This document shows, piece after piece, positions 1-64,000 of a stretch of 64,000 nt of DNA. The stretch comes from Chitinophagaceae bacterium DXS (GTDB lineage: Bacteria; Bacteroidota; Bacteroidia; Chitinophagales; Chitinophagaceae). The notes under the pieces were generated by a model. The model had not been told where the DNA came from, searched no databases, and saw only the letters and a list, made by a program, of their open reading frames with translations. Where the stretch lies: contig CP128386.1 in assembly GCA_030345135.1 (NCBI GenBank), positions 4,222,667-4,286,666 of the forward strand, read 5' to 3'. The position numbers and the translations under genes were made by a program. How positions within the stretch are numbered: the stretch's first letter is position 1; each line of letters opens with the position of its first letter.

Positions 1-542
1 GTGAGTCTTAAAGTTCAGGAATATTGATGAGTAAAGCAAGTTAATTGATTAGGAGCTTAGAGCCTAAAGCCCAAAGCGTAAAACTATGCTCCGACGCACA
101 ATTAAACAATAGCCACAAAGACACAAAAACTAAAAGGAGCACAAAGAAAAAGAAATTGCCACTGAAGCACAGAAGCCCAGAATTTTTACCACGGAGTAGT
201 GCAGAGTTTCTTCACGGAATACACAGAGTTAGATACGACACGCTCGCAATTTTTTATCATACGAAAGAAGCTTAAAGCGTAAAGCCTAAAGCTTAAAACT
301 ATTCCCCGACGCACAATTAAACAATAGCCACAAAGACATGAAGACTGAAAGAAGCACAACGAAAAAGAAATAGCCACTGAAGCACAAAATTTTTACCACA
401 GAGTAGCGCGGAGTTTTTTCACGGAATACACAGAGTTAGATACAACACGCTCGCAACCTTTCATCATTCGCTCAAATAAACGTACAACGTATAACTTACA
501 ACGTAAAACCCAGTTTTAGGCTTTGCGCTTTAGGCTTTAAGC
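1..542. repeat. Non-coding repeat region: duplicated ~215-bp unit bounded by inverted word arrays
   Basis: I see no credible gene here. Two direct copies of a roughly 215-bp unit lie at about 53-269 and 270-480. Each opens with an AAAGCCTAAAGC-type word array, then a shared stretch containing GACGCACAATTAAACAATAG, then CACAAAGACACAAA-like and CACAGAGTTAGA-like words. A third array at 515-542 is the inverse of the array at 52-82 and runs into the stop codon of the GH30 gene. Copies differ by scattered substitutions and small indels. A short open frame across the first copy has repeat composition only and is not called. Confidence 0.75.
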
Positions 543-2015
543 TTATTTCACCACCAACGTTGATATCGAATGTGGCAGACAGCTTGTTGCGGCGGCGCTG
601 CCGTTGATCCATAAATGATAAGGTTGTTCTTTATCTGTACGGTTCATAACTACTACAACAATACTGCCGTCGGTGTTGCGGAATGCAGTAGTCTCCAATA
701 CATCTCTGCTTGAAGCAGTGCTGATGCGTCTGGCACCAGGACGTATAAATTTTGAGAAATGGCCAATGTAGTAGAAGGCATTCGTATAAATCAATTCACC
801 GGTTTGCGTGTTTGCATGCACGGGTGCAAAACAAAAGTTTCCAACATGATTAGGACCACCCTTTTCATCGAGCAAGATGTTCCAATCTGTCCACGCAGTT
901 GTTCCGCTGTTAAAATCATTGATCATGGAGTTGCCGTACTTTTCGCCCAGACTCCAGTTGAGTACACTATCCAGGTCGAATTTTTCCTTACAGCCTTCCG
1001 TAAAGATCAGGTTCTTACCCGGGAAGGCTTGTTCTACCATCTTTACATTGGCGAATTGCATGCCGCTGCCGGTCCATGTTTCGTACCAGTGGAAACCAAT
1101 TCCCCACACATATTTTGCAGCCGCCGGATCACCGAGTATTACGCTTGCACGTTGATAAACCAGGTCCCTGTTATGATCCCACGCGATCAATTTTTTATTA
1201 CCCATGCCGTTCTTTTGTAAAGTTGGTCCGAGGTACCCTTTTATAAAATCCCTTTCATCTTCTGCGGTATAAATACACGATTCCCATTTTTGCTTTGCCA
1301 TGGGCTCATTCTGCACACTCAAGCCCCAAACGGGTATTCCCTTAGCTTCATAAGTCCTGATAAACTTTACATAATAATTAGCCCATGCCTGTCTGAATTC
1401 AGGTTTTAATTTGCCGCCTTGCACAAGGCTGTTATTGTCTTTCATCCAGGCCGGAGGGGTCCATGGACTTACAAACAAAGTAAGTTTACCACCTGCCGCG
1501 GCAATCGCCTGTTTGATGAGAGGGATACGATACTTTTCATCATGAGCAACACTAAAGGTTTTGAGACCGGCATCATTATCCTCAACATACGTATAACTAT
1601 CACTTGAAAAATCGCAGCTTTGAATGTTCGTACGACCTAATGTATAACCAATTCCTTTTTCGCGATCGTAGTATGCCGTAAGCAATTCTTTTTGTTTATC
1701 TGCCGGCAGTTTTGCAAATACTTCAGCGGATGCATCCGTGATTGCTCCTCCGATACCAATAAATGATTGAAATGATTTTGCAGGATCAACAAAAACACAT
1801 GGCTCAGTTTCCAGCGGTTGAGGCATAGCTGTAAAGGACGCAGTTCCATTCGGAGAGATCCGAAACCGGGTATTTTCAGCAGTCGTAAAAATGGAAATCG
1901 TTTTCCCCTCAAATTTTACATTTCCTGAAGATTGAATTTGGGCATTTAAGGTAAAGACTGAAGCAATACCCATTAAAGTCAGCAGACCCGTTTTCATAAT
2001 ATTTTTTTTAAGCAT
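543..2015 (-). CDS. GH30 family glycoside hydrolase (glucosylceramidase-like), secreted
   Basis: 490 residues. A signal peptide ends near FTLNAQ at about residue 26; Met7 (position 1997) is an equally good start because the hydrophobic core begins right after it. The body matches glycoside hydrolase family 30: LGRTNIQSCDFS near 126-137, the acid/base motif VQNEP with Glu237, and the nucleophile motif FTEGC with Glu340. The C-terminal 80 residues form the usual small beta-sandwich attached to the GH30 barrel. Such enzymes act in the periplasm or outside the cell on beta-glucosides or beta-1,6-glucans; the substrate here cannot be read from sequence. It stands alone, downstream of the TPR gene and its terminator. 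Its TAA stop leads straight into a repeat array. Confidence 0.9.
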   Translation of the reverse strand: MLKKNIMKTGLLTLMGIASVFTLNAQIQSSGNVKFEGKTISIFTTAENTRFRISPNGTASFTAMPQPLETEPCVFVDPAKSFQSFIGIGGAITDASAEVFAKLPADKQKELLTAYYDREKGIGYTLGRTNIQSCDFSSDSYTYVEDNDAGLKTFSVAHDEKYRIPLIKQAIAAAGGKLTLFVSPWTPPAWMKDNNSLVQGGKLKPEFRQAWANYYVKFIRTYEAKGIPVWGLSVQNEPMAKQKWESCIYTAEDERDFIKGYLGPTLQKNGMGNKKLIAWDHNRDLVYQRASVILGDPAAAKYVWGIGFHWYETWTGSGMQFANVKMVEQAFPGKNLIFTEGCKEKFDLDSVLNWSLGEKYGNSMINDFNSGTTAWTDWNILLDEKGGPNHVGNFCFAPVHANTQTGELIYTNAFYYIGHFSKFIRPGARRISTASSRDVLETTAFRNTDGSIVVVVMNRTDKEQPYHLWINGSAAATSCLPHSISTLVVK

Positions 2016-2048
2016 TGGGGGTAGGCTTTAATTTATAAGAAAACTAAA

Positions 2049-2087
2049 AAAGGCAAGCAGGTTAGCAAAATTAACCTACATGCCTTT
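2049..2087 (-). terminator. Intrinsic terminator after the TPR gene
   Basis: An imperfect inverted repeat (AAAGGCA...TGCCTTT, with an inner AGGTTA/TAACCT pairing) is followed on the minus strand by TTTTTAGTTTTC. It lies 62 bases past the stop codon of the TPR gene and 34 bases before the GH30 start. Confidence 0.7.
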
Positions 2088-2148
2088 ATATTTTCAATAA
2101 ATTATATCCTGTTTACCGTTGGATATTATTTACACAATTTCTTATGAC

Positions 2149-3153
2149 TTAGTGCTCATAGTACTGTCCGGCCGGAATTTTATACACCATGCCACGTTGA
2201 TATTTCTGCAGTGCCTTCGCTTCTGCATCATGATTTTTTGCCCATGTTGCGTAACTATCAGCACCACCGCCGAAAATCCATTGGTTATAAGCCTCAAACA
2301 TTTCTTCCTTAATAAGGGTGCGTTGGTATTCAAACAAACGGTAAGGAAATTTGGGTGTATCGCCTTCGTACCATTGCAGCACAAATTTTGAGCGCAAAGA
2401 AGTAAGCGACTCTGGAGTAACACCCTCAGCCAGCATACCGGAATTTTGCAGGAACAAATTACCAACAGCCTTAATAAATGGACTGCCTTTTTTAACCGCA
2501 TCAGCTAGTGTATTGCCGGTAAACAGTCTCTTATAATCAGCCGTCAATTGTTCTTTAATCTCTGCTGTTCTTGCAGTCAGGCTTTCAATATTGATGAAAT
2601 TCTCTCCATACAATACTGCCCACAACACTTCATTCTTTTGAGAATAATATTTAGATGCGTTGTAAAAATTACCACTGCAGCTTGGGTCCGCCTCTATACC
2701 TTTTTCCCAAAGCTTTATAGCAGTTGATGGATTTTTTTCAAATTCCAGTTCACCATATTCGCTGTACAATATACCGCGATTGGGAAATTTAGCCAGGCCC
2801 TTCTTGTATAGCTTAGCGCATTCATCATTCTGTGCAGTTGCCTTATAAGCCATGCCCAATATCTGGAAACTTTGAACATCCGCATTCGGTTTTTCTACAA
2901 GCGATTTTGCGACGTCTATAGATTTTGAATAGTCTCTTTTTAATAAAGAAACATAAGCAAGATCTTTTGCAATCTCAATATCATCAGGTTTTAACTGGTT
3001 TGCACGGTCAAGAACCAGCACTGCATTGTCCAGGTCGCCCTGCTTCATAAATGTGCGTGCAGTTTCATGCAGTTTTTCCGGGTCCTGTTGCTGTGCCTTT
3101 ACCACTGTGTAAGAACTAAGTAAAACGAGCGTTGCAAAAAATATTCTTTTCAT
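2149..3153 (-). CDS. Exported tetratricopeptide-repeat protein
   Basis: 334 residues with a signal peptide ending at VVKAQ (about residue 21). Several TPR-like helix pairs follow: residues about 24-57 (LHETARTFMKQGDLDNAVLV), 58-90, 92-125 and 126-160. The C-terminal half (about 200-334) has no motif I recognise and ends in a Gly-Gln-Tyr-Tyr-Glu-His tail. A periplasmic scaffold role is plausible for the TPR part, but nothing shows the partner. The gene is flanked by two hairpin terminators (2049-2087 after it, 3183-3219 before it), so it is probably its own transcription unit. Confidence 0.8.
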   Translation of the reverse strand: MKRIFFATLVLLSSYTVVKAQQQDPEKLHETARTFMKQGDLDNAVLVLDRANQLKPDDIEIAKDLAYVSLLKRDYSKSIDVAKSLVEKPNADVQSFQILGMAYKATAQNDECAKLYKKGLAKFPNRGILYSEYGELEFEKNPSTAIKLWEKGIEADPSCSGNFYNASKYYSQKNEVLWAVLYGENFINIESLTARTAEIKEQLTADYKRLFTGNTLADAVKKGSPFIKAVGNLFLQNSGMLAEGVTPESLTSLRSKFVLQWYEGDTPKFPYRLFEYQRTLIKEEMFEAYNQWIFGGGADSYATWAKNHDAEAKALQKYQRGMVYKIPAGQYYEH

Positions 3154-3613
3154 CCACTTACTTTTAATATTTCAAAAACAGAAGAAACCTTAAAGCCTGT
3201 TACGGACGTTAAGGTTTCTCAGCTCAATTAGTTTATTATGCAAAGTACGTTACAAGTACGAAGTTAGAAGTACGAAGTACGTTAGGTTTGAACCTGTTGT
3301 GTTTTAATTAACAGCTTGCCGCCAAAGTACTTCATATTCACCTATCTTACTCAAAGTACGAAGTTAGAAGTACGAAGTACGTTAGGATTGAACCTGTTGT
3401 GTTTTAATTAACAGCTTCTGATAAAGCACTTCATGTTCATCTATCTTACTCAAGTACAAAGTTAGAAGTACGAAGTACGTTGAGTGCGGCAGGTTTCTTT
3501 GAACTTAACATTTCTTGTTGCCAGCTACTATAGTCAACCTTTAACAACTCTATCAACAGTTCCGAACGAGGTACTTCGTAATTCGTAATTCGTACTTATC
3601 CACTTATCCTTAC
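3154..3613. repeat. Non-coding spacer with ~100-bp tandem repeats and inverted AAGTACG arrays
   Basis: Two and a half tandem copies start at about 3254, 3354 and 3452. Each opens with AAGTACGAAGTTAGAAGTAC and continues through AACCTGTTGTGTTTTAATTA and a CTATCTTACTC end. The spacing is 100 and then 98 bases. At 3567-3600 the same words reappear inverted (TACTTCGTAATTCGTAATTC), immediately downstream of the DUF1015 stop codon. No gene is seen. Confidence 0.85.
3183..3219 (-). terminator. Hairpin upstream of the TPR gene, terminator-like
   Basis: A perfect 11-bp inverted repeat (AGAAACCTTAA / TTAAGGTTTCT, 15-base loop) is followed on the minus strand by TCTGTTTTTG. It lies 30 bases before the TPR start, so it could end transcription from the DUF1015 side or act as an attenuator. 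Confidence 0.55.
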
Positions 3614-4849
3614 TTAGTCATTAATCAAGTGCGTCAACAAGCCATCCCGAAGCTTCGGTTCAAACCAGGTGCTTTTTGGAGGCATTACGTTACCGCTGTC
3701 TGCAATGTCAAATAGTTGTTGAATGCTTACAGGATAAAGGCTGAATGCAATCGCCATTTCTCCGCTGTCAACACGTTTGCTAAGCTCCTGCAATCCCCTG
3801 ATGCCACCTACGAAATCAATTCTTTTATCTGTACGCGGATCTTCAATGTTCAGCAGTTTGCTCAACACATTGTCCTGCAGAATTGTAACGTCCAATACAC
3901 CGATCGGATCTTCGGAATAAGTGCCCGCTTTTGCAGTCAGCTTGTACCAGCTTTTGCCCAGGTACATGCCAAATTCGTGAAGACTTTCAGGTTTGAAAGG
4001 TTCTTCACCAATTTCTTCAACAATAAAATTCTCCTGTAAAGCTTTTAGAAAATCGTGCTCACTATGTCCGTTCAAATCTTTTACAACACGGTTATAATCC
4101 ATGATGTATAATTGATTGGAAGGGAACAAAGTGGTAAGGAAGTAATTAGCACCGTCAGCGGCTTTATTGCCTAATGCTTTACGCACCTTAGCAGCAGATG
4201 CAGCGCGGTGGTGGCCGTCTGCGATATAAGTACAGGGCACTTTTGTTTCAAAATAGCCGGTGATGGATTCTGTAGCATTACTATCATTGATCAGCCAGAT
4301 AGTGTGCTGGATCTGATCATCCGCGGTAAAATCATACACCGGGTTTTTGGTGCTCATCCATTTGTCAATCAACGCATCTATTTCTTCTACATTTTTGTAC
4401 GCAAGAAATACATTGCCTGTCTGGGCTCCGGTTGTTTTAATATGGTTGATGCGATCCTGCTCTTTTTCAGGCCTCGTAAACTCGTGTTTTTTAATGATAT
4501 CATTTTCGTAGTCATCCACCGAGCTAACACAAACGAGACCGGTTTGACTGCGACCATTCATGATAAGTCTGTAAACGTAATAACACTCTTTCGATTCATG
4601 AAAAAGGATCTCGCGTTTGATGAAAGCTGTCAGGTTTTCCTTTGCTTTTTCATACACTATTTCAGAATGGATGTCGATATTATCGGGCAGATCAATCTCA
4701 CTTTTGGTGATGTGCAAAAATGAATTTGGGTTTCCCTGTGTTTCAATTTTTGCTTCCTGGCTGTTTAATACATCATAGGGGCGGCTGGCAACCTGTTTAG
4801 CAAGTTGCGCCTGGGGGCGCAATGCTTTAAATGGCTTTATTTTACTCAT
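3614..4849 (-). CDS. DUF1015 family protein
   Basis: 411 residues, soluble, with no signal peptide. The opening (KPFKALRPQAQLAKQVASRPYDVLN) and the internal IADGHHRAASA motif near 215-225 are typical of DUF1015, an uncharacterised family often described as HTH-containing or kinase-like. The length is normal. It follows serC by 50 bases on the same strand, so they are probably cotranscribed. In many Bacteroidota this gene sits with serC and serA, which suggests a link to serine metabolism, but its reaction is unknown. Its stop codon is followed at once by an inverted AAGTACG array. Confidence 0.85.
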   Translation of the reverse strand: MSKIKPFKALRPQAQLAKQVASRPYDVLNSQEAKIETQGNPNSFLHITKSEIDLPDNIDIHSEIVYEKAKENLTAFIKREILFHESKECYYVYRLIMNGRSQTGLVCVSSVDDYENDIIKKHEFTRPEKEQDRINHIKTTGAQTGNVFLAYKNVEEIDALIDKWMSTKNPVYDFTADDQIQHTIWLINDSNATESITGYFETKVPCTYIADGHHRAASAAKVRKALGNKAADGANYFLTTLFPSNQLYIMDYNRVVKDLNGHSEHDFLKALQENFIVEEIGEEPFKPESLHEFGMYLGKSWYKLTAKAGTYSEDPIGVLDVTILQDNVLSKLLNIEDPRTDKRIDFVGGIRGLQELSKRVDSGEMAIAFSLYPVSIQQLFDIADSGNVMPPKSTWFEPKLRDGLLTHLIND

Positions 4850-4899
4850 ATTCGTTTGATAGTTGTTGTTTATAATGCTACAAACCGCATTACTTTAAC

Positions 4900-5970
4900 T
4901 TACAGATTTTTATTGTTGAATTCAGTCATCAGTTCTACAAAAGCTTTCACACTGTCCATCGGCATTGCATTATACATACTTACCCGTAAACCGCCAACAC
5001 TTCTGTGACCTTTTACGCCTACCATGCCATTCTTTTTGCATTCATCCAAAAATGGCTGTTCCAACTCTGGTCTTTGCATTACAAATACAGCATTCATAAA
5101 GCTTCTGTCCTCTTTATTCACTGTTGGAACAAAAAGCGGAAGGCTATCCAAAGCGTTATACAGATATTCAGCTCTTTCTTTCGCTCTTTTTTCCATCTCT
5201 GCAAGTCCGCCTTCTTTTTTTATCCAGCGCAACGTAAGCAGGCTAACATACACCGCAAAGACAGGAGGCGTATTTAGCAAAGAGCCGTTCTCGATATGAA
5301 TACGGTAATCCATTATAGGCGGAATAGCTCTTTTAATCTTTCCAAGCACATCTTTTTTCACCACAACGAGCGTTACGCCTGCAGCACCCATATTTTTCTG
5401 CGCACCGGCATAGATCAGCGAATGCTTAGCAAAAGGCATATTTCTGCTGAAAATATCACTGCTCATGTCGGCTACAAGCGGCACATTGGTTTCGGGTAGT
5501 GCATGCCATTGAGTACCTTCTACCGTGTTGTTGGTTGTATAATGGAGGTATTTTGATGTTGCAGGAATCTCAAATCCTTTATTAATATACGTGTGATTTT
5601 TATCTTTTGATGATGCTACCACATTTACATTTCCAAACAACTTCGCTTCCTTGATAGCCTTGCTTCCCCAAATACCGTTATCGCAATAGGCGGCGGTTTC
5701 GCCATCGTCCAGCAGATTCATCGGCACCTGCATAAACTGTGTGGTGGCGCCTCCATGCAAATACAACGCTTCATGTTCTTCACCCAGTTGCATTAGTTCC
5801 TTTATAAGAGATCGCGATTCATCCAGTACATCCTGAAACCAGGAAGTGCGGTGGCCGATTTCCAGGAGAGACAAACCAATGTTATTAAAGTTAAGAACAG
5901 CTTCAGCAGCCTGGTTTAATACTTCCTGCGGAAGAATAGAAGGCCCTGAATTAAAATTGTGCATTTTCAT
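4900..5970 (-). CDS. serC: Phosphoserine aminotransferase
   Basis: Class V PLP-dependent transaminase making 3-phosphoserine from 3-phosphohydroxypyruvate and glutamate, the second step of serine synthesis. The chosen start gives MKMHNFNSGPS, the normal SerC N-terminus, and 356 residues; an in-frame ATG 36 bases upstream would add an unlikely leader. The PLP lysine lies in AGAQKNMG (Lys192), HRS near 316-318 is the usual C-terminal phosphate-binding motif, and GGATTQF near 73-79 is the cofactor loop. It is followed directly by the DUF1015 gene. The serA gene that often sits between or beside them is absent here. Confidence 0.95.
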   Translation of the reverse strand: MKMHNFNSGPSILPQEVLNQAAEAVLNFNNIGLSLLEIGHRTSWFQDVLDESRSLIKELMQLGEEHEALYLHGGATTQFMQVPMNLLDDGETAAYCDNGIWGSKAIKEAKLFGNVNVVASSKDKNHTYINKGFEIPATSKYLHYTTNNTVEGTQWHALPETNVPLVADMSSDIFSRNMPFAKHSLIYAGAQKNMGAAGVTLVVVKKDVLGKIKRAIPPIMDYRIHIENGSLLNTPPVFAVYVSLLTLRWIKKEGGLAEMEKRAKERAEYLYNALDSLPLFVPTVNKEDRSFMNAVFVMQRPELEQPFLDECKKNGMVGVKGHRSVGGLRVSMYNAMPMDSVKAFVELMTEFNNKNL

Positions 5971-6036
5971 GTTGTTAATGGTTATTGCGTTTGCAAAATA
6001 AAGCAATTGAAGTCAAAGCATTATTAGTCGTCAAAG

Positions 6037-6675
6037 CTATTCCAGATGTGTTACACCACCAGATACCACAAACTTCATAGCTTCAGCAGAATTAATATGT
6101 AAAGATTTTACCCGTGTTTTCGGCACAAAATAAGTTATTCCTGAAATTGCATATGAATGAGGAACATAAACCGTAACGTGCTCCATCAGGTCAAAGTGTG
6201 ATGCATCCTCCTGCGTAATAAAACCAATGCGCCATACATCATCGGCATCTACATTTACCAAAACCGGTTTGTCAAACTTTTTCTTATTACCCGCAAAAGC
6301 CTCAAAAAAGTCTTTTACAGAACTGTAAATAAATTTAATTCCCGGCGTTTTTTCAAGAATTGTATCTACAACATCCACCAGTTTTCCCACAAAAAAAGAA
6401 GATGAGATCCGCCCGATAAGCATCACGATCACAATAACCACCACAAACCCAAGTCCCGGAATACGTCTCGGCAAGCCATTTTCATCCACGCCCATTAAAT
6501 TGGGAAAAAGTTTGTTGGTAAGATCCGGCAGAATTGTATCCACAGAGTTAAACAAAAAATACACCGCATAGGCAGTAATGCCAATGGGGGCAATAACAAC
6601 CAAACCCTGGAGAAAATATTGAAGCAATCTTCTCCAATGCAGTCCAACAAGAAGTCTGCGCCTCAGCGAACTCAT
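6037..6675 (-). CDS. DUF502 family membrane protein
   Basis: 212 residues. There are two hydrophobic segments, about 19-46 (LQGLVVIAPIGITAYAVYFL) and about 73-92 (GLGFVVVIVIVMLIGRI), separated by a short loop with LPDLTNKLFP. A soluble C-terminal half contains the family signatures GIKFIYSSVKDF and VYVPHSYAISG. DUF502 proteins are inner-membrane proteins of unknown function. It is upstream of serC on the same strand (66-base gap) and divergent from the tetR-like gene, sharing the 230-base promoter region. Confidence 0.85.
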   Translation of the reverse strand: MSSLRRRLLVGLHWRRLLQYFLQGLVVIAPIGITAYAVYFLFNSVDTILPDLTNKLFPNLMGVDENGLPRRIPGLGFVVVIVIVMLIGRISSSFFVGKLVDVVDTILEKTPGIKFIYSSVKDFFEAFAGNKKKFDKPVLVNVDADDVWRIGFITQEDASHFDLMEHVTVYVPHSYAISGITYFVPKTRVKSLHINSAEAMKFVVSGGVTHLE

Positions 6676-6770
6676 AATAGATTTATTTTAACTGTAAAGT
6701 AAGCAACTATTACATTTCCGGGCATAGTATTACCAAACGCCGTATGCGCTATACTTTATTTATACTTTTT

Positions 6771-6830
6771 AAAACGTTTTGTAACCCCCTGCCGGTAAAA
6801 TTAAACCTGCAACACATTATGTTTAAACAT
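6771..6830. promoter_or_regulatory. Two perfect palindromes in the DUF502/tetR divergent promoter region
   Basis: AAAACGTTTT (6771-6780) and ATGTTTAAACAT (6819-6830) are exact palindromes in the spacer upstream of the TetR-family gene. TetR repressors commonly bind palindromes next to their own promoter, so these are candidate operators. AT-rich palindromes of this size can arise by chance, so the assignment is tentative. Confidence 0.35.
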
Positions 6831-6905
6831 TATTTAAGCGTTAATCCTTATCTTGCAACTTATCCTTCATTTTGACCACTCAGATAAAAATGAAAAGAAA
6901 AACTA

Positions 6906-7568
6906 ATGGAAACTATTGTAACGAAAAAAGTTTCTATAGTTTTGTCCACCAGTTTAGGAAAAATGAAGGAAAGAATACAACAAAAGGCGCGAGAATTATT
7001 CCTGAAATACGGATTTAAGTCTGTTACAATGGATGAGATTGCCAGCCAGTCAGGTATTAGTAAAAAAACTATTTACCAGTTTTTTGCTGATAAAGATGAG
7101 CTGGTTGAAGACGTGATGCAGAAGGAGTTGAATTCTATGCGTGATGAATGTATCCGTCAACGGGAAGAATCCCAAAACGCAATTGAGGAATTGATCCAGG
7201 ACCTTGAATCAAAAATGATGACCATGGAGGCCATGAACCCTTTTATTGTTTTTGATCTGGAAAAATTTTATCCGCAAGCTTTCCTGGTATTTAAAAAACA
7301 TAAGGAGAGTTTTTTGCTCGAGCTGATAAGGCGGAATATTGAGCGCGGCATTGAAGAAGGCGTTTATAGAAATGACTTTAATGTTGACATTATTTCCAAA
7401 TTCCGGCTTGAAAGTTCTTTTTTAATCTTCAACCAGGACCTGTATCCCAATAGCAAATACAGCCTGATGGATGTTGCGAGAGAACTGTATTATCATTTTC
7501 TCTATGGCATATCTACCGAAAAAGGCAGACAGATCATTGAGAAATACCAACACAAAAAAACCATATAA
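6906..7568 (+). CDS. TetR/AcrR family transcriptional regulator
   Basis: 220 residues from the first ATG. Met20 (position 6963, MKERIQQKARELF) gives the N-terminus usual for the family and may be the real start. The helix-turn-helix spans about residues 41-66 (VTMDEIASQSGISKKTIYQF), and the C-terminal all-helical ligand domain is unassigned. The gene ends ten bases before the tolC-like gene and is followed by adaptor and RND pump genes. It is therefore most likely the local regulator of this efflux operon, responding to a substrate of the pump. Palindromes at 6771-6780 and 6819-6830 are possible binding sites. Confidence 0.88.
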   Translation: METIVTKKVSIVLSTSLGKMKERIQQKARELFLKYGFKSVTMDEIASQSGISKKTIYQFFADKDELVEDVMQKELNSMRDECIRQREESQNAIEELIQDLESKMMTMEAMNPFIVFDLEKFYPQAFLVFKKHKESFLLELIRRNIERGIEEGVYRNDFNVDIISKFRLESSFLIFNQDLYPNSKYSLMDVARELYYHFLYGISTEKGRQIIEKYQHKKTI

Positions 7569-7578
7569 AACCAACATT

Positions 7579-9021
7579 ATGCAATATCTAAAGCGCATAG
7601 GAACCGTGTGTTTGTTTAGTGCTACAGCTTTTATGTCGGTTGCACAAAGTCCGCAAGCGGTCCCTGCATCTCAGACCTCGCAAGAGACAGCATATCATGA
7701 GTTTTCGGTACAACAATGCGTTGAATACGCCAGGAAGAATAATGTACAGGTAAAGAATGCACTGATTGATTACAAAATTCAACAGCAAACCAACCGGGGT
7801 ATTACCGCCACTGCTCTACCGCAGGTGAATGGTAGTGTTGGTACTAACTTTTTCCCCAATGTTCCGGTGCAGGTATTTCCCAACTTTATTGCGATGGGAA
7901 CCTACGGTGTTCTGGAGCATGAAGGCGTAAAGAACGGAAGTGGCCAACCCATTACCTCCCCTGCAGATTTTGGTTATATCAGTGCCGCTTTTGGTACCAA
8001 GTGGAATGCATCAGCAGGAGTTACTTTATCGCAGATATTGTTTGACGGACAGGTGTTTGTTGGTTTGCAGGCGCGTAAGGCTTCATTGGACTATCAAATG
8101 AAAAATTTTGAGGTTACTGATGAAAACATCCGCACCAATATTTACAAAGTGTATTACCAGCTGGTGGTTAGTAAAACACAGATGGAACAAATTGATGCGA
8201 ACATTACACGTACGGCAAAACTGTATAACGATACAAAGGCGATGCATGCCAATGGTTTTACGGAGCAACTGGATGTTGATCGCGCCGCAGTTCAGTTAGC
8301 TAATCTTGAAACACAAAAGCTAACTACCCAAAGAACAATTGACAATGGTTATCTCGGATTGAAATACCTGATCGGTATGCCGATACAGGACTCGATTGTA
8401 TTAACAGATAAAATCACTGAGGACAACATCAGGAAAGGTTTACTGGAGGACAGTACTTTCCAGTATTCTGACAGAAAAGACTATCAGTTGCTTGAGCAGG
8501 TTAACATTCTGAATGATTACAATGTAAAGAGATATAAATACATGTACCTGCCGTCCGCAAACTTAACAAGCCAGTTTGCCAAACAGGCTTATCGCGGACA
8601 ATTCGACTTTATTGGAAAAGGCGATTGGTTCACTACATGGTTTATTGGCCTGAATATCAATATTCCGATTTTTGACGGAATGACTAAAGCTGCCAACGTG
8701 CAAAAGGCCAAACTGCAGGCAGAGCAGACGCACAACCAGATGGAATACCTCAAGTTGAATATTGATACCGATGTAGAAACAGCGCGTAACAAATTCAGAG
8801 CAGCGATCATTACACTGGAAAACCAACGCAACAATATGAAACTGGCAGAACAGGTATACAACCAGTCGAGGAAAAAATATGAAGCTGGGTTGGGTTCAAC
8901 AACGGATATCACCAATTCGCAGACTGACCTTATCAATGCACAAACCAATTTTATCAATGCCTTATATGATGCTGTAATTGCCAAGATTGATTACACAAAA
9001 GCCATTGGTAAACTTCCATAA
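7579..9021 (+). CDS. TolC family outer-membrane efflux protein
   Basis: 480 residues from the ATG at 7579, which gives a clean signal peptide (MQYLKRIGTVCLFSATAFMS ending VAQ). The longer upstream frame overlaps tetR and lacks a signal. Two OEP repeats of the TolC fold are visible: the first begins at FSVQQCVEYARKNNVQVKNA, the second has DGMTKAANVQKAKLQAEQ and a long coiled coil. The end motif YEAGLGSTTDITNSQTDLINAQ is typical. The protein forms the trimeric outer-membrane channel for the adaptor and RND pump encoded next, with which it is probably cotranscribed (35-base gap). Confidence 0.92.
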   Translation: MQYLKRIGTVCLFSATAFMSVAQSPQAVPASQTSQETAYHEFSVQQCVEYARKNNVQVKNALIDYKIQQQTNRGITATALPQVNGSVGTNFFPNVPVQVFPNFIAMGTYGVLEHEGVKNGSGQPITSPADFGYISAAFGTKWNASAGVTLSQILFDGQVFVGLQARKASLDYQMKNFEVTDENIRTNIYKVYYQLVVSKTQMEQIDANITRTAKLYNDTKAMHANGFTEQLDVDRAAVQLANLETQKLTTQRTIDNGYLGLKYLIGMPIQDSIVLTDKITEDNIRKGLLEDSTFQYSDRKDYQLLEQVNILNDYNVKRYKYMYLPSANLTSQFAKQAYRGQFDFIGKGDWFTTWFIGLNINIPIFDGMTKAANVQKAKLQAEQTHNQMEYLKLNIDTDVETARNKFRAAIITLENQRNNMKLAEQVYNQSRKKYEAGLGSTTDITNSQTDLINAQTNFINALYDAVIAKIDYTKAIGKLP

Positions 9022-9056
9022 ACACAACCATTACCATCAATTTCAAATTACTCTAT

Positions 9057-10211
9057 ATGCAAAGGGGGATACATTTAATACTTATCGCAGCCATTACATT
9101 AGCATTTGCTTCTTGTGGCTCAACTACAGATAAAAAGGATGATCTGTCCAAGAAAAAGGCGAAACTGGAAGAATTAAAAACACAGCAAATAAAGGTTAGC
9201 GAGGAAATAACCAAACTGGAGGAGGAAATCTTTAAACTGGATCCATCATCCCGTCCTGAAAAAGCGAAGCTTGTTGCATTAACATCAGTAGCGCCTTCAA
9301 CTTTTACGCACTATATTGATCTGCAGGGAAAGATTGAATCAGAAAATATCGCTTACGTAACTCCTCGCGGTACCGGCGGCCAGGTAAAAGCAGTGTACGT
9401 AAAAAAGGGGGATGCCGTTAAAAAAGGGCAGCTTTTGTTAAAGCTTGATGCAGCGCTGGCGCAAAAACAACTTGACCAGGCACAAACGCAATTGACCTAC
9501 GCAAAAGACATTTACCAGCGCCGTGAAAACCTGTGGAAACAAAATATAGGTACAGAAGTGGAACTGATCGGTGCAAAGAACAACGTTGAACTGGCTGAAA
9601 AACAGATTGCGCTGATAAAAGAGCAAATGTCCTTCAGCAACGTATATGCAGAAATGGATGGTGTAGCTGACGATGTGACTATCCGCGTGGGTGAATTCTT
9701 TACAGGAAATCCGCAGTCAGGTTATATCCGCCTGGTAAATACTTCAAACCTTAAGGTTACAGCTCAGGTTCCGGAAAACTATCTTGGAAAAGTTAAGCAA
9801 GGCGACAACCTGCTGATCAACCTTCCGGACATCAATAAAAATGTAACGGCACGAATAACCAATGCAGGTAAAATGATCGATCCGAATTCCCGCTCATTTT
9901 ATGTAGAGGCTAAACTACCGGCAGATAATGTGTTCAGGCCAAACCAGATAGCACTTGTTAAAATACAGGATTATACAGCTTCAAATGCCATCACTGTTCC
10001 GGTAAACACCATGCAGACGGATGAGAAAGGAAAATTTGTGTTGGTTGCCGTTAAAGAAAACGGAAAGCTGATTGCACGCAAACGCGCGGTTACAGAAGGC
10101 CAGATGTATAGCGATAAGATTGAAGTAAAAAGCGGTCTTCAACAAGGCGACTCCGTTATTACGGAAGGTTTCCAGGGTTTGTATGATGGACAACTGATCA
10201 CTACCAGCTAA
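9057..10211 (+). CDS. RND efflux periplasmic adaptor (membrane fusion protein), lipoprotein
   Basis: 384 residues. The signal peptide ends in a lipobox (AFASC, Cys20), so the protein should be anchored by lipid to the inner membrane. A charged coiled coil at about 27-61 is followed by the lipoyl/barrel-sandwich region (KAVYVKKGDAVKKGQLLLKL), an alpha-hairpin (about 140-185), a beta-barrel (VRVGEF-like IRVGEFFTG) and a membrane-proximal domain ending ITEGFQGLYDGQLI. It bridges the TolC-like channel and the RND pump. The extra N-terminal coiled coil before the lipoyl half is a small peculiarity. A 218-base repeat-bearing spacer separates it from the pump gene. Confidence 0.93.
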   Translation: MQRGIHLILIAAITLAFASCGSTTDKKDDLSKKKAKLEELKTQQIKVSEEITKLEEEIFKLDPSSRPEKAKLVALTSVAPSTFTHYIDLQGKIESENIAYVTPRGTGGQVKAVYVKKGDAVKKGQLLLKLDAALAQKQLDQAQTQLTYAKDIYQRRENLWKQNIGTEVELIGAKNNVELAEKQIALIKEQMSFSNVYAEMDGVADDVTIRVGEFFTGNPQSGYIRLVNTSNLKVTAQVPENYLGKVKQGDNLLINLPDINKNVTARITNAGKMIDPNSRSFYVEAKLPADNVFRPNQIALVKIQDYTASNAITVPVNTMQTDEKGKFVLVAVKENGKLIARKRAVTEGQMYSDKIEVKSGLQQGDSVITEGFQGLYDGQLITTS

Positions 10212-10429
10212 TAATAAGGCAAAAGTAAAAAGTAAAAATTCAAAAGCTTGGCGGCCACCCTTCGCAAGCGTACAAGAGAGGTGGCATCTAGACTTTGTAA
10301 TGGAAATATTGCGCAATATGTATGACGTGCGGCATTACAGCCTCGGTTTTGACTTTTGATTTTTGAATTTTGACTTCTCAAATTGACTTGATGCTATTTT
10401 AACGCCCGCGTGGCAAAACTAAACTTAGT
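10212..10429. repeat. Inverted A-rich word arrays flanking a 100-bp core between adaptor and pump genes
   Basis: The adaptor stop codon runs into AAAAGTAAAAAGTAAAAATT words (10222-10245). Their inverse, TTTTGACTTTTGATTTTTGA and continuation (10347-10378), lies before the pump start. The core between them holds a GCCACC/GGTGGC pairing and a perfect 14-bp palindrome ATATTGCGCAATAT (10306-10319). The layout is like a small non-autonomous element, but no target duplication is evident. Confidence 0.6.
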
Positions 10430-13400
10430 ATGAGCGCACTTGAAAATATTACGGGAAAGTTTAAAGAGTTTAAACCTACCTCCTGGGCCATTAAGAATAA
10501 GACTTCTGTTTACTTATTAATGTTAATAGTCAGCCTTTGGGGGCTTAATGTTTTTATCACTACACCTAAGGAACAGTTTCCTGACGTGGTGATTCCCACT
10601 ATTTACGTACAGACCATTTATGTAGGCAACTCACCAAAAGACATTGAAAACCTTGTAACGCGTCCGATTGAAAAACAGATAAAAGGCATAACCGGCGCCA
10701 AGATCAAAAAATTTACAAGTACTTCTCAACAGGATTATTCAGCTATTATCGTTGAATTTGATACAGAAGTAAAGACTGATATCGGTCTTCAAAAAGTGAA
10801 AGACGCCGTTGACAAGGCCAAGCAGGATCTTCCCAACGATCTTACACAGGAACCCACGGTTCTTGAAGTTAGCCTTTCTGACGTTCCGGTTATGTATGTG
10901 AATATCAGCGGTAACTACGACCAGCAGCGCCTGAAAAAGTTTGCTGATGATATGAAGGACAGGCTGGAAGATCTTTCGCAGATTAACCGTGTTGATATTG
11001 TTGGCGCCCCTGAACGTGAGTTTCAGATCAACGTGGACAATTACCGCATGCAAAGTGCCGGTGTAACATTTGATGATATTGCCGGTGCAGTTGCCCGCGA
11101 GAATATGGATATCTCCGGTGGTCTGCTGGATGTTGGCAACATGAAACGCAATCTTCAGTTGAAGGGCCAGTTTAAAACTGCTTTTGATATTGAAAAAGTA
11201 GTGCTGCGTAACAGCTCAGGAGCTCCAATCTACTTGAAAGATATTGCCACAATTAAAGACACCATTAAGGAAAGGGAAAGCTACGCCCGTTTGGATGGAA
11301 AAAATGTGGTTACCCTTAACATCATCAAACGTTCAGGAGAAAACCTTATCGAAACTTCTGAAGAAGTGCAAAAGGTTGTGGATGAAATGAAGGGTAGTCA
11401 GTTCCCTAAAGACCTGGATGTTGTTATTACCGGTGACATGAGCACCAAAACAAAAACTTCGTTCAACGATCTTGTTAACTCAATAGTTATTGGTTTCGTA
11501 CTCGTACTGCTGATCCTGATGTTCTTCATGGGCGTGGTCAATGCCTTCTTTGTGGCATTGTCCGTACCATTAAGCATGTTCGTTGCGTTTATGTTTTTAC
11601 CGAGCGCCGAAATTATCATCGGATCGCATGTAACATTGAATTTTATCGTGCTATTTGCGCTGTTGTTTGGACTGGGTATTATTGTGGATGATGCCATTGT
11701 GGTTATTGAAAATACACACCGCATATTTACACAAGGCAAGGGCCGTATAAGCGCTCCCCGAAGCGCGATGATGGCTGCAGGCGAAGTATTTGTACCAGTA
11801 CTTGCAGGTACGCTTACAACGCTGGCACCATTCTTCCCACTTCTGTTCTGGCCGGGTATTATTGGTAAGTTCATGATTTACTTACCCGCCATGCTCATCT
11901 TTACGCTGACTGCATCACTTATTGTGGCGTTCATCATGAACCCTGTGTTCGCGGTAGACTTTATGTCGCACGAGGACGGTAAGCCTGAACCAAAATCAGC
12001 CATCTTTAAAAAGCCGATGTTCTGGATTGCGTTGGCAGCCGGTATTTTGCTGGATGTGTCCGGATACCCATTTGCAGGAAATCTGCTGATTTGCCTCGTA
12101 CTGTTGGTGTTGCTATATCGCTATGTTTTAGATGGTGTGATCCACGCCTTCCAGCACCGTGCGTTACCATGGATCATGGGACATTATGAAGACCTGTTGC
12201 GTTGGGCACTGAAAGGATGGAGGCCCGTATGGCTACTGGTGGGAACATTTGGTATGCTTGTATTCTCTTTCGTGTTCTTCGGTGCGAGTGGGGTTCCTGT
12301 TGTATTCTTCCCGAAAGGTGATCCGAACCAGATCTTTGTTTACATGAAACTACCGGTGGGTACGTCCGTTGAGTATACTGATTCTGTCACAAAAATACTG
12401 GAGAACCGTGTGTACAAGATCCTGAAAATGGAGAACGGGAAAAAGAATCCGCTTGTTGAAAGTGTGATCACGAACGTTGCAGTTGGTGCCGCCGATCCAA
12501 ACAGCGGGGATAGAAGTACACGCAGCGAGCTGGGCCGTATACAGGTTTCATTTGTTGAATTTGAAAAACGTGAAGGTATTCACACGCGTCCATATTTGGA
12601 TAGCATCCGTAATGCAATGAAGGGCATTCCTGGTGCAGAGATCGGTGTTGACCAGGAAGCGAGCGGACCTCCTACAGATCCTCCCGTTAACTTAGAAATA
12701 GCCAGTGAAGATTTTGATAACCTGATCAAAACATCGGTTTCGTTGAAGAACTATCTGGACTCATTGCAGGTGCCGGGAGTTGAGGAGTTGAAGATGGATG
12801 TTGATTTGAACAATCCGGAAATTACACTTAGTGTTGACCGCGAACGCGCATTGATTGAAGGTGTGTCATCCGCACAGATCGGTCAAACGATCAGAACAGC
12901 ATTATTTGGTCGTGAAGTATCAAAGATTAAAGAAGGCAAAGAAGAATATAAGATACAACTACGCAACAATGAATTGCAACGTAAGAACCTGGTAGAACTG
13001 CTGAACATGAAAGTGTTTTTCAGGGATATGGCAACGGGTGGTTTTAAAGATATACCGATAAGCAACCTGGTAAAAATTGATCTGACCAGTACGCTTGGCA
13101 GTGTTAAGCGTAAAAATCAGAAACGTTTGATCACGTTAAGATCGAATGTGCTTACAGGTTATACACCTACCGCTGTTAACCAGGTTATCGCGAGAGATCT
13201 GGACAATTTTAAAGGCAAGGCAGATGGTGTTACTATCAAGCAAACGGGTGAGGGAGAACAGCAGGCTGAGACAGCAAGCTTTCTTGGAAATGCTTTGTTG
13301 ATTGCATTGATGTTGATCTTGTTCATACTTGTGTTACAGTTTAACTCCATCAGTAAGGCTGTGATCATCTTGACGGAAATCATCTTCAGTGTTATTGGTG

Positions 13401-14002
13401 TGTTGTTAGGATTTTCAATTACGGGAATGGAAGTATCTGTTGTTATGACGGGTGTGGGTATACTTGGTCTTGCAGGTATCGTAATCAAGAATGGTATCCT
13501 TGTGATTGAATTCACTGAAGAGCTAAGGGCACGAGGTTTGAAAACAAGAGAAGCAATTGTACAGGCGGGTAAAACACGTATCATTCCTGTATTGCTGACT
13601 GCATTGGCGGTAATACTTGGTCTTATACCGCTGGCAGTTGGTTTCAACATCAACTTCGTAACGCTGTTTGCAGATTTAAATCCGCATATCTTCTTTGGTG
13701 GTGATAACGCTGTGTTCTGGAAACCCCTTTCCTGGACCATCATATTTGGTGTAATGTTCGCGTTCTTTATGACGCTGGTTATTGTACCCAGTATGTACCT
13801 GATAGCTGAAAGATTGAAGAGACCAATGCGCAGAATATTTAAAGGAAGATGGGTAAGCATGGCTGGTATTCCGCCACTCACTGTAATATTCTTCGTCATG
13901 GTGTTTATAACGATGTTCGTTCAACGCTTTAACGTGGCTCGCCGTAGAAGAAAGCTGGTTGGCGAAAAAGTGAATAACGCATTCATTGGTAGTTGGTTTT
14001 AG
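10430..14002 (+). CDS. Efflux RND transporter permease (HAE1/AcrB-like)
   Basis: 1190 residues, longer than the usual 1030-1060. The RND fold is clear: TM1 near 25-45, porter domains, the TM2-TM6 block with the proton-relay motif GLGIIVDDAIVVIENTHR in TM4 (two Asp), a second porter half, then the TM8-TM12 block with VVMTGVGILGLAGIVIKNGI. Extra length comes from a hydrophobic insertion at about 535-570 between TM6 and TM7 (FWIALAAGILLDVSGYPFAG), a loop NPHIFFGGDNAVFWKPLSW before TM12, and a basic C-terminal tail. It is a proton-driven drug, metal or lipid exporter; the substrate is not visible. The stop codon is followed directly by an AGCTATCAGC word array. Confidence 0.95.
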   Translation: MSALENITGKFKEFKPTSWAIKNKTSVYLLMLIVSLWGLNVFITTPKEQFPDVVIPTIYVQTIYVGNSPKDIENLVTRPIEKQIKGITGAKIKKFTSTSQQDYSAIIVEFDTEVKTDIGLQKVKDAVDKAKQDLPNDLTQEPTVLEVSLSDVPVMYVNISGNYDQQRLKKFADDMKDRLEDLSQINRVDIVGAPEREFQINVDNYRMQSAGVTFDDIAGAVARENMDISGGLLDVGNMKRNLQLKGQFKTAFDIEKVVLRNSSGAPIYLKDIATIKDTIKERESYARLDGKNVVTLNIIKRSGENLIETSEEVQKVVDEMKGSQFPKDLDVVITGDMSTKTKTSFNDLVNSIVIGFVLVLLILMFFMGVVNAFFVALSVPLSMFVAFMFLPSAEIIIGSHVTLNFIVLFALLFGLGIIVDDAIVVIENTHRIFTQGKGRISAPRSAMMAAGEVFVPVLAGTLTTLAPFFPLLFWPGIIGKFMIYLPAMLIFTLTASLIVAFIMNPVFAVDFMSHEDGKPEPKSAIFKKPMFWIALAAGILLDVSGYPFAGNLLICLVLLVLLYRYVLDGVIHAFQHRALPWIMGHYEDLLRWALKGWRPVWLLVGTFGMLVFSFVFFGASGVPVVFFPKGDPNQIFVYMKLPVGTSVEYTDSVTKILENRVYKILKMENGKKNPLVESVITNVAVGAADPNSGDRSTRSELGRIQVSFVEFEKREGIHTRPYLDSIRNAMKGIPGAEIGVDQEASGPPTDPPVNLEIASEDFDNLIKTSVSLKNYLDSLQVPGVEELKMDVDLNNPEITLSVDRERALIEGVSSAQIGQTIRTALFGREVSKIKEGKEEYKIQLRNNELQRKNLVELLNMKVFFRDMATGGFKDIPISNLVKIDLTSTLGSVKRKNQKRLITLRSNVLTGYTPTAVNQVIARDLDNFKGKADGVTIKQTGEGEQQAETASFLGNALLIALMLILFILVLQFNSISKAVIILTEIIFSVIGVLLGFSITGMEVSVVMTGVGILGLAGIVIKNGILVIEFTEELRARGLKTREAIVQAGKTRIIPVLLTALAVILGLIPLAVGFNINFVTLFADLNPHIFFGGDNAVFWKPLSWTIIFGVMFAFFMTLVIVPSMYLIAERLKRPMRRIFKGRWVSMAGIPPLTVIFFVMVFITMFVQRFNVARRRRKLVGEKVNNAFIGSWF

Positions 14003-14406
14003 GAAGCTGTGAGCTATCAGCTATTAGCTGCCAGCTTATTGCGGAGGAGATTTAAATGAAATAACAAAGAAGATCAGTCCGACAGACCCGATGGTTTTAG
14101 GATCTGAACTTTAAATGATACAGTTGGTTTTGGTTGAAATGTGTGCCGCCTTCTTAATTGAGGGTGGCATACTCTTTTAAGCTATGAGCTATCAGCTGTC
14201 GGCTATGAGCTTATCGAAGCGGAGATTGGAGCGAAGGTGAATATGCCGCCGTGGTTCGTGTCATCCGTGCCGTGGTTCGTGTCCCACGAACCACATCATC
14301 ATACACAACTCACGACCCACATTATAACACAATAAAAAGACCGCTTTTCAGCGGCCTTCAATTTACACGGGAATAGGAACATGTTGTTCAATACAAATGA
14401 GCACAT
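14003..14406. repeat. Non-coding spacer with AGCTATCAGCT words and GTGGTTCGTG hairpins
   Basis: Two copies of an AGCTATCAGCTATTAGCTGC-type array (14010-14037, 14181-14212) start just after the RND stop codon. The second is followed by GAAGCGGAGATTGGAGCGA, a module that recurs at 28752. GTGGTTCGTG occurs at 14251-14260 and again at 14272-14281, where with CACGAACCAC (14285-14294) it forms a perfect 10-bp, 3-base-loop hairpin. The ferritin-gene terminator follows. No gene is seen. Confidence 0.8.
14339..14358 (-). terminator. Intrinsic terminator after the DUF892 gene
   Basis: On the minus strand GGCCGCT-GAAA-AGCGGTC is followed by TTTTTATT, a textbook terminator 49 bases past the stop codon. 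It may also stop plus-strand transcripts arriving from the RND pump. Confidence 0.8.
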
Positions 14407-14949
14407 TTATTCATGCAGCGCTTCTTCATTAACCATTGACTCGGCTATCCTGGTAAGATTGGAGTCGGTTTCCTTTTCTTCGTTTAATGTTTGTTCCAGC
14501 AACTTTGCAATATCGCTATGCCCCATTGTTTTTGCGAATGTGGCGAGTGTTCCGTAAGAGGCTATTTCATAGTGTTCTACTTTCTGAGCCGCAGAAATCA
14601 ATGCCGCATCACGCACGCTTGAACCATCTTCTGTTTCTTCCTTCAATTCTTCAGCTTCTTGTATTAGACCTTCCATTGCAGGACATTTTTTAGCTACAGG
14701 TTTCATTTCCAACAGTTCAAATACCTGTTCAAGGCGCTGCACATGCCCTTCGGTTTGAGATTGATGCTCTGCAAATGCACTCGCCAGCTCTTCAGACGTT
14801 GCTGCTTTCTGCATTTTTGTTAATGCTTTTACCAGTGCTTTTTCTGCCCAATAAATGTCCTTTACCTCATCAACAAATAGTTTGTGGAATTCGGAATTTT
14901 TCATTGATTCACTCATATTATCTCCGTTTCCACTTGCTGCATTTTTCAT
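14407..14949 (-). CDS. DUF892 (YciE/YciF-type) ferritin-like protein
   Basis: 180 residues, acidic, no signal peptide. The body from about residue 17 (ELHKLFVDEVKDIYWAEKALVKAL-type opening) is a four-helix ferritin-like bundle with the Glu and His pattern of DUF892: DEVKDIYWAE, EHQSQTEGHVQRLEQVFELL, KVEHYEIASYGTL and LNEEKETDSNLT. Members are stress-associated, proposed di-iron or ferroxidase proteins. The first 16 residues are Asn/Ser-rich, and later Met codons (Met12, Met16) are alternative starts. It is a single-gene unit with its own terminator. Confidence 0.9.
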   Translation of the reverse strand: MKNAASGNGDNMSESMKNSEFHKLFVDEVKDIYWAEKALVKALTKMQKAATSEELASAFAEHQSQTEGHVQRLEQVFELLEMKPVAKKCPAMEGLIQEAEELKEETEDGSSVRDAALISAAQKVEHYEIASYGTLATFAKTMGHSDIAKLLEQTLNEEKETDSNLTRIAESMVNEEALHE

Positions 14950-15187
14950 AACAAATAAGTTTAAAGATTTGACAATGATCGTTTCTCTATTTTGCTACAA
15001 AAATGCCGCCTGATATGCCGAACACTTAAATTACGTCTGAACGGTGTTACACATTGGTCCGCGTGAGTTGCAGATTACTTCTATTGATGAAATAATTCCT
15101 CAATAAATATAACCTGCAATATGTGGCCCTGGTTTGATAAGGTCCGGTTGGTGTGACATCAAACGTCCTGAATAAACTGTACGCTTC

Positions 15188-16345
15188 TTACCGTGCGTTT
15201 GCTTTGAGAACGCGCAAGAAATTTCCGCCGAGTATTTTTTTGATATCCTTTTTACTATATCCCCTGGCGATAAGTTCTTTCGTAATCAGCGGATATGTCG
15301 TCACATTATTTAATTGTTGAGGAGGCAGGCTTATACCATCAAAGTCGGAACCGAGACCAACATAGTCTATTCCAACAAGCTTAACTATATAATCCAAATG
15401 ATCAAATAACAGGGAAAACGGGGCTTTGATCTTTTCAATTTCTGTTGCATATCTCTTATCAAGAATGCTGTCCACACTGTTAGGATTTACACTTTTGATG
15501 GAATCAATTTCATTTTTATGCAGCGCAATAAAAGCGTTATATTTTCTTTGAAAACTACTGTCAAGAAATCCCGAGAAAAAATTCAGTTGAATTACACCAC
15601 CATTTTTTGCCAAGGCTTTGATCTGGTCATCTTTTAAATTTCTGAAAACAGGACACAGATTATACACGCAGCTGTGTGAAATCAATACCGGCTTTGTGGT
15701 TACACTTATAGCATCTTTAAAAGTCTGTTCCCCCACATGACTGAGATCAACCATCATTCCCAGTTCATTCATTCGTCTTACAATCTGTTTTCCTTTTTCG
15801 CTTAATCCCTTTGGCTGATGCACCAAAGAATCCGTTATTTCTTCCATAGCCGAAGTTGCCCAGGGATTGGAATTGTTCCATGTCAACGTCATGTAACAGG
15901 TTCCGCGTTTGCGCAGGCTGTCCAGTTTTTGTATATCATCCTCAATCATATGGCCGCCCTCCACTCCTATCATAGCCGCCAGTTTATGTTGCTTCAGCGC
16001 TTTTTTTACATCTCCATATGTTTTTGCAATCATCATGGAAGAGCTGTTTCGAGCTACCCACGCGTACAAAGTATCAATTTCCCGGTTGGCCCACGCAAAA
16101 GGTTGTGGCTGCTTGCCATCACACCAGATAGAAAATACCTGCACATCCACACCACCGGTTTTCATCCTGGCAAGGTCGCTGTGCGTTTTGCCTGCCAGGT
16201 TTTCATCAAAACTGTACCCTTTCTCAATACATGTCGAAATAATGTCGTTGTGGGTATCAGCAAGAACTGCTTTCTCATGTATTTTTTGGTATGATTGCGC
16301 ATATGCAAACCGGAACAGGAATAAAAGACAAAGAAGGTATTTCAT
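15188..16345 (-). CDS. Membrane dipeptidase (peptidase M19), exported
   Basis: 385 residues from the Met whose signal peptide MKYLLCLLFLFRFAYAQ fits; the upstream ATG at 16366 adds seven residues. Zinc-ligand motifs of renal-dipeptidase-type M19 enzymes are all visible: DTHND (His-x-Asp) near 30, GVEGGHM (bridging Glu), DLSHVGE and ISHSC (two His), and GLGSDFDG near 330. The enzyme hydrolyses dipeptides, including D-residue or beta-lactam-like ones in some members, in the periplasm. It is divergent from comB, with 129 bases between the starts. Confidence 0.93.
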   Translation of the reverse strand: MKYLLCLLFLFRFAYAQSYQKIHEKAVLADTHNDIISTCIEKGYSFDENLAGKTHSDLARMKTGGVDVQVFSIWCDGKQPQPFAWANREIDTLYAWVARNSSSMMIAKTYGDVKKALKQHKLAAMIGVEGGHMIEDDIQKLDSLRKRGTCYMTLTWNNSNPWATSAMEEITDSLVHQPKGLSEKGKQIVRRMNELGMMVDLSHVGEQTFKDAISVTTKPVLISHSCVYNLCPVFRNLKDDQIKALAKNGGVIQLNFFSGFLDSSFQRKYNAFIALHKNEIDSIKSVNPNSVDSILDKRYATEIEKIKAPFSLLFDHLDYIVKLVGIDYVGLGSDFDGISLPPQQLNNVTTYPLITKELIARGYSKKDIKKILGGNFLRVLKANAR

Positions 16346-16474
16346 GCAGTTGTGTTTTGGTCTCATTGGTCATGAAAGATAGCCAATATTCGTTTTTATT
16401 CGCGGGCGTATATTACAAAATAGCTGATTAAATAAGTAGTTTAATGTTTTTGGCGGAGGGTTATCTTTGCAGCC

Positions 16475-17197
16475 ATGCAAAACAAACCTACGATTCACAC
16501 AATACTGTCTCCGTCATTGCTCAAGTTGTATAATGTTTCAGACAGTATCGTTGTGATCATCGATGTATTCAGAGCTACTTCAACAATTGCTACGGCTTTA
16601 TTTAACGGAGCGGACAAGGTTATCCCTGTTTCCAGCGTGGAAGATTGCGTTACAATAGGGCGCAACCTCAACGCAATAACCGCGGGAGAAAGAGACGGAA
16701 AAATAATTGAAGGATTACAACATGGTAATTCTCCTGCAGAATATCCAAGAAGTTTTATAGAAAATAAAACCCTGGTATTAACAACAACCAACGGCACCAA
16801 ATTATTACATATGGCGCTGGACAATGGCGCATCGGAAGTTATTACCGGTTCTTTCCCTAATATTTCGGCAGTTTGCGATCATCTTATCAGCCTAAAAAAG
16901 AATGTCATTCTCGGATGTTCTGCATGGAAAGATAAATTCAACATGGAAGACACACTTTTTGCCGGCGCGGTGATCAGCAGGATAAAAGAACATTTCACCG
17001 TCCATTGCGATAGTAGCATGATGGCGGAAGACATGTATCGTCTCCATAAAAACGATATTTACAGCTTCATCCGCAAAACAACCCACTGGCACAGGCTGGC
17101 GGCTTACGGATTAGAAAGCGACCTGGAATATTGTGTTACGGAAGATGTGGCGAATGTATTGCCGATGTATAAGAATAGCGCGCTTGTAAGATCGTAA
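16475..17197 (+). CDS. comB: 2-phosphosulfolactate phosphatase family protein
   Basis: 240 residues matching ComB: IDVFRATSTIATAL near 27-40, GERDGKIIEGLQHGNSPAEY near 72-91 and LTTTNGTKLL near 104-113. ComB converts 2-phospho-3-sulfolactate to sulfolactate in coenzyme M synthesis. In Bacteroidota, which are not known to make coenzyme M, the true substrate is uncertain. No comA or comC is in the window. A TATCTTTG box (16462-16469) lies just before the ATG, implying a very short leader. The last codons and stop fall inside a GTAAGAC word array, so the repeat overlaps the gene end. Confidence 0.88.
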   Translation: MQNKPTIHTILSPSLLKLYNVSDSIVVIIDVFRATSTIATALFNGADKVIPVSSVEDCVTIGRNLNAITAGERDGKIIEGLQHGNSPAEYPRSFIENKTLVLTTTNGTKLLHMALDNGASEVITGSFPNISAVCDHLISLKKNVILGCSAWKDKFNMEDTLFAGAVISRIKEHFTVHCDSSMMAEDMYRLHKNDIYSFIRKTTHWHRLAAYGLESDLEYCVTEDVANVLPMYKNSALVRS

Positions 17198-17512
17198 GAC
17201 CGTAAGACGTGTAAGACGTGTAAGATGGTAAGATTTGTAAGAAAGTAAGAGGTTGGAAAATAAGAGAATAAAGCCATGGGACAGATGCCTCATGGCTTTA
17301 TTTTTATAACTATCACGTAAAGAATACGGCAGGTGTTTAATTCGGCTGCTGCACCTGAATAAATCAGCCATCAGCAAATTAGCGATCAGACATCCGACAT
17401 CGTACCGCCCGAACGTACCGTCGGTACGGGTAGGCATCTGCAGTTGAATCATGAATACCTAAAAAGTACACACTTGCAACTGTGTACTTCGTACTTCGTA
17501 TTTCGTACTTAA
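17185..17512. repeat. Word arrays at the converging ends of comB and acs
   Basis: From the comB end GTAAGA words repeat about eight times (17185-17256). From the acs end inverted AAGTACG words occupy about 17485-17512. Between them lie the comB terminator and a CGTACCG-T-CGGTACG palindrome at 17414-17428. No gene is seen. Confidence 0.75.
17268..17305 (+). terminator. Intrinsic terminator after comB
   Basis: ATAAAGCCATG and CATGGCTTTAT form a perfect 11-bp stem with a 12-base loop, followed by TTTTTATAA. The A-rich left flank could let it act in the opposite direction for acs as well. Confidence 0.8.
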
Positions 17513-19435
17513 CTACAATTTCCCGTTCTTGATCTCTTCAACAACTCCCGGATCCAGCAGCGTCGACGTATCTCCGATGTTTTCCATTTCGTTTTCGGCG
17601 ATCTTGCGCAAAATGCGGCGCATTATTTTACCGCTTCTTGTTTTTGGCAATCCGCTTACAAACTGAATTTTGTCTGGTTTTGCAATTGGTCCGATGATGC
17701 GGGTTACAGTCTGCAAAATATTCTGGCGTTGCAGGTTATCATCACCATGACCGCCATTATAGATCACAAACGCGTAAATGCCCTGGCCTTTGATATCATG
17801 CGGATATCCAACTACTGCACTTTCTACCACACCGGCGTGCATATTGATGGCGTTTTCAACTTCGGCAGTTCCAATACGGTGACCGCTTACGTTTAATACA
17901 TCATCCACACGGCCTGTAATACGGTAGTTGCCTTGTTCATCTTTCAATGCTCCATCACCTGTAAAATAAAGCTCAGGGTAAGTGCTGAAATAATTCTTTT
18001 TACAACGTTCATGATCGCCATAAGTCGTTCTGATGATTGCCGGCCACGGAGCTTTGATACAAAGATTTCCTTTGAACTCTCCGTCAACAGCTTCTGTTAT
18101 TTCCTCTCCTCTGTCGTCAACCAGTATAGGTTGCACACCCGGTAACGGAAGCGTTGCCCAGCTGGGTTTTGACGGAGTAATACCCGCCATATTGGAAATA
18201 AGAATGCCTCCGGTTTCCGTTTGCCACCAGGTATCAACAATCGGACATTTTCCTTTTCCAACATGTTCATCAAACCAATGCCATGCTTCTTCATTTATCG
18301 GTTCGCCTACAGTTCCAAGCGTTTTCAGCGAAGTAAGTTTTTTGCCCTGCAATGGCCCGAGACCAAAGCCCATCAGGCTTCTGATAGCGGTTGGCGCTGT
18401 ATAAAGAATATTTACACGGAATTTGTCAACAATATCCCACAAACGTCCTGCATCCGGATAAGTCGGTACACCTTCAAACATTAAAGTAGTAGCGCCTGCA
18501 CTTAACGGACCGTACACTATATAGCTATGACCTGTGATCCAACCAATATCCGCTGTACAGAAATGGATATCTCCCGGCTGATATTGAAACACGTTCACAA
18601 ATGTGTAGTTGGTATACACCATATAACCGCCGCACGCGTGTACAACTCCTTTTGGTTTTCCGGTAGAACCAGATGTGTACAGAATAAACAAAGGATCTTC
18701 TGCGTCCATTTCTTCCGCCGGACAATCGAACATGCCGAGTGTTTCCACTTTTTTCACTTCATCTTCCCACCACACATCGCGGCCTTTCAACATACTCACC
18801 GGAGTTCTCGTGCGGGTACAAACAATCACACGTTTAACAAATCTGCACCCAATTAAAGCATCATCAATAACATTCTTAAGAGGAATATCTTTTTGCCCGC
18901 GATAAGCACCATCACACGTAACAATATATTCCGCCTGGGCATCCTGCAATCTGTCTGCAATACTCTGAGCAGAAAAACCACCGAATATTACGGAGTGGAT
19001 CGCACCGATCCTCGCACAAGCAAGCACTGCAATGGCCAACTCGGGAATCATCCCCATATAAATACAAACACGGTCACCTTTCTTAACGCCATTGTTTTTA
19101 AGTACATTGGCAAACTGGCAAACCTTATAATGCAAATCTTTATAGGTAAGAACGCGATGGTGTTCTTCCGGATCATTGGGTTCCCAAATAATTGCGGGCC
19201 TGTTGGCCAGATTTTTCAAATGCCTGTCCAAACAATTCTCTGTAATGTTCAGTTTTGCATTTTTGAACCATTCTACTTTAGGTTCCGTAAAATTCCATTC
19301 CAATGTCTTGTCCCATTTTCTTCTCCAGTGAAAATGGCTGGCAACATCCGCCCAAAAATTCTCAGGACTCTCAATACTTTGCTTATAAGCCTGTTGGTAA
19401 GCCTCAAGCGATTTGATCTGATAAGGATATGACAT
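17513..19435 (-). CDS. acs: Acetyl-CoA synthetase (AMP-forming)
   Basis: 640 residues, the normal length. ANL-superfamily motifs are intact: the P-loop YTSGSTGKPKGVVHA near 253-267, WWQTETGG near 405, the hinge region YFTGDG...GRVDDVLNVSGHR near 490-520, and the C-terminal PKTRSGKIMRR whose lysine (about 604) is the residue acetylated in regulated Acs proteins. It makes acetyl-CoA from acetate, ATP and CoA in the cytoplasm. The gene is divergent from the MFS transporter at 19753, which could import a carboxylate. The stop codon is immediately followed by an AAGTACGAAATACG array. Confidence 0.97.
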   Translation of the reverse strand: MSYPYQIKSLEAYQQAYKQSIESPENFWADVASHFHWRRKWDKTLEWNFTEPKVEWFKNAKLNITENCLDRHLKNLANRPAIIWEPNDPEEHHRVLTYKDLHYKVCQFANVLKNNGVKKGDRVCIYMGMIPELAIAVLACARIGAIHSVIFGGFSAQSIADRLQDAQAEYIVTCDGAYRGQKDIPLKNVIDDALIGCRFVKRVIVCTRTRTPVSMLKGRDVWWEDEVKKVETLGMFDCPAEEMDAEDPLFILYTSGSTGKPKGVVHACGGYMVYTNYTFVNVFQYQPGDIHFCTADIGWITGHSYIVYGPLSAGATTLMFEGVPTYPDAGRLWDIVDKFRVNILYTAPTAIRSLMGFGLGPLQGKKLTSLKTLGTVGEPINEEAWHWFDEHVGKGKCPIVDTWWQTETGGILISNMAGITPSKPSWATLPLPGVQPILVDDRGEEITEAVDGEFKGNLCIKAPWPAIIRTTYGDHERCKKNYFSTYPELYFTGDGALKDEQGNYRITGRVDDVLNVSGHRIGTAEVENAINMHAGVVESAVVGYPHDIKGQGIYAFVIYNGGHGDDNLQRQNILQTVTRIIGPIAKPDKIQFVSGLPKTRSGKIMRRILRKIAENEMENIGDTSTLLDPGVVEEIKNGKL

Positions 19436-19752
19436 AAGTAAGCAACTGTTTAAGCGGCCTTAAATGTACGACCAAAGAATTAAACGGGTATGCGAAATAA
19501 TTATAAATAATAGTGCAAACGATTGATAAAAATGAAAGATTAAAGCCCAAAGCCTAAAGCTTAAAACTTTCTAAATGCCGTATCAGACTAGTGGAAAGGC
19601 CATAATATCAATGTTTGATTTACAGATTATTGTAGTCATTTCAACGTGAAATTATTTTGTGATAGCACCTTTTGTGGTTACATTTAGAGAGTGGATAATG
19701 ATGTTTACCGCTTCATTATCTGCCAGCAACACAAAACGATAATGCGCCATAT
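19436..19752. other. Divergent acs/MFS spacer
   Basis: No gene is seen in these 317 bases. One AAAGCCCAAAGCCTAAAGCT word array lies at 19536-19568, the same family as at 52-82 and 515-545, here without an inverted partner. Promoters for both divergent genes must lie here, but I cannot place a convincing TTG/TAnnTTTG pair. Confidence 0.6.
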
Positions 19753-21330
19753 ATGAAACCAATGGAAAACAGCATTCGCCGGGTAATATTTGCTTCTTCG
19801 GCCGGCACGCTTATAGAGTGGTACGATTTTTACATTTTTGGCAGCCTTGCCATAGTCATTTCAGAAAAATTTTTCCCGCAAGGCAATCCCACGCTGGCAT
19901 TTCTCTCAACGCTGGCCACGTTTGCTGCCGGTTTTATCGTGAGGCCTTTTGGTGCACTGGTTTTTGGACGACTGGGCGACATTGTTGGCAGAAAATATAC
20001 CTTCCTGCTCACACTTGTGATTATGGGCGGTTCCACATTTCTCATTGGCTGTATCCCCACATATGAAACTTTTTCGTGGGCACCGTTAATCGTATTGCTA
20101 TTGCGATTGCTGCAAGGACTGGCGCTTGGCGGCGAATATGGCGGAGCCGCTACTTATGTGGCCGAACATTCACCAGCAAAAAGAAGAGGTTATTATACAA
20201 GCTGGATACAGACAACTGCTACGCTTGGTTTGTTTGTGTCTCTCGGCGTGATACTTATAACACGTAATCTTCTATCCGACGATCAGTTTAAAGCATGGGG
20301 ATGGCGCTTACCATTTTTGCTAAGTGTTATTTTAGTAATCGTGTCTATCGTCATCCGCATGAAGATGCATGAAAGCCCGCTGTTTAATAAATTAAAAGAG
20401 GAAGGCAAGACATCTGTCAATCCGTTAAAAGAAAGCTTCGGACATAAAACCAATCTTAAAATGGTTTTGCTTGCCTTGTTTGGTGCAACCATGGGGCAGG
20501 GTGTGGTTTGGTATACGGGACAATTTTATGCGCAAACATTCCTGCTGAAAACATGTAACCTGAATGATGTGCAGGCTAACACATGGATTGGTATTGCATT
20601 GTTATTTGCCACACCATTTTTTGTTGTATTTGGTGCATTGAGCGACAGGATCGGACGGAAGTCAATTATGATGGCGGGGATGCTCCTCGCAATTGTTTGT
20701 TACCGCCCTATATTTAAAACACTGTATAATGTGACTGACGTTGCTTCAAAAACAGTTGCGAACGAACATACCTCAACAAATTCAAAAGCTGACGCTAAAG
20801 ATGCCTCGTTGGTGCAACTTATCACAACAACCGAAAAAACATTTACGGATGGTGCAAGCCTTAAAGAAATAAAAACCCAGGCCGCAGATGCAAAAACAAT
20901 GGTTCCATTAGCCTCTTCAAAACCATTGGTAAAAAAGACAGTCACCCTTAATTCATCGGAGGCATGGAAAATAATTGCGCTCGTTTTTGTATTGGTGCTC
21001 TTTGTAACGATGGTGTATGGGCCAATTGCAGCCTTTCTCGTTGAAATGTTTCCAACCAAAATACGATACACAAGTATGAGTCTTCCTTATCATATAGGCA
21101 ACGGTGTATTCGGCGGACTCGTACCATTTATTGCAACACTAATGTTTGAATATTCCAAAACACCCGCAAATCCGGCGGGCGACGTACTTGCAGGTCTGTG
21201 GTACCCGATCGCCATTGCAGGTTTATGTGCGATCATCGGCATGCTTTATCTGAGTAATAAAATAACGACGCATATTGATGAGGCCGAAAATGAATATGTT
21301 CATTCGACGCCTAAGAAGGAGATGCTGTGA
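19753..21330 (+). CDS. MFS transporter (metabolite:H+ symporter type)
   Basis: 525 residues with twelve predicted membrane segments. The ProP/KgtP-like signatures are present: GTLIEWYDFYIFG in TM1, RPFGALVFGRLGDIVGRKYTF between TM2 and TM3, and RLLQGLALGGEYGGAATYVAEHSPAKRRG near 120-150. A second Asp-Arg motif (LSDRIGRKS) precedes an unusual stretch of about 80 polar residues (about 325-400: Asn/Ser/Thr/Lys-rich) inserted between TM8 and TM9. Relatives import osmolytes or carboxylates; being divergent from acs hints at a carboxylate. The stop is followed directly by GGTATCAGG words. Confidence 0.9.
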   Translation: MKPMENSIRRVIFASSAGTLIEWYDFYIFGSLAIVISEKFFPQGNPTLAFLSTLATFAAGFIVRPFGALVFGRLGDIVGRKYTFLLTLVIMGGSTFLIGCIPTYETFSWAPLIVLLLRLLQGLALGGEYGGAATYVAEHSPAKRRGYYTSWIQTTATLGLFVSLGVILITRNLLSDDQFKAWGWRLPFLLSVILVIVSIVIRMKMHESPLFNKLKEEGKTSVNPLKESFGHKTNLKMVLLALFGATMGQGVVWYTGQFYAQTFLLKTCNLNDVQANTWIGIALLFATPFFVVFGALSDRIGRKSIMMAGMLLAIVCYRPIFKTLYNVTDVASKTVANEHTSTNSKADAKDASLVQLITTTEKTFTDGASLKEIKTQAADAKTMVPLASSKPLVKKTVTLNSSEAWKIIALVFVLVLFVTMVYGPIAAFLVEMFPTKIRYTSMSLPYHIGNGVFGGLVPFIATLMFEYSKTPANPAGDVLAGLWYPIAIAGLCAIIGMLYLSNKITTHIDEAENEYVHSTPKKEML

Positions 21331-21430
21331 TAGGTGTGAGGGGGAAGGTTTCAGGTGTCAGGTATCAGGTTTAAATGTCTCACAATGATATGCACAGAAT
21401 TGATTGAAATGTTTTTTTAAAATAGTTTGT

Positions 21431-21643
21431 ATGAATCTGCTAAAAAGAATATTGGGCGTTGTATGGATGCTTATTGGTCCTGCAGCTATTGCTTTTTTGA
21501 TTTATGAAGCCATTCAGAAAATAAGCGCCAATCCAAGCCAGGATGTTTACCTGCCGTGGATTATCATCATTACCATCTTTGCACCTATTGCAGTAGGATT
21601 TGTGATTTTTGGGTATTACTCGTTGAATGGGGAATACGAGTAA
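21431..21643 (+). CDS. Small two-helix membrane protein
   Basis: 70 residues from the ATG at 21431 (a frame opening at 21404 adds nine unlikely residues). Two hydrophobic segments, about 8-25 (GVVWMLIGPAAIAFLIYE) and about 44-64 (WIIIITIFAPIAVGFVIFGYY), are joined by a short polar loop. It lies 100 bases after the MFS transporter, and I believe similar small proteins often accompany this transporter in Bacteroidota (possibly DUF6814), which suggests an accessory subunit. The function is unknown. Its TAA stop opens a long repeat region. Confidence 0.7.
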   Translation: MNLLKRILGVVWMLIGPAAIAFLIYEAIQKISANPSQDVYLPWIIIITIFAPIAVGFVIFGYYSLNGEYE

Positions 21644-22334
21644 GATGTGAGATGTACGGTGTACGATGTACGATGTGAGAGGCCGGATGTAATGACGCGT
21701 GTTGGATGTGAAATCAAGTACGAAGTACGATTTACGAAGTACGCGGGTGTTGCTGGTTTACAAATCACTTGCCGGCTGATAGCTGACAGCTGCAAGTACG
21801 AAGTACAATTTACGAAGTACGTAGGTGTTACAGGTTTCGAAATCAGATGCAGACTCATGTTCTTTAGCTAATAGCTGAATGCTGATAGCTGATAGCTGCA
21901 GGTACAATTTATGAAGTAATCACTGTTATGGGTTTGTCAATCACATTGCTGCCTGATGACAAATGGCAAATAACTGATTGCTGACAGCTGATAGCTCATA
22001 GCTCATAACTGCAAGTACGATTTATGAAGTAATCAGCTGTTATGGATTGTCAATCACATTGCTGCCTGATGGCAAATGGCAAATAGCTGATTGCTGACAG
22101 CTGATAGCTCATAGCTCATAACTGCAAGTACGATTTATGAAGTAATCAGCTGTTATGAATTTGTCAATCACATTGCTGCCCGATGACAAATGACAAATAG
22201 CTGATTGCTGACAGCTGATAGCTAATAGCTCATAGCCGTTAGCCGTTTGTCATAATTTTATTGAGCGGCTTGTTGATGCAAGTCAATTGTTGTAATTTCA
22301 AAGCAACTTATTTAGGAAGAATATACCGCCGATT
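21644..22334. repeat. Tandem repeat array (five units, 113-bp period in the last three) with word arrays
   Basis: The region opens with GATGTACGGTGTACGATGTA words. Five tandem units start at about 21715, 21793, 21899, 22012 and 22125. The last three are exactly 113 bases apart and nearly identical. Each unit begins CAAGTACGA(..)TTTA(T/C)GAAGTA, passes through TTGTCAATCACATTGCTGCC (units 3-5), and ends in GCTGACAGCTGATAGCTCAT-type words. Units 1 and 2 are shorter and more diverged. No coding frame conserved across units is seen. Confidence 0.92.
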
Positions 22335-23570
22335 GTGCAACACACCTTTAGATCTATACAAACTATTTTGCTCCGGCTTAAACTACTATTAATCTGCATT
22401 GCCTGCTATTCTCCGTACGGTTGGTCGCAGCAGAAACAATATCCAGGCATGCCGCCTCTTCCGGCAATCAAGCTTTCTACAATTCCTTTTTACCAGATAA
22501 CCGGCGGCATTATCATTGTTACGGCAGTATTAGACGACTATAAAGATTCGCTGAACTTTGTGCTGGATACTGGTAGCGGAGGCATCTCGCTTGATTCTAC
22601 AACCTGCGCTTATCTTGGTGTAAAAAAACAACTGAGTGAAAAAACCGTGCGCGGCATTGCGGGAATGAAAACCGTTGAATTTGCATACAATCACACGCTC
22701 CAAATAAGTAATCTGAAGGTTGACAGCCTGGATTTTCACATCAACAATTATGATCTTTTATCGAGCACTTATGGGGTTAAGATTGATGGCATCATCGGCT
22801 ATAGTTTTCTGCGGAGATATATTGTTGAAATTGATTACGACAAATTTCAACTGAATGTCTTTTTACAGGGTGCATACAAATATCCTAAAGGCGGATATAT
22901 GTTGCGGCCATCATTCGGTACAATACCTATTCAAAACGTCTATGTCAAAGACAATAACAGTGTTGATACGCGTTACTACTTCGATACCGGCGCGGGCCTT
23001 TGCATGCTCTTTTGCAATGACCTGGTTAAGGACAATGAACTGTTTAAACGTAAGCGAAAATTTTACGCAACGCAGGCGGAAGGTTTGGGCGGAAAAAAAA
23101 CAATGGATCTTACCGTTATAAGAAAGGTCAAAATCGGTCCGTACAGCTTTAAGAATGTGCCGGTTTATGTTTTTGATGATGAGTTTAATATTACCTCCTA
23201 CCCCATGCTTGGCGGTTTAATCGGCAATGATATTTTGCGCCGCTTTAATGTAACGCTCAACTATGCGGAAAGGGAAATTCATCTGAAGCCCAATAAGCAT
23301 TATACTGATTCTTTTGACTATTCCTATTCAGGGATGAGTGTTTACCTGATCAATGGGGAGATAACGATTGCTGATATTGTAAAAGGTTCACCTGCAGAAC
23401 AGGCAGGACTGGAAAACGGCGACATCCTGGTATCTGTTGAAAATAACGTTACAGGAAACATACAGCAGTACAAAACAATGCTGCAAAACGCCGGCACAAA
23501 ACTGAACCTCATTATCCGGAGAAATGGCGATTTGCTTACCAAACGGATTAAGGTAAAAAGTGTTTTATAA
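22335..23570 (+). CDS. Retropepsin-like aspartic protease with C-terminal PDZ domain, exported
   Basis: 411 residues starting at GTG; no ATG gives the hydrophobic leader (about 10-32, LLRLKLLLICIACYSPYGWS). Two aspartic-protease half-sites are present, FVLDTGSGG with Asp78 and YFDTGAGLC with Asp217. The two lobes are thus fused in one chain, unlike single-lobe dimeric retropepsins. A PDZ domain covers about 335-405 (GSPAEQAGLENGDILVSVEN). It is probably a periplasmic or lipid-linked protease; its substrate is unknown. The gene lies directly downstream of the 113-bp tandem array, which may affect its expression. Confidence 0.85.
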   Translation: MQHTFRSIQTILLRLKLLLICIACYSPYGWSQQKQYPGMPPLPAIKLSTIPFYQITGGIIIVTAVLDDYKDSLNFVLDTGSGGISLDSTTCAYLGVKKQLSEKTVRGIAGMKTVEFAYNHTLQISNLKVDSLDFHINNYDLLSSTYGVKIDGIIGYSFLRRYIVEIDYDKFQLNVFLQGAYKYPKGGYMLRPSFGTIPIQNVYVKDNNSVDTRYYFDTGAGLCMLFCNDLVKDNELFKRKRKFYATQAEGLGGKKTMDLTVIRKVKIGPYSFKNVPVYVFDDEFNITSYPMLGGLIGNDILRRFNVTLNYAEREIHLKPNKHYTDSFDYSYSGMSVYLINGEITIADIVKGSPAEQAGLENGDILVSVENNVTGNIQQYKTMLQNAGTKLNLIIRRNGDLLTKRIKVKSVL

Positions 23571-23690
23571 GACATTCATTAAAAGAGCCTGACAATTCAC
23601 AGAATCGTTAAATTATGAATGGTTTTCCTGCAAGGGAGATATCCGATGTTTAATCCATGCTTTATTCGCATCTTTGCACCCTATTAGAGG

Positions 23691-24935
23691 TTGAATATGA
23701 TACATTACAACAGATTTGTTCTGGATAACGGATTAAGGGTTTTGGTTCACGAAGATACAAGTACACCTATGGCCGTGGTTAACATTATGTATGATGTTGG
23801 CTCACGCGACGAGAATCCCGACAAAACGGGTTTTGCACACCTATTTGAGCATCTGATGTTTGGCGGAAGTATCAACATTCCCGACTACGATGAGCCCTTG
23901 CAAAGAGCAGGCGGAGAAAACAATGCTTACACAACCAACGATCTTACCAACTACTATTGTCAGCTTCCTGCGGAAAATATAGAAACAGCTTTCTGGCTGG
24001 AAAGCGACAGAATGCTTAGCCTTGCATTCAGCAAAAAAAGCCTGGATGTGCAGCGCAAAGTGGTTTGTGAAGAGTTTAAAGAACATTACATCAATAAGCC
24101 CTACGGTGATGTATGGCATAAAATGCGCGAGTTGGCGTATACTGTGCATCCTTATCGCTGGATGACAATAGGGAAAGATCTTAGCCATATAGAAAATGCG
24201 CAGCTAAATGATGTAAAAGAGTTTTTCTTCAAACATTACCGCCCTATTAACGCAATTTTAGTTGTAGCAGGCAATGTGAAAACAGAAGAGATCAAGCGCC
24301 TTGCAAATAAATGGTTTGGCGATATTCCAATGGGAGAAAAGTATGTAAGGCATCTTACAGATGAGCCGGTTCAGCACCAGGCCCGCGTATTGGATACGGA
24401 AGCAGATGTGCCGCTGAACGCTTTTTACAAAACCTGGCATATGGAATCCCGGTTGGAAAAAGGATATTATGTGGCTGATCTGATCACAGAAATTCTTGGC
24501 GGCGGGGGGTCTTCAAGACTTTACCAGGCACTGGTAAAAGAACAAAAGCTGTTCAGCAATATCGATTGTTATCATTTCGGAAGCGTTGATAAAGGGTTGA
24601 TCACGATTGAGGGCAAATTGGTGAAAGGCGTTTCGATGGATAAAGCCGAACAAGCAGTCAACGAAGTAATTGAAAAGATGCAGGCTGATTCTGTGAGTGA
24701 AACGGAACTTCAAAAAGTGAAGAACAAAACAGAAAGCATCATTGCATTTGAGGATATGACCATCATGAGCCGTGCGAACAGTCTCGCATTTTATGAATTG
24801 CTTGGAGACCCGGATCTCATGAATAAGGAGCTGGAAAAATATCAGCAAATAACTGCGGGAGACATTCTTTCCTACAGCAAATCAACGCTGGATGCAGCAA
24901 ATAGCAGCACATTGCATTACTATAGCAAGAATTAA
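23691..24935 (+). CDS. M16 family zinc metallopeptidase
   Basis: 414 residues with no signal peptide visible. The inverted zinc motif HLFEH (His50, Glu53, His54) with the following MFGGS, and the distal Glu in VVCEEFKEHYIN near 130, mark an active M16 subunit. GGGGSSRLYQALVKEQ near 265 is typical of the second domain. Bacteroidota often encode an active/inactive M16 pair; only one subunit is seen here. A start at Met3 is equally possible. The gene ends in a clear terminator and converges on the oxidase-assembly genes. Confidence 0.92.
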   Translation: MNMIHYNRFVLDNGLRVLVHEDTSTPMAVVNIMYDVGSRDENPDKTGFAHLFEHLMFGGSINIPDYDEPLQRAGGENNAYTTNDLTNYYCQLPAENIETAFWLESDRMLSLAFSKKSLDVQRKVVCEEFKEHYINKPYGDVWHKMRELAYTVHPYRWMTIGKDLSHIENAQLNDVKEFFFKHYRPINAILVVAGNVKTEEIKRLANKWFGDIPMGEKYVRHLTDEPVQHQARVLDTEADVPLNAFYKTWHMESRLEKGYYVADLITEILGGGGSSRLYQALVKEQKLFSNIDCYHFGSVDKGLITIEGKLVKGVSMDKAEQAVNEVIEKMQADSVSETELQKVKNKTESIIAFEDMTIMSRANSLAFYELLGDPDLMNKELEKYQQITAGDILSYSKSTLDAANSSTLHYYSKN

Positions 24936-24956
24936 TATCAAAACACTTAGTTATTC

Positions 24957-24990
24957 ATCCGGTCAATTGTAGAAGTGACCGGATGTTTTA
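24957..24990 (+). terminator. Intrinsic terminator after the M16 gene
   Basis: ATCCGGTCA and TGACCGGAT form a 9-bp perfect stem with a 10-base loop, followed by GTTTTATTTAT, 22 bases beyond the stop codon. Confidence 0.8.
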
Positions 24991-25012
24991 TTTATAGGGT
25001 AGCATAAAAAAA

Positions 25013-25038
25013 ATCCCGTCATCGGCAAACAACGGGAT
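25013..25038 (-). terminator. Intrinsic terminator after the DUF420 gene, end of the oxidase block
   Basis: On the minus strand ATCCCGT...ACGGGAT is followed by a run of eight T. It lies 32 bases past the DUF420 stop codon. Confidence 0.85.
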
Positions 25039-25069
25039 CTCTACTATTTTACAATATCGCTTCAGCTAA

Positions 25070-25654
25070 CTAAGTATAAAACGGACTGATCATCAAATAA
25101 ACTACCGGTCCGGTAACTGCTACATAAAACCACAAGGGCCATGTGTAGCGGGCCAATTTTTTATGTGCGGCCCATTCGCCTGTTAAACCTCTGTACGCAG
25201 TAAACAGGATAAAAGGAAGAATGATGGACGCCAAAAAAATATGGGTACTTAAAATGAAGAAATACAGGATTCGTTTTCCGCCAGCCTGTAACTTTTCTTC
25301 GGGACTTACCAAACCGTCATGATTGATGTCACCATATCTGGCTTCACCGGCAAGCAGGTGGTGCGCTATGTAAGAAACAAGGAAAATAACTGAAAGCACC
25401 AATGCTGTAACCATCAGCCTCTTATGTAACAAATAGTTCTTTTTCTTTACCGCAATTAATGCGCAGACCAGCAAAAATGCAATTGTTGCATTGATAACGG
25501 CATTCATTTGTGCAAAAAGGTGAACATTAAAGCTGACATTTACTTCAAGCTTTATCTTTCCCAACGCAACCACAACTGCAAATACAACAAAGGAAAAGAT
25601 GCCGATTAACCATGCTGCACGTTTATCGTTTTTTTGAAAACTTGCCTGTAACAT
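25070..25654 (-). CDS. DUF420 membrane protein (CtaM-like) carrying an EF-hand-like loop
   Basis: 194 residues with five hydrophobic segments (about 13-32, 47-69, 79-99, 125-147, 170-190). The family pattern, with conserved His residues in HKRLM and SYIAHHL, fits DUF420; the Firmicutes member CtaM is needed for aa3/caa3 oxidase assembly. It is the last gene of the oxidase block, consistent with that role. An unusual feature is DINHDGLVSPEE at 109-120, which satisfies the 12-residue EF-hand calcium loop (Asp1, Asn3, Asp5, Gly6, Val8, Ser9, Glu12). It sits in the loop after TM3, probably on one face of the membrane. Confidence 0.85.
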   Translation of the reverse strand: MLQASFQKNDKRAAWLIGIFSFVVFAVVVALGKIKLEVNVSFNVHLFAQMNAVINATIAFLLVCALIAVKKKNYLLHKRLMVTALVLSVIFLVSYIAHHLLAGEARYGDINHDGLVSPEEKLQAGGKRILYFFILSTHIFLASIILPFILFTAYRGLTGEWAAHKKLARYTWPLWFYVAVTGPVVYLMISPFYT

Positions 25655-25750
25655 AACTTATTTGGGTGTTTTGTTTTTCTTTCTATTAATAACAGGTGTT
25701 TAACGGGCATGCTTTTCAGGGGTATAGAAGGTTGGCTTGTCTATTTCGGG

Positions 25751-26569
25751 CTACATATTTTGTGCGGGCTTCTTCTTTTTAAACAGCAACGATATTACAG
25801 TAACCACAACAACGATTGCTATCACAAAAAAAATCGCCATCAATCCCGGATCGAATGGTAGTTTGGGTTTTGATCCCGGCTCTTTTTCCAACATCAGGGT
25901 GCCGATATCACGCGCCAGCTGCTTCAGGGATACTGAATCAAGTCCATTGTAAAAACCACGCACCACATACTCCTTATCCAGCAATACAAACCTGTTTGTA
26001 TGCACGAAATCAGGATCTACCGGTTCAGTACTGAATTTATCAACTTTTAGTTGTTCAAAGGCAAAATTATAGATCGAATCCCTGTTTCCTGTAAGGAACC
26101 ACCAGTTATCATGGTTAACGCCAAACCTGTCAGCATAATTTTTCAATCGTTCTACAGAATCGCGTTCGGGGTCCACGGTAAAAGAAAGAAATTGTACAAC
26201 TGAGGTATCAATCTTCTGCCGGGTATCGCCTCCTTTCATGAAAGATTGCTGCAGCTTTGCCATGTTCTTTGTAAGTGTAGGGCAAATGGAACCACAGCTT
26301 GTAAAAAAGAAGTCTAATACAATAGCTTTTCCCTGTATGTCGTACAAACTAACACTATCACCCAGTTGGTTAACCAGCTTAATATTAGCTGTCTTGTGCC
26401 AGACTGTGTCGGTTACGATCTTTGAATCCTGAACGGTTGTAATGGTCGTATCAACCAGCCAGCGACGGGGTATCTGAACCGCGCCTTCACCCGCATATCT
26501 TACAAACATGTAACTCAATACAGGAATTAAGATTGCGATACATAATGCCAGAAGCGCTTTCTTGTTCAT
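25751..26569 (-). CDS. SCO1/SenC family copper chaperone
   Basis: 272 residues with an N-terminal membrane anchor (about 4-23) and, unusually, a second hydrophobic segment at the C-terminus (about 243-262) ending in KKKKPAQNM. The thioredoxin-like domain carries CGSIC (Cys92, Cys96) and the distal His190 in DFVHTNRF, the three copper ligands of SCO proteins. It delivers copper to the CuA site of oxidase subunit II. It lies in the oxidase block, 96 bases before the DUF420 gene, but a terminator upstream (26733-26758) suggests separate or reduced transcription. Confidence 0.93.
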   Translation of the reverse strand: MNKKALLALCIAILIPVLSYMFVRYAGEGAVQIPRRWLVDTTITTVQDSKIVTDTVWHKTANIKLVNQLGDSVSLYDIQGKAIVLDFFFTSCGSICPTLTKNMAKLQQSFMKGGDTRQKIDTSVVQFLSFTVDPERDSVERLKNYADRFGVNHDNWWFLTGNRDSIYNFAFEQLKVDKFSTEPVDPDFVHTNRFVLLDKEYVVRGFYNGLDSVSLKQLARDIGTLMLEKEPGSKPKLPFDPGLMAIFFVIAIVVVVTVISLLFKKKKPAQNM

Positions 26570-26732
26570 TTCTTGAATATTTTTTGCATTGGGGCGCGGT
26601 TTAAGTGAGCTTTTTTCAGCTTGATCCCGCTTTGCGAACGCGAAGTTAGCTGTTGAAGCTTTCTAAACCAGCATTGGCACCTATCTGCGATACTTCTTAA
26701 CTAAACGTTATTGAAATCTTATTATAGCAAAA

Positions 26733-26758
26733 AACCATCGCCGTAGCAGACGATGGTT
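26733..26758 (-). terminator. Intrinsic terminator after oxidase subunit IV
   Basis: On the minus strand AACCATCG...CGATGGTT is followed by TTTTTGC. It lies about 60 bases past the subunit IV stop codon and separates it from SCO. Confidence 0.75.
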
Positions 26759-26816
26759 TCATTTTATCTTAAATAAATTCGCTCTAATACAGTTTCAGAA
26801 AATAGCCTTTTAACTG

Positions 26817-27251
26817 CTATTTTATCTCTTTATTCTCTTCATGCCCTTCATGACTTTCCGCCGGCGCTTTTTCTTTGCTGGCTTCATAATGATGCTTGTC
26901 GTAAGTGTTCCTCAGGTTCTTGTAAGAATTTCCATCAGCAAGAAACGCGATGATGAACCAAATGAATAACAACAAGGGAACACATATTGTCATGATCAGG
27001 TTTCTCAACTCATGACGAAGGTGCATGAAATAACCAACTATATAGAATGCTTTCCAAAGCATTAAGATCATGATCACGCCTTTTACAAAGTGGCGTTTTC
27101 CGCTTTCCTCAGGCCAGTCCTTCATCAAAAAGCCCAGTCCAAGTTCTACCACAGTAATGATGCTGAGGTAAATGGTTATCCTTACAACTTCTTTTTTTCC
27201 GCCGCCTTCATGTATAGCGTGCGCGTGACTAGCATTTTCAATATGTTCCAT
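26817..27251 (-). CDS. Cytochrome c oxidase subunit IV family protein
   Basis: 144 residues with three hydrophobic segments (about 24-44, 57-77, 86-108), flanked by a His-rich N-terminus (ENASHAHAIHEGG) and a charged Glu/Lys/His C-terminal tail. The length and topology match the prokaryotic subunit IV family (COX4_pro) that accompanies caa3/aa3 oxidases. No cofactor ligands are expected; it stabilises the complex. It follows the longer subunit III by 36 bases and is probably in the same transcript, which then reaches a terminator. Confidence 0.85.
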   Translation of the reverse strand: MEHIENASHAHAIHEGGGKKEVVRITIYLSIITVVELGLGFLMKDWPEESGKRHFVKGVIMILMLWKAFYIVGYFMHLRHELRNLIMTICVPLLLFIWFIIAFLADGNSYKNLRNTYDKHHYEASKEKAPAESHEGHEENKEIK

Positions 27252-27287
27252 GAATATCTTTTTAATCGTTTAGTAAATGTCGTTCAG

Positions 27288-27962
27288 TTAAACCAGGTAG
27301 AAGAATGTAAATACAAACACCCAAACCAGGTCAACAAAGTGCCAGTACAAACCAGCTTTCTCAATCATCAGGTAATGTCCGCGTCTTTCGAATGTGTCAC
27401 TCAGGGTCATTATCAGCATAATTGTATTGATGATAACACCAGAGAATACGTGAAATCCGTGGAAACCGGTGATGGTAAAGAAGAAGTTGGTAAAGTTGGT
27501 TGTAGCCATAGATCCGTCAGCATTGTGGAACGGATTGCGGCCCCACCATGCACCTTCGTGGAACAGATGAGTCCATTCCCATGCCTGGCAGCTAAGGAAC
27601 GCTAAACCACCGATGATTGTAAGAATAAGATTGACTACAACTGCTTTCTTATCCATACGCTGGCCGGCTTGTACCGCCAACACCATGGTAACAGAGCTGA
27701 TGATCAAAATAAAGGTCATCAAACTCACAAACAATAACGGGTAACCGGCACCTATTCCCGGGAAAGAATTAAACACCTGGTTAGGATCAGGCCATCCGTT
27801 GGTAGCAAAACGTGTTGTTCCGTAGGCAATAAGAAAAGCGCCGAATGTAAAGGCGTCGCTCAATAAGAAATACCACATCATCACCTTACCGTACTCTACA
27901 TTAAAGGGGCTCTTTCCGCCTCCCCACCATTTGGGATTTGCTGTTGCAGTTGTTGTAGCCAT
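27288..27962 (-). CDS. Cytochrome c oxidase subunit III (heme-copper oxidase subunit 3)
   Basis: 224 residues with five to six membrane segments. Subunit III motifs are visible: WYFLLSDAFTFGAFLIAYG near 30-48, QAWEWTHLFHEG near 125-136, FTITGFHGFHVFSGVI near 160-175 and GLYWHFVDLVWVFVFTFFYLV at the C-terminus. It is an inner-membrane subunit that stabilises proton uptake in heme-copper oxidases. It lies 135 bases after a second, shorter subunit III homologue, so the complex may contain both. Confidence 0.93.
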   Translation of the reverse strand: MATTTATANPKWWGGGKSPFNVEYGKVMMWYFLLSDAFTFGAFLIAYGTTRFATNGWPDPNQVFNSFPGIGAGYPLLFVSLMTFILIISSVTMVLAVQAGQRMDKKAVVVNLILTIIGGLAFLSCQAWEWTHLFHEGAWWGRNPFHNADGSMATTNFTNFFFTITGFHGFHVFSGVIINTIMLIMTLSDTFERRGHYLMIEKAGLYWHFVDLVWVFVFTFFYLV

Positions 27963-28097
27963 GTTTAATCAAAAAATTTCGTTCGCAAATTTATTAGCTG
28001 ATGTTGAAAAAGCGTGAATAAATCACGACTTTTTGTTTTTATATGACAAAAATTCTTTTTATTTCAAATAATTCTATCATTCTATGACTCGCTTTCA

Positions 28098-28676
28098 CTA
28101 GCGATTTACGAATGAAAGAAATATAAAAAGATAGATCCAAAGTATATCTACAAAGTGCCAGTACGTGCTCACAATTTCAACCGGCACCGGACTATAGATT
28201 TTCTGCTTGTTACTAAATGCCCTGAAAAACAGGACGAGCAAAGCAATAACACCACCAAGAACGTGCACAACGTGCAGACCTACAATTATTCCAAGAAATG
28301 AAGCAGAAGCATTACTTCCTACTCCAAATATTTTAACTCCATGAAGTTGAAGATCTGTAAAACCGGTCCACTGTAAAGCGCCGAACAAGATCCCAAGCAC
28401 CGCAGTAAGGGTGATAAGTGTTCTGTACTTTACCATATCCCTTGCTTTGAAAGCCTTTGCAGACAAAAACATAGTAAGGCTGCTGAAAAGGATCACCAAA
28501 GTTGAATACCAAAAGATCTTTGGTAAGGGAAACAGTAACCAGTTGCTTTGTTCCTTTTTTACAATATAGGCACTGGTTAAAGCTGCAAACATCATTATAA
28601 TGCTGCCCAACGCCAGCCACATGGTAAATTTATGTGGATGGATACGTTTTCTTTCAGGGCTCGTCACGGTACTCAT
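28098..28676 (-). CDS. Second heme-copper oxidase subunit III family protein
   Basis: 192 residues from MSTVTSPERKR (an ATG six bases upstream, at 28682, is also possible; the frame open to 28811 runs through a repeat array and is not coding there). Five membrane segments are predicted. WLALGSIIMMFAALTSAYIVKK near 21-42, LHVVHVLGGVIALLVLFFRA near 130-149 and STYWHFVDILWIYLFIFL at the C-terminus identify the subunit III fold. It is shorter than its neighbour and lacks part of the N-terminal region. It sits between cyoE/ctaB and the longer subunit III. Confidence 0.88.
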   Translation of the reverse strand: MSTVTSPERKRIHPHKFTMWLALGSIIMMFAALTSAYIVKKEQSNWLLFPLPKIFWYSTLVILFSSLTMFLSAKAFKARDMVKYRTLITLTAVLGILFGALQWTGFTDLQLHGVKIFGVGSNASASFLGIIVGLHVVHVLGGVIALLVLFFRAFSNKQKIYSPVPVEIVSTYWHFVDILWIYLFIFLSFVNR

Positions 28677-28682
28677 TATCAT

Positions 28683-28858
28683 CACATTTAAATTTTTTCT
28701 GAGTTGTACGTTATACTTGGTACGTTGTAAGTTATACGTTTTACGTGTTCTGAAGCGGAGATTAGAGCGAGCAGAGCTCTGTGTATCAACTTCTTTTCCG
28801 CTTCCAAACATTCGCTAAGATCAACGTAAAACGTACAACTTATTACTTATAACGTTAC
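28683..28858. repeat. Inverted GTACGTTGTAAG-type arrays between heme O synthase and subunit III
   Basis: GTTGTACGTTATACTTGGTA-type words (28703-28745) and their inverse CGTAAAACGTACAACTTATT (28823-28857) flank an 80-base core. The core contains GAAGCGGAGATTAGAGCGA, which matches a module at 14215-14233. The right array overlaps the stop codon of the heme O synthase gene. Confidence 0.8.
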
Positions 28859-29811
28859 AAATGCGTTTTATCTGCCAGCAAACTCAGTAATGCAACCGGC
28901 AGGTATATATAACTGCTGAACATTACGCGTCTTGCGGACTGCACATCCATTTTTATGTATAATCTGATAGATTGTACCACCATGAACAAGTTGCATGCGA
29001 GCACAATCCAAAAGCTTACTTTTCCGGTAATTCCAAAATAATACGGCATCATACCTATAGGCACCATCAATACAGAATACATGATCGTTTGTACTGCTGT
29101 AAATTTGGTCGGTCCCTTATCTGCAGGCAATAACTTAAAGCCTGCCTTACTATAATCCCCATGTGCTACCCACGCAATGGCCCAGAAATGTGGAAACTGC
29201 CACAGGAACTGGATGCCAAATAGTGACCAACCTGCCAGGTTCAGGATCTGTGTATTCGTAACAGTTACTACTCCCAGCGGGTTGAATACGTCCGTTGCAG
29301 CCACCCATCCAATCAAACAAGGCAATGCGCCGGGCAGCGCACCAACCAACACGGCAATAGAACTAACTTTCTTTAGTGGTGTATAAATGTATGCATACAG
29401 GAACAAACTAAAAGCCGATATCAGCGCTGACGCAAGGTTGAAATAGTAAAACATCATGAAGACGCCAACAATCCCCGCAACAAGTGCAAACCCATAAGCT
29501 TCATTTACGCTCATTCTACCGTTTGCAACGGGTCTTTTGGCCGTACGCTTCATCATCGCATCCGTGTCTTTCTCCACCGCCTGGTTAATAGCATTGGCAC
29601 TGCCGGTAACAAGCATACCGGCAACGAATAGCAGTATAACATTCAGCCACGGAAAACCTACAATATTAGGAGCGAGCAAATAGCAGATAACGCAGGAAAA
29701 CACTACAGTAAAACTTAACGTGAATTTCATCAGCAACATGTAGTCTTTCACTTTTGATGATAACTGAAATGCTGCCGGTGAAGATGAAGTATGTGTTGTG
29801 TTTTCTGTCAT
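28855..29811 (-). CDS. ctaB: Protoheme IX farnesyltransferase (heme O synthase)
   Basis: 318 residues with about nine membrane segments. The UbiA-family substrate motif is NAINQAVEKDTDAMMKRTAK near 73-92, followed by RPVANGRM, with the second Asp-rich site near WAIAWVAHGDYSKAGFKLLP (220-240). It attaches a farnesyl group to heme b to make heme O, the precursor of heme A for the oxidase encoded alongside. No ctaA (heme A synthase) is in the window. It follows subunit I by 73 bases that include a hairpin terminator, so its transcription may be partly independent. Confidence 0.95.
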   Translation of the reverse strand: MTENTTHTSSSPAAFQLSSKVKDYMLLMKFTLSFTVVFSCVICYLLAPNIVGFPWLNVILLFVAGMLVTGSANAINQAVEKDTDAMMKRTAKRPVANGRMSVNEAYGFALVAGIVGVFMMFYYFNLASALISAFSLFLYAYIYTPLKKVSSIAVLVGALPGALPCLIGWVAATDVFNPLGVVTVTNTQILNLAGWSLFGIQFLWQFPHFWAIAWVAHGDYSKAGFKLLPADKGPTKFTAVQTIMYSVLMVPIGMMPYYFGITGKVSFWIVLACNLFMVVQSIRLYIKMDVQSARRVMFSSYIYLPVALLSLLADKTHL

Positions 29812-29833
29812 TCCGCAAAGGTCGGTCTAAAAA

Positions 29834-29859
29834 CAATGCCCCGAAAGCTCGAGGCATTG
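29834..29859 (-). terminator. Terminator between oxidase subunit I and heme O synthase
   Basis: CAATGCC...GGCATTG forms a 7-bp stem and is followed on the minus strand by TTTTTAG. It lies 26 bases past the subunit I stop codon. It may set the subunit ratio by partial read-through. Confidence 0.65.
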
Positions 29860-29884
29860 CTGTTATTTTATAGTTTTTTTCAGC

Positions 29885-31714
29885 TTAATGATGGCTTTCG
29901 TGTTCTCCAACGGGCTGAGTCTGAGGGATAAACTCCTGTCCGTCTTTACCATAATCATATGCCCAACGATGAACCTCAGGAATTTCTCCAACCCAGTTAC
30001 CGTGACCAGGATGAATCGGAGTAGTCCATTCCAAAGTGGTAGAACCCCATGGATTCAGCGTAGTAACTTTTCTTCCTTTGAAAATTGAATAGAAGAAGTT
30101 AAACAGGAACAGTAACTGTACAGCAAATACGATGATTACTACAGTAGAGATGAATTTGTTCAGCTCAGCAAATTGCTTGAAGCTTTCCCATACGCTGTAA
30201 TCGTAGTAACGACGTGGCATACCGGCTAAACCTTCGTAGTGCATTGGCCAGAAGATCAGGTAAGCACCGATCATGGTTAGCCAGAAGTGAATATAGCCAA
30301 GCGTATTGTTCATGTAACGGCCGTACATTTTCGGATACCAGTGGTAGATACCTGCAAACATACCGAACATAGATGCAACACCCATTACAATGTGGAAGTG
30401 GGCAATTACAAAGTAAGTATCGTGCAGGTGAATATCTAACGCTGAGTTACCAAGCCAGATACCAGTCAAACCACCAGAGATAAACAAGCTTACAAAACCA
30501 ATGGCGAACAACATACCAGGCGTAAACCTGATATTACCGCGCCATAATGTGGTGAGCCAGTTAAACACTTTAATGGCCGACGGTACCGCAATCAACAACG
30601 TTAACAGTACGAAGATGGATCCGAGGAACGGATTCAAACCTGTAACGAACATGTGGTGCGCCCAAACAAGGAACGCCAGGATTGCGATTGCGAACAGAGA
30701 ACCGATCATCGCCATATAACCAAAGATCGGTTTGCGTGCATTTGTTGAAAGGATCTCGCTCACCATACCCATCGCTGGTAACAGGATGATATACACCTCA
30801 GGGTGACCGAGGAACCAGAATAAGTGTTGGTATAAGATTGCGCTACCGCCTTCGTTTGGTAAAGCTTTATTGGTAGAGGCAATGAATATATCAGAAAGAT
30901 AGAAGCTGGTGCCGAAGTTTCTGTCGAAGATCAACAGGATGAAACCAGAGAATAATACCGGGAATGATAATAAACCAAGTACAGCAGTAAAGAACAGTGC
31001 CCATATTGTTAATGGAAGCCTTGTCATGCTCATACCTTTTGTACGCAGGTTCAATACAGTAGAGATGTAGTTAATCCCTGCAAGTAACTGTGAAACCACG
31101 AACAACGCCATCGAAGTCAACCACAGATCCATACCAGTTTTAGAACCGGGAGAAGCATCACCCAGCGCACTTAACGGAGGATAAGCAGTCCAACCACCAC
31201 TGAAAGGACCGGTTTCAACAAAAATAGAAGACAACATAACTACGCTGGCAGCCAGGAAGAACCAGTAGCTAAGCATATTCATCATTGGAGATGCCATATC
31301 GCGTGCACCAACCTGCAAAGGAATAAGGAAGTTAGCGAATGTACCACTCAATCCCGCTGTTAATACAAAAAACACCAGTACAGTACCATGTGTAGTTACC
31401 AAAGCGTAATATGCTTCAGCAGAAATTCTTCCGCCTTTAGCCCATTTACCCAGGATATCTTCTAACCATGGGAAAGTAGCATCAGGATATCCAAGCTGTA
31501 AACGGAACAACACAGACATTAAACCTCCGATAACCGCCCAAACCATCCCTGTAATAAGGAATTGTTTAGCAATCATCTTGTGATCCTGGCTGAAAACATA
31601 TTTTGTAATAAATGTTTCGTGATGGTGATGTTCATGATGCTCTCCATGATGTACACCTGAATGTGGTAACACCACAGCATCTCCGTGCAAAACAGCGTCG
31701 TTACTCATATACAA
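29885..31714 (-). CDS. ctaD: Cytochrome c oxidase subunit I (aa3/caa3-type, A1 family)
   Basis: 609 residues with at least 12 membrane segments and His-rich ends (HHGEHHEHHHHETF near the N-terminus). Key motifs are intact: WFLGHPEVYIILLPAMG, with the CuB His, the cross-linking Tyr and the D-channel Glu that marks A1 enzymes; WAHHMFVTG with two CuB His; and HDTYFVIAHFHIVMG with the heme a3 and heme a ligands. It reduces oxygen and pumps protons. It follows subunit II by 55 bases. Start at Met1 or Met3 is undecided. Confidence 0.97.
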   Translation of the reverse strand: MYMSNDAVLHGDAVVLPHSGVHHGEHHEHHHHETFITKYVFSQDHKMIAKQFLITGMVWAVIGGLMSVLFRLQLGYPDATFPWLEDILGKWAKGGRISAEAYYALVTTHGTVLVFFVLTAGLSGTFANFLIPLQVGARDMASPMMNMLSYWFFLAASVVMLSSIFVETGPFSGGWTAYPPLSALGDASPGSKTGMDLWLTSMALFVVSQLLAGINYISTVLNLRTKGMSMTRLPLTIWALFFTAVLGLLSFPVLFSGFILLIFDRNFGTSFYLSDIFIASTNKALPNEGGSAILYQHLFWFLGHPEVYIILLPAMGMVSEILSTNARKPIFGYMAMIGSLFAIAILAFLVWAHHMFVTGLNPFLGSIFVLLTLLIAVPSAIKVFNWLTTLWRGNIRFTPGMLFAIGFVSLFISGGLTGIWLGNSALDIHLHDTYFVIAHFHIVMGVASMFGMFAGIYHWYPKMYGRYMNNTLGYIHFWLTMIGAYLIFWPMHYEGLAGMPRRYYDYSVWESFKQFAELNKFISTVVIIVFAVQLLFLFNFFYSIFKGRKVTTLNPWGSTTLEWTTPIHPGHGNWVGEIPEVHRWAYDYGKDGQEFIPQTQPVGEHESHH

Positions 31715-31769
31715 TAATTTATTAAAACCGCGGAATTATTTGTTGTTATGCTCTAATGTGTGTTTCTAA

Positions 31770-32849
31770 TTACATTTTTACCTTTTCTGTAGCAGCCGGT
31801 GCTTTGGCTGTTGACGCGCTATCCTTAGCAGCAGGTGTTGCAGGTTGTTGGTTAGCCGGATCTTTATCAGGGAAAGCTGCATAATAGTTCGGCTTTTGTT
31901 TAGCCATCCACAAATCAAACTCAGCCTGCGTTACTACCTCAATAATTCCCTTCATTGAATAGTGACCGTTTCCGCACATCTGGTCACAGCTAATTTCATA
32001 CTGGAAGTTCGGATTGCCAGTCTTCTCCTTCATTTCCTTTGTAGTATATTTTGGAGTGAACCACAATGTAGTTGGCGTTCCCGGGACAGCGTCCATTTTT
32101 AGACGGAAATGAGGTAAACCCACATCATGCACTACGTCTCTTGAACCTATGATCAATTTCACAGGTTTGTCTTTTACGATGTACATTGTCTGAGTAACAA
32201 CTACATCATCAAAGTTTTTAGAATCATCCCATATCTGACCTAACAGGTTGCTGTTAGCTTCATCAATGTTTCTAAAGTATTTTTTACCAAATTCTTTGTC
32301 TTTACCGGCATAACGGAAAATCCAGCCGAACTGTTTTCCGGTTACTTCTACCTGTAATGCATTTTTAGGAGCATCGCTGGTAAAGGCGAACCAGTTGCGA
32401 AGACCAATTACCACCAGCACGGTTAATGCAATAGCAGGAATTACGGTCCAAACAACTTCCATAGTATTGTTGTGTGGGAAATAGAACGCTTTGCGTTTAT
32501 CATTTTCCTGGTATTTGTATGCAAACCAGAAAAGAATGATCTGTGTGATAATGAATACCACGCCGGTAACGATCAATGTTACCCACAGCATGCTATCCAC
32601 TTTTTCGCCCTGAACGCTTGCTGAACCATGAGGAAGCAATGTTTTGCCGTACAGCATTTTATTGCATACGTACACTCCGATGAGCCCTAATACCAGAAAG
32701 CCTACCATTAGAAAGCCATTGACCTTGTTCTGCTGCTTTCTCGATTTTTCCTCGCCTTTAAGTACCGATACGTATTCACTCGCCTTAGCAATCTGGAAAA
32801 TGATTAAAAAGACCAGAACAATTACCGCAATAGTAAAAAACATTGACAT
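31770..32849 (-). CDS. ctaC: Cytochrome c oxidase subunit II
   Basis: 359 residues. Three hydrophobic segments are seen (about 3-22, 45-63, 88-108), one more than usual at the N-terminus, then a membrane-anchored cupredoxin domain. The CuA site is complete: HDVGLPHFRLKMDAVPG, then CDQMCGNGHYSM near 288-299 with both Cys, His and Met. Gln replaces the Glu commonly found between the cysteines, a position whose backbone binds CuA. An Ala/Pro/Lys-rich tail (about 330-359) replaces the cytochrome c domain seen in fused caa3 subunits, so electrons must come from a separate cytochrome such as that of the Act complex. Confidence 0.95.
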   Translation of the reverse strand: MSMFFTIAVIVLVFLIIFQIAKASEYVSVLKGEEKSRKQQNKVNGFLMVGFLVLGLIGVYVCNKMLYGKTLLPHGSASVQGEKVDSMLWVTLIVTGVVFIITQIILFWFAYKYQENDKRKAFYFPHNNTMEVVWTVIPAIALTVLVVIGLRNWFAFTSDAPKNALQVEVTGKQFGWIFRYAGKDKEFGKKYFRNIDEANSNLLGQIWDDSKNFDDVVVTQTMYIVKDKPVKLIIGSRDVVHDVGLPHFRLKMDAVPGTPTTLWFTPKYTTKEMKEKTGNPNFQYEISCDQMCGNGHYSMKGIIEVVTQAEFDLWMAKQKPNYYAAFPDKDPANQQPATPAAKDSASTAKAPAATEKVKM

Positions 32850-32987
32850 GATTCTGTATGAGTTATCTTATCAAAATAATATATAAAGCAATTGGCTACT
32901 TTGAAAAGGTTTTAACCCACATTCAAAGCAATTAGTTTTTCAGGGTGTTTAAGGTTAGCTATCAGTTCCGCTGAACGAGCAGTATTA

Positions 32988-34199
32988 TTACGTATGGTGA
33001 ATAATACTTTCTTTCAGGAACGGGTGATATTTTGGCACCAGTGGTCTTGATGCAAGAGCCTTACCGGTGAACAATATGATCATTCCAATAAAGAATGCTG
33101 CAATTCCGAAATCAAACCAGCTCAATGCTGCGTCGTCTTTTCTGATGCTGCCCATGATCATTTGGTAGAAATCAATCCAGTGGCCAAAAATGATCATAAC
33201 GGCCATAAAGGTAATCAAAGTATAGTTTCTTTTAGCCGAACGCGTCATCAATATAAGTATCGGACAAACGAAGTTGATGATCAGGTTCAGGAAGAAAATG
33301 CCTTTGTAAGGACCCTGAACACGGTGTTTGAAGTAAACAGTTTCTTCAGGAATGTTTGCGTACCAGATCAACATATATTGTGAAAACCACAGATATGTCC
33401 AGAAAATAGAGAACGCAAACATGAATTTACCAATGTCATGCAGGTGCTCCTGGTTAGTGTATTCCAGGTAACCTTTATTTTTCAGGTAGATTACAAACAA
33501 TGCAATAAGGCTCATGCCACTCACGAATGAGCTTGCAAATGTGTACCAGCTATACATGGTGCTGTACCAATGTGCATCGATGCTCATCATCCACAACCAG
33601 GGAACAGTAGAACCTACGGTCAATGCGAACCAAACAATAAACAAAGAAGCAGTAACTGTATTTCTCCAAATAAAGCTCTTTCCGGGTTCTTCACCTCGTA
33701 AGGCTGCATCATCAGCTTCTGCACTCAGTTTACGCATGCGGGCTCCAAGTAATGCCCAAAGACCAATTGCCAAAACAGTCCATACAAGGAAAAATACCGG
33801 ATTCAGAAATCCTAATTTTCCTTTGAGGATCGGATCTTCTTTAGCCTCATCGCTCAACCAGTGGTAGATGTGATGATTGTGATCAACAAATACAATATAT
33901 ATAAGAACCAGGAATGCGATTGGTCCAAATATCAAAACCATTTTAGAAATAGCTTCAGGAACACGACGGAAAGCAACCTGCCAGCCGCCCATAGCCAAAG
34001 TTGTTGCACAAATAAAGAACATGCTCGCATTACAGATCAGCATCCAGTACAAACTGTTATACATGATTGTACCGATGAACTCATTGTGTTCTTTAGTGAA
34101 CAGACCCAATATAAAAGCTAACACGCCCGCGCCAATGAGCCCGTAAGCCCAGGTTTTCATTTTTGCAGGAATCTCAAATTGTTCTCTTATTGAAGCCAT
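32988..34199 (-). CDS. actF: Alternative complex III subunit ActF (NrfD-like quinol-binding homologue)
   Basis: 403 residues with about ten membrane segments and few charged loops. The composition and length match ActF, a relative of ActC/NrfD. The Act complex oxidises menaquinol and passes electrons to a cytochrome c or directly to the oxidase. It is the last act gene, 138 bases before ctaC, matching the Bacteroidota order actABCDEF then oxidase. Confidence 0.92.
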   Translation of the reverse strand: MASIREQFEIPAKMKTWAYGLIGAGVLAFILGLFTKEHNEFIGTIMYNSLYWMLICNASMFFICATTLAMGGWQVAFRRVPEAISKMVLIFGPIAFLVLIYIVFVDHNHHIYHWLSDEAKEDPILKGKLGFLNPVFFLVWTVLAIGLWALLGARMRKLSAEADDAALRGEEPGKSFIWRNTVTASLFIVWFALTVGSTVPWLWMMSIDAHWYSTMYSWYTFASSFVSGMSLIALFVIYLKNKGYLEYTNQEHLHDIGKFMFAFSIFWTYLWFSQYMLIWYANIPEETVYFKHRVQGPYKGIFFLNLIINFVCPILILMTRSAKRNYTLITFMAVMIIFGHWIDFYQMIMGSIRKDDAALSWFDFGIAAFFIGMIILFTGKALASRPLVPKYHPFLKESIIHHT

Positions 34200-34240
34200 T
34201 GTAAATCTCTTTTATATTATTTAGTGTTATTATTCCCGTA

Positions 34241-34945
34241 TTACTTTGCTTTTTCTGTGCTGTCTTTAGCAGGCGCTGTAGCAGTTGCTGCCGGTGAAGC
34301 CGCAGGTGCTGCAGCTGTAGTAGTAGCACCACCGTGTTTCTCTGCCTGTTTTCCCTTAATATAATGTGCAATCTGCCAACGCTGTTTGCGCGTTAACTGA
34401 GATGCATAGCTACCCATCAGGTTTTTACCATATGTCATTACGTAGAACATCTGGCCATCAGGCATATTCACTGCAACGGCATCGTCAACAAGGTTTCTTG
34501 GCTTAGCAGGGTAAGGTCCTTTACCGTCTTTGTATAAAGGTCCGTTTCCATCCAGTTTTGCACCGTGGCAAATACCACAGTTAACCAGGTATAAACGTTC
34601 GGTTTCTTTTAACTCAGTGGGAGTCAGAGCTGCCTCCGGATTAGCAATCTGCCTTGAAGCAACGTAATTAGTTGTATCACCTGCTGCGTCTTTAGCTAAA
34701 GGAAAAGGAAGTTCTTCACCTCTTGCTACTGTGCCAGCCACAGGCAGGTTATTGTAAAATATCCTGTTCTCGGCATCGTTAGGATCAGTTGTAAATACGC
34801 TGGAATCACGTTGTGCGTATGTTTCATAAGCGCGGCTATAAGCCATATCCGGCATGTAGATAGCGCCGGGTTTGCGTTTAACATCGCTGCAACTAACCAG
34901 TGCAATACCTGCTGCAACAAAACTTATGATAGCTAATTTTTTCAT
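34241..34945 (-). CDS. actE: Alternative complex III subunit ActE, monoheme cytochrome c lipoprotein
   Basis: 234 residues. A lipobox (ALVSC, Cys19) predicts lipid anchoring. One heme site, CGICH (Cys123, Cys126, His127), is followed by a candidate Met ligand in KNLMGSY near 176. The C-terminal 35 residues are low-complexity Ala/Thr/Pro. ActE carries electrons out of the complex toward the oxidase. Spacing to actD is 80 bases and to actF 41. Confidence 0.93.
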   Translation of the reverse strand: MKKLAIISFVAAGIALVSCSDVKRKPGAIYMPDMAYSRAYETYAQRDSSVFTTDPNDAENRIFYNNLPVAGTVARGEELPFPLAKDAAGDTTNYVASRQIANPEAALTPTELKETERLYLVNCGICHGAKLDGNGPLYKDGKGPYPAKPRNLVDDAVAVNMPDGQMFYVMTYGKNLMGSYASQLTRKQRWQIAHYIKGKQAEKHGGATTTAAAPAASPAATATAPAKDSTEKAK

Positions 34946-35025
34946 CCGGAAACTATATTTTTCTATGGTAAGACGCGGTTCAAATATTTCTTTCGCTCCG
35001 CATCCTTTTTTAATTCAATTGTCTT

Positions 35026-35613
35026 TTATGCTACTTCCACTTGTTCTCTGATCAATTCCTGGTCCTTGTCGTAACGACCTAACCACCATCCAGGTTCAGC
35101 AACCTGAACATTCACCTCTTTTGCTCCGTTGTTACTTAAAAAACCTTTCAGCTCATCAATGTTCGTTTTACCGGTTGTTTCAATAACCATAACAAACAAA
35201 TCGTCTGTAGCTCTTTCATGAAAATGATGTTTTTTCACAAAGGGCGCCATTTGACACAAGTAGCAAAATGAAAGCACCATCCCTACTGCAGAAAACAATA
35301 CAGTAAGCTCAAATGTGATAGGGATCCACGCTGGTAATGCGAAGTGAGGCTTACCACCGAAGTTCAGCGGCCAGTCTTTCGTAAGAATCCAGCTAATGCT
35401 GCCCAGCGCGGTACTTGTTCCGCAAAGCGCATAGATAAAACCCGCTGTATGCAGGCTTGTTTCCCTCAAGCCCATTGCATGATCCAGTCCATGTACAGGA
35501 AACGGTGTATATATATCGTGTATTTTATAACCTGCCAAACGTGTCTTTTTCACTGCAGGAAATAAAACTTCTTCGTCATCAAAACAGCCAACAACAAATG
35601 TTTTCTTTGCCAT
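35026..35613 (-). CDS. actD: Alternative complex III subunit ActD (DUF3341)
   Basis: 195 residues from MAKKTFVVGCFDDEE, the usual N-terminus; an upstream ATG at 35646 would add eleven residues. There is a soluble ferredoxin-like first part (ending GYKIHDIYTPFPVHGLDHAMGL), then two membrane segments (about 54-75 and 97-120), and a C-terminal domain with HHFHERATDDLFVM. It matches the DUF3341 family, the ActD membrane subunit. Confidence 0.93.
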   Translation of the reverse strand: MAKKTFVVGCFDDEEVLFPAVKKTRLAGYKIHDIYTPFPVHGLDHAMGLRETSLHTAGFIYALCGTSTALGSISWILTKDWPLNFGGKPHFALPAWIPITFELTVLFSAVGMVLSFCYLCQMAPFVKKHHFHERATDDLFVMVIETTGKTNIDELKGFLSNNGAKEVNVQVAEPGWWLGRYDKDQELIREQVEVA

Positions 35614-35689
35614 ATTTATAAGTTTGAACTTTTGGCCAAAGGCCATCAGCCTTTACAAATCTTAATCTAATTTTTTATATGCACCACAA

Positions 35690-37129
35690 TTAGTGTGCAT
35701 ATTCATGTGCAAACTCTTCAGAACCTTTTTCTTCAATATTATCCATTCCATCCTTAAAGCTTTCGCCAGATGTCTTCAATACATATTTGATTTCCGCTAC
35801 TGCAATCACAGGGAAGTATTTTGCGAACAGGAAGAAACATGTAAAGAACAATCCGAAAGTTCCAAGATAGAAGCCCATTTCCCATGGGGTAGGACTATAA
35901 TAAACTGACCATGAAGAAGGCAGGTAATCGCGATACAGAGATGTAACGATGATCACAAAACGCTCGAACCACATACCTATGTTTACGATCACACTCATAA
36001 AGAATGTCACGAAAAGATTTCTTCTCATTTTGCGGAACCAGAAGATCTGCGGGCTTATAACGTTACAAGCCATCATACCCCAGTAGCTCCATCCATAAGG
36101 ACTGAATAAATTAGCACGGCTGTACCAGAAAGTGTACCCTTCGTATTTGTTCTGGCTGTACCATCCCATAAACAATTCAGTAAGGTAAGCACAACCTACA
36201 ATTGAACCGGTCAATACGATTACCTTGTTCATTGCCTCGATGTGACCAAGTGTAATGTAATCTTCCATACCGAATACTTTACGCAGGATCAGCATTAATG
36301 ACTGCACCATTGCGAAGCCGGAGAACACCGCACCCGCAACGAAGTATGGAGGGAAGATGGTTGTGTGCCAACCTGGAATTACAGAGGTGGCAAAGTCAAA
36401 AGATACAATTGTGTGTACTGAAAGTACCAGAGGAGTTGATAAACCTGCAAGTACTAAAGAAAGAGATTCGTGGCGCTGCCAGTGTTTGGTTGAACCAGTC
36501 CAGCCAAATGCAGCTACACCATATAAATATTTACGAAGTTTAGTTTTAGCTCTGTCGCGGATTGTAGCAAAGTCAGGCAACAGACCAGAATACCAGAACA
36601 AAAGAGATACTGTAAAGTAAGTTGAGATCGCAAACACGTCCCACAACAGCGGAGAGTTGAAGTTTGTCCACAAAGGTCCGCGTGTGTTAGGATAAGGTAA
36701 TACGAAGAAAGCCATCCATACACGTCCCATGTGGAAGATCGGGAACTGACCGGCACACATTACCGCGAAGATGGTCATCGCTTCTGCCGCACGGTTAACA
36801 CCTGTTCTCCATCCCTGGCGGAACAACAGCAAGATAGCAGAGATAAGCGTACCTGCGTGACCGATACCTACCCACCACACGAAGTTGGTGATATCCCAAC
36901 CCCATCCGATGGTTTTGTTCAGGTTCCACTGGCCAATACCGTAAGTTACCTCACGATAAACGCTGTAAACACCGAACATCAATAAAGCTACAGCTATAAA
37001 GAAACCAACATACCAAAGCTTTGTAGGTTTGGCCTCAATAGGACGGACAATGTCTTCCGTAACCTGGTGATAAGTTTTATCACCATACACCAGCGGCTCT
37101 CTCAGTTGTGATTCGTACTTTAAATGCAT
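35690..37129 (-). CDS. actC: Alternative complex III subunit ActC (NrfD-like)
   Basis: 479 residues with ten predicted membrane segments. NrfD/PsrC-family features are clear: WVGIGHAGTLISAILLLFRQGWR near 95-117 and VLSVHTIVSFDFA near 240-252. It is the membrane subunit with the menaquinol site facing the FeS subunit ActB. It ends 76 bases before actD and starts 75 bases after actB. Confidence 0.94.
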   Translation of the reverse strand: MHLKYESQLREPLVYGDKTYHQVTEDIVRPIEAKPTKLWYVGFFIAVALLMFGVYSVYREVTYGIGQWNLNKTIGWGWDITNFVWWVGIGHAGTLISAILLLFRQGWRTGVNRAAEAMTIFAVMCAGQFPIFHMGRVWMAFFVLPYPNTRGPLWTNFNSPLLWDVFAISTYFTVSLLFWYSGLLPDFATIRDRAKTKLRKYLYGVAAFGWTGSTKHWQRHESLSLVLAGLSTPLVLSVHTIVSFDFATSVIPGWHTTIFPPYFVAGAVFSGFAMVQSLMLILRKVFGMEDYITLGHIEAMNKVIVLTGSIVGCAYLTELFMGWYSQNKYEGYTFWYSRANLFSPYGWSYWGMMACNVISPQIFWFRKMRRNLFVTFFMSVIVNIGMWFERFVIIVTSLYRDYLPSSWSVYYSPTPWEMGFYLGTFGLFFTCFFLFAKYFPVIAVAEIKYVLKTSGESFKDGMDNIEEKGSEEFAHEYAH

Positions 37130-37204
37130 CTGCTATTGTTTTAACCAGGTTACCCTGATTTACTGATTCATCTGATTTTAATATTCTCTTACTGTTCTTA
37201 CCAA

Positions 37205-40200
37205 TTAAGCGTGTTCCGCTTCTTTTTTACCTGCAACGTCTGCTTCTTCTACTGTATTTCTAACTTTTGCCAGGTAGTTTACGTTTGGTAATACGTGTAA
37301 TTGTTCCAGAGAAATGAACAACCTCTGTGGATTCTCCTGTCTTGTTTTTGTGATTGCGCTTTCAGTGCTGTTGGCATTACCGAAAACAATCGCATTGGTA
37401 GGACAAGCCTGTGCACAAGCCGTAGTAACATCGCTGTCATTCAACGGACGGCTGTCTTTCTTAGCTTTCAGCTTACCTTCCTGTAAACGTTGTACGCAGA
37501 ATGAACATTTTTCAATCACACCACGGCTACGTACAGTAACATCCGGATTCAACACCATTCTTGTAAGATCATCATTCATCATCATTGTAACATCGCTGAT
37601 GTGATCTCTCTGGTTGTCAGGGAAGCTGTCAGCACCTGTATAATCAGCCCAGTTAAAGCGACGAACTTTAAATGGACAGTTGTTAGCGCAATAACGTGTA
37701 CCGATACAACGGTTGTAGGTCATTTGGTTAAGACCTTCACTGCTGTGGTTTGTTGCAGCAACCGGACATACGTTTTCACAAGGAGCGTTGTCGCAATGCT
37801 GACACATTAATGGTTGGAAAACTACTTTTGGATTGTCGATATCGCCGCTGTAATAACGGTCAATTCTCATCCAGTGCATATCGTGGAAACGCGCTACTTC
37901 CTCCTTACCTACAACAGGGATGTTGTTTTCAGCGTTACAAGCAACAACGCACGCACCACAACCAACGCATGAGTTAAGATCGACGCTCATTCCCCATTTG
38001 ATACCTGGTCTGTCGTAAACAGGATAAATAGTTGCCTGTTTTTCGAACTTCTCGAGACCTCCGTAAGGAGCTAATTCTTTCTCTCTATCTTCACGAATTT
38101 CATTTGGCTTCTTGATGAAGTCTGCCAAAGTCAATTCTTTCATTACCTCAACACGTTTACCCTGGCTGGTATCGTAAATATTGTGCGTTTGAGTAAGCGC
38201 AACAGGGTATTTATCACCCGTTAATTCGAGCTTAACGTTAGAAGCAGTAAAGTCAATTGCACTTCCGTTCAGAGAAGCAAGGTGGTATACGTTTTTACCA
38301 ACACCTTCAGCTGCTTTACCAACTTTTGGTGTACGTCCGTAACCAACTGCAATACCTATTGTGTTTGCCTGGGTACCGGGGATGATCAACACCGGCAGTT
38401 CAACCGGAGCTTTTCCATTTACGGTAACTCTTACAACTTTTTTATCAGGATTAACTTCGTATGCATCTGCCTGGCCGTTGTTTGTCAAATCTATGTTCAA
38501 CAAGCTCTTTGCCATTGCAGGAGAAACGATAATGTAGTTGTCCCATGTAGCTTTGGTAACAGGGTCAGGCATTTCCTGCAACCAGGGGTTAGCAGCACCT
38601 TGTCCATCACCAACACCAACTTTCTGATACAGCACCAATTCAACACCATCTGATTTTTTAGCAGATGAGATAGCACCCGTTGCAGTAGCAACTGCAGCGC
38701 TGTTGAATGCAGAACCGGTTGCCGGAGCTTCAGCCGGAACGATAACACCGTCTTGCAGTGCTTTGTTCCATCCTGCTTCTCCACCCAGTTTTGCAGACCA
38801 GTAAGCTTTTACAAAGCCCAGGTAATCAGTTGTGGAACCACTCCATTTCAACAGACTGTCCTGCCACTGGCGTGTTTTAAATAATGGGTGAATTGTTGGT
38901 TGTATTAAGGAGAAATAACCGGTTTTAGCTTCTGCATCACCCCAGCTTTCCAGGTAGTGATGATCAGGAATGCTGAATTTACACAGCTGAGTAGTTTCAT
39001 CCGCTTTAGGATTGAAAGACACAGTTGTTTTCACTTTCTTCAGTGCATCAGCAAATTTCTTAGCATCAAACCAGCTATATGCCGGGTTTGCACCGTATAC
39101 CAAAAGTGTGTTAACGCTTCCGGCATTCATATCTTCAACGAGTTTAGCGAAATCCGCATCAACACCCTGACGATAATTATAAGTTGCACTCCAGTCGATG
39201 GTATTGCCACCAGCCTGTAATGCTTCGTTTATTGCATTTACTACAATCTGAACATTGGTATCGTTGCTATCGCTCACAACAAGCGCAGCACCTTTGTTAG
39301 CAGATAAAACCTTAGCAGCCTGCTCTATACCTGCTTTCAGTTTAGCGTCACTGATACCGCTAACGCCAGAACCATTGATCGCATTGTACAGCGCAAGAAC
39401 AACCGCACCTTTTTCTGAGGGACGGTGTAAGAACCTGTCATCTGCATTAGAACCTGTTGTAGAGGCTACAGTTTCAAAATGAATGTGCTTGCTCATTACA
39501 GGATTCTTCTCGTCTATCTTCTTACCTTTTGAGTATTGTTTAGCAAACTCAACCGGGCTTAACCATGTACCCAGGAAATCTGCACCAATACTTACTATTG
39601 CTTTTGCTTTATCAAAACGGTAAGTTGGAATAGCTCTTTTACCATAAGTAGCTTCATTAGCCAGCAGTAAACCGGTGTATGAAACCGCATCGTACTGAAC
39701 GTGGCGGCTGCCCGGATATTTAGCTAAAAATTGGTTGATAACTTCTTTGGTAGTGGGTGAAGTAACAGTGCTTGTTAAGATAACAACAGCGCCACCAAGC
39801 CCCTGAGCAACCGCTTTGTCTATTGCTTCAAGCGTTACTTCTTTATTATCGATAGAAGGAAAACGTAATCTCGCTGTATCATATAATTCAAGAACAGATG
39901 CCTGAACCCTTGCAGAAGTACCACCCTGTGTAATTGGTGACATGGTGTTACCTTCTATTTTAATGGGACGGCCATCTCTTACCTTAGCCAGCACACTTAT
40001 TACATCTCCATCCTGAACATAAGTTGTGGCATAATAATTGGCTACACCCGGAAGGATATCCTCCGGCCTGTTAACAAACGGAATAGCTTTTTTCACAGGC
40101 ATTTCGCAACTGGCGGCCAAAGCAGCAGCAGCAGTGCTGAAACCTAAATACTTTAGGAAATCTCTTCTTGGAGTAGAAGCCTGTAAAAAACCATTGTCCG

Positions 40201-40306
40201 CGCTTTCAAAAGGAAGTTCTTCTTTGAACTCATCTTTTGCAGCTTGCTGATAAGCTTCTGAGTTATTCAGCTCGCCGAAACTTTGCCAATACTTTTTATC
40301 ACTCAT
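37205..40306 (-). CDS. actB: Alternative complex III subunit ActB (molybdopterin-oxidoreductase-like plus FeS domain)
   Basis: 1033 residues. A Tat-like signal (TPRRDFLKYLGFSTAAAALAA) is followed by a Cys near 67, so the protein may also be a lipoprotein. Residues about 75-740 resemble molybdopterin oxidoreductase domains but serve a structural role in this family. Residues about 775-970 form a ferredoxin-like domain with CVGCGACVVAC, CQHCDNAPCENVC, CIGTRYCANNC, CSFCVQR and CAQAC, enough for four FeS clusters that carry electrons from ActC to the hemes of ActA. Length and order match the TAT-variant-translocated family. Confidence 0.95.
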   Translation of the reverse strand: MSDKKYWQSFGELNNSEAYQQAAKDEFKEELPFESADNGFLQASTPRRDFLKYLGFSTAAAALAASCEMPVKKAIPFVNRPEDILPGVANYYATTYVQDGDVISVLAKVRDGRPIKIEGNTMSPITQGGTSARVQASVLELYDTARLRFPSIDNKEVTLEAIDKAVAQGLGGAVVILTSTVTSPTTKEVINQFLAKYPGSRHVQYDAVSYTGLLLANEATYGKRAIPTYRFDKAKAIVSIGADFLGTWLSPVEFAKQYSKGKKIDEKNPVMSKHIHFETVASTTGSNADDRFLHRPSEKGAVVLALYNAINGSGVSGISDAKLKAGIEQAAKVLSANKGAALVVSDSNDTNVQIVVNAINEALQAGGNTIDWSATYNYRQGVDADFAKLVEDMNAGSVNTLLVYGANPAYSWFDAKKFADALKKVKTTVSFNPKADETTQLCKFSIPDHHYLESWGDAEAKTGYFSLIQPTIHPLFKTRQWQDSLLKWSGSTTDYLGFVKAYWSAKLGGEAGWNKALQDGVIVPAEAPATGSAFNSAAVATATGAISSAKKSDGVELVLYQKVGVGDGQGAANPWLQEMPDPVTKATWDNYIIVSPAMAKSLLNIDLTNNGQADAYEVNPDKKVVRVTVNGKAPVELPVLIIPGTQANTIGIAVGYGRTPKVGKAAEGVGKNVYHLASLNGSAIDFTASNVKLELTGDKYPVALTQTHNIYDTSQGKRVEVMKELTLADFIKKPNEIREDREKELAPYGGLEKFEKQATIYPVYDRPGIKWGMSVDLNSCVGCGACVVACNAENNIPVVGKEEVARFHDMHWMRIDRYYSGDIDNPKVVFQPLMCQHCDNAPCENVCPVAATNHSSEGLNQMTYNRCIGTRYCANNCPFKVRRFNWADYTGADSFPDNQRDHISDVTMMMNDDLTRMVLNPDVTVRSRGVIEKCSFCVQRLQEGKLKAKKDSRPLNDSDVTTACAQACPTNAIVFGNANSTESAITKTRQENPQRLFISLEQLHVLPNVNYLAKVRNTVEEADVAGKKEAEHA

Positions 40307-40428
40307 ACGTATGATGGTTAATTGCCTATTGCCTATTGAAATGATCCAACCGACAATTATTATTTATAAAACTGACAATATTCTTATTTACTCTTTGAAC
40401 TAAGGAACACGCTACCGGTTCCTGCAAA

Positions 40429-41697
40429 TTAGTAGTGACATTTCTGACACTCAGTACCGCCGATCTTTTCAACAGTGATGCCTTTTGTGCTATCAAGCTT
40501 TCCGTTCTTCAACTGATCGTGGTATTTTTCATAGAGGCTATAGAAACCATTGTCTTTGAATTTCACTTCAGTTGTACGGTGACAGTTGATACACCAGCCC
40601 ATGCTCAGGTCAGCAAACTGATGAACTTCATCCATTTTGTTGATCTCACCGTGGCAGGTCTGACACTGTACCTGGCCAGCAGTCACGTGCTGTGAGTGGT
40701 TAAAATATACGTGGTCAGGAAGATTGTGAATACGAACCCACTCAATTGGTTTTGCTTTGGAAGGATCCCATGGCTTGCCGGGTTCGAAACCAGCGTATTT
40801 ATATAATTTCTGTATTTCCGCAGTACCGTTTACTTCTTCTCCTTCTCCATTGTAGATCTTTTCTTTACCAGTGTATTCGTTGATAGCCTGGTGACAGTTC
40901 ATACATATATTGATGGAAGGAATAGTTGCTTGTTTTCCGTCGTGTGCAGGACCGTGACAATACAAACAGTTGATCTGGTTTACACCTGCGTGAATTTTGT
41001 GTGCGAAGAAAATTGGTTGTTCAGGCTGATAGTCTTTGGTGCGGCCCAAACCAATCGCTCCTTTAGTAGTAAAATAACCACCGATCAGGAATAATATAAT
41101 TGTGATAAATGCGATGTAAGCTTTGTTTCTCCAGAAAGGAACCGGCTCATGAGCAGGAACGCCTTCTTTATCATCAGCCATTTTGCGAAGATTGGCATTT
41201 ACCTGTAGTAACGTAAAGGCAACGATTGCAAGAATGAGTGTAATAATACCGAACAACAGTGAGCTGTCACCTGTTTCCTCAGCCTGTGCAGCACCAGGAG
41301 CGCCGGCTGCAGGGGCAGCAGTTGCAGCAGCTTCTTCAGCTTTAACATAGTCAAGGATTGCGTCGATTTCCTTCTCGTTCAGGGTAGGAAACGCAGTCAT
41401 CACGATACCATATTCTTTATGAAGACCTTCGGTATAAGCGTCGGTTTTCATGAAACCTGCCGGGTTGTGTACCCAGTCATGGATCTTTTTTCTATCACCC
41501 CAGGGACCCCTGGTTTCTACACCAGCCAGTGCAGGACCCGTTAACTTTTTTGTTACAGAGTGGCAGGAGGCACAGTTAGCTGAAAACAGCGCCTTTCCAT
41601 CCTGAGCTGACACCTTATTACTAATTAATAGGACAAACGATGCGATTAATCCTGATACTACGTTTTTGATAAATCTTCTATTGTGGGTCATATTCAC
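40429..41697 (-). CDS. actA: Alternative complex III subunit ActA with an additional N-terminal cytochrome c domain
   Basis: 422 residues with a signal peptide ending KVSAQ (about 31). Six CxxCH heme sites are present: Cys42-His46 in an N-terminal class I cytochrome domain with a likely Met ligand at 100, then Cys244, Cys265, Cys345, Cys369 and Cys417 in the pentaheme part. An Ala/Pro linker (about 122-140) and two membrane segments (about 146-168 and 193-213) join the halves. The pentaheme ActA normally accepts electrons from ActB; the sixth heme domain is extra relative to that. The gene heads the block and carries the promoter. Confidence 0.93.
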   Translation of the reverse strand: MNMTHNRRFIKNVVSGLIASFVLLISNKVSAQDGKALFSANCASCHSVTKKLTGPALAGVETRGPWGDRKKIHDWVHNPAGFMKTDAYTEGLHKEYGIVMTAFPTLNEKEIDAILDYVKAEEAAATAAPAAGAPGAAQAEETGDSSLLFGIITLILAIVAFTLLQVNANLRKMADDKEGVPAHEPVPFWRNKAYIAFITIILFLIGGYFTTKGAIGLGRTKDYQPEQPIFFAHKIHAGVNQINCLYCHGPAHDGKQATIPSINICMNCHQAINEYTGKEKIYNGEGEEVNGTAEIQKLYKYAGFEPGKPWDPSKAKPIEWVRIHNLPDHVYFNHSQHVTAGQVQCQTCHGEINKMDEVHQFADLSMGWCINCHRTTEVKFKDNGFYSLYEKYHDQLKNGKLDSTKGITVEKIGGTECQKCHY

Positions 41698-42247
41698 AAT
41701 TCAATTGTTGGAATGTGGAAAAATATCCCTGAACGGCTGCAAAAATATGACACGATATTGACAAAATATCAAGGTGTATAAAATTTTTTTAGCCTTACCC
41801 AGCTTGACTTTCAGAGGATTCGCAGCATTGTCATGACAAAATTGTCATAAAAGTGTAAGCCGGGAAGCTGTCCGAAATCAGGAAATTTTTCTAAAATTTT
41901 CCTTAAAGCAAGGCGTCAAATGTTAAAATGACCTGAATTCAGATTAAGAAAATGAATTATTCGTAATTCCAATTTTCTCAGGTATTGAATTTTTTGCTCT
42001 TTTTGCGGCCCTTTAATTCGCGACAACAACCCTGAAAATTATCTTTCAGCTTTTCGGGGGGTGTTACATCATATTCAAATTATTTTACCTGGAACGGATA
42101 TCTTGCGGGTCAATCCTCTTTGATTTATGCAATTTTTACGCTTGCGTGCCTGTGTATATTAAATAAGGTTATTGCAACAGATTTCACGTATCAAACCTTT
42201 ACTTAGTATTTTAAAGATATCTTGCAGGCCGATTTAATAGTCATTTT
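41698..42247. other. Divergent actA/purN regulatory spacer
   Basis: No gene is seen in 550 bases. Near actA are a promoter-like pair (41740-41772), an inverted repeat GATATT-GACAA-AATATC (41754-41770) and a 12-bp palindrome TTGTCATGACAA (41828-41839) followed by another TTGTCAT (41842-41848). The half nearest purN is AT-rich with GATATCTTGC near 42217, which may be its -7 region. Confidence 0.6.
41740..41772 (-). promoter_or_regulatory. Candidate promoter of the Act/oxidase block
   Basis: On the minus strand TTG (41770-41772), a 22-base spacer and TATTTTTG (41740-41747) fit the Bacteroidota TTG...TAnnTTTG consensus, 43 bases before the actA ATG. The spacer contains an inverted repeat, so a regulator could block or assist here. 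Confidence 0.5.
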
Positions 42248-42811
42248 ATGAACATAGCCATTTTTGCATCAGGTGCAGGCTCTAATGCCAGGAGGATAAT
42301 TGAATACTTTAAGGACGCTGAGACGGTAAAAATTGCACTCATCGTGTGTAATAAGCCTGGTGCCGGCGTTCTGGATATTGCCCGGGAACATAACATTCCT
42401 GCATTACTGATTGAAAAAGAGCAGTTTTTTAGAGGAAATGCCTATGTTGACGAACTTCGTAGCCATCATATCGATTTTATTGTTCTGGCTGGCTTTTTAT
42501 GGAAAGTTCCATCAGCACTTATCAAAGCCTTCCAGGAAAAGATCATCAATATTCACCCTGCATTACTACCCAAATACGGAGGGAAAGGAATGTATGGCCA
42601 GTTTGTACATGAAGCGGTTATTGGTGCAAAAGATGCCGAAAGCGGAATCACCATACATTTTGTGGACGAACAATATGACCACGGTTCAACCATTTTCCAG
42701 GCAACCTGCCCGGTATTACCTGACGACACAGCCGCAAGCCTGGCGCAGCGTATTCATGAGTTGGAACACAAGCACTATCCAGCGGTTATCGAAAAGTTGT
42801 TGTTAAGTTAA
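42248..42811 (+). CDS. purN: Phosphoribosylglycinamide formyltransferase
   Basis: 187 residues. PurN motifs are present: FASGAGSNARRII (phosphate loop) near 6-18, NIHPALLPKYGG with catalytic Asn101 and His103, and Asp144 in EQYDHGSTIF. It transfers a formyl group from 10-formyl-tetrahydrofolate to GAR, the third step of purine synthesis. It is a stand-alone gene divergent from actA and followed 69 bases later by the beta-helix gene. Confidence 0.95.
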   Translation: MNIAIFASGAGSNARRIIEYFKDAETVKIALIVCNKPGAGVLDIAREHNIPALLIEKEQFFRGNAYVDELRSHHIDFIVLAGFLWKVPSALIKAFQEKIINIHPALLPKYGGKGMYGQFVHEAVIGAKDAESGITIHFVDEQYDHGSTIFQATCPVLPDDTAASLAQRIHELEHKHYPAVIEKLLLS

Positions 42812-42880
42812 AGACCTCAAATTTTTGGGCATTTTTGAAAAAGCTATTTAGATTGTATCCGCTACCCTGCATTAATATAT

Positions 42881-43996
42881 ATGAAGATGAAAACACTATT
42901 TCTCTTTCTTTTAGGGTACTTAGGTCTTGTAACAGCAGGCCTCGCGAATACCATTATTTTGTCGCCTGATAATAATGGTAATATTTATTTGAAAACACCA
43001 CCGCCATACGGACCGGGCGATACTTTCATTATAAAAGAAGACGCAAAAAGCCTGGTTTTGTACAATATAAAAGGCTCGCCCAATAATTATGTTGTTATTA
43101 CAACCGCGCCGGGTATAACCATTGGCGGCGCACCAAATCATACAGTCGGAATTTATCTGTGCCAATACGTGAAAATTTGCAATATGCATATTTCAGGTGT
43201 GCCTAATCAAATCGGCTTAAAAACACAATTATGTTCGGACATGACGTACGAAAACATTCAGATCGAAAATGCATCTGTGGGGTTCTCGCTGAAGAATGAT
43301 CCGAAGCAAAATGCACCTGAAACATATTATCCTGTTACCATCAATAATATCGTAATTAAGAATTGCACTGCGAAAAATTGCAATAACGAGGGATTTTATA
43401 TCGGTCATACATTTTCTCAACCGCTGTATAATCAAATCCCAAGCCCGATCATTGGTCTGACTGTTGAGAATCTCTATGTGGAAAATACAGGCTGGGATGG
43501 CATACAAATAACAAATGCCCAAAATTGTTCCGTTCGTGGGCTGAGAACCAAAAATACCGGCACGGCACAAAAAGGCGGGCAGGCAAGCTGCGTTGCTTTG
43601 CAGGACGCCGTTACCGGTTCGTTTGAAAATATTTATTGTGAAGATGGTACCGGCGGCCTAACGATTTTGGGCAATGGCGAATTCAACATAAAAAATGTCA
43701 CTTTGAAGCATGTGGCGACCGCCATGAATTCCAACGCCATTTTTGTAGACAACCGCAGTGATCACGGCCTTGATCTACCGGCGCGAAAATTAATTATGAG
43801 TGATGTGAGCATTGTTGATGGCAATCCCAATGGCCGTTACCCGGTATACATCCTGGATGGAACTACAGGAAATCCACCTGCGAAAAAGGCTATTCCGGGA
43901 ACAATCTCAAATCTTACTTACGAAAAATCTGTTTGGAAGAATAAAATAAATGATGCTGCACGAAACAAGTTTGTAGGAGGATCACTAAACTTCTAA
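42881..43996 (+). CDS. Secreted right-handed beta-helix repeat protein
   Basis: 371 residues with a signal peptide (MKMKTLFLFLLGYLGLVTAG). The body consists of short repeated beta strands rich in Asn, Ile and Gly (for example YENIQIENASVGF, NNIVIKNCTAKNCNNEGFYIG, VENLYVENTGWDGIQITNAQ), the look of a parallel beta-helix of the pectate-lyase superfamily. No catalytic set can be assigned with confidence. It may bind or cleave polysaccharide outside the cell. It converges on the GNAT gene at 44011 with only 14 bases between them. Confidence 0.8.
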   Translation: MKMKTLFLFLLGYLGLVTAGLANTIILSPDNNGNIYLKTPPPYGPGDTFIIKEDAKSLVLYNIKGSPNNYVVITTAPGITIGGAPNHTVGIYLCQYVKICNMHISGVPNQIGLKTQLCSDMTYENIQIENASVGFSLKNDPKQNAPETYYPVTINNIVIKNCTAKNCNNEGFYIGHTFSQPLYNQIPSPIIGLTVENLYVENTGWDGIQITNAQNCSVRGLRTKNTGTAQKGGQASCVALQDAVTGSFENIYCEDGTGGLTILGNGEFNIKNVTLKHVATAMNSNAIFVDNRSDHGLDLPARKLIMSDVSIVDGNPNGRYPVYILDGTTGNPPAKKAIPGTISNLTYEKSVWKNKINDAARNKFVGGSLNF

Positions 43997-44010
43997 GTCA
44001 TTTTTCTCAT

Positions 44011-44505
44011 CTACTCGGGCCTCAGGTCTTTTTCCATGAAGACAACATCTTCAATCGGGTTAAAGTAGTAGGGCTTTGTTTCAATAAATCCCTTTCGCTG
44101 GTATAATTTAATAGCCGGTTGTAGCCTCTTTAAGGTATCCAGCTTCATAATATCATAGCCCAGTTTACGCGCTTCGCAAATAATGGCATCAACCAGGGCA
44201 TTTCCGATTGCGTGTTTTCTGTGTCCGGGCCTGACAAACAATCTTTTCATTTCGCAAAACCGCACTCCGTTATCATCATCCAGTTTTTGTAGTGCAACGC
44301 ATGCGGCCAACGTATCATTCCAGTATGCAAGCAATAATGCTCCATCTGGCGGCCCGTATTTTTTCATTGGATCATCCAGCTCTTTTTCAAATTGCTGAAA
44401 CTGCAGATCAATACCCAATTCCCGGGCATATTCATCAAATAATTGTGCAGCCAGACGAGTATCTTCTCCCGGACCTGTTATTCGTTGTATTGTAAGCACA
44501 GGCAA
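44011..44505 (-). CDS. GNAT family N-acetyltransferase
   Basis: 164 residues. The acetyl-CoA site is KRLFVRPGHRKHAIGNALVDAII near 87-109 (Arg/Gly-x-x-Gly/Ala pattern; GHRKHAIG departs slightly from the usual QxxGxG/A), followed by GYDIMKLDTL and YQRKGFIETKPY. The substrate is unknown. It begins 27 bases after the AsmA-like gene ends and is probably cotranscribed with it. Confidence 0.85.
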   Translation of the reverse strand: MPVLTIQRITGPGEDTRLAAQLFDEYARELGIDLQFQQFEKELDDPMKKYGPPDGALLLAYWNDTLAACVALQKLDDDNGVRFCEMKRLFVRPGHRKHAIGNALVDAIICEARKLGYDIMKLDTLKRLQPAIKLYQRKGFIETKPYYFNPIEDVVFMEKDLRPE

Positions 44506-44532
44506 AAATAAACTGGATTACTTTGTTATAAC

Positions 44533-47013
44533 CTATTGCTTTTTTTCGTCACCCGCACTTTCATTGTCATTGCCAGCAGATCTGGCCTTTATCTTTTTTG
44601 AAAACGTGAGCTTGAATTTCATTTTGCCATCATCGCCACTAACGGCCCGCACAAAAATGCTTGGCCCTACTTTAGAATGTACGCCCACATTTTGCGGACG
44701 TTTATCATCTTTCTTTCCAAGATTGCTTAATGGCAGTTGTATAAGTATATTGGAGTTTCCGTTCAATCCATAAATTCCTTCAACAAACATGCTTAGCACA
44801 TTCGACTGAATTTCCATCCGGTTGATATGGATTTTATCGTGATCAATATCCAGCCTGTTTTTTAATTCCGCAAATTTTACATTGCTCAGATCGCGATTTC
44901 GCAGAATAAAATTTTTTATGTTCTCCAATGGTTTATAATTTACCAATGCTCCATTTTTTAAAGAGAAATCTACTGCGCCTGTGATCGAGTTCGCTACAAC
45001 TGAACCAGAGCTGCTAATTCCAAGAGCAATATCTGCGTCTGCAGTAAAGTTTCCTCTTAAATTGCGGCTGGTAATTCCGTTTTGTCCAAATTCGTTAAAC
45101 TCGTAAAATAACTTTTGAACGTTCACATTTTTTACGGCAACTGCAATTTTTGCATCATGCCTCGCAGCTCCGGGTTGTTGCACAGATCCTTTCGCTGTCA
45201 GGCTGCCACCCGCTGTATTAAGAGATATATTGTTGATGAGCCAATCATCTTTTCGAAACAGAATATTGCTGTTGAATGCGGTTGCATCAAATTGATCAAA
45301 AACAATGTGGCCAGCCTTCATATTTAATGAGAGTGTTCCGTTTTCAAGAATTTCATCTGCGTTCAAAAGAGTTTTCGCAAGCTTCGGTCCTTTTTTCTTT
45401 CTGGCAGATGAGGCGGTTTTGTTGCGCGAAAAGACTGATTTGAAATCACCGAGATCAATAAATGGTGCAGTTACATTGCAAACAATCATTGCCTTTGCAG
45501 GGTCGGACTGCATATAAGCTCCCGCATTTTTTCCCTGGACCTGTACCTCAAAATGGCTTTTATTAAGGTCACACTTGAAGTTATTTATGCTTATATCGTT
45601 TTCGTTAAAGATAATATCACCGTTACAATTGGTGAATGTAAGCGTCTTAGGTTCATACTGTATTATACCGTCTTTTACATGAATTGCGCCACTCAGCTTT
45701 TGCAGCAGCGCAACATTTGCCGTAAGGGGGCCGTTGTATTGCAGCGTCATTACCGCTATGCCTTCAATAAAGCGTATTGTCTGCAAATTGAATTTATTGT
45801 CCAGCGCCGGGAAGTCGGTAGTGGATTGCAGCTTCACGTCAAGCGTGGGATTGGCCAGGTCAGTTATCATGATGTTTGAACCTGCCACCTGTATTCCTTC
45901 CCAGTTACCAACAAAATTATCAAACACTACCATGGAGTTGGGGTCAGTTCTCGGAACGCCTTTCACGCGTTCATTAAAATAACTGCCTTTAAAACTGCAT
46001 TTATCAAATGTTGCAATGGGCGTCTGTAAAATATTGTCTTCTGTGGTCCACTCAACTCTTACAAAAGGAATTGATTTATACATTAACGGACCTTCAATTT
46101 CCGCAGTTACATTAATGGGTTCGGACAGCTGATAGAGACTCAGCTTTCTTTGAATCTTTTCTGTAAGTATGGATAATGCCTGCTTGTAGACCAATTTTCT
46201 TGTGTCTACTTTAAGGCTAAACTTACCACTATCCGAGAAGTTAAAATTACCACCCATTGTATATAGCTGCTTATTGATGGAAGCCTTGGCATTTGAGAAC
46301 TGCAGGCTTTTTTGCGGCAGATTGAATTTTATATTGAATGTTCCCTCTACTTCCTGATTTTGTAAATAAATGCCTTGTGCAAGGTTAAATCCTAAACCGT
46401 TTACAAGACATTTTTCTTTAAGCCTGATGTTTAAAACGGTGTCAACCTTTTTTATGCGTGCATCCATGTCCTTAATCAGGATATCATATTTCTTTTCCTT
46501 TTGTGCGTGGTCTATCACAACATGGAAGTTTTGCAGCTCTACATTATCAATAAATACTTTTTGTGATTTTTTGCCTGGTCTTTCAATTTCCCTTTGCTTG
46601 GGCTTCAGCAGGTAATTATTGGAATATCCTGAAGAGTCTGTAAAAAGATGAAAGCTTCCATTTGCAACTTTGAGATCACGCACATCGAGGTTTCGCTGGA
46701 TTAACTGAACAATATTGAAGGTTGTGGACACTGTTTTGGCAACAAACAATGGTTCATGCCGCAGTGTATCTTTATAAGAAACATCAATAAGCCGGATCTC
46801 AATTTTAGGAAAATAACGCCACATGTTTATTTCAATATCGTTTATGTGCGCGTCGCCTGGCAGCAGTTGATGAACCGCATTGTTCACCTTCGAAAGTATG
46901 AGCCCTTTTTTATTGTTGGCCAAAATGCTAAGTACAATAAGGATAAGAACATATAATGCGATAATACTTAACAGTATCATCCCTGTTCGCTTTATGATCT
47001 TTCCTTTAACCAA
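44533..47013 (-). CDS. AsmA-like family protein
   Basis: 826 residues with a single N-terminal membrane anchor (about 10-31) and a long periplasmic beta-rich body. The start (DAHINDIEINMWRYFPKIEIRLIDVSYKD) and the C-terminal region (ISNSITGAVDFSLKNGALVNYKPLENIK, then IDHDKIHINRMEIQSN) fit the AsmA family. AsmA-like proteins are thought to form long grooves moving phospholipids between membranes or to affect outer-membrane assembly. The tail is rich in charged residues (SAGNDNESAGDEKKQ). Confidence 0.82.
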   Translation of the reverse strand: MVKGKIIKRTGMILLSIIALYVLILIVLSILANNKKGLILSKVNNAVHQLLPGDAHINDIEINMWRYFPKIEIRLIDVSYKDTLRHEPLFVAKTVSTTFNIVQLIQRNLDVRDLKVANGSFHLFTDSSGYSNNYLLKPKQREIERPGKKSQKVFIDNVELQNFHVVIDHAQKEKKYDILIKDMDARIKKVDTVLNIRLKEKCLVNGLGFNLAQGIYLQNQEVEGTFNIKFNLPQKSLQFSNAKASINKQLYTMGGNFNFSDSGKFSLKVDTRKLVYKQALSILTEKIQRKLSLYQLSEPINVTAEIEGPLMYKSIPFVRVEWTTEDNILQTPIATFDKCSFKGSYFNERVKGVPRTDPNSMVVFDNFVGNWEGIQVAGSNIMITDLANPTLDVKLQSTTDFPALDNKFNLQTIRFIEGIAVMTLQYNGPLTANVALLQKLSGAIHVKDGIIQYEPKTLTFTNCNGDIIFNENDISINNFKCDLNKSHFEVQVQGKNAGAYMQSDPAKAMIVCNVTAPFIDLGDFKSVFSRNKTASSARKKKGPKLAKTLLNADEILENGTLSLNMKAGHIVFDQFDATAFNSNILFRKDDWLINNISLNTAGGSLTAKGSVQQPGAARHDAKIAVAVKNVNVQKLFYEFNEFGQNGITSRNLRGNFTADADIALGISSSGSVVANSITGAVDFSLKNGALVNYKPLENIKNFILRNRDLSNVKFAELKNRLDIDHDKIHINRMEIQSNVLSMFVEGIYGLNGNSNILIQLPLSNLGKKDDKRPQNVGVHSKVGPSIFVRAVSGDDGKMKFKLTFSKKIKARSAGNDNESAGDEKKQ

Positions 47014-47327
47014 CGCTCTTTTATTAAGTAATAACGCTCAACAAATCATTTTGTTACCAGATATAAACACGCCGTTTCCCCGAAAACGCTTTGCTTAAGT
47101 ACGATTTACGAAGTACGAAGTACCTAATCTTAAGCAGACTCATTTTTTTGCCAATATCTTAAGTAAACGTTATTGCCAGATATATTACCATTAGCATGCC
47201 AGCCCGCAAAATGCACTTTGCTAATCTTTGTATACCAGGCATCTCCGTAGGAGAAACATGAACATTCTTTTCTCGGCATTGGCAGTTCAAAAGGCCCAAT
47301 AACCGATTTCTGCTGGTTTCATTAATG
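47014..47327. other. Spacer upstream of the AsmA-like gene
   Basis: No gene is seen in 314 bases. One AAGTACGATTTACGAAGTAC word array lies at 47096-47125, close to the AsmA start. There is no matching array at the esterase stop codon, unlike most other spacers in the window. Confidence 0.6.
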
Positions 47328-48137
47328 CTAAGTAAATTTTTCCTTGATAATATATGGCAGCATCATTCGCCAGGTTGGCCAGTCGTGGTGTATATCGTGG
47401 CCCCATAATTCAAAGTCATGCCAGATGCCTTTGTTCCACAACATATCAGAAAACTGTTGATTTTTTTCCGGTGCCTCATGATTGCCGCTACCTGTGTAAA
47501 TATGGATATGATGGCTTGCGCGAATATTTTTGAGATACCATTCATCTGTAAGGTTTGGAATGTAGTGGGCAGGTGAGTTAAAATATACCTGCTCGTCCCA
47601 ATAGCCATGTGTATACTCAGTAAGGTCGTACACACCGCTCATTCCAATTGCGCCGTTAATCAGGTCGGGCTTCTTAAAGAAGAGATTTACCGCATGAAAA
47701 GCACCCAGGGAAGCACCGCAGGTATATACAAATGTTTCTTCACTTGAAGTGTTGCGGATATACGGGATAACTTCGTTAAGCACATACTCGTTAAACTGGT
47801 TATGGCGGATGGCTTTATGAGCTCCTTCCTTTTGCCCGTTCAACCAGCTTTCATCGTTAACGCTGTTGATGCTGTAAACTTTCAATACACCGGCATCAAT
47901 AAATGGCTTTAACGTTTGCAATAATTCAAAGCGCTCATATTCGAGAAAATCGGCGTTGGCTGTGGGAATCATCAACAATGCATATCCGTAATAACCGTAT
48001 ACAGCCACAGGCATTTCTTTTTGTAATGCGGGGCTAAACCATGAAACAACGTTCTTCTCCATGTAAAATCTTTTAACCTTTTCAAAAAATCTATCCGGTG
48101 CGTTCAACGGAGGCAGCATTGGTAATTGCGTTGCCAC
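47328..48137 (-). CDS. Esterase family protein (alpha/beta-hydrolase fold)
   Basis: 269 residues with no signal peptide. The nucleophile elbow is CGASLGAFHAVN near 143-154 (Ser in GxSxG). A downstream Asp/His pair can be proposed from GSGNHEAPEK and WGHDIHHDWPTW near the end. It matches the putative-esterase type related to esterase D and mycolyltransferases. The substrate is unknown. It lies 31 bases after the ParA-like gene on the same strand. Confidence 0.85.
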   Translation of the reverse strand: MATQLPMLPPLNAPDRFFEKVKRFYMEKNVVSWFSPALQKEMPVAVYGYYGYALLMIPTANADFLEYERFELLQTLKPFIDAGVLKVYSINSVNDESWLNGQKEGAHKAIRHNQFNEYVLNEVIPYIRNTSSEETFVYTCGASLGAFHAVNLFFKKPDLINGAIGMSGVYDLTEYTHGYWDEQVYFNSPAHYIPNLTDEWYLKNIRASHHIHIYTGSGNHEAPEKNQQFSDMLWNKGIWHDFELWGHDIHHDWPTWRMMLPYIIKEKFT

Positions 48138-48168
48138 ATATTACAGTAAGGAAGGTAAGGATTTTTAT

Positions 48169-48906
48169 TTACAGGCAGGTCTTCTTTATCTCGTTCCAGA
48201 GATCTCTATAACACTGGGCTGCATAGCTGCTGTTAGCATATTCAAAAAGGGGTTGCTGATTGCTGCCCATTTTTTCAACATCACTTAAGTAAGGTATATA
48301 GTTTTTAAAAAACAACTTGTCTTTATAAAATTTCTCCATGGTTTCATGATGAAGATTTTTACGGTGATCTACCATGCTGAAGAAACATTTGAGTTTATCT
48401 TCCTGAAGCTCGTGTTCTTTAAAATAACCGGCAACTGTTTCAAAAGAGCGGATGGAAAGTGTAGTTGGAATGTTTGGCATAAGGATCCAGTCAGCCGCGT
48501 TAAAAACATTATCGTGCAGAAGTGATATGCCGGGCGGACAATCCAGGAACACTACATCAAATTGTTTTAAGCCGGCAAGCAAATTTTTCACCTTTTTCTT
48601 ACTCTGTTTCATTTCATCCAACTGAACATCTGCATTGCGCGCAGAAATATCTGACGGAAGGATCCATAGCTTTTCAAATAATGAATCCTGGATGGCTTCC
48701 TGCATCTCAACCTCACCGGATAACAGTTTGCGTGTCTCATTTTTTACTGTTGGCTCTACATGCAGGTAAAAAGAAGACGAGCCTTGCGGATCCAAATCCC
48801 ACACCAACGTTTTTAATCCATCTGCCGCGGCAAGATATGCCAGGTTAATTGTTGCGGCAGTTTTTCCAACACCGCCTTTTAAGTTGTATAGTGCTAGTGT
48901 TACCAT
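48169..48906 (-). CDS. ParA-family ATPase, without a ParB partner
   Basis: 245 residues. The deviant Walker A is KGGVGKTAA (Lys10-Thr16), the Walker A' region is VWDLDPQGSSSFYL, and Walker B is VVFLDCPPG near 123-131. These mark a ParA/MinD-type ATPase. No parB, replication gene or parS site is adjacent, so it is probably an orphan positioning ATPase rather than a plasmid or chromosome partition gene. The next gene on the strand is the esterase. Confidence 0.88.
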   Translation of the reverse strand: MVTLALYNLKGGVGKTAATINLAYLAAADGLKTLVWDLDPQGSSSFYLHVEPTVKNETRKLLSGEVEMQEAIQDSLFEKLWILPSDISARNADVQLDEMKQSKKKVKNLLAGLKQFDVVFLDCPPGISLLHDNVFNAADWILMPNIPTTLSIRSFETVAGYFKEHELQEDKLKCFFSMVDHRKNLHHETMEKFYKDKLFFKNYIPYLSDVEKMGSNQQPLFEYANSSYAAQCYRDLWNEIKKTCL

Positions 48907-49393
48907 GTCTTAAATATACAAAATTTGATTAATTGATAGCCTGAGACGTAATTGAAAGTCGACAATTGACAATTGAAAATGTGGGGCACACAATGACGGA
49001 TTTAGAACAGTAACAGGATTTCCTGAAGGAAATTAAACTCAATAGAAACGGATGAATTCAGCGCATCGTAACCTTTTAGGGCTTTAGCCAATGCAAGGGT
49101 TAATGTCCTACGGACAAAAGGAGCGCAAATCATTAGACTATCTATTGAGCTTTAAGCCCTACGGGCTATCGATGACAGGCGTGCCGTCATTACGTTTTTG
49201 ATTATGTCAAACGAAATTCTTCATTCGAGCCAACGATCACCCTGCAGCATACAACATTTTGTCAAAACTTTTAATTGTCGTCCTAATACATCCTAAGAAA
49301 ACAGAATGTATATGTTTATTAGAATACCCACGCGGTCAGGCATAGCTAATAGCTGATAGCTCACAGCTGATTGCTGATAGCTATCTTTGCCCT
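48907..49393. repeat. Divergent ParA/LysR spacer holding copy 1 of a structured repeat element
   Basis: Near the ParA start are GACAATTGACAATTG words (48961-48978). Copy 1 of the 149-bp structured element occupies 49018-49167. Near the LysR start are AGCTGATAGCTCACAGCTGA words (49345-49381). A TATCTTTG box (49382-49389) lies four bases before the LysR ATG. No gene is seen. Confidence 0.75.
49018..49167. repeat. Structured repeat element, copy 1
   Basis: Hairpin ATTTCC-TGAA-GGAAAT, then CTCAATAGA (49038-49046) pairing with TCTATTGAG (49141-49149). Inside are GTCC-TAC-GGAC (49105-49115) and TTAGGGCTTTA; the element closes with AGCCC-TAC-GGGCT (49155-49167). The second copy at 58499-58646 has the same arm spacing. 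Confidence 0.85.
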
Positions 49394-50290
49394 ATGGATG
49401 CAGATTTCAGGCTGAAAGTTTTTTATGCGGCCGCATGTAAACTGAACTTTACAAAAGCCGCCAACGATTTGTTTATAACGCAACCTGCAGTTACGAAAAA
49501 TATAAAGGAACTGGAACAACAAACAGGTGTTACCTTATTTGAACGTAACGGAGGCAGGCTTATGCTGACCGAAGCCGGAGAAATATTGAAGGAACACGCC
49601 AAAAAGATCCTTGATCAGTATAACCAGGCCGATTATGCATTGAGCTTATTAAACGGAAAAGAATCCGGCATGCTTAAACTCGGTGCCAGCACAACGGTTT
49701 CGCAATATGTAATACCGACCATACTGGCGCTGTTTCATGCCAAACATCCAGGCATTCAACTGCAACTGGTTAATGGAAATACGGAGCAAATAGAAAGAGG
49801 TCTGTTGGATAAAGAAATTGATCTTGCCATTACGGAGGGCAGTGCCAGCAAGAACTCAATTAAATACATTCCTTTTCTAAAAGATGAAATTGTTTTAGTA
49901 ACTGCAACAGCAAACAATCGCATTCAGCAAATTGAAGACTACAATGAATTGAAAAAACTACCATTGGTAATGCGTGAAAACGGATCCGGCACTTTGGCGA
50001 TAATTGAACAAAGCCTGAAGGAAAAAGCCATCCATCTACCGGAACTTGACATAAGATTGCAGCTTGGCAGTTCAGAAAGTATCAAAGAATTTTTGTTGCA
50101 TAGTAATTATTACGCTTTTTTGTCCGTTCATGCTATTACACGATATTTACAGGATGGTTCGCTAACGATTATTGAGATTGCGGACATGGATATACATCGC
50201 AAGTTTTACTTTGCACACATGTATGGAACATTAAGCGCCTTGCCTAATCTGTTTATGAAATTTGCCTTTCAACAACAATCACATACATAA
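49394..50290 (+). CDS. LysR family transcriptional regulator
   Basis: 298 residues. The N-terminal winged HTH is standard (FTKAANDLFITQPAVTKNIKELEQQTGVTLFERN, about 18-50), with the two-lobed effector domain after residue 90 (GASTTVSQYVIPTILALF). The type resembles CysB/CbbR/YeiE-like regulators. It is read in the same direction as the TsdA-like gene, which starts 80 bases later, so the likely target is that sulfur-related set. The -7 box TATCTTTG is at 49382-49389. Confidence 0.92.
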   Translation: MDADFRLKVFYAAACKLNFTKAANDLFITQPAVTKNIKELEQQTGVTLFERNGGRLMLTEAGEILKEHAKKILDQYNQADYALSLLNGKESGMLKLGASTTVSQYVIPTILALFHAKHPGIQLQLVNGNTEQIERGLLDKEIDLAITEGSASKNSIKYIPFLKDEIVLVTATANNRIQQIEDYNELKKLPLVMRENGSGTLAIIEQSLKEKAIHLPELDIRLQLGSSESIKEFLLHSNYYAFLSVHAITRYLQDGSLTIIEIADMDIHRKFYFAHMYGTLSALPNLFMKFAFQQQSHT

Positions 50291-50344
50291 CTTTTGGTTA
50301 TATACCATTACATATTGCCATTTCCCACGGATAAGCATACGCGA

Positions 50345-50352
50345 TACTTTTG
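50345..50352 (+). promoter_or_regulatory. -7-like box before the TsdA-like gene
   Basis: TACTTTTG matches TAnnTTTG and lies 18 bases before the ATG at 50371. It rules against using the TTG at 50350 as the start. No TTG lies 17-23 bases upstream, so this promoter may need an activator, such as the LysR protein. Confidence 0.4.
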
Positions 50353-50370
50353 AATCTCAAAATAGCACGG

Positions 50371-51411
50371 ATGAAAAACACAGATGACATGAAAACTAAT
50401 ATGGGGTTTGGTAACATTTTTAAAACTATTACAACAACTGCATTTGCTGCTTTACTTGTTATAGCTTCTACAATTTCAGGTTGTTTGAATAGTGAAAAAA
50501 AATCCAGGACTGACGTAGTAGAAAGTCACACAACTAAAGATTCAATTGATCTTTTTGCCAGGGCAAATGAACTGGTTGCGCATTTTCCACAGGACGAACA
50601 AGGCCGACTGATACAATACGGCTATAATCTTATAACAGAAACGCAGAAATATCTCGGACCAGAAATTAAGGATAAGAGCAAAGTGAGGACTGGTAATAAT
50701 ATGGCTTGCAAAAACTGTCACCTTGGTTCTGGGACAAAAGCATTTGCTGCTCCTTATATTGGATTAACGAAAGTCTTCCCTACATACATCGGTCGCGAAA
50801 ACAAGATCGAAAGCCTTGAAGATCGCATCAATGGGTGTTTTGAAAGAAGTATGAATGGCAACGCCCTGGACAGCGCTTCCCGCGAAATGAAGGCCATTGT
50901 TGCTTACATCACTTATTTAAGCAATGACGTCGGCCAAAATGGCCGTATTAACGGACAGGGCTTTGTGAAGCTGAAAGTTCCGGCCCGCGCAGCGGATCTG
51001 GAAAAAGGAAAGATTGTGTTCACCAATAATTGTGTTGTGTGTCATGGTGCCAATGGTGAAGGAAAAAGAAAAGGTATGCCCGGTGATGGAGAAGGATATT
51101 TATATCCGCCGCTATGGGGACATGACTCTTATAATGACGGTGCCGGTATGAGTCGCTTGTTGACGGCTGCAAAATTTATCAAGGCCAACATGCCGTTCGG
51201 AGTATCTCATGATAAACCGTTGCTGACAGATGAACAGGCGTATGACGTTGCTGCTTACATCAACTCCTTTAAAAGGCCGGCAAAGGCACATAAAGAAAAA
51301 GACTATCCTGATTTGAGTAAGAAACCACAGGATTGCCCATATCCGCCGTACAATGATACTTTATCATTAGCTCAGCACAAATTCGGACCGTTTAAAGTAA
51401 TGGACAAGTGA
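50371..51411 (+). CDS. tsdA: Diheme cytochrome c lipoprotein, thiosulfate dehydrogenase (TsdA)-like
   Basis: 346 residues from the ATG at 50371. The lipobox is TISGC (Cys38), so it should be lipid-anchored. Two heme sites are CKNCH (Cys113-His117) and CVVCH (Cys221-His225). NGCFERSMNG supplies Cys156, the position of the unusual heme-ligating Cys in TsdA enzymes, and Met274 in KANMPFG may ligate heme 2. TsdA joins two thiosulfates to tetrathionate, or in some species does the reverse. Its neighbours are a LysR regulator, an exported DsrE-like protein and a binding protein. The gene symbol is by similarity only. The stop is followed by a conserved CCTGCCCGAC module. Confidence 0.82.
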   Translation: MKNTDDMKTNMGFGNIFKTITTTAFAALLVIASTISGCLNSEKKSRTDVVESHTTKDSIDLFARANELVAHFPQDEQGRLIQYGYNLITETQKYLGPEIKDKSKVRTGNNMACKNCHLGSGTKAFAAPYIGLTKVFPTYIGRENKIESLEDRINGCFERSMNGNALDSASREMKAIVAYITYLSNDVGQNGRINGQGFVKLKVPARAADLEKGKIVFTNNCVVCHGANGEGKRKGMPGDGEGYLYPPLWGHDSYNDGAGMSRLLTAAKFIKANMPFGVSHDKPLLTDEQAYDVAAYINSFKRPAKAHKEKDYPDLSKKPQDCPYPPYNDTLSLAQHKFGPFKVMDK

Positions 51412-51618
51412 TAATTCCTGCCCGACTGAAAGTCATTCAGGCGGGGACAATTGAAAATGATTACCATCGGCACATCTCTGTGAAACTCAGTGCCTCCTCT
51501 GTGATCTCTGTATAACCATAACTTATTCTTATTAACTAAAAACACAGTCGAATGACAGTAACATCGCGTGTCTTCTATGAAAACAGCGCATAATATTTTA
51601 CTCTCTAAATACTGACAC
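51412..51618. repeat. Stop-adjacent CCTGCCCGAC hairpin module and repeat words
   Basis: AATTCCTGCCCGACTGAA begins four bases after the tsdA stop and folds with TTCAGGCGGGG into a stem (CCCG.CTGAA / TTCAG.CGGG). GACAATTGAAAATG follows at 51447. The same module follows the GNAT gene stop at 58719-58764. Further on come CTCTGTGAAACTCAGTGCCT words. Confidence 0.75.
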
Positions 51619-52083
51619 ATGAAAAAAATCAAACTCATCACCTGCCTCGTTTTACTGCTGGCTGCAGTTCACCTGCAGGCACAAGACAATGCCCTGGAGA
51701 AAAACAGCCATTACACCGGCGCATCTGCAACAAAAAAGCAGTATAAAGCCATTTACCAGTTAGATCAAAATGATCCGCATATTATTGAAAAGACCTTTCG
51801 CAATATCAACAACGCATTATCCGACCCGCGTCTAACAGGAAAGTTGCAGGTTGAACTCGTTGCATTTTCCGGCGGGACCAACGCCTATCTTAAAAACAGT
51901 AATTACGGGGAAGATCTCAAAAAGCTCGTCGAAAAAGGCGTCATTGTTGCGCAATGCAATAACACATTACAGGAAAGAAACATTAGCCGCGATTCTTTGT
52001 ATAATTTTATAGCCATTGTTCCAAGTGGCAATGGTGAGCTGATCATACGGGAACAGGAAGGCTGGACCATTATTAAACCATAA
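51619..52083 (+). CDS. Exported DsrE family protein
   Basis: 154 residues with a signal peptide (MKKIKLITCLVLLLAAVHLQ ending at AQ). The mature part has the DsrE/DsrF-like fold pattern: KAIYQLDQNDPHIIEKTFRNI, VELVAFSGGTNAYLK, LVEKGVIVAQCNNTLQERNI (one Cys, about 119) and FIAIVPSGNGELIIREQEGW. Cytoplasmic DsrE relatives carry persulfide sulfur on this Cys region. Periplasmic versions are uncharacterised, and here the context suggests sulfur carriage. Its stop codon abuts the ATG of the next gene. Confidence 0.82.
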   Translation: MKKIKLITCLVLLLAAVHLQAQDNALEKNSHYTGASATKKQYKAIYQLDQNDPHIIEKTFRNINNALSDPRLTGKLQVELVAFSGGTNAYLKNSNYGEDLKKLVEKGVIVAQCNNTLQERNISRDSLYNFIAIVPSGNGELIIREQEGWTIIKP

Positions 52084-53025
52084 ATGAATGTCGTTATGAA
52101 AAGGAATGGAATTATTTTGCTATTTGCTTTACTTCTGGCAACATGCATAAACGCACAACAAAAAACTGATAAACACCGGTTTGATCCGCCCTGGAACACT
52201 CCTCTCAAGGGTGGCGTAAACTTTACAGTTCCGGGTATTGACAATGTCCCTGATCTGTTTGGAGACATCAACGATCCGCAGCTGGTAGTATTCTTTGCAG
52301 GCAACCAGTTTATGGTGTTGGATGAATTGCTTGAAGCCTTCAAAACAGCGTACCCGCAGTACACGCGCATCTTTGTGGAAACACTGCCTCCGGGCATTCT
52401 TGCCAAACAAATAAAAGAACAGTCACTCGTAATGGGCAATATGCGCATTACCCTTGCGCCTGATATTTTCAGTGATGGAAAAAACAAAATGGAGGACTAC
52501 GCAAAGCAAGGCTGGTTCGACACCATGCACATCTACGCAAAAAACAGGCTGACCATTATGACATATAAGGACAATCCTTTACAAATAAGGTCTTTCAAGG
52601 ATTTTGGCAAGAAAGATGTTCGCATCAGCATGCCCAATCCTGCGCATGAAAGTATAGGAAAGCGGATTGAACTTGCTTATGAACAAACCGGTGGGGCCGC
52701 ACTTCGAAAAACAATCATGGATGAAAAAGTGAACAACGGCACAACGATGCTTACTGCTATCCACCACCGCGAAACACCGCTGGCCATCTTAAACAAAACT
52801 GCAGACGCAGGACCTGTTTGGTATACAGAAGCATATTATCAGAAGATGATCAACCATCCGGTGGAGATCGTTGAGATACCCGAGAAAGAAAATATTTATA
52901 CAGAATATGTTGCCGGTGTGTTGAAAAATGCACCGCATAAGGACGCAGCCAATGCTTTTCTGCAATTTATTACAACGGGAAAGGGTAAGGAGATTTATAA
53001 GAAGTATGGATTTATAGTTGAATGA
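52084..53025 (+). CDS. Periplasmic substrate-binding protein (PBP type II, ModA-like)
   Basis: 313 residues; the ATG at 52084 directly follows the dsrE-like stop, and Met5 is an alternative. The signal peptide ends at CINAQ. The type II binding-protein fold is suggested by FFAGNQFMVLDELLEAFKTAYP, the second-lobe motif KKDVRISMPNPAHESIGKRI and the end AANAFLQFITTGKGKEIYKKYGF, as in molybdate- or sulfate-type binding proteins. No permease or ATPase gene is adjacent, so it may act as a sensor or binder rather than for import. Confidence 0.8.
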   Translation: MNVVMKRNGIILLFALLLATCINAQQKTDKHRFDPPWNTPLKGGVNFTVPGIDNVPDLFGDINDPQLVVFFAGNQFMVLDELLEAFKTAYPQYTRIFVETLPPGILAKQIKEQSLVMGNMRITLAPDIFSDGKNKMEDYAKQGWFDTMHIYAKNRLTIMTYKDNPLQIRSFKDFGKKDVRISMPNPAHESIGKRIELAYEQTGGAALRKTIMDEKVNNGTTMLTAIHHRETPLAILNKTADAGPVWYTEAYYQKMINHPVEIVEIPEKENIYTEYVAGVLKNAPHKDAANAFLQFITTGKGKEIYKKYGFIVE

Positions 53026-53044
53026 GATGAGCCAAGAATAAATT

Positions 53045-53067
53045 GTGGTTCGTGAGACACGAACCAC
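53045..53067. repeat. Perfect 10-bp hairpin, dispersed copy
   Basis: GTGGTTCGTG-AGA-CACGAACCAC. The arms are identical to the hairpin at 14272-14294 and the right flank (GGCGGC) also matches, inverted, at 14245-14250. It lies 20 bases past the binding-protein stop codon. Confidence 0.85.
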
Positions 53068-53076
53068 GGCGGCCAG

Positions 53077-53120
53077 GAAAAATGTGTCCTACACTTTTGA
53101 AGTGTAGGGCACGTTTTTTC
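53077..53120 (+). terminator. Terminator of the tsdA-dsrE-binding-protein operon
   Basis: A long imperfect stem (GTCCTACACTT / AAGTGTAGGGC core, A-run on the left and TTTTTTC on the right) is a good bidirectional intrinsic terminator. Its core matches the palindrome at 53861-53913. Confidence 0.75.
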
Positions 53121-53156
53121 CGCAACTTCATTCAGTACCCCACAAGTCTTATTTAA

Positions 53157-53819
53157 TCAAAACGCTTTCTCATTCAGCCAATCCACAACCGGATCCATCC
53201 AAACCTTTCTTGCTTTGTAAAAGAACCCGTGACTCAGACCGGTATTTAATATAAGTTCTTTATGACTGGCAATATGCGGCTGATTCTCAAAAACCTGGAA
53301 GCAGGTGCCGTGCTTGTCAGACTTTTCAATGATAGAAAGAAACTTCCCGTACAGCTGAATTCCATTGAAATCTTTATAGGTATCCGGCCAGCACCCTCCC
53401 ATCATTACAAAATGAAGTTTATCGTTTTTCAACCGGGAAGATGCAAATAAGCCAATTGGCCAACCGGCTGATGCGCCAACAACAATAATGCTGTCAACAC
53501 TTACGCCATTCCGGAGCAATGTATCAACCTGGTTTGCAAGCCTGGTAATGTAGACCGAGTCGTTGACATCCGGCATTCTTCTTTCACTTATAATATTAAA
53601 ACCACGGTTTTGAAGAGAATCAAGAATGGTGGAATATTCATATCGTCCCCATTCCGGTGCACCATTATTGATTGCATTATCGCCAACATTGGTGATCAGT
53701 TGGCCATGTAAATAGAACAAATATTTTTTATAGGGAGTATTGCCTTTGGGAATAAATGCGCGGGTAGTTTGGCCTGCGGCGGTTGAGCTGATGATGATCA
53801 ACAGAATCAATATTCTCAT
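53157..53819 (-). CDS. Exported alpha/beta hydrolase
   Basis: 220 residues with a signal peptide (MRILILLIIISSTAAGQ). The nucleophile elbow is VVGASAGWPIG near 117-127 (GASAG). A late His in LSHGFFY near 197 and an Asp upstream could complete a triad. The short length suggests a dienelactone-hydrolase-like or esterase core without a lid. The substrate is unknown. It is read in the same direction as uvrB but separated from it by a 53-bp perfect palindrome. Confidence 0.8.
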   Translation of the reverse strand: MRILILLIIISSTAAGQTTRAFIPKGNTPYKKYLFYLHGQLITNVGDNAINNGAPEWGRYEYSTILDSLQNRGFNIISERRMPDVNDSVYITRLANQVDTLLRNGVSVDSIIVVGASAGWPIGLFASSRLKNDKLHFVMMGGCWPDTYKDFNGIQLYGKFLSIIEKSDKHGTCFQVFENQPHIASHKELILNTGLSHGFFYKARKVWMDPVVDWLNEKAF

Positions 53820-53860
53820 GGCACGTATGTTTATTGGTTGAGGTATTGCAGATTTAGGCG

Positions 53861-53913
53861 GAGGTTAAGAATATGTCCTACACTTTGAAAGTGTAGGACA
53901 TATTCTTAACCTC
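53861..53913. repeat. Perfect 53-bp palindrome touching the uvrB stop codon
   Basis: A 26-bp left arm (GAGGTTAAGAATATGTCCTA then CACTTT) and its exact reverse complement are separated by a single G. The right end coincides with the last base of the uvrB TAG. There is no T-run, so it is not a classical intrinsic terminator, although the hairpin would be extremely stable. Confidence 0.95.
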
Positions 53914-55952
53914 TACTTCATCACTTCCAGTTCTTTTTGCAAGCGGAACATTTCATCACGAAGCCTTGCTGCTTCAATAAAGTCAAGATCGCGGGCAGCT
54001 TTCTCCATATCCTTCTTCACTTTATTAATTGCTTTTTCCATTTGAGGAATGGTCTTATAGTTTTCCTGTTCTTCCGCAGCTACATTGCGAACAATATCCT
54101 GGTCACCCTGAATGGCGTACGGACTTTTTACATCAAATCCTTTAATGTCTAACACAGATGTCTGCGCAAACACCTGCTCTTTACTCTTCGAAACCGTTTT
54201 GGGAACAATGCCGTGTTTTTGATTATAAGCAATCTGAATCTCACGGCGCCTGGAGGTTTCGTCGATGGTCTTCTGCATGCTTTCAGTCATTTTATCCGCG
54301 TAGAAAATTACCAACCCATCAACGTTACGCGCGGCGCGGCCGGCCGTTTGAGTAAGCGATCTTTCGTTACGCAGAAACCCTTCTTTATCTGCATCCAAAA
54401 TTGCAACAAGAGAAACCTCAGGTAAATCAAGCCCTTCACGCAGAAGGTTAACACCCACCAATACGTCTATTTCTCCAAGACGCAATTGACGGAGAATCTC
54501 CACACGTTCAAGGGTATCCACGTCGCTGTGAATGTATTTTGATTTAATGTTGATGCGATGTAAATACTTATCCATTTCTTCCGCCATGCGTTTGGTAAGC
54601 GTGGTTACAAGTACGCGGTCGCCTTTTGTAACACGCTTATCAATTTCTTCCAGCAGATCATCTATCTGGTTTACGCTGGGTCTTATTTCGATCGGAGGAT
54701 CCAGCAAACCGGTAGGTCTTACAACCTGCTCAACCACTACTCCCCCTGTATGTTCCAACTCGAATTCACCCGGCGTTGCACTCACAAATACTGTCTGATC
54801 AATTAAATTTTCAAATTCATGAAAATTCAGCGGCCGGTTATCCATTGCGCTCGGAAGGCGAAAACCATAATCGACTAATATTAATTTGCGACTTCTGTCA
54901 CCACCATACATTCCCGCAACCTGGGGAATTGTCTGGTGACTCTCATCTATCACACACAAAAAATCTTTTGGAAAATAATCCAGCAGACAGAATGGTCTTG
55001 TACCCGGCTGGCGGCGATCAAAAAACCGTGAATAGTTTTCAATACCATTGCAATAACCCAGTTCGCGCATCATTTCAAGATCGTATTCCACTCTTTCTTT
55101 CAAACGCTGTGCTTCAATCAACTTGCCGATGTTTTTAAAATATTCCACCTGCAATCTCATTTCATCCTGAATCTCATGCATGATCTGCTGCATCATATCC
55201 TTGGGCGCTATATACAGATTGGCGGGAAAGATGGCAGCCTCATCTACGCCCGAAATACGTTTGCTGGTGTTTACATCGATGCGGTCAATCTCTTCAATCT
55301 CATCACCAAAAAAAGTAATGCGGTATCCGTAATCCGCGTAGGGCAGGTTAATGTCCACGGTATCACCTTTTACGCGAAAAGTCCCGCGCTTGAATTCTAT
55401 CTGCGTCCTTGTGTACAGACTGTTTACCAACGAATGTAGAAAGCCCTGGCGAGAGATCATTTGTCCCTTTTGCAGTCGGACAATCCCATTCTCAAACTCA
55501 GACGGGTTACCAATACCATAAATGCAACTTACACTTGCAACAACAATAATGTCCCGCCGACCTGTAAGTAATTCAGAAGTGGCTTGCAGGCGCAGTTTGT
55601 CCAATTCCTCGTTGATGCTTAGATCTTTTTCGATATAGACATCACTCACCGGCATATACGCTTCCGGCTGATAGTAGTCGTAATAAGAAACAAAATAACC
55701 TACTGCGTTTTCGGGGAAAAACTGTTTAAACTCTCCATATAACTGGGCCACCAGCGTTTTGTTGTGCGTAAGTACCAGCGTTGGTCTTTGCACGTTTTGA
55801 ATAACGTTGGCCATGGTATATGTTTTACCACTACCTGTTACGCCCAATAAGGTTTGAAACTTTTCACCACTTAATATTCCTTCTGTTAATTGTGCTATTG
55901 CCGAAGGCTGATCACCACTCGGCGCATAAGGAGCATGTAATTTAAACGGCAT
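53913..55952 (-). CDS. uvrB: Excinuclease ABC subunit B
   Basis: 679 residues, the normal length. Motifs: Walker A GVTGSGKTYTM near 38-48; the beta-hairpin YYDYYQPEAYMP near 94-105; DESHQTIPQ (DEAD-like box) near 340; helicase motifs VSATPGEFEL, VLVTTLTKRMAEEMDKYL and TAGRAARN; and the C-terminal UVR domain DLDFIEAARLRDEMFRL that contacts UvrC. It verifies DNA damage in nucleotide excision repair. It begins 40 bases from a GTACGTTGTAAG array. Confidence 0.97.
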   Translation of the reverse strand: MPFKLHAPYAPSGDQPSAIAQLTEGILSGEKFQTLLGVTGSGKTYTMANVIQNVQRPTLVLTHNKTLVAQLYGEFKQFFPENAVGYFVSYYDYYQPEAYMPVSDVYIEKDLSINEELDKLRLQATSELLTGRRDIIVVASVSCIYGIGNPSEFENGIVRLQKGQMISRQGFLHSLVNSLYTRTQIEFKRGTFRVKGDTVDINLPYADYGYRITFFGDEIEEIDRIDVNTSKRISGVDEAAIFPANLYIAPKDMMQQIMHEIQDEMRLQVEYFKNIGKLIEAQRLKERVEYDLEMMRELGYCNGIENYSRFFDRRQPGTRPFCLLDYFPKDFLCVIDESHQTIPQVAGMYGGDRSRKLILVDYGFRLPSAMDNRPLNFHEFENLIDQTVFVSATPGEFELEHTGGVVVEQVVRPTGLLDPPIEIRPSVNQIDDLLEEIDKRVTKGDRVLVTTLTKRMAEEMDKYLHRINIKSKYIHSDVDTLERVEILRQLRLGEIDVLVGVNLLREGLDLPEVSLVAILDADKEGFLRNERSLTQTAGRAARNVDGLVIFYADKMTESMQKTIDETSRRREIQIAYNQKHGIVPKTVSKSKEQVFAQTSVLDIKGFDVKSPYAIQGDQDIVRNVAAEEQENYKTIPQMEKAINKVKKDMEKAARDLDFIEAARLRDEMFRLQKELEVMK

Positions 55953-56100
55953 GTTACGAAGGTAGGAAAAGTGGTACGTTGTAAGTAGTACGTTATACGT
56001 TTATTAACGAGGAGGAAATACAGGTGCAACATGGTATTTTAAAAAATGCAATGACTTCGGTCCAATAAACGTACAGCGTATCACGTATAACTTACAACTT
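55953..56100. repeat. Inverted GTACGTTGTAAG arrays between M28 and uvrB
   Basis: GTACGTTGTAAGTAGTACGT (55974-56000) near the uvrB start and the inverse AACGTACAGCGTATCACGTA (56067-56099) at the M28 stop flank a 65-base core. The M28 TAA stop lies inside the right array. The words are the same as at 28703-28857. Confidence 0.8.
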
Positions 56101-58311
56101 CCCCAAGTATTCCGCCAGCCTGTTAACTGCTGCAGCCGCCGCATTAATCTGTTCCTGCGCTTCTTTAAAGTTTCGCTGTTCGATTGCTTCGCGAATTCCG
56201 GGCATGGTTTTAACCCCGTAGCCGGTGTAAAATCCGGGTGCATAAATGCTGTGCTTGAACCAGCTTCTGCGCGGAAGGCCATCAGGCAGTAACAGCGATT
56301 GTTCGGCCTGGTACAGTTTGTTGTTAAATGTTGCTTCAGATGTTCCTGCCGTTAGCATTTTTTTGGATGAAGAACTTAGGCTATCGGCATTTTTTTGCAG
56401 TTTATCCAATGCGTTTTTTAGTCCTGAAAAATCGATATAAGGAATGGGATCTTTTGCAGCCGGAGGATTGTAAGTAAGCGTTGGATCGGCGGCAAGCTGA
56501 TAGAGTTTTTTCCCGATTACTTCGTTTTCAGTAGCAGTTGCATCCCGCAGATCGTCAACCATTGACTGCAATTCTGTAACATAACTGTTGATGGTTTTAT
56601 GCAGGGATGAGAAATTAAAAGGCAACACGTCTGCATTTGCCATGCGGAGGACGGCAAGTCCTGCAGTTTGAGAAAGCGCGAGGCCGTATGCAAAGCCCGG
56701 GTCTTTAAACCGGCGATAATCATCATAAGAGTCGTAAATGGAATGGTATTCCCCTCCCTCATCTTCACCACCGAAACCCAGGTTTAAAGACGGGATGCCG
56801 GCATGCTGTAAAAATGAAGAATAATCCGAACCGGAACCAAGTGCACCCAAATCAAGATCCTTCTTGCTTAGTGCATCCTTTTTTGATTTTGTGGACGTTG
56901 CATTAACAACTTGCCTGGCATTCGCCCTTTCAAACAGAGAAACTTTTGTTTGAGGATCAGTTAGCTCTTTCGCAATGCCATCCATTAATGGTGTTAAGGC
57001 ATGTGAGCCACCGGCTTCCAGAAAGCCGCGCCCGTTATTATCTGTATTAATATATACAACGCATTTCTGTTGCAGCTCCTGCTGATGATCTTCCAGCCAT
57101 TCTGTTGAACCGATTAACCCAGGCTCTTCTCCGTCCCAGGCGCAATACACCAAAGTGCGTTTAGGTTTCCATTCGGATTTTAAAAGAGCTCCAATGCTTT
57201 TGGCTTCTTCAAGCATAGACGCCAGACCACTCGCAGGGTCTGCAGCACCATTCACCCACGCGTCGTGGTGATTCCCCCGCACAACCCATTGATCGGGATA
57301 TTGCGCTCCTTTAATTTTTCCTATAACATCATAACATGGAACTGTGTTCCAGTTGAATTCGAGCTTCAAATGCACTTTTGTTTTGCCGGGACCAATATGA
57401 TAGGTCAGTGGCAAAGCACCTCTCCACGCTGCAGGAGCAACAGGACCTTCCAAAGCTGCCAGTAACGGCTGTGCATCTTTATAACTGATTGGCAAAACCG
57501 GTATTTTCAACAAATTGACCGCTTCATTGTGCGAGGCAATTCTCTTCGCATCTTTTGTAGAACCGATGCCAGGTGTTAACGGGTCACCAGGGTACACCAC
57601 CATATCCATCACTGATCCACGCTGAACACCATACTCATTCTTGAATGCACCTTTGGGATAAACATCTCCGCGGAAATAGCCGTCATCTTTCGGATCAGAA
57701 TAAATGATACATCCGATGGCGCCATGCTCCTGCGCAACTTTTGGTTTAATACCGCGCCAGCTTTGGCCGTATTTGGCAATTACGATCTTGCCCTTAACAT
57801 CAACACCCAATTTTGCCAGTTCATCGTAATCTGCCGGCAAACCATAGTTCACAAATACCAGGTCGCCGGTTACATCTCCATCGGCGCTCCATGCATTGTA
57901 GGTCGGCAATTGCCCTTCTTGTCCGCTGGTAGCATCTTCTTTTAATGCTGGCTCTTTAAGAATGGCTTTGTATGCCGCCGGTGAAGTCATTTCCAGCAAC
58001 CTTGTTTTTGGTGTAGGAAACAACACCTGGTAGGTTTCAATATTTGTTTCGAAACCATAATCCTTCAGCCTGGCTGCTATCTGATCTGCATACAATTTTC
58101 CCGCAGGAGAACCAATATTATGCGGCCTGTCGGAAAACTGCCTGATCGTAGCACCGATATTCTCAGCGCTCAACGTATTGTTGAAAGTTGTTTCGGTTTG
58201 CCTTTGCTGCGCACTCGATTGCTCTGAAAAACCTGCTATGGATTTTGTTTGTGCTGAAGCAAATAGTGTGCTTACCAGTAGGCATGCACTGCCGAGAATG
58301 ATTTTTTTCAT
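56092..58311 (-). CDS. M28 family metallopeptidase (glutamate carboxypeptidase II-like)
   Basis: 739 residues with a signal peptide ending LFASAQ (about 21). Domains in order: a protease-associated (PA) domain (about 120-290, DLVFVNYG... GKIVIAKYG), then the M28 catalytic domain with NHHDAWVNGAADPASG, WDGEEPGLIGSTEW, INTDNNGRG and GGEYHSIYDSYD supplying the zinc ligands and the general-base Glu, and a C-terminal helical dimerisation-like domain (about 580-739). It trims acidic or other N-terminal residues outside the cytoplasm. Its last codons overlap a repeat array. Confidence 0.93.
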   Translation of the reverse strand: MKKIILGSACLLVSTLFASAQTKSIAGFSEQSSAQQRQTETTFNNTLSAENIGATIRQFSDRPHNIGSPAGKLYADQIAARLKDYGFETNIETYQVLFPTPKTRLLEMTSPAAYKAILKEPALKEDATSGQEGQLPTYNAWSADGDVTGDLVFVNYGLPADYDELAKLGVDVKGKIVIAKYGQSWRGIKPKVAQEHGAIGCIIYSDPKDDGYFRGDVYPKGAFKNEYGVQRGSVMDMVVYPGDPLTPGIGSTKDAKRIASHNEAVNLLKIPVLPISYKDAQPLLAALEGPVAPAAWRGALPLTYHIGPGKTKVHLKLEFNWNTVPCYDVIGKIKGAQYPDQWVVRGNHHDAWVNGAADPASGLASMLEEAKSIGALLKSEWKPKRTLVYCAWDGEEPGLIGSTEWLEDHQQELQQKCVVYINTDNNGRGFLEAGGSHALTPLMDGIAKELTDPQTKVSLFERANARQVVNATSTKSKKDALSKKDLDLGALGSGSDYSSFLQHAGIPSLNLGFGGEDEGGEYHSIYDSYDDYRRFKDPGFAYGLALSQTAGLAVLRMANADVLPFNFSSLHKTINSYVTELQSMVDDLRDATATENEVIGKKLYQLAADPTLTYNPPAAKDPIPYIDFSGLKNALDKLQKNADSLSSSSKKMLTAGTSEATFNNKLYQAEQSLLLPDGLPRRSWFKHSIYAPGFYTGYGVKTMPGIREAIEQRNFKEAQEQINAAAAAVNRLAEYLGKL

Positions 58312-58768
58312 GCAGTTATGGTTTCGTTTAATGAGTTAATGGGGCAGGCAGTCGAAGACTAAATATAAGAAATTTGAATAATTGAAAATGGAGAATTGAA
58401 AATTGAAAATGCACAGTCATTTAGTTAAGCATACATCGTCAATTTCGGGAGATGTCTCCGGTCGTGCTAAATGACAGATTTTATAACAGTCCCAATTTTT
58501 CCCGTAGGGAATTAAGCTCAATAGAAACAATCCAATCGAGAACCTCATAGTCCTTTAGGGCTTTAACCAAATAAAGGAGTTAATATCCTACGGACAATAA
58601 AGCCCTTGTGTGCTGGACCTCTATTGAGCTTAAAGCCCTACGGGCTACCAACAAAAAGTGTACTGTCATCTTTTTGGATTGCACAAGGAAAGGGCGGCCC
58701 GACCTGCAATTCCCTTCATTTTCAATTGTCAACTGTCCCCGCCTGAATGACTTGTCGGGCAGGAATTT
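58312..58768. repeat. Spacer holding copy 2 of the structured element between inverted TTGAAAATG words
   Basis: AATTGAAAATGGAGAATTGA words (58378-58410) and their inverse TTTTCAATTGTCAACTGTCC (58719-58738) bracket the region. Copy 2 of the 149-bp element is at 58499-58646. The CCTGCCCGAC module (inverted, 58719-58764) abuts the GNAT stop codon. No gene is seen. Confidence 0.8.
58499..58646. repeat. Structured repeat element, copy 2
   Basis: Hairpin TTCCC-GTA-GGGAA, then a perfect 14-bp inverted repeat TTAAGCTCAATAGA (58512-58525) / TCTATTGAGCTTAA (58620-58633). TAGGGCTTTAA pairs with TTAAAGCCCTA as an alternative. TCC-TAC-GGA and a closing AGCCC-TAC-GGGCT (58634-58646) match copy 1 at 49018-49167. 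Confidence 0.88.
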
Positions 58769-59275
58769 TCAACTAACCAACAGTTTCACCCATATATAAT
58801 CGTCAATTATCTCATTGTTTTTTATGGCTGCTTTGCGGCGAATAGACTCGAGATAAAAACCGTTTTTGCGTAATACTTCCATTGAGGCTTTGTTGTGTTC
58901 AAACACTTCTGCATAAATGCGGATTACGTTAAACTGTTTTTGTATGTAGACGAGCATTTCTTTGACCGCGGCTGTTGCTATTCCGTTACCCCAATACGGC
59001 TCACCAATAAAATAACCTATTTCCACATTTTTCCGGTACACATCGTCTTTTAAAACACAACCAATGCTACCTACAACTTTGTGTTCACATTCTATGGCAA
59101 AATTCAAATGAGGTTTTTCGCTCAGGCAATGATTGATCCACTGCAGGGCATCCATAACGGTGTATGGACTTGGCAATCTGTCACGCACATTGTTCCAGAT
59201 ATTTCTGTTATTGGCTATAAGAGCCAGCTGTTGTGCATCTTCACGTTTCCACTGACGGAGTATTACCTGGCTCAT
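58769..59275 (-). CDS. GNAT family N-acetyltransferase (RimJ/RimL-like)
   Basis: 168 residues from MSQVILRQWKREDAQ, the usual N-terminus; an upstream ATG at 59317 adds fourteen residues. The acetyl-CoA motif region is IGYFIGEPYWGNGIATAAVKEML near 82-104 (WGNGIA as Q/RxxGxG/A), followed by NKASMEVLRKNGFYLESIRRKAAIKN near 130-155. These are features of ribosomal-protein-type or small-molecule acetyltransferases. It lies 88 bases after mgsA. Confidence 0.9.
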   Translation of the reverse strand: MSQVILRQWKREDAQQLALIANNRNIWNNVRDRLPSPYTVMDALQWINHCLSEKPHLNFAIECEHKVVGSIGCVLKDDVYRKNVEIGYFIGEPYWGNGIATAAVKEMLVYIQKQFNVIRIYAEVFEHNKASMEVLRKNGFYLESIRRKAAIKNNEIIDDYIWVKLLVS

Positions 59276-59363
59276 ATACAATCGAAACTTGGATAAACGT
59301 TGTAAAAATTGCGGCAAACGACTTCGGGCAATGCGGAGTTATCAGTCCCAGAACTATGCGTTA

Positions 59364-59828
59364 CTATATTTTTTCCTCGATCGGTCTTTTAAGATAATCG
59401 GTATAGCTGGGGAGAATAGTTTCATATTCTTCGTGCATAAACGGCGACGTCATAATAAAATCAGCAGTAGCACGATCGCAAGCCATCGGAATGTTCCATG
59501 CAACGCCCAATCTCAACAGGGCTTTTACATCACTATCGTGCGGCTGTGACGACATAGGATCCCAGAAAAAGATCAGCACATCAATTTCACCACCGGCAAT
59601 CATTGCTCCAATCTGCTGATCGCCACCTAAAGGACCACTTAATAATTTTTTGATCGGTCTGTCCAATGCGTCTTCCACCATGCGGCCGGTTGTTCCGGTA
59701 GCAAATAATTCGTGTCGTGACAGAACGGTTTTATTATACACAACCCAATCAATCAGGTCATTTTTTTTATGGTCGTGGGCCACCAATGCTATTCTTTTTC
59801 TTTTCCCGATCACTTTAATTTGTGCCAT
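59364..59828 (-). CDS. mgsA: Methylglyoxal synthase
   Basis: 154 residues. It converts dihydroxyacetone phosphate to methylglyoxal and phosphate. Motifs: VAHDHKK (His18/His20), FATGTTG phosphate-binding loop near 42-48, SGPLGGDQQIG with catalytic Asp70, FFWDPMSSQPHDSD with His97, and NIPMACDRATADF. The length is normal. It starts 31 bases from a GATGTACG word array; the 413-base spacer upstream holds a structured RNA candidate. Confidence 0.95.
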   Translation of the reverse strand: MAQIKVIGKRKRIALVAHDHKKNDLIDWVVYNKTVLSRHELFATGTTGRMVEDALDRPIKKLLSGPLGGDQQIGAMIAGGEIDVLIFFWDPMSSQPHDSDVKALLRLGVAWNIPMACDRATADFIMTSPFMHEEYETILPSYTDYLKRPIEEKI

Positions 59829-60241
59829 AGCTATTGTTTAAGTGGCGTAAATGTAAGGCTTTTTATGTACGATGTGAGGCGATGTACAATGTTAGATGTA
59901 CGGTTTTAGATGTGCGATGTATAATAAGTACGAGTTGCGAAGTACTCAGGTGTGAGAACCGAAGTAAATGTTAACAGTGATTGATCAAAAGCCGGGAATT
60001 GAAAGGTTTACTCCGGTAAATCTTGTGGCTCAGTGCTGCAAAAAGACCACCGATAGCTATGGGCTATTAATCGCAGAAGCGATGGAGTAAAACCACGCAG
60101 CCGGAAACTACATGGATTGGAGATACTATTAGAAGGATTATAAGCAACTTATGAAATAGTATTTCAAGTGCGAGGAAATCTCTTGCCTCACATCTTAAAC
60201 CTCAAGCCTTACACCGGAAACCTGAAACCTAATACCTCCCC
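59829..60241. other. Spacer upstream of mgsA with word arrays and a structured region
   Basis: GATGTGAGGCGATGTACAAT words (59867-59945) lie near mgsA, and inverted CTCAAGCCTTACACCGGAAA words (60177-60240) lie at the stop of the next gene. Between them is the fold described at 60005-60165. No coding frame is convincing. Confidence 0.65.
60005..60165 (+). ncRNA. Candidate structured RNA with cloverleaf-like fold
   Basis: An outer stem GGTTTACTCC (60005-60014) / GGAGTAAAACC (60084-60094) encloses three hairpins: GTGG/CCAC, ATAGC-TATGG-GCTAT and ATCGC-AGAA-GCGAT. A second domain pairs GAGATACTATT (60120-60130) with AATAGTATTTC (60155-60165) around ATAAG-CAA-CTTAT. One G-T pair favours the plus strand. 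It has no tRNA consensus and no recognised family, and could instead be a mobile-element remnant. Confidence 0.4.
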
Positions 60242-60865
60242 TCAATACGCTGATCCCTCCATACGCGTGTTCTGCAAATTCGCCCAGATCACCTCAAGTA
60301 TATATTTGTCGGCAGAGGGGGAACTGCCTTTGATTTTTACATATTGCAAAGTGCATGTTTCTGGCTTGTTGGTTTTTTCCTGATTCTTTGTGTAGGCATA
60401 GCCAAAACCTTCCACATTGCTTCCTGAAACCTTTATTTCGTGCTCAAACTTCCACGATTTCTTTATGCTGTTTCTGAGCGCATTAAAGTTGCTCATAAGG
60501 TCGGGATATTTTAATTGAGAATACTCAGTGCCTATGTATGCCTTATACAATTTATCATCGGCGAAATCCATTCTCAATACATTATTGGTGCCATTAAAAC
60601 AAGGTATTTTAATTCCGCCAGCCTTGTATGTCAATGTTTCCAGGACAATTGAGTCGCCGCCACTGCCGTAAGGAGGCCTCTTTTCCGATTCGGTGTTAAC
60701 CAGCTTTATATTGCTGTATCTGCTATTAATGGTATCTACAACCGTAGGTTTACTCATACCCGGTTTAATGGTAAACAAGTTTTCAAACGCACAGCGAGCA
60801 GTTTGCGCATGCAATAAGGCACTAAACACAGTGGCGATTATTACAAGAAGCAGCTTTTTGGACAT
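60242..60865 (-). CDS. Exported protein of unknown function
   Basis: 207 residues from the ATG at 60865, which gives a clean signal peptide (MSKKLLLVIIATVFSALLHA then QT); the longer frame to 60949 adds an unlikely leader. I do not recognise a family. The mature protein is soluble, with NLFTIKPGMSKPTVVDTINSRY near 30-52, a middle section with two Cys residues likely oxidised outside the cytoplasm, and a Thr/Tyr-rich end. Its stop codon opens a GGTATTAGGTTTCAGG word array. It follows the DUF2231 gene by 134 bases on the same strand. Confidence 0.7.
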   Translation of the reverse strand: MSKKLLLVIIATVFSALLHAQTARCAFENLFTIKPGMSKPTVVDTINSRYSNIKLVNTESEKRPPYGSGGDSIVLETLTYKAGGIKIPCFNGTNNVLRMDFADDKLYKAYIGTEYSQLKYPDLMSNFNALRNSIKKSWKFEHEIKVSGSNVEGFGYAYTKNQEKTNKPETCTLQYVKIKGSSPSADKYILEVIWANLQNTRMEGSAY

Positions 60866-60999
60866 AACTTCTATTTGACATTTTAGGATTAAGTGATGAC
60901 AGCACGCCGCAATCGCGGGCAGAGCTGTATCTAACTTCCTAACAATCAATAATCGTTATTGTTCAGTTTGTTTCCGGGATAAACAAAAATTAATCGGCC

Positions 61000-63150
61000 T
61001 TAGTTTACAAATACCTCATCTACAAAAATCCACCCTTTACTGCCTTTTCCGCCATGCCACTCCGGAAGTTTGGCGATAGGAACAAGCACTATTTTAAGAC
61101 ATTTAACCGTTGTTGGTTTAAAGTCGCAGGAAACAGAAATATTTATTCTTTCAGTTTCCGTCTTTTCCGGTTGTTTCGGCTCAATGCGGGAAAGCAAAGC
61201 CATGTTTTTTTCATCTGTGCCACCCCATATTTCGGCTCTTACCGGAGGAAATATATAACCGTTTATATCTTTGAGAAGGCTAATTGTTACATTTTTTGCT
61301 TCTACCGGTTTGTTGTACATCATTACGGCCACCATATTGCTATCCTTGTAACCGAGCCATTTGCCACTGCCCGCGTTCAAATCGCTTTTATCCAGGTCAA
61401 TTAGTGTTTTCGCACCGGCGCCTTTATATCTCGCATCCGGTCGCGTCACTAACACGGCACTGTCTGCAACATAAGTTGTTTTGAAAAAGTGTTCCTGGAT
61501 AATATCGCTACTGATCCATCCCGGCTTAAAAGCTTTAGCCCTGACGGTGACATCCTCTTTTAACACCACATTTTTGTCATAAACCGGGGAGTTTACGCTG
61601 TCAGGATCTTTTCCATCCAACGTATAGCGAATGGTCGTGCCGTTTACATATTGTTTCAGCTCCAACGGCAATGGTTGGGCCGTTATGATGGGCTGTTCAT
61701 TCTGAAAAATAGGAGGCGTCAATTTTAATACAACAGTATCCCCTTTGAATCCGGTTTGAAAACTGATGTTCTTGTTCTTAGATGCAAGATATTCAGCATC
61801 CTTTGATACTACAGACGTGTTCCACAAATACACCGTTTTTAGTTTCGGTAAAGATGTAAGAGCAGTAAGATCGCCCGATTTTACGGTTGTACCGGAAAGT
61901 GAAAGGCTTTTAAGGAATTGAAGGTTTTTCAACTCTCCCAATGTTTTTCCCGTTACAGCTGTAAAGTTGAGATTCAGTTTTCTCAGATTCTTGAACCTGC
62001 TGATGATTTTAAGATCTTCATCCTTTACACCCATGTTTTCCAGGTTCAATTCTACCACCTGGTTTTCCAAAGGCTTTAATTCTTCCAGTTGTTTGGAATC
62101 ATAAAACGGTTTGTTGTAGAAATTTACAACTAACGCCGGAGAGCCTATAGCCACCTGGGATATTATACGATTGTTGTTTGTTAGTTTCTGGATTTGTTTT
62201 TCATCGGCAGCAGCAAAATCATACTGCTCGTCGGCAGATTGCTTTAAGACTTTCGTCGCGAGAACACGCAACGTGTCTTTCTCAGGCAAATCGATAACCC
62301 TTTTATCAAATAAAGAGCCGCCTTTGATCCATGCATATAAAATGGACATCTCCTCTATACTTAACTGAGGTTTTCCCGCCGGCGGCATGTGTTCTTTTTC
62401 TTCTTCCGGAAGATGAATGCGATGCATCATTAAACCAAGATCGGCCCTGCCGGAATCCCACAGTTTTCCATTCTTGCCACCTTTCAACAACAACTCTTTT
62501 GTATCCATAACCAACTCACCCTTCGCCTTGCTGCTGTTATGGCAACCCATACATTTTGCCTGGAGTATCGGTTGCACGAGATCGGCATATACGACCGCAT
62601 CCTCTAAAGGAGCGACTTGCTTTTTCTTGTCGGGAGTTACCGGTGCCAGTACAAAGTTTTCACCGTGGGTAATGTTTGCTCCCAGATGTGAAGCAATGGC
62701 AATTAAAACAGCGATCGACAATGCTGAGGCATAAGAAAACAATCCGCCTCTTTCTATTTTTAGTCTGAAAGAATAAAAAGCGTAGAGGACAAAAGAAGTG
62801 GATGCACCCAGCCATTTGTGCCAGGCTATCGCGTCGGAATCGTAACCCGGTTCTCTTGAAAGAAACAATCCCATTAAAGCTGTAACGGCCGCTGAAAGCG
62901 CAGCTGCAAGCAGCAGGATGTCAGTAACATCTTTGTACCACTGATGTGATTTTAAATTCTCTGAAGCAAATAGTTGCCACGCCACATAGAGCAAAACCAA
63001 TACAATAGGAAAGTGTAAAATCAGTGGGTGCATACGACCTATCACCTGCAACCATGATGGTACCACCAATCTGCTACTAAACACCAACAGAAAAAACAAT
63101 AAGATGTTTAAAGGAAGCAGGGACGCCGCTACAAGTTTTTTAATTTTCAT
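61000..63150 (-). CDS. Multidomain DUF2231 / cytochrome c / LRR / FN3-associated protein
   Basis: 716 residues from MKIKKLVAASL (the ATG at 63219 lies in a repeat array). About six N-terminal membrane segments (7-170) contain the DUF2231-like MHPLILHFPIVLVLLYV. Next is a planctomycete-type cytochrome c site CMGCH near 200 with HMPPAGKPQL near 252. Residues 355-455 hold leucine-rich repeats (LRKLNLNFTAVTG, LKSLSLSGTTVKS). An FN3-associated/CHB_HEX-C-like domain (about 485-545, IRYTLDGKDPDSVNSPVYD) and a discoidin-like end follow. It probably links electron transfer to a glycan-binding surface module. Neighbour: NHL protein upstream. Confidence 0.85.
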   Translation of the reverse strand: MKIKKLVAASLLPLNILLFFLLVFSSRLVVPSWLQVIGRMHPLILHFPIVLVLLYVAWQLFASENLKSHQWYKDVTDILLLAAALSAAVTALMGLFLSREPGYDSDAIAWHKWLGASTSFVLYAFYSFRLKIERGGLFSYASALSIAVLIAIASHLGANITHGENFVLAPVTPDKKKQVAPLEDAVVYADLVQPILQAKCMGCHNSSKAKGELVMDTKELLLKGGKNGKLWDSGRADLGLMMHRIHLPEEEKEHMPPAGKPQLSIEEMSILYAWIKGGSLFDKRVIDLPEKDTLRVLATKVLKQSADEQYDFAAADEKQIQKLTNNNRIISQVAIGSPALVVNFYNKPFYDSKQLEELKPLENQVVELNLENMGVKDEDLKIISRFKNLRKLNLNFTAVTGKTLGELKNLQFLKSLSLSGTTVKSGDLTALTSLPKLKTVYLWNTSVVSKDAEYLASKNKNISFQTGFKGDTVVLKLTPPIFQNEQPIITAQPLPLELKQYVNGTTIRYTLDGKDPDSVNSPVYDKNVVLKEDVTVRAKAFKPGWISSDIIQEHFFKTTYVADSAVLVTRPDARYKGAGAKTLIDLDKSDLNAGSGKWLGYKDSNMVAVMMYNKPVEAKNVTISLLKDINGYIFPPVRAEIWGGTDEKNMALLSRIEPKQPEKTETERINISVSCDFKPTTVKCLKIVLVPIAKLPEWHGGKGSKGWIFVDEVFVN

Positions 63151-63370
63151 GAAATCTAAAGCAAACTGGTTGTTATGAGTACGAGTTACGAAGTACGTAG
63201 TACCTAGGTTTGACAGCACCTAACATTCGTAACAATTTTATTGTTAAAACAGAAAACTACGAAGACGAAAAGCGCAGGTCTTAAAAAGGAACTTATAATA
63301 TAAGCCGGTTTGTGTATTTCCAACCGGCCCGAACCTTTCGTACCTCGTACTTCTTACTTCGTACTTTGCC
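63151..63370. repeat. Inverted AAGTACG arrays between NHL and DUF2231 genes
   Basis: GAGTACGAGTTACGAAGTAC (63178-63205) near the DUF2231 start and the inverse CGTACTTCTTACTTCGTACT (63345-63366) at the NHL stop codon flank about 130 bases. GCCGGTT/AACCGGC (63304-63328) forms a hairpin that may serve as a weak terminator. Confidence 0.8.
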
Positions 63371-64000
63371 CTACGCTGTTCTCTTTAATTTATAAGGATA
63401 AACTTTTCCTGAAGCCCACTGCGCAACATATAAGTTTTCATCGCTGTCAACACATACGTCGTGTGGATGAACAAATATTTTTTCTGTCTGTTGCATTGGT
63501 TGCAGTACACCGTTTACATATTTAGGTTCGCTTCCACCAATATTGCTTACTACTTTATTGTCCTTATCCAGGATGGTTACAAAGCCGGAACCTTCCAGCT
63601 TCATATCCGGAGAGCGCAACACAGCGGCATATAAATGATCCTTATGAATTACCGGGCGGCATACACATGCGCCAGGCAATTTGATCACTTCAAGCAACTT
63701 GCCTTCTTTTGTAAAACGTTTGAAGCAATTACGCGTTCTGTCTGTAACAAGCAAAGTTGTTTCACCGCTACGTTTGTCAAACACTATACCGTGCGCATTA
63801 TCCAGATGCTCATCTCCTTCTCCCCTGCCACCAAAATAATGCTTCAGATTTCCTTTGCTGTCATATTGCAACACATACTGTGCTCCGTAACCATCGGCAA
63901 TGAAGATGTCTCCATTTTCATCAATGGTTGTTTCGGTAGGAACAAATTCCTCCGCTTTTTTATAGATTCCCGGATCCATTGGCGTACTGATGGTCAACAG
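63371..64000 (-). CDS. NHL-repeat (six-bladed beta-propeller) protein, partial
   Basis: At least 209 residues; the 5' end lies beyond the right edge and no true start is visible (a TTG near the edge is not credible). Repeated blade motifs ending in Asp-Gly/Asn or Ala-Asn-Asn are seen: TTIDENGDIFIADGYGAQYVLQYDSKGNLKHYF, NAHGIVFDKRSGETTLLVTDR and HPHDVCVDSDENLYVAQWASGKVYPYKL, as in NHL proteins related to the lyase half of peptidyl-alpha-amidating enzymes. It is probably periplasmic. It precedes the DUF2231/cytochrome gene on the same strand. Confidence 0.85.
   Translation of the reverse strand: MLTISTPMDPGIYKKAEEFVPTETTIDENGDIFIADGYGAQYVLQYDSKGNLKHYFGGRGEGDEHLDNAHGIVFDKRSGETTLLVTDRTRNCFKRFTKEGKLLEVIKLPGACVCRPVIHKDHLYAAVLRSPDMKLEGSGFVTILDKDNKVVSNIGGSEPKYVNGVLQPMQQTEKIFVHPHDVCVDSDENLYVAQWASGKVYPYKLKRTA

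Follow-up and report, generated by a model that had tools for sequence, protein, structure and literature searches.

A 113-bp tandem array as a probable minisatellite within a dispersed class of heptad-word repeats at Chitinophagaceae stop codons

The tandem array upstream of an aspartyl protease gene in a Chitinophagaceae genome (G000; a single contig of 7.29 Mb) is best read as a minisatellite that has grown inside a dispersed, lineage-specific class of heptad-hairpin repeats, a reading to which we give a probability of roughly 0.6. Within this unusual class, the array itself is ordinary. Its words, with their 7-bp period, form the arms of inverted pairs in intergenic regions, a relationship that the original prediction had not seen. 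Positions below are those of the window, the whole 64-kb stretch analysed (C1:4222667-4286666 of G000), unless a locus is named.

Results

Structure of the array

By sequence reading, five head-to-tail units span positions 21714-22238 (Table 1), confirming the five units originally described. The last three are spaced exactly 113 bp apart and are near-identical, with pairwise identities of 95.5, 93.8 and 91.1%. The first two are shorter (80 and 106 bp) and diverged, with 66-76% identity to the remaining units. Tandem Repeats Finder (TRF), named as a check in the original prediction, reports a period of 113 with 3.2 copies at 21873-22234, 92% matches and a score of 605. With this score and the identities among units 3-5, the head-to-tail copies are above chance, as in a minisatellite, a kind of tandem repeat with units of 10-500 bp.

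Each unit opens with AAGTAC/AGGTAC words and closes with GCTGATAGCT words, and both word families (GTACGAA and GCTGATA) form 7-bp-periodic tracts. The cores of units 1 and 2 resemble GGTGNRRCAGG, a motif recurrent just inside tracts. The RNA fold of the 113-bp unit is moderate (z = -2.4), and the entire spacer gives z = -3.5. To the first description we add one more tract, of GTACGAT type, at 21635-21684. There are no Rfam matches in the 64-kb window, and a similarity check for a phage or plasmid origin of the repeats found no similar DNA.

Composite arrays of heptad words also occur at other loci (5.2 copies of 108 bp, 7.9 copies of 131 bp and 3.5 copies of 108 bp), with a few more in the sampled stretches. 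These arrays and the recent tandem copies in units 3-5 support the earlier proposal that composites of genome-wide words are built and then amplified. The copy number of the array might be an assembly artefact, as it was read from the assembled sequence alone. However, units 3-5 differ mutually by 5-10 substitutions, the genome is a single contig and comparable arrays are present at other loci, so the chance of such an artefact is negligible. Variation of the copy number among strains is plausible. A 190-bp tandem array of 8.5 copies at L029:15196-16825 is not made of heptads.

Table 1. Features of the array, its surroundings and a related unit in the window.
Feature	Position	Strand	Basis
DUF6814 gene (70 aa), upstream neighbour of the array; stop codon 21641-21643	21431..21643	+	Pfam PF20664, E=7e-31
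GTACGAT/GTGAGAT heptad tract adjoining the DUF6814 stop codon	21635..21684	+	Lag-7 scan
Unit 1 (80 bp)	21714..21793	+	GTACGAA words, GGTGTTGCTGG core, GCTGATA words
Unit 2 (106 bp)	21794..21899	+	GTACGAA words, TAGGTGTTACAGG core, GCTGATA words
Unit 3 (113 bp)	21900..22012	+	TRF, pairwise identity
Unit 4 (113 bp)	22013..22125	+	TRF, pairwise identity; RNA fold z = -2.4
Unit 5 (113 bp), final copy, end diverging	22126..22238	+	TRF, pairwise identity
Promoter-proximal segment common to the Foetidibacter luteolus ortholog (ATTGTTGTAATTTCA...CTTATTTA..GAAGAAT), outside the array	22284..22323	+	Comparison by eye
Downstream neighbour of the array: aspartyl protease carrying a C-terminal PDZ domain	22335..23570	+	Pfam PF13650, PF13975, PF17820
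Same-class unit elsewhere in the window: three GTACGAA tracts ~100 bp apart, then inverted TTCGTAC arm at 3562-3604	3249..3604	.	Lag-7 tract scan

Relation to the protease gene

The DUF6814 gene that precedes the array sits downstream of an MFS transporter gene. The protease gene that follows was the specific partner suggested for the array, and this tie is unsupported. Foetidibacter luteolus is the nearest named relative via the protease, with 71% protein identity. The region directly upstream of its ortholog contains neither a heptad tract nor an array, and it matches the promoter-proximal segment at 22284-22323. From this comparison, the array looks like later material placed upstream of an older promoter-proximal segment. 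Its position before the protease gene and its direct repeats could be taken as a set of regulatory binding sites dedicated to the protease. This is very unlikely, since identical words occur in many unrelated intergenic regions, the Foetidibacter ortholog does without them and the array stops about 45 bp short of the shared segment.

Heptad tracts across the genome

A sample of 41 G000 stretches (864 kb) contains 262 noncoding heptad tracts, 12.1 kb in all, which extrapolates to ~2,200 tracts per genome. In 464 kb of this genome, 170 lag-7 tracts were found in noncoding DNA, compared with 40 at lag 8 and 6-13 for lags 5, 6, 9, 10, 11 and 13. The tracts are 4-6 heptads long; most positions in the heptad are near-fixed and one to three are variable. 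Nearly all tracts fall into about ten word families (GTACGAA, AGCTATC, AATTGAA, AAGTCAA, GTTGTAC, AGTGAAT, AAGCCTA, AGGTATC, GTACGAT and minor ones).

That the array units join two word families common elsewhere was borne out by these data. The AGCT pattern AGCTRANAGCTRANAGCTRA has 282 matches in G000, where the reversed pattern used as a control has none; each of 293 further genomes from the family gives 0-25. Some Chitinophagaceae genomes use different words in the same architecture, and many have little or none of it. In one relative, G074, the reversed control has 73 matches, which are TCGA-centred heptads and indicate a different lexicon.

Anchoring at stop codons

The anchoring of tracts at stop codons is the most interesting part of the finding. 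In G000, 51% of stop edges are abutted by tracts, versus 16% expected under uniform placement. The abutment was replicated in G021 (52 versus 27%) and in other genomes (56 versus 22%). The stop codon often begins the first word, as in TAG-CTATCAG, TAA-GTTGTAAG and TGA-GGTATCAG. Neutral insertion alone does not explain such precise abutment. Start edges are abutted near expectation, with no clear excess, a weak comparison because the genes were called with a simple ORF caller that gives exact stop positions and inexact starts. Regions bearing tracts are commonest between convergent genes (34 of 73) and rarest between divergent ones (18 of 92), with 83 of 269 between co-directional genes.

Tracts were also seen at individual start codons. 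AGCT heptads stand directly before the apparent rpsB start codon in two congeners (L136:9607-9634 and L138:8887-8936), and a similar tract is nearly unchanged at another start codon (L135:7008 and L137:7030). It is possible that these tracts are a functional 5' leader. In G034, which belongs to a different family of the order, the whole spacer between two convergent stop codons is taken up by a heptad tract of GGTTAGTGGTTAGTGG and then CATAACTCATAACTCA (L100:12506-12616).

Inverted pairs and their folding

The tracts are strongly polarized. At 137 of 142 intergenic edges with a tract, the word lies on one strand at the left edge and as its reverse complement at the right. The family labels had been assigned by hand after inspection, and therefore free labels were allowed in the permutation control: sides were shuffled and the best label was picked for each family, which gave a mean of 85 and a maximum of 100 over 2,000 permutations. 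Of 60 pairs of consecutive +,- tracts within 600 bp, 33 are matched in family (11.7% by chance), whereas for consecutive -,+ tracts, which span genes, the figure is 6 of 59. Hence each unit consists of two inverted tracts that share an intergenic region. The idea of a gene cassette, with arms flanking genes, was rejected, as agreement in family across genes is just at chance.

In G021 the inverted arrangement of the pairs is clear, their loops are short in most cases and several pairs match closely. Two G021 hairpins have RNA folds of z = -12.7 and -11.1. G000 pairs gave z = -7.3 and -6.2, and a third -0.5. Stem covariation was absent in G000, where 19 pairs are no more complementary than same-family arms elsewhere (p = 0.98).

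These properties raise the question of whether the tracts are selected RNA hairpins at the stop codon, acting in transcription termination or mRNA 3'-end protection, with the array as a multiplied version. Such a role would agree with the abutment at stop rather than start codons, the inverted pairing inside intergenic regions, the strong G021 folds and the bias towards convergent genes. However, sites resembling intrinsic terminators are about as frequent with as without a stop-codon tract (16 versus 15% in co-directional and 16 versus 18% in convergent regions), the G000 pairs do not covary, the spacers turn over between congeners and the comparison with start codons is weak. We therefore consider selected hairpins an unlikely explanation. 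Replacement of terminators by tracts was rejected on the same frequencies.

Turnover between congeners and possible mobility

In the congener G132, the spacers orthologous to those of four G021 hairpins lack them. In G253, the hairpin of one spacer is missing from three congeners and the words of a second from the two anchorable congeners; at a third, different heptad words occupy this gene boundary in the congeners. The differences between spacers indicate that turnover is fast, with gain in one lineage indistinguishable from loss in the other at any single site. The congeners compared are ~70-75% identical. Spacers without hairpins are present among them, and junctions and target-site duplication are unreadable at that identity.

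The heptad arms could be the terminal inverted repeats of classical MITEs moved by a transposase encoded elsewhere. Consistent with this, the two arms of a pair often belong to one family, and hairpins are missing from a congener's orthologous spacers. A weak motif, GGTGNRRCAGG, lies next to the arms on the inner side in 19 of 246 cases and on the outer side in 1 of 246 (random 1.3%), and two G021 hairpins 4 kb apart have a nearly identical 33-bp loop. These are partial exceptions, however, as the interiors of different loci showed no matches save short A-family stretches and are mostly unrelated, which is not what a copied mobile element predicts. One single same-family +,- pair encloses a predicted gene, so that no autonomous element was seen, and no target-site duplication was resolved between congeners of this divergence. 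Classical MITEs thus appear quite improbable. The G021 loop was rejected as a genome-wide mobile core, as just two copies were found in the 420 kb sampled.

The seven PF01797 matches in G000 raise the alternative of REPIN-like repeats moved by RAYT, a Y1 transposase. None of these genes is closely flanked by heptad tracts, save for one weak tract ~0.9 kb off, and hairpins of a different type (GTCCTACGGAC) accompany at least one RAYT-type gene. A RAYT/REPIN origin is extremely unlikely and was rejected, since the seven matches lack the expected flanking repeats. On either side of a RAYT-type Y1 transposase at L167 (G000:C1:6529743-6530087) lie hairpins of a family of its own, GTCCTACGGACAA / GCCCTACGGGCAA.

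Discussion

In the minisatellite that we favour, one intergenic unit of 7-bp words would have been duplicated head to tail, producing first the older, now diverged units 1 and 2 and then the near-exact 113-bp copies. The repeated words may have served as sites of unequal exchange or slippage, giving rise to the tandem duplication. The heptads themselves probably grow by slippage, and the class may spread by copying within the genome. The inverted pairs have the potential to form hairpins, and their outer arm frequently starts at a stop codon or immediately behind it. Against this reading count the mostly unrelated interiors of the pairs, the lack of a resolved target-site duplication junction, the precise stop abutment and the absence of extra complementarity between G000 arms, although the family matching of paired arms is strong.

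The tracts are probably noncoding sequences that are largely tolerated and not specific regulators of neighbouring genes. Arrays of this kind should not be taken as promoter elements of whichever gene follows. A broader proposal, which we put forward tentatively, is that the heptad-word hairpins are an undescribed repeat class added at Chitinophagaceae stop codons with a genome-specific lexicon. The hairpins would be the work of a copying enzyme or would be favoured by a heptad-binding protein or an RNA process, with the 113-bp array as a by-product. Heptanucleotide repeats have long been noted as a favoured bacterial simple repeat, without an agreed cause. The organisation here is strict: the tracts are paired, inverted and anchored at stop codons, and the lexicon varies from species to species and is replaced among members of one genus. 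This strictness makes the origin of heptad repeats testable in close strains and by term-seq.

Several known systems share some of these features. Cyanobacterial STRR repeats are tandem copies of one heptanucleotide word. DNA uptake sequences have one fixed word per lineage and form inverted pairs downstream of genes. We know of no heptad period in REPs. Among repeats of 5-11 nt, heptanucleotides are the commonest class in the majority of surveyed genomes, as cited in PMC4679880, and heptanucleotide long simple sequence repeats (LSSR), with slippage as the proposed cause, are described there as tandem copies of one word (Mrazek et al. 2007, via PMC4679880). The heptad tracts have the same 7-bp noncoding periodicity as LSSR/STRR repeats; unlike them, their units are not near-identical, one to three heptad positions vary at set places and the tracts pair across a spacer.

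TAACTGA and other heptamers are likewise 7-bp intergenic direct repeats, known from several lineages including Bacteroidetes (MacGregor 2015, PMC4679880). A few Bacteroidetes have long arrays of them that are missing from close relatives with shorter spacers (PMC4679880). However, a single invariant heptamer is repeated there in direct orientation, and in the genome at the centre of that study it mostly stands immediately before start codons (PMC4679880). The heptad tracts use about ten word families with variable positions, form inverted pairs and abut stop codons; a fixed TAACTGA word shortly before the start codon was not found, the words being others and the start edges showing no clear excess.

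BrickBuilt of Porphyromonas gingivalis (PMC4596501) is likewise an intergenic element of Bacteroidota in which a minisatellite lies within an inverted-repeat MITE. It differs in its 23-bp units, its leader and tail subunits and its 19 copies, compared with 7-bp words, ~2,200 tracts and unrelated interiors here. REPIN/RAYT palindromes are also dispersed intergenic inverted repeats, the REPs being 20-40 bp palindromes (PMC3733652), but the RAYT-type genes of G000 are not beside heptad tracts. DNA uptake sequences paired as terminators (PMC1852404, PMC2397512) are genome-wide short words that also form inverted pairs. Unlike these, the heptad tracts comprise many word families with heptad repetition. 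In the open-access literature, we found no published description of paired heptad arms anchored at stop codons.

Words of other periods accompany the heptads at some loci. Words with an 8-bp period (AATGTGCGAATGTGCAA) occur as inverted arms nested inside 7-bp arms at L012:16052-16445, L166:11696-12013 and L024:125-282; at L012 the 8-bp-period arms surround an apparent native terminator hairpin. Intergenic regions at L020:15332-15727, L161:8111-8478 and L022:13263-13543 contain further inverted word families whose period is longer (CCACAGAGNNCACAGAG type), with heptad tracts alongside in two cases.
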